NCBI GenBank assembly: GCA_024278415.1
Contig: JAJRTI010000940.1
Coordinates: 1 to 15,979, forward strand
DNA: 15,979 nt
Direction: 5' to 3'
Source of the DNA: Planctomycetota bacterium
Lineage (GTDB): Bacteria > Planctomycetota > Brocadiia > JAJRTI01
Positions 1-15,979 of this stretch are shown piece by piece (position 1 is the first letter of the stretch; each line of letters opens with the position of its first letter). The notes below the pieces were generated by a model that worked only from the letters and a program-made list of their open reading frames with translations, was not told where the DNA came from and made no database searches. Made by a program: the position numbers and the translations under genes.

Positions 1-87
1 CGGCGCAAGCTGGCCCAGGCCCGGCACAGACGCCGCGAAGCCAATCTACAACTGCAGCAGCGCACGCTGCCGCTTGAAAACCGTTAG
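1..87 (+). CDS. C-terminal tail of an unrecognised protein (5' end outside window)
   Basis: Frame 1 is open from the first base to a TAG at 85-87 and gives 28 residues ending in QQRTLPLENR. The tail is rich in Arg, Gln and Leu and looks like a charged helix. It has no stop codon and no start codon within the window, so it can only be the end of a gene that begins upstream. The composition would suit a DNA-binding or coiled-coil C-terminus, but I do not recognise the family. The open frame is short enough to be chance. Confidence 0.4.
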   Translation, partial: RRKLAQARHRRREANLQLQQRTLPLENR

Positions 88-892
88 GAGGTCGTTGCTT
101 AACTTCGCACCGATTTGTCCCAGATGCGTTGAAACATTTCATGGGGGTACCCTTAGTGTGGGGCGAATCGCGCGAGAATGTAACATAAGCGCGACTGAGT
201 ACGCGCAGACTGGTTATTCATTGCTTGTACGGCCCGTGTCGCATCCAAGCCATTCGCTGACCATAGTTGCCCAGTCAACATCATTGCCTCACGCGGCTCG
301 CCAGACGAGGCCAAGAGAACCAGCTTACACGCCGGAGGCCGATCCTGCCCCCTGCAGCAGCGCCCGGCAACGACAGACGCGGCGCTCTGTCTGTGAGGTA
401 GCGGCCTGGCTTGAACGATTGATGGCCGGAGCGCAGAGACCATGGGCCGTGCGAACATGCCAGAGGCCTCCTGCCGCCAGATGGAAGCCCTCTGGCGTCA
501 GGCACGGTCGTTGTCTGAGACTACCAGTGCACTTCGCGTGGCGTCACAACAACTGCGATACCAACTCGGAAAGCCTAGGCATGGGGGGGGCGTTCCTCAT
601 GTGCGCGGTCGGCGGCGTTCGCATCTATGCGCAGCCAACACATACCGCGGGACAGCAGCGATCTGATGTCCCTGTGCGACAGGGCAAGATCGGGCTTGGC
701 TCCATGGGGGGCGACTGCCTGCCTGAGTTGATTCACCGGTCTTCGCCCGTTCACAGACGGCTCCGGGATGCTTCATTGCCCACATCCTAGACAAGCCGAG
801 GACTCTTGGGTAGAGCGGTGGGCTAACGGTGCATCACAGGCCAAACCGGAGCAGACACTTGTGGCCCAAAGGCGAGACCGACCAATTCATGA
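88..892. other. 805 bp without a convincing gene
   Basis: The open frames here overlap on both strands, have irregular composition rich in Arg, Pro, Ser and Cys, and show no recognisable motif or ribosome binding site. Two stem-loops can be seen. One is a 12-bp stem with one mismatch (470-481 with 491-502, 9-nt loop). The other is a perfect 6-bp stem (670-675 with 679-684, loop GCG). Neither is followed by a T-run. The stretch looks like decayed or non-coding DNA next to the fragments that follow. Confidence 0.5.
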
Positions 893-1212
893 TCATCTGC
901 TGGTGCCCACAGCGCAGCGCGATGCCGCCCGTGTGATCTGCCCGTCCCAGTGCTTGCCAATCACATCCCAGTCGAACGTCGCGTTGCCCGGAGGCACCGA
1001 CAGTCGATACGACCCGTACGCGTCGCTCTCCAGTACATCGGCATTCGGGTCGGTCACAGCCCCCGAATCTCTTTCCGCGCACGAGACATGACTTGCTGCG
1101 GGCTGTCCCCGAACTCCTCCTTGTGGACCCAGCCCAGGCCATCCTCCTGAAGCTGCATCCCCAGCCGCAGCAGGATCGCGAACGCCTTGTTGGGGATTTC
1201 ATGCCTCACGCC
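893..1212 (-). pseudogene. winged-helix DNA-binding domain fragment, frameshifted
   Basis: Reading the reverse strand from 1212, one frame gives GVRHEIPNKAFAILLRL, then GWVHKEEFG and SRARKEIRGL, and stops at 1054-1056. The next frame continues without a gap of sense as DPNADVLESDAYGSYRLSV and TFDWDVIGKHWDGQI, to a TGA at 893-895. The order is hydrophobic strand, helix, GWV turn, a recognition-like helix and a GSYRL hairpin. This resembles the OmpR/PhoB-type winged helix. The switch at about 1056 fits loss of one base, for example CTGCTG shortened to CTGTG. There is no start codon of its own, because the 5' side runs into the helicase fragment. The exact family is not identified. Confidence 0.5.
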
Positions 1213-1591
1213 ATCGATGGCGATGTCGAAGTCATGGTCGTCGATGGCTTGGTCGTATTCCCCGGTAGTCTCGGCTGGACGCGCCCACCCGGGCTCCCGT
1301 TCGGCCGTAGCGCTCTCGGAAGGTCCGGAACTTCTCGGACGCGATGGCCTTCAGGGGCGCCAGGTAAAACACCTTCCCTTTGTCGTGCATGGCCTCAACC
1401 GCGGCTATCTCGCCGACGAAAGGTTTCCCCGACGACGTCGGCGCGCTGATGATCAGGTTCCTGCCGGCGAACAGGTCGTAGCGCTGCACCGCGAGCCACT
1501 GCACTGGCAGGAGCCGCTCGTGTCCGCTGGTGCGCCAGATATCTATCAGGTCGGGGCTGACGCCGTACTTGATGAGTTCGTCGATGTTCAT
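1213..1591 (-). pseudogene. SKI2-like (DExD/H) helicase N-terminal fragment, frameshifted and truncated
   Basis: The fragment starts at ATG 1589-1591 and reads about 110 residues in frame. It shows a Q-motif-like segment (LLPVQWLAVQ), a Walker A region (APTSSGKPFVGE) and motif Ia (LAPLKAIASEKF). In SKI2-like helicases the Walker A lysine is normally followed by Thr; here it is Pro, which should damage ATP binding. After DYRG the frame breaks at a run of four G near 1260. Reading the next frame restores EYDQAIDDHDFDIAI, which continues the helicase fold toward motif II. Motif II itself and the other roughly 600 residues are absent, and the sequence passes into a winged-helix fragment. Related helicases act in DNA repair and in phage defence, but the remnant is too short to tell which. 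Confidence 0.7.
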
Positions 1592-1709
1592 GGTCGGACC
1601 TCCGTGGTCTGAGTGTCTCTCTTTGCTGCCTGTGGGCCAAGAAGAAAGGCTCGCCTCCCCGCAGCCATAACGGCTCGGGAGCGGACCTTAAGTCGCTCGT
1701 AGGAACGGT

Positions 1710-1728
1710 AAAGGGCTCTCGGCCCTTT
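1710..1728. repeat. stem-loop abutting the miniature element
   Basis: A perfect 7-bp stem (AAAGGGC at 1710-1716, GCCCTTT at 1722-1728) encloses a 5-nt loop. It ends two bases before the left boundary of the element at 1731, so the insertion lies directly at the foot of this hairpin. The rest of 1592-1730 shows no gene. Confidence 0.5.
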
Positions 1729-1730
1729 AG

Positions 1731-1970
1731 CCCGCATTTCTCACGAGTCCAGGCGGATGCCGATGCAAGGCGCACGGTGCGACGGCGTGCTCGGGCACGT
1801 CGAGCGCCGTGCAACGCAGCAGCGGCACCCGACTGGGCTCGCCCGAAGGGCCAGCCCCTCCGATCCGAGGAGCGCAACTTGTTGCTCAACCCACGCGTCG
1901 GCATAGACCGGAAGGCTTTCGAATGACAACCTTTCTGACACTTCTGTCCTAGGCTGGTGAGAAATGCGGG
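1731..1970. mobile_element. miniature inverted-repeat element (MITE or IS remnant), TSD TTAG
   Basis: The ends are perfect 14-bp inverted repeats: CCCGCATTTCTCAC at 1731-1744 and GTGAGAAATGCGGG at 1957-1970. A direct TTAG lies immediately outside each end (1727-1730 and 1971-1974), as expected for a 4-bp target duplication. At 240 bp the element is far too short for a transposase. On the reverse strand a frame runs to the left end and finishes LVRNAG just inside the repeat, which may be the last trace of a transposase. A C(GAA)G hairpin lies inside (1841-1851). The end sequence and 4-bp duplication recall IS1380-like elements; that assignment is from memory and unchecked. Confidence 0.65.
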
Positions 1971-2690
1971 TTAGGTCAGGCTGTCCTGACGGTGTGAGGT
2001 GTTGGAACGCTCGGAAGGCTCCTTGCTCACGGGCTCCATCCTACCGGCACCGACTGACATTCCCTGGAGGCGATGGGCGAGGTTCTCTTGCTACACACTT
2101 CCCCATCTACACGTGATCTCGAAGCGGACATGTGGGCTTTCCGGGTCCAGATCATATCTGGCAGCGCTATCCTGCCAACGTGGAAGCTTGGGAGGATGGC
2201 TTTCGAGGGCCGCTTACCGTTGACTGTCCTATCTCGCCCGGCCTCCGCTACGCAAGCGAGCGATTTGGTGGCCCCCGCGCGGCCCGAATGTGCACCAAAC
2301 TCCATCGCCTGTGCCATGAGTCCCAACCAGACAGGCAATAGCAGCGAAATGCGGCAACGCCCAGGAACACAGTTCCCCTGTGTCGCCAAGCCATAGGCGG
2401 CGTCCGCCATGAGGCGGAGCGCGTGATACATGCACAGCAGAACTGCGCTGTGCACGCGTCGTACAGCGGAACCCTAGCGAGCGGGCCTGCGGGCGCGCGG
2501 CGAGGACTCCTGCCCCCTCATCGTATGGGCCTGCGTCCCCTTCGGCGCCATGGCAAACGTGGATGGCGATGTTGCGTCTTTGCTCCAGGGCGTCTCTTGA
2601 AGCCACAGTCGGAGGTTGCTAGGATTCCTAGCGCGACTCCTGAGGGGCCGAGTGGGCGGCCTCTTGGTGAATTCCTCGACGGTCATCTAA
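1971..2690. other. 720 bp without a convincing gene; several palindromes
   Basis: No open frame here has a recognisable product. A reverse-strand frame of 142 codons (2027-2455, GTG start) is the longest plausible one, but its codon use is mixed (many CTA, AGA, AGG) and unlike the genes downstream, and it has no ribosome binding site. Dyads seen are TCCGCC/GGCGGA (2403-2418), TGCACAGC/GCTGTGCA (2431-2454) and GCTAGGA/TCCTAGC around a single T (2618-2632). They could be binding or recombination sites, but nothing nearby assigns them. Confidence 0.45.
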
Positions 2691-2795
2691 CATGCCTGCC
2701 GCGGCCGCCTTGGCCATGGCCAGGATTCCCGCTCTCACAGCCGCTGGAAGGTCGGACCACACAGCAATCACACTCACCAGGTCAGGGTCGTGGAT
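2628..2795 (-). pseudogene. short coding remnant with DPDL...RAGILAM motif
   Basis: Reverse-strand reading from about 2795 gives RIHDPDLVSVIAVW, then SDLPAAVRAGILAMAKAA, and ends at the stop at 2628-2630. The pattern DPDL-x(4-5)-W-x-x-LP-x(3)-RAGI-x-AM is conserved-looking and unlike random translation. I recall similar tails on short hypothetical proteins and recombinase ORFs in planctomycete-like genomes, but this is unverified. There is no in-frame start with a ribosome binding site. The open frame upstream runs through the antisense of the tRNA-like RNA (RQDSNLQ), a typical artefact of translating a tRNA 3' half backwards. Confidence 0.35.
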
Positions 2796-2804
2796 TCTTT
2801 GGCA

Positions 2805-2810
2805 TATACT
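2805..2810 (+). promoter_or_regulatory. possible -10 element (TATACT) for the tRNA-like RNA
   Basis: TATACT ends four bases before the first paired base of the tRNA-like RNA. Initiation would therefore fall at or just inside the acceptor stem. No good -35 sequence is visible 16-18 bp upstream. The call rests on position and on five of six matches to the sigma-70 consensus. Confidence 0.3.
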
Positions 2811-2814
2811 TGGC

Positions 2815-2909
2815 GCGCCCGCTACATTCTCTGATAGCCGCCGAATCTGGCAACTATCGGGCGAATCCGCGGCCTCTCCCTGCAGGTTCGAGTCCTGCCG
2901 GGCGTGCCA
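2815..2909 (+). ncRNA. non-canonical tRNA-like RNA ending in CCA
   Basis: The 3' part is textbook tRNA: T-stem GCAGG/CCTGC (2882-2886 with 2894-2898), T-loop TTCGAGT, acceptor strand CGGGCGT (2899-2905), discriminator G and CCA (2907-2909). The 5' acceptor GCGCCCG (2815-2821) pairs with all seven bases, with one G-U at the end. Between them there is no D-loop GG and no 7-nt anticodon loop. Instead a hairpin forms: CTGATAG (2831-2837) with CTATCGG (2854-2860), a 2x2 internal loop, GCC/GGC and the loop GAATCT. A small GCG/CGC hairpin follows (2861-2870). It may be a decayed tRNA (the acceptor resembles tRNA-Arg), an att-site tRNA 3' half with a chance 5' partner, or a functional tRNA mimic. The total is 95 nt including CCA. 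Confidence 0.45.
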
Positions 2910-2914
2910 GTCGA

Positions 2915-2966
2915 TCCCGCCGCGCGGGACACCCAAGAAGGCCGTCAGACCCCGTCTGGCGGCCTT
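2915..2966. terminator. two hairpins between the tRNA-like RNA and the anti-sigma gene
   Basis: The first hairpin is TCCCGC/GCGGGA with a 3-nt loop (2915-2929). The second is a 13-bp stem with one T-G wobble (2938-2950 with 2954-2966, loop CCC). On the reverse strand the second stem is followed by CTTCTTGGG, a weak T-rich tail 30 bp past the anti-sigma stop, so it fits best as the terminator of the sigma/anti-sigma operon. It could also end forward transcripts from the tRNA-like RNA. Confidence 0.55.
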
Positions 2967-2995
2967 GCGTCGTTCTGGGAGCACACCCCTGTGCG

Positions 2996-4408
2996 CTACT
3001 TCTCGGCCTTCGCAGGCTTCGCCGCGGCTGGCCTCACCTCGGCCCACTCGACTCGCACTTTGGCCGGCACCGGGGCGCCAGTTGGCGAGGCGACGACCTC
3101 CGGCTGCACCTTCAGCGACTTCCTCGCGTCGGGCTTCATGAGCGCAACGCGCAGCTTGGCCACACACACCGCGCCCGTGGGGCCCTGGTCGTCGAGTGAA
3201 AACGCCGCAAGCCGAATCTGGCCGGCCTTCAGGCCGCGGCGGTCGTACGCCGGCGGCCCGGCAAACTGCTTGGCCGCGCCGCCTTCAATGCCGACGATAG
3301 CGAGGGCCTGCGGAGGGGCCGTGAGCACGATCTGATACGCGCCCAGCGTCTTGCCCCCGGTGTCCACGACCAGCCTGGCTTGCCGGATTTCCGACTCCGG
3401 GGCCGCGGCCGCATCACGCACGTGGACCGCGCCGTTGCGGTCCACGTCGCCGCGTGGGGGCGCGGCGTTGGCGGACACGATCCGTCTGGCGAGCATCATG
3501 GCGTCGACGACGTCCACTTGTCCGTCGCCGTTGATGTCTTCGACTCGTGATGGGGCTTTCTGTTTGGCCATGTAGAGGGCGGCCGCTGCCTCGGGTTTGC
3601 GCGCCTCGGCCATGGCTCTAACTCGTCGCTTGGGCGCGGGCCGCGGTGCGGCCGGCTTTGCCGGAGCGACGGCGAACGCCTGGAACTTCTTGGCTTTCCC
3701 TGCCAGCTCCTCGGCGACGCGATCCTTTCGGGCAGGGCCGAAGGCTTTGCCGGTCTTGGGCTGCGCCAGCGCAGCCCCTGCGGCCCTGGCTGGCGCCGCC
3801 GGCTCGGCTCCAGCGGCAAGCGGCCGGCCCAGCAACGCCTTCTTGGCGCGGCGCAGGCCTTCGCTCTTCTCGTCGGCAGGGCGCAGACCGGACTCGATCC
3901 TGGATTCAGCGTCCCGGGCCATGGCGGCCGCGAACTCGGCCGGCTTGTCCGCCTTTCTGGCCGCGGCCAAGCGCTCCTCCACTACCGCCGACTCTCCCGC
4001 CGGTTTTGCGGCCACGGCCTGCGCTTCGGGCGCTTCTTTCTTGGCATCCGCTTGAAAGAACCAGCTCACCGGCTTGGCTTCGTCGACGCGCGCGCGATAG
4101 CGCCGGGCTTGCACGGTCCAGACCACGACGCCGGCCACGGCCAGCAGCGACGCCGCGAGCAGCATCGCACGCTTGGGCCAGATGGACACAACTCGCGCCG
4201 GCGCCTGCGCGGGCAGGCTGTCGCGTATGGCGTCAGGCACGTCGCCCGGCATGGCGAGCGCGTCGCGCATCGCGCGCTTGAAGGAACGCAGTCCCTTGAG
4301 CGCGGCTTGGCAGTGCTCGCAATGCTCCACGTGGGCCTGCACCTCCGGCGCGGCGTCGCCGAGCATGAGGTCGGCTAGGTCGAGATCGGTTGGGTGGGTG
4401 TTGTTCAT
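2996..4408 (-). CDS. membrane anti-sigma factor with dockerin and putative cohesin-like domain
   Basis: The product is predicted to hold the neighbouring ECF sigma factor inactive at the membrane. Of 470 residues, the first 40 carry a zinc-type anti-sigma motif HxxxCxxC (H26, C30, C33). One membrane segment lies at about 80-99. A long Ala/Lys/Pro-rich linker follows (about 105-285). Residues 290-333 form a dockerin type I repeat with two calcium-loop-like units (DINGDGQVDVVDAMMLARRI and DVDRNGAVHVRDA). Residues 343-440 look like a beta-sandwich (LVVDTGGKTLGAYQIVL, GQIRLAAFSLDDQGPTG), reminiscent of cohesin-type domains. Topology puts the zinc motif inside and the dockerin outside. The gene begins 45 bp after the sigma gene, in the same operon. 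The N-terminal role is well supported; the cohesin-like call is tentative. Confidence 0.8.
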   Translation of the reverse strand: MNNTHPTDLDLADLMLGDAAPEVQAHVEHCEHCQAALKGLRSFKRAMRDALAMPGDVPDAIRDSLPAQAPARVVSIWPKRAMLLAASLLAVAGVVVWTVQARRYRARVDEAKPVSWFFQADAKKEAPEAQAVAAKPAGESAVVEERLAAARKADKPAEFAAAMARDAESRIESGLRPADEKSEGLRRAKKALLGRPLAAGAEPAAPARAAGAALAQPKTGKAFGPARKDRVAEELAGKAKKFQAFAVAPAKPAAPRPAPKRRVRAMAEARKPEAAAALYMAKQKAPSRVEDINGDGQVDVVDAMMLARRIVSANAAPPRGDVDRNGAVHVRDAAAAPESEIRQARLVVDTGGKTLGAYQIVLTAPPQALAIVGIEGGAAKQFAGPPAYDRRGLKAGQIRLAAFSLDDQGPTGAVCVAKLRVALMKPDARKSLKVQPEVVASPTGAPVPAKVRVEWAEVRPAAAKPAKAEK

Positions 4409-4453
4409 GCCGTACTCGCCTTCAGCGGCGCGCTTGTTCGCTTCCTTGTGGTC

Positions 4454-5020
4454 TCACGCTTCAGCGAAAGCATGAGCCATGCTCTGCCGCGCGAGCCGCA
4501 GCGCGTTGTGCAAGCGCGACTTGACCGTGCCGACCGGCACGTCGAGCAGCTCGCCGATCTCCGCGTAGGACAGCTCGTCCATGAACCGGAGCACGAGGAT
4601 CTCGCGCTGGAGTTCGGGCAGGCCGTCGAGGAACTGCCGCACGAGCGAGCGCTCGTCCCGGCGCTCTGGGCTGTCGCCGTTGGGCGCGGGCACTCCGTCG
4701 AGCGGCTCGCCGCTCCCCGAGACGCGCGCCTGCCGCTGGCGCTTGCGCAGCAGGTCGTACGCTCGGTGCTTGACCACGGGGTAGAGGAAGGTCGTCATCT
4801 TGCCGGCCAAGTCCAGTTCGGGCAGTTTGCGGTGCAAGTACGCGAACACTTCTTGGAGCACGTCGAGCGCGTCGTCGCGGTTGCCGCAGAAGCGGTACGC
4901 GAGGTTGGCGACCCAGCGGTGGTGCCGATCGTAGAGCGCGCGGAACGCGTCCCCATCGCCAGACGCGGCGCGGCTCACCAGCTCGTGGTCGCTTGGACTC
5001 GGCGCGTTCAGTTCTGTCAT
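4454..5020 (-). CDS. ECF-type RNA polymerase sigma factor
   Basis: The 188-residue protein has the two-domain ECF layout. Sigma region 2 lies at about 20-90 (DAFRALYDRHHRWVANLAYR, then DDALDVLQEVF). Region 4 lies at about 130-180, with PELQREILVLRFMDELSYAE and VPVGTVKSRLHNALRLA, the helix-turn-helix that reads the -35 element. It would direct RNA polymerase to a small regulon and be held back by the anti-sigma factor encoded just downstream. The start is uncertain: ATG at 5020 is preceded by AGGAG only two bases away, and GTG at 5023 overlaps it. I chose the ATG. It is divergent from the protease gene across 273 bp, so the protease is a plausible target. Confidence 0.92.
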   Translation of the reverse strand: MTELNAPSPSDHELVSRAASGDGDAFRALYDRHHRWVANLAYRFCGNRDDALDVLQEVFAYLHRKLPELDLAGKMTTFLYPVVKHRAYDLLRKRQRQARVSGSGEPLDGVPAPNGDSPERRDERSLVRQFLDGLPELQREILVLRFMDELSYAEIGELLDVPVGTVKSRLHNALRLARQSMAHAFAEA

Positions 5021-5050
5021 CACTCCTGCATTGTCCGCGCGGGAGAGGGC

Positions 5051-5073
5051 GTCGCTTCACCTAGTGGAGCGAC
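5051..5073. promoter_or_regulatory. 10-bp inverted repeat in the sigma gene leader
   Basis: GTCGCTTCAC (5051-5060) pairs with GTGGAGCGAC (5064-5073) around CTA, with one wobble. It lies 30 bp upstream of the sigma gene start, so it is either a leader hairpin or an operator. I could not place a clear promoter for the sigma gene. Confidence 0.35.
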
Positions 5074-5225
5074 ATCTGGCTCAGAATGTTCACAGGAATT
5101 GTGTCTGCAACACCTCAGCCGCGCCTGGTGCGCTGGACGTGGCCGGCCCGCGCGAGGGGCTGACACGTGCAGGGCGGCGAGGCTGCCTGAAAAGCTGAAG
5201 TGGTACAGCAAGTCTACCGCATCCC

Positions 5226-5253
5226 TTGACTGTCCGCCACGCTCTGCTATGCT
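5226..5253 (+). promoter_or_regulatory. sigma-70-type promoter for the HtrA-like protease
   Basis: TTGACT (5226-5231) and TATGCT (5248-5253) are separated by 16 bp. Each is one or two bases from consensus. Initiation near 5260 would give a leader of about 34 nt containing GGAGGAG nine bases before the ATG at 5294. This suggests housekeeping expression, not strict dependence on the ECF sigma factor. Confidence 0.6.
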
Positions 5254-5293
5254 CGCGTTCGCCCGATCTGAGAGCGCGGGAGGAGCTTGCGCC

Positions 5294-6307
5294 ATGAGTG
5301 CCATCCGAACCCTTGCGGCCAGGACACGCCGGCTGCACCTGCTGCTAGTGCTCGCCGCCGGCGTCGCTTTGCACGATGCGCACGCGGCCGGCAGCGACGT
5401 CTATGCAAAGGCCGCGCCTGCATGCGTGGAGGTGCTGGTCAACGGACGGCTGAGCGGGTCCGGCGCGTTCATATCATCGGATGGCGTGGTGCTGACCGCC
5501 TGCCACGCGGTGGGTGCGCCCGGCAGCACGGTCGAGGTCCGCTCGCCGCTCATCGGCCGGCACGTGGCGACGGTCATGGCCGTCGACCAGGGCCACGATC
5601 TCGCGCTGCTGCGAGTGGGCGGCGGGCGGGGGCCCTACCCGGCGCTGTCCCTTGCGGACAAGACTCCGGCTGTGGGCGCGAGCGTGTGGCTGTTCGGCGC
5701 GCCCATCTTCCGCCACGAGGTCATGCTGCCGGGCAAGGTCGCGCGCGCCGCGCACACGTATGAATACCTGGCCGCCCTCGGAGGCTACGCGGAGGTCTAC
5801 TTCATTGCTGGGCCATCCCCTGTGGGCACGTCTGGCGGGCCGTGGTTGAACGAACGGGGCGAGGTGGTGGGGCTACAGTCCGGGTACATGAAGATGAAGG
5901 ACGCGTCGGTGGGCATTGTCTTCGTGGCGCCAGTCGAGGCGATTCGCGCTCTGCTCGCGGCGAAGCGAACCGCCAACACGCCCACGCTCGGCATCGCGGT
6001 CGAGGAGGTGTGGGAGCAGATGCCCAGGTTTCTCAAACGCGTGCCGCGGGGCACGGAGGGCGTGGTGGTGCGTCTGTTGCAGCCCGACGGCCCCGCCGCG
6101 CGGGCGGGCATCAAGCAGTGGGACACGATCGTCGCAGTGGAGGGCAAGCCGGTGAAGTATCGGGACCAACTCCTGCGCTCCATGCGCGCGCGGAAGCCGG
6201 GCGAGGGCATGAGGCTCACGATCCTGCGGCCCGATGGAGCAGGCACGGACGCCGCGACGCCCGTGCTGGGATGCCTCGAGGTCAAGTGGCTCAAGCCCGC
6301 GCCTTGA
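5294..6307 (+). CDS. secreted HtrA/DegP-like serine protease with PDZ domain
   Basis: The 337-residue product probably acts outside the cytoplasmic membrane on misfolded or specific envelope proteins. A signal peptide is visible: RTRRLHLLLVLAAGVAL, then AHA near residue 31. The trypsin-like core holds the full triad: H71 in LTACHAV, D102 in GHDLALLRV and S180 in GTSGGPW. The last 110 residues form one PDZ domain (about 215-330) with GPAARAGIKQWDTIVAVEGK. Two PDZ domains are common in DegP; one domain is usual in DegS and many bacterial homologues. The start at 5294 is chosen for its GGAGGAG ribosome binding site; the frame is open upstream but has no such signal. It is divergent from the sigma/anti-sigma pair and 100 bp upstream of the radical SAM gene. 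A role in regulated proteolysis of the anti-sigma factor is possible but only inferred. Confidence 0.9.
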   Translation: MSAIRTLAARTRRLHLLLVLAAGVALHDAHAAGSDVYAKAAPACVEVLVNGRLSGSGAFISSDGVVLTACHAVGAPGSTVEVRSPLIGRHVATVMAVDQGHDLALLRVGGGRGPYPALSLADKTPAVGASVWLFGAPIFRHEVMLPGKVARAAHTYEYLAALGGYAEVYFIAGPSPVGTSGGPWLNERGEVVGLQSGYMKMKDASVGIVFVAPVEAIRALLAAKRTANTPTLGIAVEEVWEQMPRFLKRVPRGTEGVVVRLLQPDGPAARAGIKQWDTIVAVEGKPVKYRDQLLRSMRARKPGEGMRLTILRPDGAGTDAATPVLGCLEVKWLKPAP

Positions 6308-6407
6308 CACTGCCGGCCTGCACGCTAAGCTCGCGCGGCGCTGCCGGCGCGAAATGCGAGCGCCGCGTCCGCCAATCACTCCCCACCGCCGCCAGGAGCT
6401 GAACGTC

Positions 6408-7643
6408 GTGTACTCTATCCGCCCGCCCGAAGTCGTGATCCTCGACCGCGTGAAGAATGACCCGGCCATGTCCGCCCGGCTCGACCGCATGCTGGAGCAC
6501 ATCGACTCGCCGTTGGTGCAGGTGGTCGACGATGCCGGGCTCGCGGAGATCGCCGCGGACCGCGGCTGGAACGTGGGCGGCAAGCGCACCGGGCAGTACC
6601 ACACCGACGAAGCCCCGGCCATCATCTTCAATGCGTTTCGCTTCGACGCGGACGAGGAGATCCGCGCGCTGTCCGAGAAGTATCCCGCGCTGCGCGCACA
6701 CCGCCTGCTCGGGATCAATCCGTGGGGGTTCCGCGACCACAAGCAGCTCCGCGAGACGCAGGACTGCATCTGCCAGTCCGCGTGGGAGTTCCACTGCGCG
6801 TTCGGATGCCTCCACGCGTGCCAGTATTGCCACATCACGCCGATCTTCAACATCATGATGAACGTCGAGGAGATAGCGGCGCGCATGCGCGCGTTCGGCG
6901 AGACGATCCCGGAGCAGAAACTCTACAAGTTCGACAACGCTACGGACCAGATCACGCTCGAGCCGGAGTACGGCGCGTCGCAGATCATGGTCGAGATGTT
7001 CGCGGACTGGCCGGGCCGCTACTTGCTGCTCTACACCAAGTCGGACAACGTGGACCACCTGCTTGGCCTGCGGCACAACGGCCACACGCTCATCAGTTGG
7101 TCCCTGGGCAGCGAAACCGCGTGCCGCGAGGTCGAAACCAAGACGCCGTCGCTCGACCAACGCCTCGCCGCGATGGAGAAGTGCCAGGCGGCCGGCTACA
7201 CGGTCCGCGCGCGCATCTCGCCCATGGCGCCGCTCAAGAACTGGAAGGACGAATACCGCGACCTCGTCGAGCGGCTCCTGGCGCGTGTCACGCCCGACAT
7301 CATCTCCGTCGACGTGATCGGGTGGATGGACGCGCGGCAGATGAAAGACGGACTGGACATGGACCTGTTCCATCCGGACTACGTGGCCGCGCTCGACCGG
7401 CGCGAGGCGGAGGGCTTCAAACGCCTGGGCAAGCACCTGTTCCCCCACGCGATGCGCGCGGACATGCTTCGCTACGTCATCAAGCAGATCCAGCGCGTCT
7501 CGCCGGACCAGCCGGTCTCGCTGTGCATGGAGGAGGCGGGCATGTGGCGGGAACTAGGCCCCTTGACCGGCATGACGCCCGGCCACTACGCTTGCTGCTG
7601 CGGCCCCACGAGCGTGCCCGGCCATCCGCTCCTGCGCGCGTGA
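6408..7643 (+). CDS. radical SAM protein, spore photoproduct lyase type
   Basis: The 411-residue protein carries the 4Fe-4S/S-adenosylmethionine motif CLHACQYC (C134, C138, C141). The spacing is CxxxCxxC, as in spore photoproduct lyases. Downstream blocks typical of that family are YLLLYTKSDNVDHLLGLRHN, ISWSLGSE and TPSLDQRLAAMEKCQAAGY, and ARISPMAPLKNWKDEY. The C-terminus ends in a cysteine cluster, YACCCGPTSVPGHPLL. Known members repair the thymine dimer of spores, but non-sporeforming bacteria have relatives of unknown substrate, so the reaction here is unproven. The start is GTG at 6408, preceded by AGGAG nine bases away. An ATG at 6354 is in frame but lacks this signal. It probably shares a transcript with the protease 100 bp upstream. 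Confidence 0.82.
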   Translation: MYSIRPPEVVILDRVKNDPAMSARLDRMLEHIDSPLVQVVDDAGLAEIAADRGWNVGGKRTGQYHTDEAPAIIFNAFRFDADEEIRALSEKYPALRAHRLLGINPWGFRDHKQLRETQDCICQSAWEFHCAFGCLHACQYCHITPIFNIMMNVEEIAARMRAFGETIPEQKLYKFDNATDQITLEPEYGASQIMVEMFADWPGRYLLLYTKSDNVDHLLGLRHNGHTLISWSLGSETACREVETKTPSLDQRLAAMEKCQAAGYTVRARISPMAPLKNWKDEYRDLVERLLARVTPDIISVDVIGWMDARQMKDGLDMDLFHPDYVAALDRREAEGFKRLGKHLFPHAMRADMLRYVIKQIQRVSPDQPVSLCMEEAGMWRELGPLTGMTPGHYACCCGPTSVPGHPLLRA

Positions 7644-7736
7644 GGGCTGGCGAACGCCACAGCGGCCTGCTTGCCGGCCGATGAAGTCGTTCCTGCCATG
7701 AGGCCCCTTGTGGGCGCCGAGTGAAGGAGGCTCAGG

Positions 7737-7784
7737 ATGATACGAATCCCAAGGTTCGCTCACGTGGCGATGGTTCTCGCTTGA
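7737..7784 (+). pseudogene. 15-codon ORF behind a strong ribosome binding site
   Basis: AAGGAGG lies six bases before an ATG that reads MIRIPRFAHVAMVLA and stops. The basic start and hydrophobic run look like the first half of a signal peptide, as if a secreted protein had been cut short. No continuation is evident in the other frames up to 7856. It may also be chance. The rest of 7644-7856 contains only a weak CCCC/GGGG hairpin (7802-7814) between two convergent genes. Confidence 0.25.
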
Positions 7785-7856
7785 AGTCAAACACTTCTTG
7801 GCCCCTCCCTGGGGGATTCAGTGCCCCGGCGCCACTGCTTCTTCACTGTGCACTCG

Positions 7857-10800
7857 CTACTTTGGCCGCAGCCGCAACAGCGTCGTCGAATTCGCCGGCA
7901 GTTGCACAGGCACGGCCGCGCCGCGGCCGACCCGTTGGCCCGTGAACGCGTCGTAAACGACCGCGGGCCGCGGCAAATGCCATAGAAACGCCCCGCCCGC
8001 CTTCGTGTGCAACGCGACCATATCCGAGTCCGCGCGGACGATCACGCGCGGCGAATCGATATAGGGCTGAACGCCCGCGTCCTTCATCAGCGCGCGCAGA
8101 AACTGCCGCGGCACGTAGGGGAACGTGGAGAGCACGCGGCGCCTCCCGGGCGCGCCCTTGCAGGCGAGCAGCACCGCGCCCGTCGCCGGGCCGCGGCCCA
8201 ACGCGTCCGCTTCAGGGTCGTCGATCGCGAGCAGGGGCGTCGCCTTCGGCAAGCCGCCAAACAGGGGCGTTTCGCGTCGGGTCGTCGCTCCCCAAACTTG
8301 GGCGAGGCCCCGCACGATCAGTTCGCCGGCCCTCCCGCCGCCCGTCCCATCGAGCACCAGTTTCAGGCCTTTCAGCGGGAACGCGATCTGGGTCGCGTCG
8401 CTGCGATCCCAAGGGGCCTTCTTGCACGCGGCGAAGGGCACGATGCGCTCCCGCAGTTCGCTCGACACCGCAAAAGCCGGCGCGACAAACTCGCCGCGGC
8501 CCGCGCTCTTCACGACGACGCGCAACGACGCGCCCACAGCCGCGCCCTTGCCCGACACAGTCAGGCGCAGGCCATCGCAAGCGCCGATGCGCGCGTTCAT
8601 GTGGATGTCCGTCCAGGACTTCGTCGTGGCGAACCGCCAACGCATCGCTCCGTCCGCGGCTCGCCAATCGAAGCGCGTGTAGTGTTGTTTCATCGCCTTT
8701 TCATCGCGCGGGTTGAACCAGTTGCGGGCATCGAAGAAACCCACCACCGGCTCGCTTCGCCGCGGCGTCAGCTTGACTGTCGAAACGGCGGGGATGCCAG
8801 CCGTGAGAGGATGCCCGCTCGAACAGACCACGGACGACACAGGCGCGGCGCGGCCGGGCAGGGCGACGTGGAAGCCTGTGAGCTTTTCCACCAGCGTGGG
8901 GCCGAAGCGCTGGCCGTCCGTGACTCCCGGGGCCCACAGCCACAGCGCGCTTCGGCCCTTCACCGCGTTCGCGACGATGGCTCGCTCGGCTTCGGTCGCC
9001 CGGAGCGTGTTCAGGAACACCAGCAGCCGATAGTGCGACAGGTCCGCCTGCCCGAGTTGCGAGAGCAGAATTGAGTCGAACGGCACGCCCGTGCGATACA
9101 TCTCGGTCGTCACGCGGTCGACCATCGCGAGGTGCGTTCGCATGGCCTCGCCGTCGCCCAGCCAATAGCAACTCTTCAGGTCGGCCACGAGCGCGACCTG
9201 CGCAACGCGGCGTCGGGGGGCGTGCAGGCGCTTCTCGGCCAGTGCGTACACCCGCGCGACTTCGCGGATGAGCGCGGGCTCGTCGTACCATCCACCTGAC
9301 CCGTCGGCCCCGAAGTCGCACCACCACAGCGCGCAGCCGTGCAGCATCGCGGTGGCCGCCTCGCGGCGGATAGCGGCGATGGACTCCGCACGGCTGTGCA
9401 GACGTCCGTATTCGTTGCGCGGGTGCAAGTGCGTGCGCGTGTCCGCCTCGATCATGTGCACCTTGCCGGCGAGTGCGAACGCGTCGACGAGCGCGCGCGG
9501 CCGGCCGTCGTCTCCCATCAACCGGTGCGAGTAATCGTAAGGCGCGGCGAAATAGTCGATCGACTGGGACCGCAGCAGCCGCTCCAATTCCAGATGCCCG
9601 CCCTGCGTCTGGGGCGGCACTCCGTAGAAGTAGCCGTAAAACGCGCCGCACAGCACCCGGCCGCCGGTGATCTGCTTCGCGGCCGCGCAGAACGCCTCGA
9701 TGTCGTCCGCGGTCACCTCCTGCTGGCAGCGGTAGTAGTCCATGACCCAACGCCCGCGCACGGGATCGCGCAGCCCCAACGCTCCCGCGCGGAGCCTCGG
9801 CTCCACGCCTGGAACGGCCGCGTTGTCGAACGTCACGCTCGGCATGCCCCATGCCCGACGCAAACGCTCGACGGTGGCATATTCCTGGCGCAGCCATGTG
9901 CGGAAGTGTGTGCGCATGGCCGGCCCGGTGTCAGGCATCTGCTGCCGCCAACTGCCGAAGTAGTGCCATTCCGTATAGATGCCGTAGCCCGGTTGGTATC
10001 CGATCACGCGCTTGCCCCACGGCTGGCGTTCGAGATGCTCGATCGCCGCGCGCCAGACGTGCAGCGCGTCCCGCAGCCACACCTTCGAGGCCAGCGATGG
10101 CCGGCGCACTCGGCCCGATTCGTTGGACGTGTTGTAATCGCTGCCGGCCGCGTAGCGCACGAGTTCTTCCGGGTGCGCGTCCATCCACCACCGCGGCGGA
10201 ACCAGGCGAAGAATCCAAATCACGTAAGCCTTGGGATCGGCGGACAGATAGCCCCGCGTGCGGTCGTCGAGAGCGGAGAAGTCGTATTGCCGTTCGCCCT
10301 TCCAGCACGCCGACAGCGGGAGATACGCGGTATACACGTGTACGCCTGCGTCGCGAAACAGAGCGATCTGCCGGCGTCCATGCGTGGAAAACGGATCGAC
10401 CGTCCCGCGGTAGATCAACGCCGGCCGCGGGGCTCCGTTGATGACGAGCGCGCAGGAGCCGTTGATGGTTTCGAACTTTGCGCGGGCAGGGCGTTCTTGG
10501 TCCAGTCCCTTCGGCGCCGCGAGCATCGGCGCGCGCCACGCGTTCCAGCGCGCCCAATCCGCCGGCTCGATGAATGGTCTCACGTCGAACGCCGGGTGCA
10601 TGAACCACGGCGCGGCGAATGCGCTGCCCACGACGCGCGCGGCCGGCCAAGACGAATCGTCGAAGCCCGGCAGATCCCAGCCCTTCGCCGCCACGCGCGA
10701 CGCTCGGAACGCCGCGTCCGAGCGGATCCGATGCACCGCGCCCCCGCGCTCGCGGATGATGCCCGTAGCGATCAGACCGCCCGTGCCCACCGCGTTGAAC

Positions 10801-11132
10801 ACCTCGAAGGCCAGCACGTTTTCGCCTGCCTGCAACACCTTCGTCAGGTCGTAAACCTGCCCCCCGCGGCCGCTCTCCACTGGCCGCGGCGCGGGGGCGC
10901 CATTGACCCGCAGATGGTGCGAATCGTCCACGATCACCCGGAGCCGCGCAGACTCGACCGGCCCCGCGAGCCGAATCACCCGGCGCAGATATCGGCTTTG
11001 CTGCTGGCACTCGGACGCGATGTTTTCCGGATACCAAATCCACGACGCCGCGGTCGGCACATCCGCTGCTGCGGCGAGCCCGGCCCACGCGGCGAACCCA
11101 AGCGCCGCTGCAAGTCGACGATTCTCGTGCAT
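7857..11132 (-). CDS. secreted GH42-like glycoside hydrolase (beta-galactosidase-type), about 1091 aa
   Basis: A signal peptide (MHENRRLAAALGFAAWAGLA, AAA cut near 23) leads into a galactose-binding-type beta domain (about 30-175; WIWYPEN, LRVIVDDSHHLRVNG, GFDDSSW). A TIM barrel of the GH42 clan follows (about 240-620). The likely acid/base is E388 in GIYTEWHYFG and the likely nucleophile is E562 in HMIEADTRTH; both are assigned by analogy. Residues from about 630 to 790 resemble the trimerisation (glutamine amidotransferase-like) domain, and the rest is beta-rich. The family usually has 650-800 residues, so both ends are extended. The start at 11132 is chosen because AAGAGG lies seven bases upstream and a signal peptide begins there. 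The substrate is not predictable. It is a single-gene unit with its own promoter. Confidence 0.85.
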   Translation of the reverse strand: MHENRRLAAALGFAAWAGLAAAADVPTAASWIWYPENIASECQQQSRYLRRVIRLAGPVESARLRVIVDDSHHLRVNGAPAPRPVESGRGGQVYDLTKVLQAGENVLAFEVFNAVGTGGLIATGIIRERGGAVHRIRSDAAFRASRVAAKGWDLPGFDDSSWPAARVVGSAFAAPWFMHPAFDVRPFIEPADWARWNAWRAPMLAAPKGLDQERPARAKFETINGSCALVINGAPRPALIYRGTVDPFSTHGRRQIALFRDAGVHVYTAYLPLSACWKGERQYDFSALDDRTRGYLSADPKAYVIWILRLVPPRWWMDAHPEELVRYAAGSDYNTSNESGRVRRPSLASKVWLRDALHVWRAAIEHLERQPWGKRVIGYQPGYGIYTEWHYFGSWRQQMPDTGPAMRTHFRTWLRQEYATVERLRRAWGMPSVTFDNAAVPGVEPRLRAGALGLRDPVRGRWVMDYYRCQQEVTADDIEAFCAAAKQITGGRVLCGAFYGYFYGVPPQTQGGHLELERLLRSQSIDYFAAPYDYSHRLMGDDGRPRALVDAFALAGKVHMIEADTRTHLHPRNEYGRLHSRAESIAAIRREAATAMLHGCALWWCDFGADGSGGWYDEPALIREVARVYALAEKRLHAPRRRVAQVALVADLKSCYWLGDGEAMRTHLAMVDRVTTEMYRTGVPFDSILLSQLGQADLSHYRLLVFLNTLRATEAERAIVANAVKGRSALWLWAPGVTDGQRFGPTLVEKLTGFHVALPGRAAPVSSVVCSSGHPLTAGIPAVSTVKLTPRRSEPVVGFFDARNWFNPRDEKAMKQHYTRFDWRAADGAMRWRFATTKSWTDIHMNARIGACDGLRLTVSGKGAAVGASLRVVVKSAGRGEFVAPAFAVSSELRERIVPFAACKKAPWDRSDATQIAFPLKGLKLVLDGTGGGRAGELIVRGLAQVWGATTRRETPLFGGLPKATPLLAIDDPEADALGRGPATGAVLLACKGAPGRRRVLSTFPYVPRQFLRALMKDAGVQPYIDSPRVIVRADSDMVALHTKAGGAFLWHLPRPAVVYDAFTGQRVGRGAAVPVQLPANSTTLLRLRPK

Positions 11133-11215
11133 CCGAATGCCTCTTTGATCGAGTTCGTGGCCGCGGATAGAATCAGCGCGTCGCAAGGCCCAGTGGCCGT
11201 TTGCTGACGGCCGCC

Positions 11216-11243
11216 ATCTTACCGCCTGCGACGGAGGCGTCAA
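11216..11243 (-). promoter_or_regulatory. promoter of the glycoside hydrolase gene
   Basis: On the reverse strand TTGACG (11243-11238) and TAAGAT (11221-11216) are separated by 16 bp. Initiation near 11209 would leave a leader of about 77 nt before the ATG at 11132. Two perfect inverted repeats lie just upstream of the -35 element. Confidence 0.5.
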
Positions 11244-11254
11244 AGTCCTCTCTG

Positions 11255-11281
11255 CCCCCATCGATACAAACTCGATGGGGG
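11255..11281. promoter_or_regulatory. perfect 10-bp inverted repeat upstream of the hydrolase promoter
   Basis: CCCCCATCGA (11255-11264) and TCGATGGGGG (11272-11281) are separated by TACAAAC. It begins 12 bp upstream of the -35 element. It may be an activator site in DNA, or a hairpin ending transcripts that come from upstream. No T-run follows on either strand, which favours a protein-binding site. Confidence 0.5.
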
Positions 11282-11307
11282 CGGTTAGGTGCTTAACGGT
11301 TTTCGAA

Positions 11308-11323
11308 CGACAACATGTTGTCG
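11308..11323. promoter_or_regulatory. perfect 16-bp palindrome, candidate operator
   Basis: CGACAACATGTTGTCG is symmetric over all 16 bases and lies 26 bp beyond the inverted repeat at 11255-11281. The length and central symmetry are typical of sites bound by dimeric helix-turn-helix regulators. No regulator gene is adjacent. Confidence 0.5.
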
Positions 11324-11451
11324 ATGCGGCAGACTGCAAATTGAGGAATGAGCGACTTGCAAAACCCCAATAGGCCGAGGCCTCGCGCCTAACATCATGC
11401 ATGGCGGAGGTGTGGAACGCGGCGCCGCCGAGATGCGAGCGCGGGCGCGTT

Positions 11452-11541
11452 CCGCTTGTAGTGGCGACCGTCAGGGCGCCCTGTGCGCCGCTGGCGATTC
11501 GCCGCCCGAGCGGAAGGCCCTCACGGGCCTACTACAAACAC
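11452..11541. repeat. nested cruciform repeat element
   Basis: Outer arms TTGTAGT (11456-11462) and ACTACAA (11531-11537) enclose three palindromes: CAGGGCGCCCTG (11472-11483), GGCGA/TCGCC (11493-11503) and AGGCCC/GGGCCT (11515-11530). The outside-in nesting looks like an interspersed intergenic repeat rather than a gene. Only one copy is present in this window. Confidence 0.5.
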
Positions 11542-11608
11542 GGCGTCGCCGGCTTGCGGCGCCACAGCACAGGTAGGACAACTGGGGTCTTGCAAGTGGC
11601 TCGAATGT

Positions 11609-11682
11609 CAATTGGAAACTGCAGATTGGCCCAGGCGTGCCCGGAGCGCCAGGATCCATTTGCAGTCTCCAATCTCCAATTG
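11609..11682. repeat. AT-rich inverted repeat (CAATTGGA / TCCAATTG arms)
   Basis: CAATTGGA (11609-11616) and ACTGCA (11618-11623) are matched by TGCAGT (11661-11666) and TCCAATTG (11675-11682). The right arm carries an extra CCAATC-type unit, so it is a degenerate tandem of CCAATCT-like words. The AT-rich composition differs sharply from the surrounding DNA. Confidence 0.5.
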
Positions 11683-11723
11683 TCAATCTTCAATCAGCCG
11701 CCCCGTAGGCCTCTCGATCCAAC

Positions 11724-11996
11724 GGCCTCCGACAGGAGGCCCCGTTTTACAAGCGAAGTCTTGCAAAACAGCCTCACTCCTACACCCGCAAAGGCAACAC
11801 AAATTCGCGTTTTGCCTAGGCCTCCGCACGGCATGTCCGTGCGGAGCCACGATTGCGCGCCAGACGGGGGTACCGGATCGACACCTGGCTCCCAATCGTC
11901 GCTCCGCAGGGGCATGCCCTGCGGAGGCGTCGAGGAGGACGACGAGCACGAACTGCGGCGCAGCCGCCCCTTTCTCGCAGCGAAGTCTGCGAAAAA
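11724..11996. repeat. array of five stem-loops of alternating types
   Basis: The five stem-loops are: GGCCTCC/GGAGGCC (11724-11741); GTTTTACAAG/CTTGCAAAAC with loop CGAAGT and one mismatch (11744-11769); CTCCGCACGG/CCGTGCGGAG with loop CATGT (11822-11846); CTCCGCAGGG/CCCTGCGGAG with loop GCATG (11902-11926); and a 10-bp arm ending CGCAG/CTGCG, again with loop CGAAGT (11971-11996). Members two and five share the loop but not the stem. Members three and four share the first seven stem bases and a CATG loop. An open frame runs through all of this on the forward strand but is not protein-like before about 12013. Confidence 0.65.
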
Positions 11997-12012
11997 GCGT
12001 AGTGCCTTATCC

Positions 12013-12231
12013 GTGAGGAACCGCCTTGACCAACGCATCGAGGAATATACGGGCAAGCGTCCCATCGGCTTCTACCGGTGGGATCTGGACTGTCTGGAGG
12101 ACGTCACGGCGCAGGCGCTGGACGAGGCCGACGTGTATCCAGAGAAATCCGGGCGGGCATACGAGGCCATGGAGAACCTACACAAGCGCATCAAGCGACT
12201 CCGCGCGCAGGCATACGGTGAGATCGGGTAA
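12013..12231 (+). CDS. small hypothetical protein, possibly a truncated C-terminus
   Basis: The 72-codon frame from GTG 12013 has good GC-rich codon use and protein-like composition: RLDQRIEEYTGKRPIGFYRW, then EDVTAQALDEADVYPEKSG and YEAMENLHKRIKRLRAQAYG. It appears alpha-helical and charged. I do not recognise the family. There is no ribosome binding site at the GTG, and the frame is open upstream through repeat DNA. The true 5' end may therefore have been lost to the repeat insertion. It ends 32 bp from the gatB stop, convergently. Confidence 0.45.
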   Translation: MRNRLDQRIEEYTGKRPIGFYRWDLDCLEDVTAQALDEADVYPEKSGRAYEAMENLHKRIKRLRAQAYGEIG

Positions 12232-12263
12232 TCGTTCGCGTGGGTGACGGGCAGATCCGCGCG

Positions 12264-13700
12264 TTAGCTCGACAGCTCCCGCTGGAAGATCTGGCCCACC
12301 AGCTTGGGATCGGCCTGTCCCTTCGTCTCGCGCATGACCTGTCCCAGGAGGAAACCGATCGCCTTCTTCTTGCCGTCCCGCACGTCCTGCGCCGGCTTCG
12401 GGTTGGCCTCGATGACCTTGCGCACGATGTCCAGCAGCGCGCCCTCATCGCTGATCTGCGTCATGCCCTGCTCTTCAACGATCGCCGCGGCCGCCTTGCC
12501 CGTCTCCACCATCTCGGCGAAGACCTTCTTCGCGTTCGCGTTGCTGATCTTGCCGTCGGCGACCAGCTTCAGCAGTTCGGCCAGCATGGCCGGTGTAACG
12601 CTGAACTCGCCGATTGCGATCCCCCGCTCGTTGAGCGCGCGCAGCACCTCGTTGGCCACCCAGTTGCAGATGGCCTTTGCATCGTCATAGTGCTTCAGGC
12701 ACTCCTCGAACCAATCCGCGACACGCCTGTCGGCCGTCAATACGCCGGCGTCGTACGCGGACAAGCCGAGGTCCTCGACAAAGCGCCGGCGCCGCGCGAA
12801 GGGCAGCTCTGGCAGCTTGGCTTCGAGGTCCGCCAGCATCTGCTGCGTCACGCGCATCGGCACGAGATCCGGCTCCGGGAAGTAGCGGTAGTCTTGCGCC
12901 TCCTCCTTGGACCGCATGGCCTCGGTGCGGCCGACCGCGTCGTCCCACAGTCGCGTTTCGCGGGCCACGGTCCCGCCAGCCTCAACCAGTTCCGTTTGCC
13001 GTTTGATCTCATACTCGGTTGCGCGCACCACGGCCTTGATGGACGCGACGTTTTTCACCTCCACGCGGTCGCCCAGTTCCTCCTGTCCCCGCGGCCTTAT
13101 GGATACGCTCACCTCGAACCGGAGCCGGCCCTCTTGGATCTTGCAGTCGCACACGCCGAGGTAGAGGAGCATGCTGCGCATTTCGAGCATGAACGCCTCG
13201 ACCTCTGCGGGGCTGCGCATGTCCGGCTCGGTCACAATCTCCAGCAGCGGCGTGCCGGCGCGGTTGAGGTCCACGAGGCTGTAGTCCGCGTTCGAGCCCT
13301 CGGGGTGCATGAGCTTGCCCGCGTCCTCCTCCAAGTGCACATTGTGGATGCGCACGCGCTTGGCTTCGCCGTCGCCGTCGAACTCCATGTGCCCGGCCGT
13401 GCCGAGGTTGTTGTAGTTTTGCGAGATCTGATAGTTCTTGGGCAGGTCGGGGTAGTAGTAGTTCTTGCGGTCGAACGCGGTGGCCTCGGCGATGTCGCAG
13501 TGCAACGCGAGCGCGACGGTGAGCGCGTATTCGAACGCCTTCTGGTTCGGCACGGGCAGCACGCCGGGCATGCCGATGCACACCGGGCAGGTCTGCGTGT
13601 TCGGCTCCGAGCCGAACTTCGTGCTGCAACCGCAGAACATCTTCGTCTCGGTCAGCAGCTCCGCGTGGGTTTCGAGGCCAATGACGGCTTCGTAGGCCAT
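12264..13700 (-). CDS. gatB: Asp/Glu-tRNA(Asn/Gln) amidotransferase subunit B
   Basis: GatB binds the mischarged tRNA and, in the GatCAB complex in the cytoplasm, activates the Glu or Asp side chain with ATP before ammonia is added. The 478-residue length is normal. It starts MAYEAVIGLETHAELLTETK and has the cysteine pairs CGC and CPVC (zinc site), followed by NYYYPDLPKNYQISQ and the kinase-like cradle block HLEEDAGKL. The C-terminal YqeY-like tRNA-binding tail ends in GKKKAIGFLLGQVM and GQADPKLVGQIF. The start at 13700 has GGAG seven bases upstream and matches the family N-terminus; the frame upstream runs into repeat DNA. It lies 217 bp after gatA in the same direction, an unusually long and repeat-filled gap. 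Confidence 0.97.
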   Translation of the reverse strand: MAYEAVIGLETHAELLTETKMFCGCSTKFGSEPNTQTCPVCIGMPGVLPVPNQKAFEYALTVALALHCDIAEATAFDRKNYYYPDLPKNYQISQNYNNLGTAGHMEFDGDGEAKRVRIHNVHLEEDAGKLMHPEGSNADYSLVDLNRAGTPLLEIVTEPDMRSPAEVEAFMLEMRSMLLYLGVCDCKIQEGRLRFEVSVSIRPRGQEELGDRVEVKNVASIKAVVRATEYEIKRQTELVEAGGTVARETRLWDDAVGRTEAMRSKEEAQDYRYFPEPDLVPMRVTQQMLADLEAKLPELPFARRRRFVEDLGLSAYDAGVLTADRRVADWFEECLKHYDDAKAICNWVANEVLRALNERGIAIGEFSVTPAMLAELLKLVADGKISNANAKKVFAEMVETGKAAAAIVEEQGMTQISDEGALLDIVRKVIEANPKPAQDVRDGKKKAIGFLLGQVMRETKGQADPKLVGQIFQRELSS

Positions 13701-13720
13701 GTCAAACTCCGGGGGCGAAC

Positions 13721-13790
13721 CGCAAAGGCGCGAAGGGCGCAAAAAGGGAGAGAAACGCAAAGACGCTAAGGCGCAGAGGCGCAACGAAGA
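13721..13790. repeat. degenerate 8-nt tandem repeat (CGCAAAGG-like)
   Basis: Units such as CGCAAAGG, CGCAAAGA, CGCTAAGG and CGCAGAGG follow one another with an insert of AAAAAGGGAGAGAAA in the middle. The strand is purine-rich. Repeats of this wording occur between genes in many environmental bacteria and often yield false Arg/Lys/Glu-rich proteins on translation. Here it lies in the leader of gatB. Confidence 0.6.
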
Positions 13791-13802
13791 GATGTTTGGA
13801 AC

Positions 13803-13902
13803 GGAACGCCTCCGCGTTCCGATGCTGGCACGGCCGCATGGTGAAAACGGACGGCGATCCCGAGGCTTCGGGATCCGCTCCCGGGTTGCGGGCGAAGCCC
13901 GC
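13803..13902. repeat. three consecutive stem-loops between gatA and gatB, including 28-bp repeat copy 1
   Basis: The stem-loops are GGAACGC/GCGTTCC (13803-13820), ATCCCGA/TCGGGAT (13857-13874) and GCGGGC/GCCCGC with loop GAA (13888-13902). The middle one sits inside a 28-bp sequence (13854-13881) that is repeated exactly at 15803-15830. None has a T-run that would make it a clear terminator. Confidence 0.65.
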
Positions 13903-13917
13903 ATTACGGCCATCTTG

Positions 13918-15411
13918 CTACGCCAGTTGAGGGCGTTGCTGGTGGTAGTCCGTCTCGCGCTCGAAGAGGCGTGCGGTTTGGAGGATGCCGAGTTCGTCGT
14001 GGTGGCGGCCGAGGAGCTGCATGCCGATGGGCAGGCCGTCGCTCGTGAAGCCGCAGGGGATCGAGACGGCCGGGATGCCGGCCAAGTTGGCCGAGATCGT
14101 GTACACGTCGGACAAGTACATCTCCAGCGGATTCGCGGTCTTCTCGCCGAACTTGAACGCGGCCGACGGCGACGTGGGGCCGATGAGGCACGTGGCCTTC
14201 TCGAACGCGGCGTCGAAGTCCTGCTTGAAAAGCGTGCGCACCTTCGACGCCTTCATGTAGTACGCGTCGTAGAAGCCCGAGCTGAGCGCGAACGTGCCGA
14301 GCATGATGCGGCGCTTGACCTCGTCGCCGAAGCCCTCCGCGCGGCTTTGCGAGTACATCTCGATCATGCCCACGTCTTCGCTCGTGCGGTGGCCGTAGTG
14401 CACGCCATCGTAGCGCGCCAAGTTCGAGCTGGCCTCGGCCGTGGCCACGATGTAGTACGCCGCGACCGCGGCGGACGACAGCCTGTCGCCTTGCACGTCG
14501 ATGCGGCTCTGCGGCAGCGACACCTCGACGATCTCCGCTCCGAGCTTTTCATACACCTTGATCGCGGCCTCGATGGCCGCGGCGACTTCGGCGTTCAGGC
14601 CTTCGCCAAAGAACTCCTTGGGCACGCCAATGCGCAGGCCTTCGGGCGGCGTCTCGATCTGCCCGCGGTAGGGGGGCGCGGGCTCGCGCGTGCAGGTGCT
14701 GTCGCGATCGTCGGGCGTCGCGATCACGTCCATGAGCAGCGCGGCGTCCGCCACGTCGCGCGCGAACGGGCCAATCTGGTCGAGCGACGAGGCGAACGCG
14801 ACGAGGCCGTAGCGCGAGACGCGGCTGTACGTGGGCTTCAGGCCCACCACGCCGCACAGCGCCGCGGGCTGGCGGATCGACCCGCCGGTGTCGGAGCCGA
14901 GCGAAAGCAGCGCCATGCCCGATGCCAGTGCCGCGGCTGAGCCGCCGCTGGAGCCGCCGGGCACGCGCTCCAAGTCCCAGGGGTTGTGCGTGGGCGCGAC
15001 CCCGGAGTTCTCCGTGGACGAACCCATCGCGAATTCGTCGAGGTTGGTCTTGCCCATGATGACCGCGTCTTCGGCCATGAGCCGCTCGACCACGTGCGCG
15101 TTGTACGGGGGCTCGAAGTTGGCGAGGATCTTCGACGCGCAGGTCGTGCGCGTGCCGACCATACACATGTTGTCCTTGACCGCCACGGGCACGCCGGCCA
15201 GCTTGCCCACCGGCTCGCCGGCCGCGAGCTTTTTGTCGACTTCGTCGGCTTTGGCGAGCGCGGCCTCCGGGAGGAGTTGGAGGTAGGCCTTGACCCTGGG
15301 TTCGATGGCGTCGATGCGTGCGAGCACGGCCTCCGTCAGTTCGCGGGCGGACACTTCCTTGCGGCGCAATTTGTCGAGCGCGTCGTGCGCGGCGAGTTCA
15401 TGGAGTGGCAC
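13918..15411 (-). CDS. gatA: Asp/Glu-tRNA(Asn/Gln) amidotransferase subunit A
   Basis: GatA is the glutaminase of GatCAB and supplies ammonia through a channel to GatB. The 497-residue product has the amidase signature Ser-Ser-Lys triad: K79 in PVAVKDNM, S154 in [10 protein letters not shown] and S178 in [12 protein letters not shown]. The family block [13 protein letters not shown] and the C-terminal [14 protein letters not shown], then GMQLLG, are complete. The start is GTG at 15411, reading [20 protein letters not shown]. It has GGAG ten bases upstream and fits the family N-terminus; the frame extends further without a ribosome binding site. It follows gatC after 31 bp, so the two are clearly co-transcribed. 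Confidence 0.97.
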
Positions 15412-15442
15412 GTCGGTTCTCCGGGCGTGGGATGCGCGGCCC

Positions 15443-15730
15443 CTATTCGATGACCTGTGGAACACGATACTGGCCGCGGGCCTGTTCGGGGCTGTTCGCC
15501 AGCGCCTGCTCGCGCGGCAGCGATGGGCGCAATTCGTCGGCCCGGAACACGTTGGCCAGACCCGACGGATTCGTCAGCGGCTCCACGTCGTCCGTGTCCA
15601 ACTCGTTGAGCTTGTCGAAGTAGGTGACAATGTCTGAAATCTGCTCGACGAGCCGGTTGAGTTCCTCGGGCGTCATGTTGAGCCGGGACAGGCCGGCCAC
15701 GTATTCGACTTGCTTTCGGTCGATGTGCAT
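15443..15730 (-). CDS. gatC: Asp/Glu-tRNA(Asn/Gln) amidotransferase subunit C
   Basis: GatC is a small helical belt that holds GatA and GatB together. The 95 residues match the usual length and pattern: [37 protein letters not shown], the linker [11 protein letters not shown] and the tail [16 protein letters not shown]. The ATG at 15730 matches the family N-terminus, although its ribosome binding site is weak (GAG about 11 bases upstream). It is first in the gatC-gatA-gatB direction, so the operon promoter should lie in 15731-15979 or beyond. I see no confident -35/-10 pair there. Confidence 0.95.
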
Positions 15731-15755
15731 GGTAAGCGCTCGCGAAGCGGTGGGG

Positions 15756-15975
15756 CGGAAGGCCTTCGCCTTCCGTGTCGTTGCTGGACCATGGTTCGGA
15801 ATGCGATCCCGAGGCTTCGGGATCCGCTCCATCTCGATGGCGTAACATTTCAGCCAAGTGCTACAGCCATGCGCAGAAAACGTGGCTGAGCCTTTGGCCG
15901 GTCCGGGCGGGTTCGGCCTCTGGGAAGCCCAACGGGCTTCCGTAAACCAGCCCAGGGTTCGCGAGCGAAGCTCGC
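15756..15975. repeat. stem-loop cluster upstream of gatC, including 28-bp repeat copy 2
   Basis: Four hairpins lie here: CGGAAGGC/GCCTTCCG (15756-15775); the 28-bp repeat with its ATCCCGA/TCGGGAT stem (15803-15830), identical to 13854-13881; GGAAGCCC/GGGCTTCC with loop AAC (15923-15941); and GCGAGC/GCTCGC with loop GAA (15961-15975). The 249 bp from 15731 to the window end contain no gene of their own. Confidence 0.6.
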
Positions 15976-15979
15976 AACC

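Follow-up and report, generated by a model that had tools for sequence, protein, structure and literature searches.

What is the origin of the tRNA-like stretch at positions 2815-2909 (plus strand) of this Planctomycetota contig? Throughout, the window is the whole stretch of DNA that was analysed, 15,979 nucleotides in length. Read from 5′ to 3′, the 95 nucleotides comprise the acceptor-like heptamer GCGCCCG (2815-2821), which is the complement of the 3′ acceptor strand and with which many tRNA-Arg genes begin; a middle stretch (2822-2881) that is not recognisably tRNA and contains a hairpin of seven plus three base pairs at 2831-2861 (CTGATAG with CTATCGG and GCC with GGC, around the loop GAATCT); a T-arm, GCAGG-TTCGAGT-CCTGC (2882-2898); the 3′ acceptor strand CGGGCGT (2899-2905); a discriminator G at 2906; and an encoded CCA at 2907-2909. 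The two acceptor strands pair at seven of seven positions, with one G-U. Upstream, the hexamer TATACT (2805-2810) ends four bases 5′ of 2815, and two G+C-rich hairpins, read from the letters, lie 3′ of the CCA within 2910-2966, at 2915-2929 and 2938-2966. A first-pass annotation of this DNA had named the same parts, and all are present where it placed them, the downstream hairpins included; it had also remarked on the missing D arm and anticodon loop, and indeed the 95 nucleotides carry neither a D arm nor an anticodon arm. Among all of these parts, the segment 2882-2909 is the only one that clearly exceeds chance.

The stretch does not qualify as a functional tRNA gene with acceptor, D, anticodon and T arms and an anticodon loop, as judged by ARAGORN and Rfam. 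ARAGORN called no tRNA anywhere in the window, and 2700-3000 gave no hit to the Rfam tRNA family at a threshold as loose as E≤10. A tmRNA and an intron-bearing tRNA were considered and rejected: among the matches listed there was no ARAGORN call at the default threshold with introns of up to 3000 nucleotides allowed, and at lowered thresholds the listed matches were scattered across the window. Likewise, a tRNA-Sec, prompted by the length of 95 nucleotides, was set aside on inspection by eye, the letters showing no Sec-like anticodon arm. The stretch and a tRNA-Arg gene share all 28 of the 3′ bases, the 5′ acceptor GCGCCCG and a G1-U72 pair; the gene, however, has about 77 nucleotides with D and anticodon arms, whereas the stretch has 95 with neither and draws no call from ARAGORN or Rfam.

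To what does the segment 2882-2909 belong? Judged by its letters, it is certainly the 3′ end of a tRNA-Arg gene. It is identical at 28 of 28 positions to tRNA-Arg genes of Planctomycetota, which bears out the tRNA-Arg identity that the first-pass annotation had suggested, and none of 200 shuffles of the window contains a match to it at three or fewer mismatches. With up to two mismatches the 28-mer occurs in 90 of 392 sampled Planctomycetota genomes, at 117 listed places, and exact copies occur in seven viral contigs, four of which ARAGORN calls as tRNA-Arg. Searches of plasmids and phages with 2700-3000 returned short matches in 54 and 87 records, respectively; among the 40 matches listed, these sit mostly on the T-arm stretch. 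We inspected 97 places, namely the seven viral ones and 90 of the 117 listed Planctomycetota places (30 plus 60, with 27 left out). With introns allowed, an ARAGORN call overlaps 81 of the 97 and 16 have no overlap; when an intact tRNA is defined as an intronless one of 70-80 nucleotides, 78 are intact and 19 are not, the places whose state changed being L084, L137 (an intron-bearing tRNA-Glu when introns are allowed by ARAGORN) and L154. The anticodons of the intact relatives (79 calls) are TCG in 32, TCT in 28, CCT in nine, CCG in eight and ACG in two, and many of these genes begin with GCGCCCG and have the same G1-U72 pair as 2815-2909.

The places that are not intact suggest how such a segment could come to stand alone. 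Sixteen of the 19 have the look of 3′ halves of tRNA-Arg genes that were displaced by a cut in the anticodon arm; in these 16 the tRNA-Arg identity (at two or fewer mismatches) extends 17-29 bases upstream of the T-stem. This identity reaches eight bases in L142, six in L084 and one in L140, and in the window it ends two bases above the T-stem. L140 thus has in common with the window a cut at the T-stem, and its genome, G231, also carries L139, an intact tRNA-Arg that ends in the same 28-mer. Furthermore, in two genomes a displaced 3′ half shares its contig and strand with an intact tRNA-Arg, in the order expected of integration, the two being about 12 kb apart in G343 and about 3.7 kb apart in G301; Pfam scans of three open reading frames from each interval (L206 in G301, L205 in G343) gave no match to an integrase family. 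In G343, a CRISPR-Cas locus (L205, 2521-11180; Cas3 and Cas1 confirmed by Pfam) stands between the intact tRNA-Arg(TCG) and the displaced 3′ half some 12 kb downstream, and may be a CRISPR island inserted into a tRNA gene. In G028 (L132-L137) and G231 (L139-L142) one tRNA-Arg 3′ end recurs as near-copies, as many as six per genome, mostly displaced halves and spread over different contigs, which we read as repeated integration at one tRNA family.

We propose that 2882-2909 is a displaced tRNA-Arg 3′ fragment, an attR-type scar at the right end of a decayed element that lay to its left, and that the 5′ complement arose by chance; we consider this reading likely. The segment is an exact tRNA 3′ end that starts inside the gene and lies outside any intact tRNA. 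In the proposed sequence of events, a mobile element would have integrated by means of a tyrosine recombinase, with the crossover in the T-stem/T-loop region. A 3′-end copy borne by the element would have been joined onto the chromosomal 5′ part, such that an intact tRNA gene would remain at the element's far end, on the left; the 3′ end that the gene originally had would have been pushed, together with its downstream DNA, to the right end of the element. The element would thus have occupied the DNA left of 2882, where it has since decayed, and the genes right of 2909 would be chromosomal. The heptamer GCGCCCG and the middle hairpin would then be part of the element end, their pairing with the fragment being fortuitous. 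What carries this proposal is the 28-base tRNA-Arg identity, its sharp start at the T-stem and the presence in the phylum of displaced halves of the same gene family, and the last two of these support the scar option that the first-pass annotation had offered among others. Arguing against it is the position of the cut, the phylum's displaced halves being mostly cut in the anticodon arm and not at the T-stem.

Two features of the DNA on the left also speak for the scar, namely the lack of an intact recognisable gene over 2.9 kb and a lower G+C content than on the right. Positions 1-2881 are probably the remains of an integrated element; they hold no intact recognisable gene, and that they derive from a single element is our reading. 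A six-frame Pfam scan of this left 2.9 kb matched only a fragment of the N-terminal part of a DEAD-box helicase (1232-1591, minus strand; Pfam DEAD), whose nearest families are HamB-type defence helicases (PADLOC) and a phage Holliday-junction helicase (PHROG), and which has no recognisable continuation. A pair of terminal inverted repeats (1728-1753 and 1948-1973; 26 nucleotides, 85% complementary, with arms 194 nucleotides apart) resembles a small MITE-like transposable element without coding capacity; the 204 loci compared contain no copy of the 13-mer TGAGAAATGCGGG, taken from one arm. The G+C content in 400-base windows is about 60-65% over 1-3000 versus 66-73% over 3001-6000, although a lower G+C content is also usual in non-coding DNA, which counts against its use as support for a scar. 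No integrase was detected in six frames of 1-2900 (Pfam, E≤0.1), where the window would hold just the right end of the element, and ARAGORN found no intact tRNA-Arg in the window, the 2.8 kb left of the fragment included. Both of these negative results count against the scar, for which a recombinase and an element are presumed and an intact partner would lie outside the window.

Is a fragment that starts at the T-stem a plausible product of integration? The Islander survey (PMC4383910) reports 3919 islands in tRNA and tmRNA genes, 3760 of them with a 3′ fragment, and assigns 2083 islands to an anticodon-centred site and 1836 to one within the T-stem region. According to a review of archaeal recombinases (PMC8371274), the regions targeted likewise include the anticodon arm, the T arm and the 3′ end. 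Because both sources report T-stem or T-arm sites, a fragment starting at the T-stem is a normal product. The segment resembles the T-stem class of Islander attR fragments (PMC4383910), as that survey outlines it, in being an exact tRNA 3′ end from the T-stem through the CCA, and in being flanked by gene-poor debris where the element would be expected. Unlike in Islander islands as the survey outlines them, neither a partner tRNA nor an integrase was seen here, the window being short, and a 5′ acceptor complement precedes the fragment. Among the papers listed on YrlA and tRNA mimics, on pseudo-tRNAs and attR sites, and on tRNA pseudogenes and islands of Planctomycetes, we found no account of this tRNA-Arg-like object. 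If it is a scar, it is an ordinary one: it shows where a probable integrated element of this uncultured, Planctomycetota-like lineage once had its right end, and would account for the debris left of the fragment.

How probable is it that the 5′ acceptor arose by chance? We simulated 20,000 upstream sequences that kept the local dinucleotide composition; a heptamer pairing at all seven positions and giving the RNA a total length of 70-100 occurred in 9.4% of them and the exact heptamer GCGCCCG in 0.8%; for a heptamer scoring equally against the tRNA-Arg profile at one fixed position, P is 0.0002. Among 16 matches that are not tRNAs, one (L164) has a heptamer with seven of seven pairs at a length of 63-113. 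We conclude that GCGCCCG at 2815-2821 is probably coincidental, while noting that the 0.8% rate for the exact letters is the strongest argument against pure coincidence and so counts against the scar. The fragment matters mainly as a caution: by this simulation, a T-arm and CCA fragment preceded by a chance complement, which is expected 5′ of about one in ten such fragments, mimics the look of a tRNA mimic.

The same heptamer underlies the main rival to the scar, in which 2815-2909 is a decayed or rearranged tRNA-Arg gene that retains both of its original ends, its D and anticodon arms having been replaced or scrambled by insertion and deletion so that no working tRNA results. We judge this unlikely, but it keeps a real share of probability because exact GCGCCCG, found at the start of many tRNA-Arg genes, is so rarely met by chance at tRNA distance. 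Two features of the middle stretch also speak for it: the pentamer GATAG shares its offset with tRNA-Arg, a point that counts against the scar, and GAATCCGC resembles the 3′ anticodon stem of some tRNA-Arg(TCT) genes. The GATAG match was not enough, however, in alignment or profile tests. In global alignments of 2822-2881 with 65 unique tRNA-Arg 5′ parts, the fraction of 400 dinucleotide shuffles that did as well was 0.36 for the mean and 0.32 for the best, so that the middle is no closer to these genes than shuffles are, and for single tRNAs the fraction was 0.37 (L081), 0.37 (L083), 0.77 (L082) and 0.07 (L087). Profiles anchored by position, built from 50/63 unique tRNA-Arg parts of standard length only, gave P values of 0.27 (positions 8-26) and 0.14 (8-24) when anchored at the 5′ end and 0.12 (27-49) when anchored at the T-stem. 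Gradual decay of a tRNA-Arg gene is thus unsupported by either approach. Moreover, neutral decay should not spare the top half, whose bases are nevertheless those of functional genes at 35 of 35 positions.

Could the stretch instead be a functional RNA? One such reading is a tRNA mimic, a transcript with the top half of a tRNA and a long hairpin for its lower half, serving as a substrate or decoy of RNase P, the CCA-adding enzyme or EF-Tu. The top half has all of its parts, and the 95 nucleotides are able to adopt the tRNA-like fold as drawn (-32.1 kcal/mol; -37.4 when folding is constrained to the drawn fold). The free fold, at -38.3 kcal/mol, is somewhat better than those of shuffles (z of -1.92; 7 of 200 as good), but in it a competing pairing replaces the named acceptor. 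The middle hairpin, at -16.7 kcal/mol, is of ordinary stability: of 1000 shuffles 9.1% fold at least as well, and so do 153 of 282 60-nucleotide windows of 1-2880. Two promoter-like sites were detected in 2600-3100 versus a shuffle mean of 0.0, and the one on the plus strand (TTGGCA-18-TACATT, 2799-2828), rare in shuffles as it is, spans 2815 and would start transcription inside the RNA; the same scan of 2600-3100 found no T-tailed terminator. These signals neither support nor exclude a transcript.

Relatives that keep the fold would be evidence for such an RNA. A covariance model of the 95-nucleotide fold (R1, a single sequence entered twice) was run on the class of G190, a genome among the closest by GatB, and matched 33 places there at E≤0.001, spread over 30 of 75 genomes; in the phylum it matched 19 places in 19 of the 392 phylum genomes at E≤0.0001. 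All of the matches listed, 33 and 19, are 75-77 nucleotides long, the size of an ordinary tRNA, and 15 of 15 checked in the 75-genome set are ARAGORN tRNA-Arg genes. These searches used strict filters with few candidates per genome (at most ten among the matches listed for the 392-genome set), under which distant relatives may be missed, and within them we found no relatives that keep the fold and no covariation in the middle hairpin. On 26 chosen sources, R1 scored the window at 126.9 bits, tRNA-Arg genes at no more than 40.6 and displaced halves at 16.8-30.9, and exact scans of viral contigs gave no match to the junction or the hairpin. The covariance search that the first-pass annotation had suggested has thus yielded tRNA-sized matches and no hairpin-keeping relatives, and the outcome that it had named as adverse, homologues sharing only 2882-2909, is nearly what we observe: the matches were either intact tRNA-Arg genes or displaced 3′ halves, and in no case did they include the middle hairpin. 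That annotation had weighed a mimic, a decayed tRNA-Arg and an att scar, the flanking debris favouring the scar and the acceptor complementarity a real RNA. Its tRNA-Arg identity is right and its scar option is supported; its argument for a real RNA is weakened by the chance rates above, by a hairpin no stronger than the neighbouring DNA and by the lack of relatives found. We regard a tRNA mimic as very improbable, and as slightly more improbable still a lineage-specific RNA that would have kept the tRNA-Arg top half, exchanged its decoding half for a hairpin and, with tRNA-like processing, taken on a decoy or regulatory role. The bacterial Y RNA YrlA (RF02553) was also considered and rejected. 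It was the best weak Rfam match (2857-2962; 16.4 bits, where the gathering score is 69, and an E of 0.76), and YrlA and other bacterial Y RNAs share a T-arm-like hairpin with 2815-2909, but the match begins inside the 95 nucleotides, continues past 2909 and falls below the Rfam cut-off. Y RNAs partner a Ro60-type protein, and none was identified among the 15 window open reading frames scanned against Pfam.

We turn finally to the DNA right of the fragment. The hairpins within 2910-2966 are perhaps the old downstream flank of the tRNA, or else the end of the convergent gene at 2996-4408 (minus strand). That gene contains a dockerin domain by Pfam and lies beside a sigma-70-family gene (4454-5023, minus strand; Pfam), a position that suggests that its product is an anti-sigma factor. 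Among 7996 candidates scored, the 2996-4408 product matched itself alone, and therefore synteny could not locate an empty site. The window resembles Planctomycetota, its GatA being 65% identical to the closest match and its GatB at most 63% among the matches listed and 60-61% in the three best-scoring, and the genomes searched contained no close relative of it. Elsewhere in the window, a gene at 6234-7643 (plus strand) encodes a protein with Pfam spore photoproduct lyase (SPL) and radical SAM matches, and it is adjoined by a gene for a trypsin-like and PDZ protein (4394-6307). A long near-perfect palindrome at 11816-11932 gives weak Rfam matches, below cut-offs, to plant and animal microRNA precursors on both strands.
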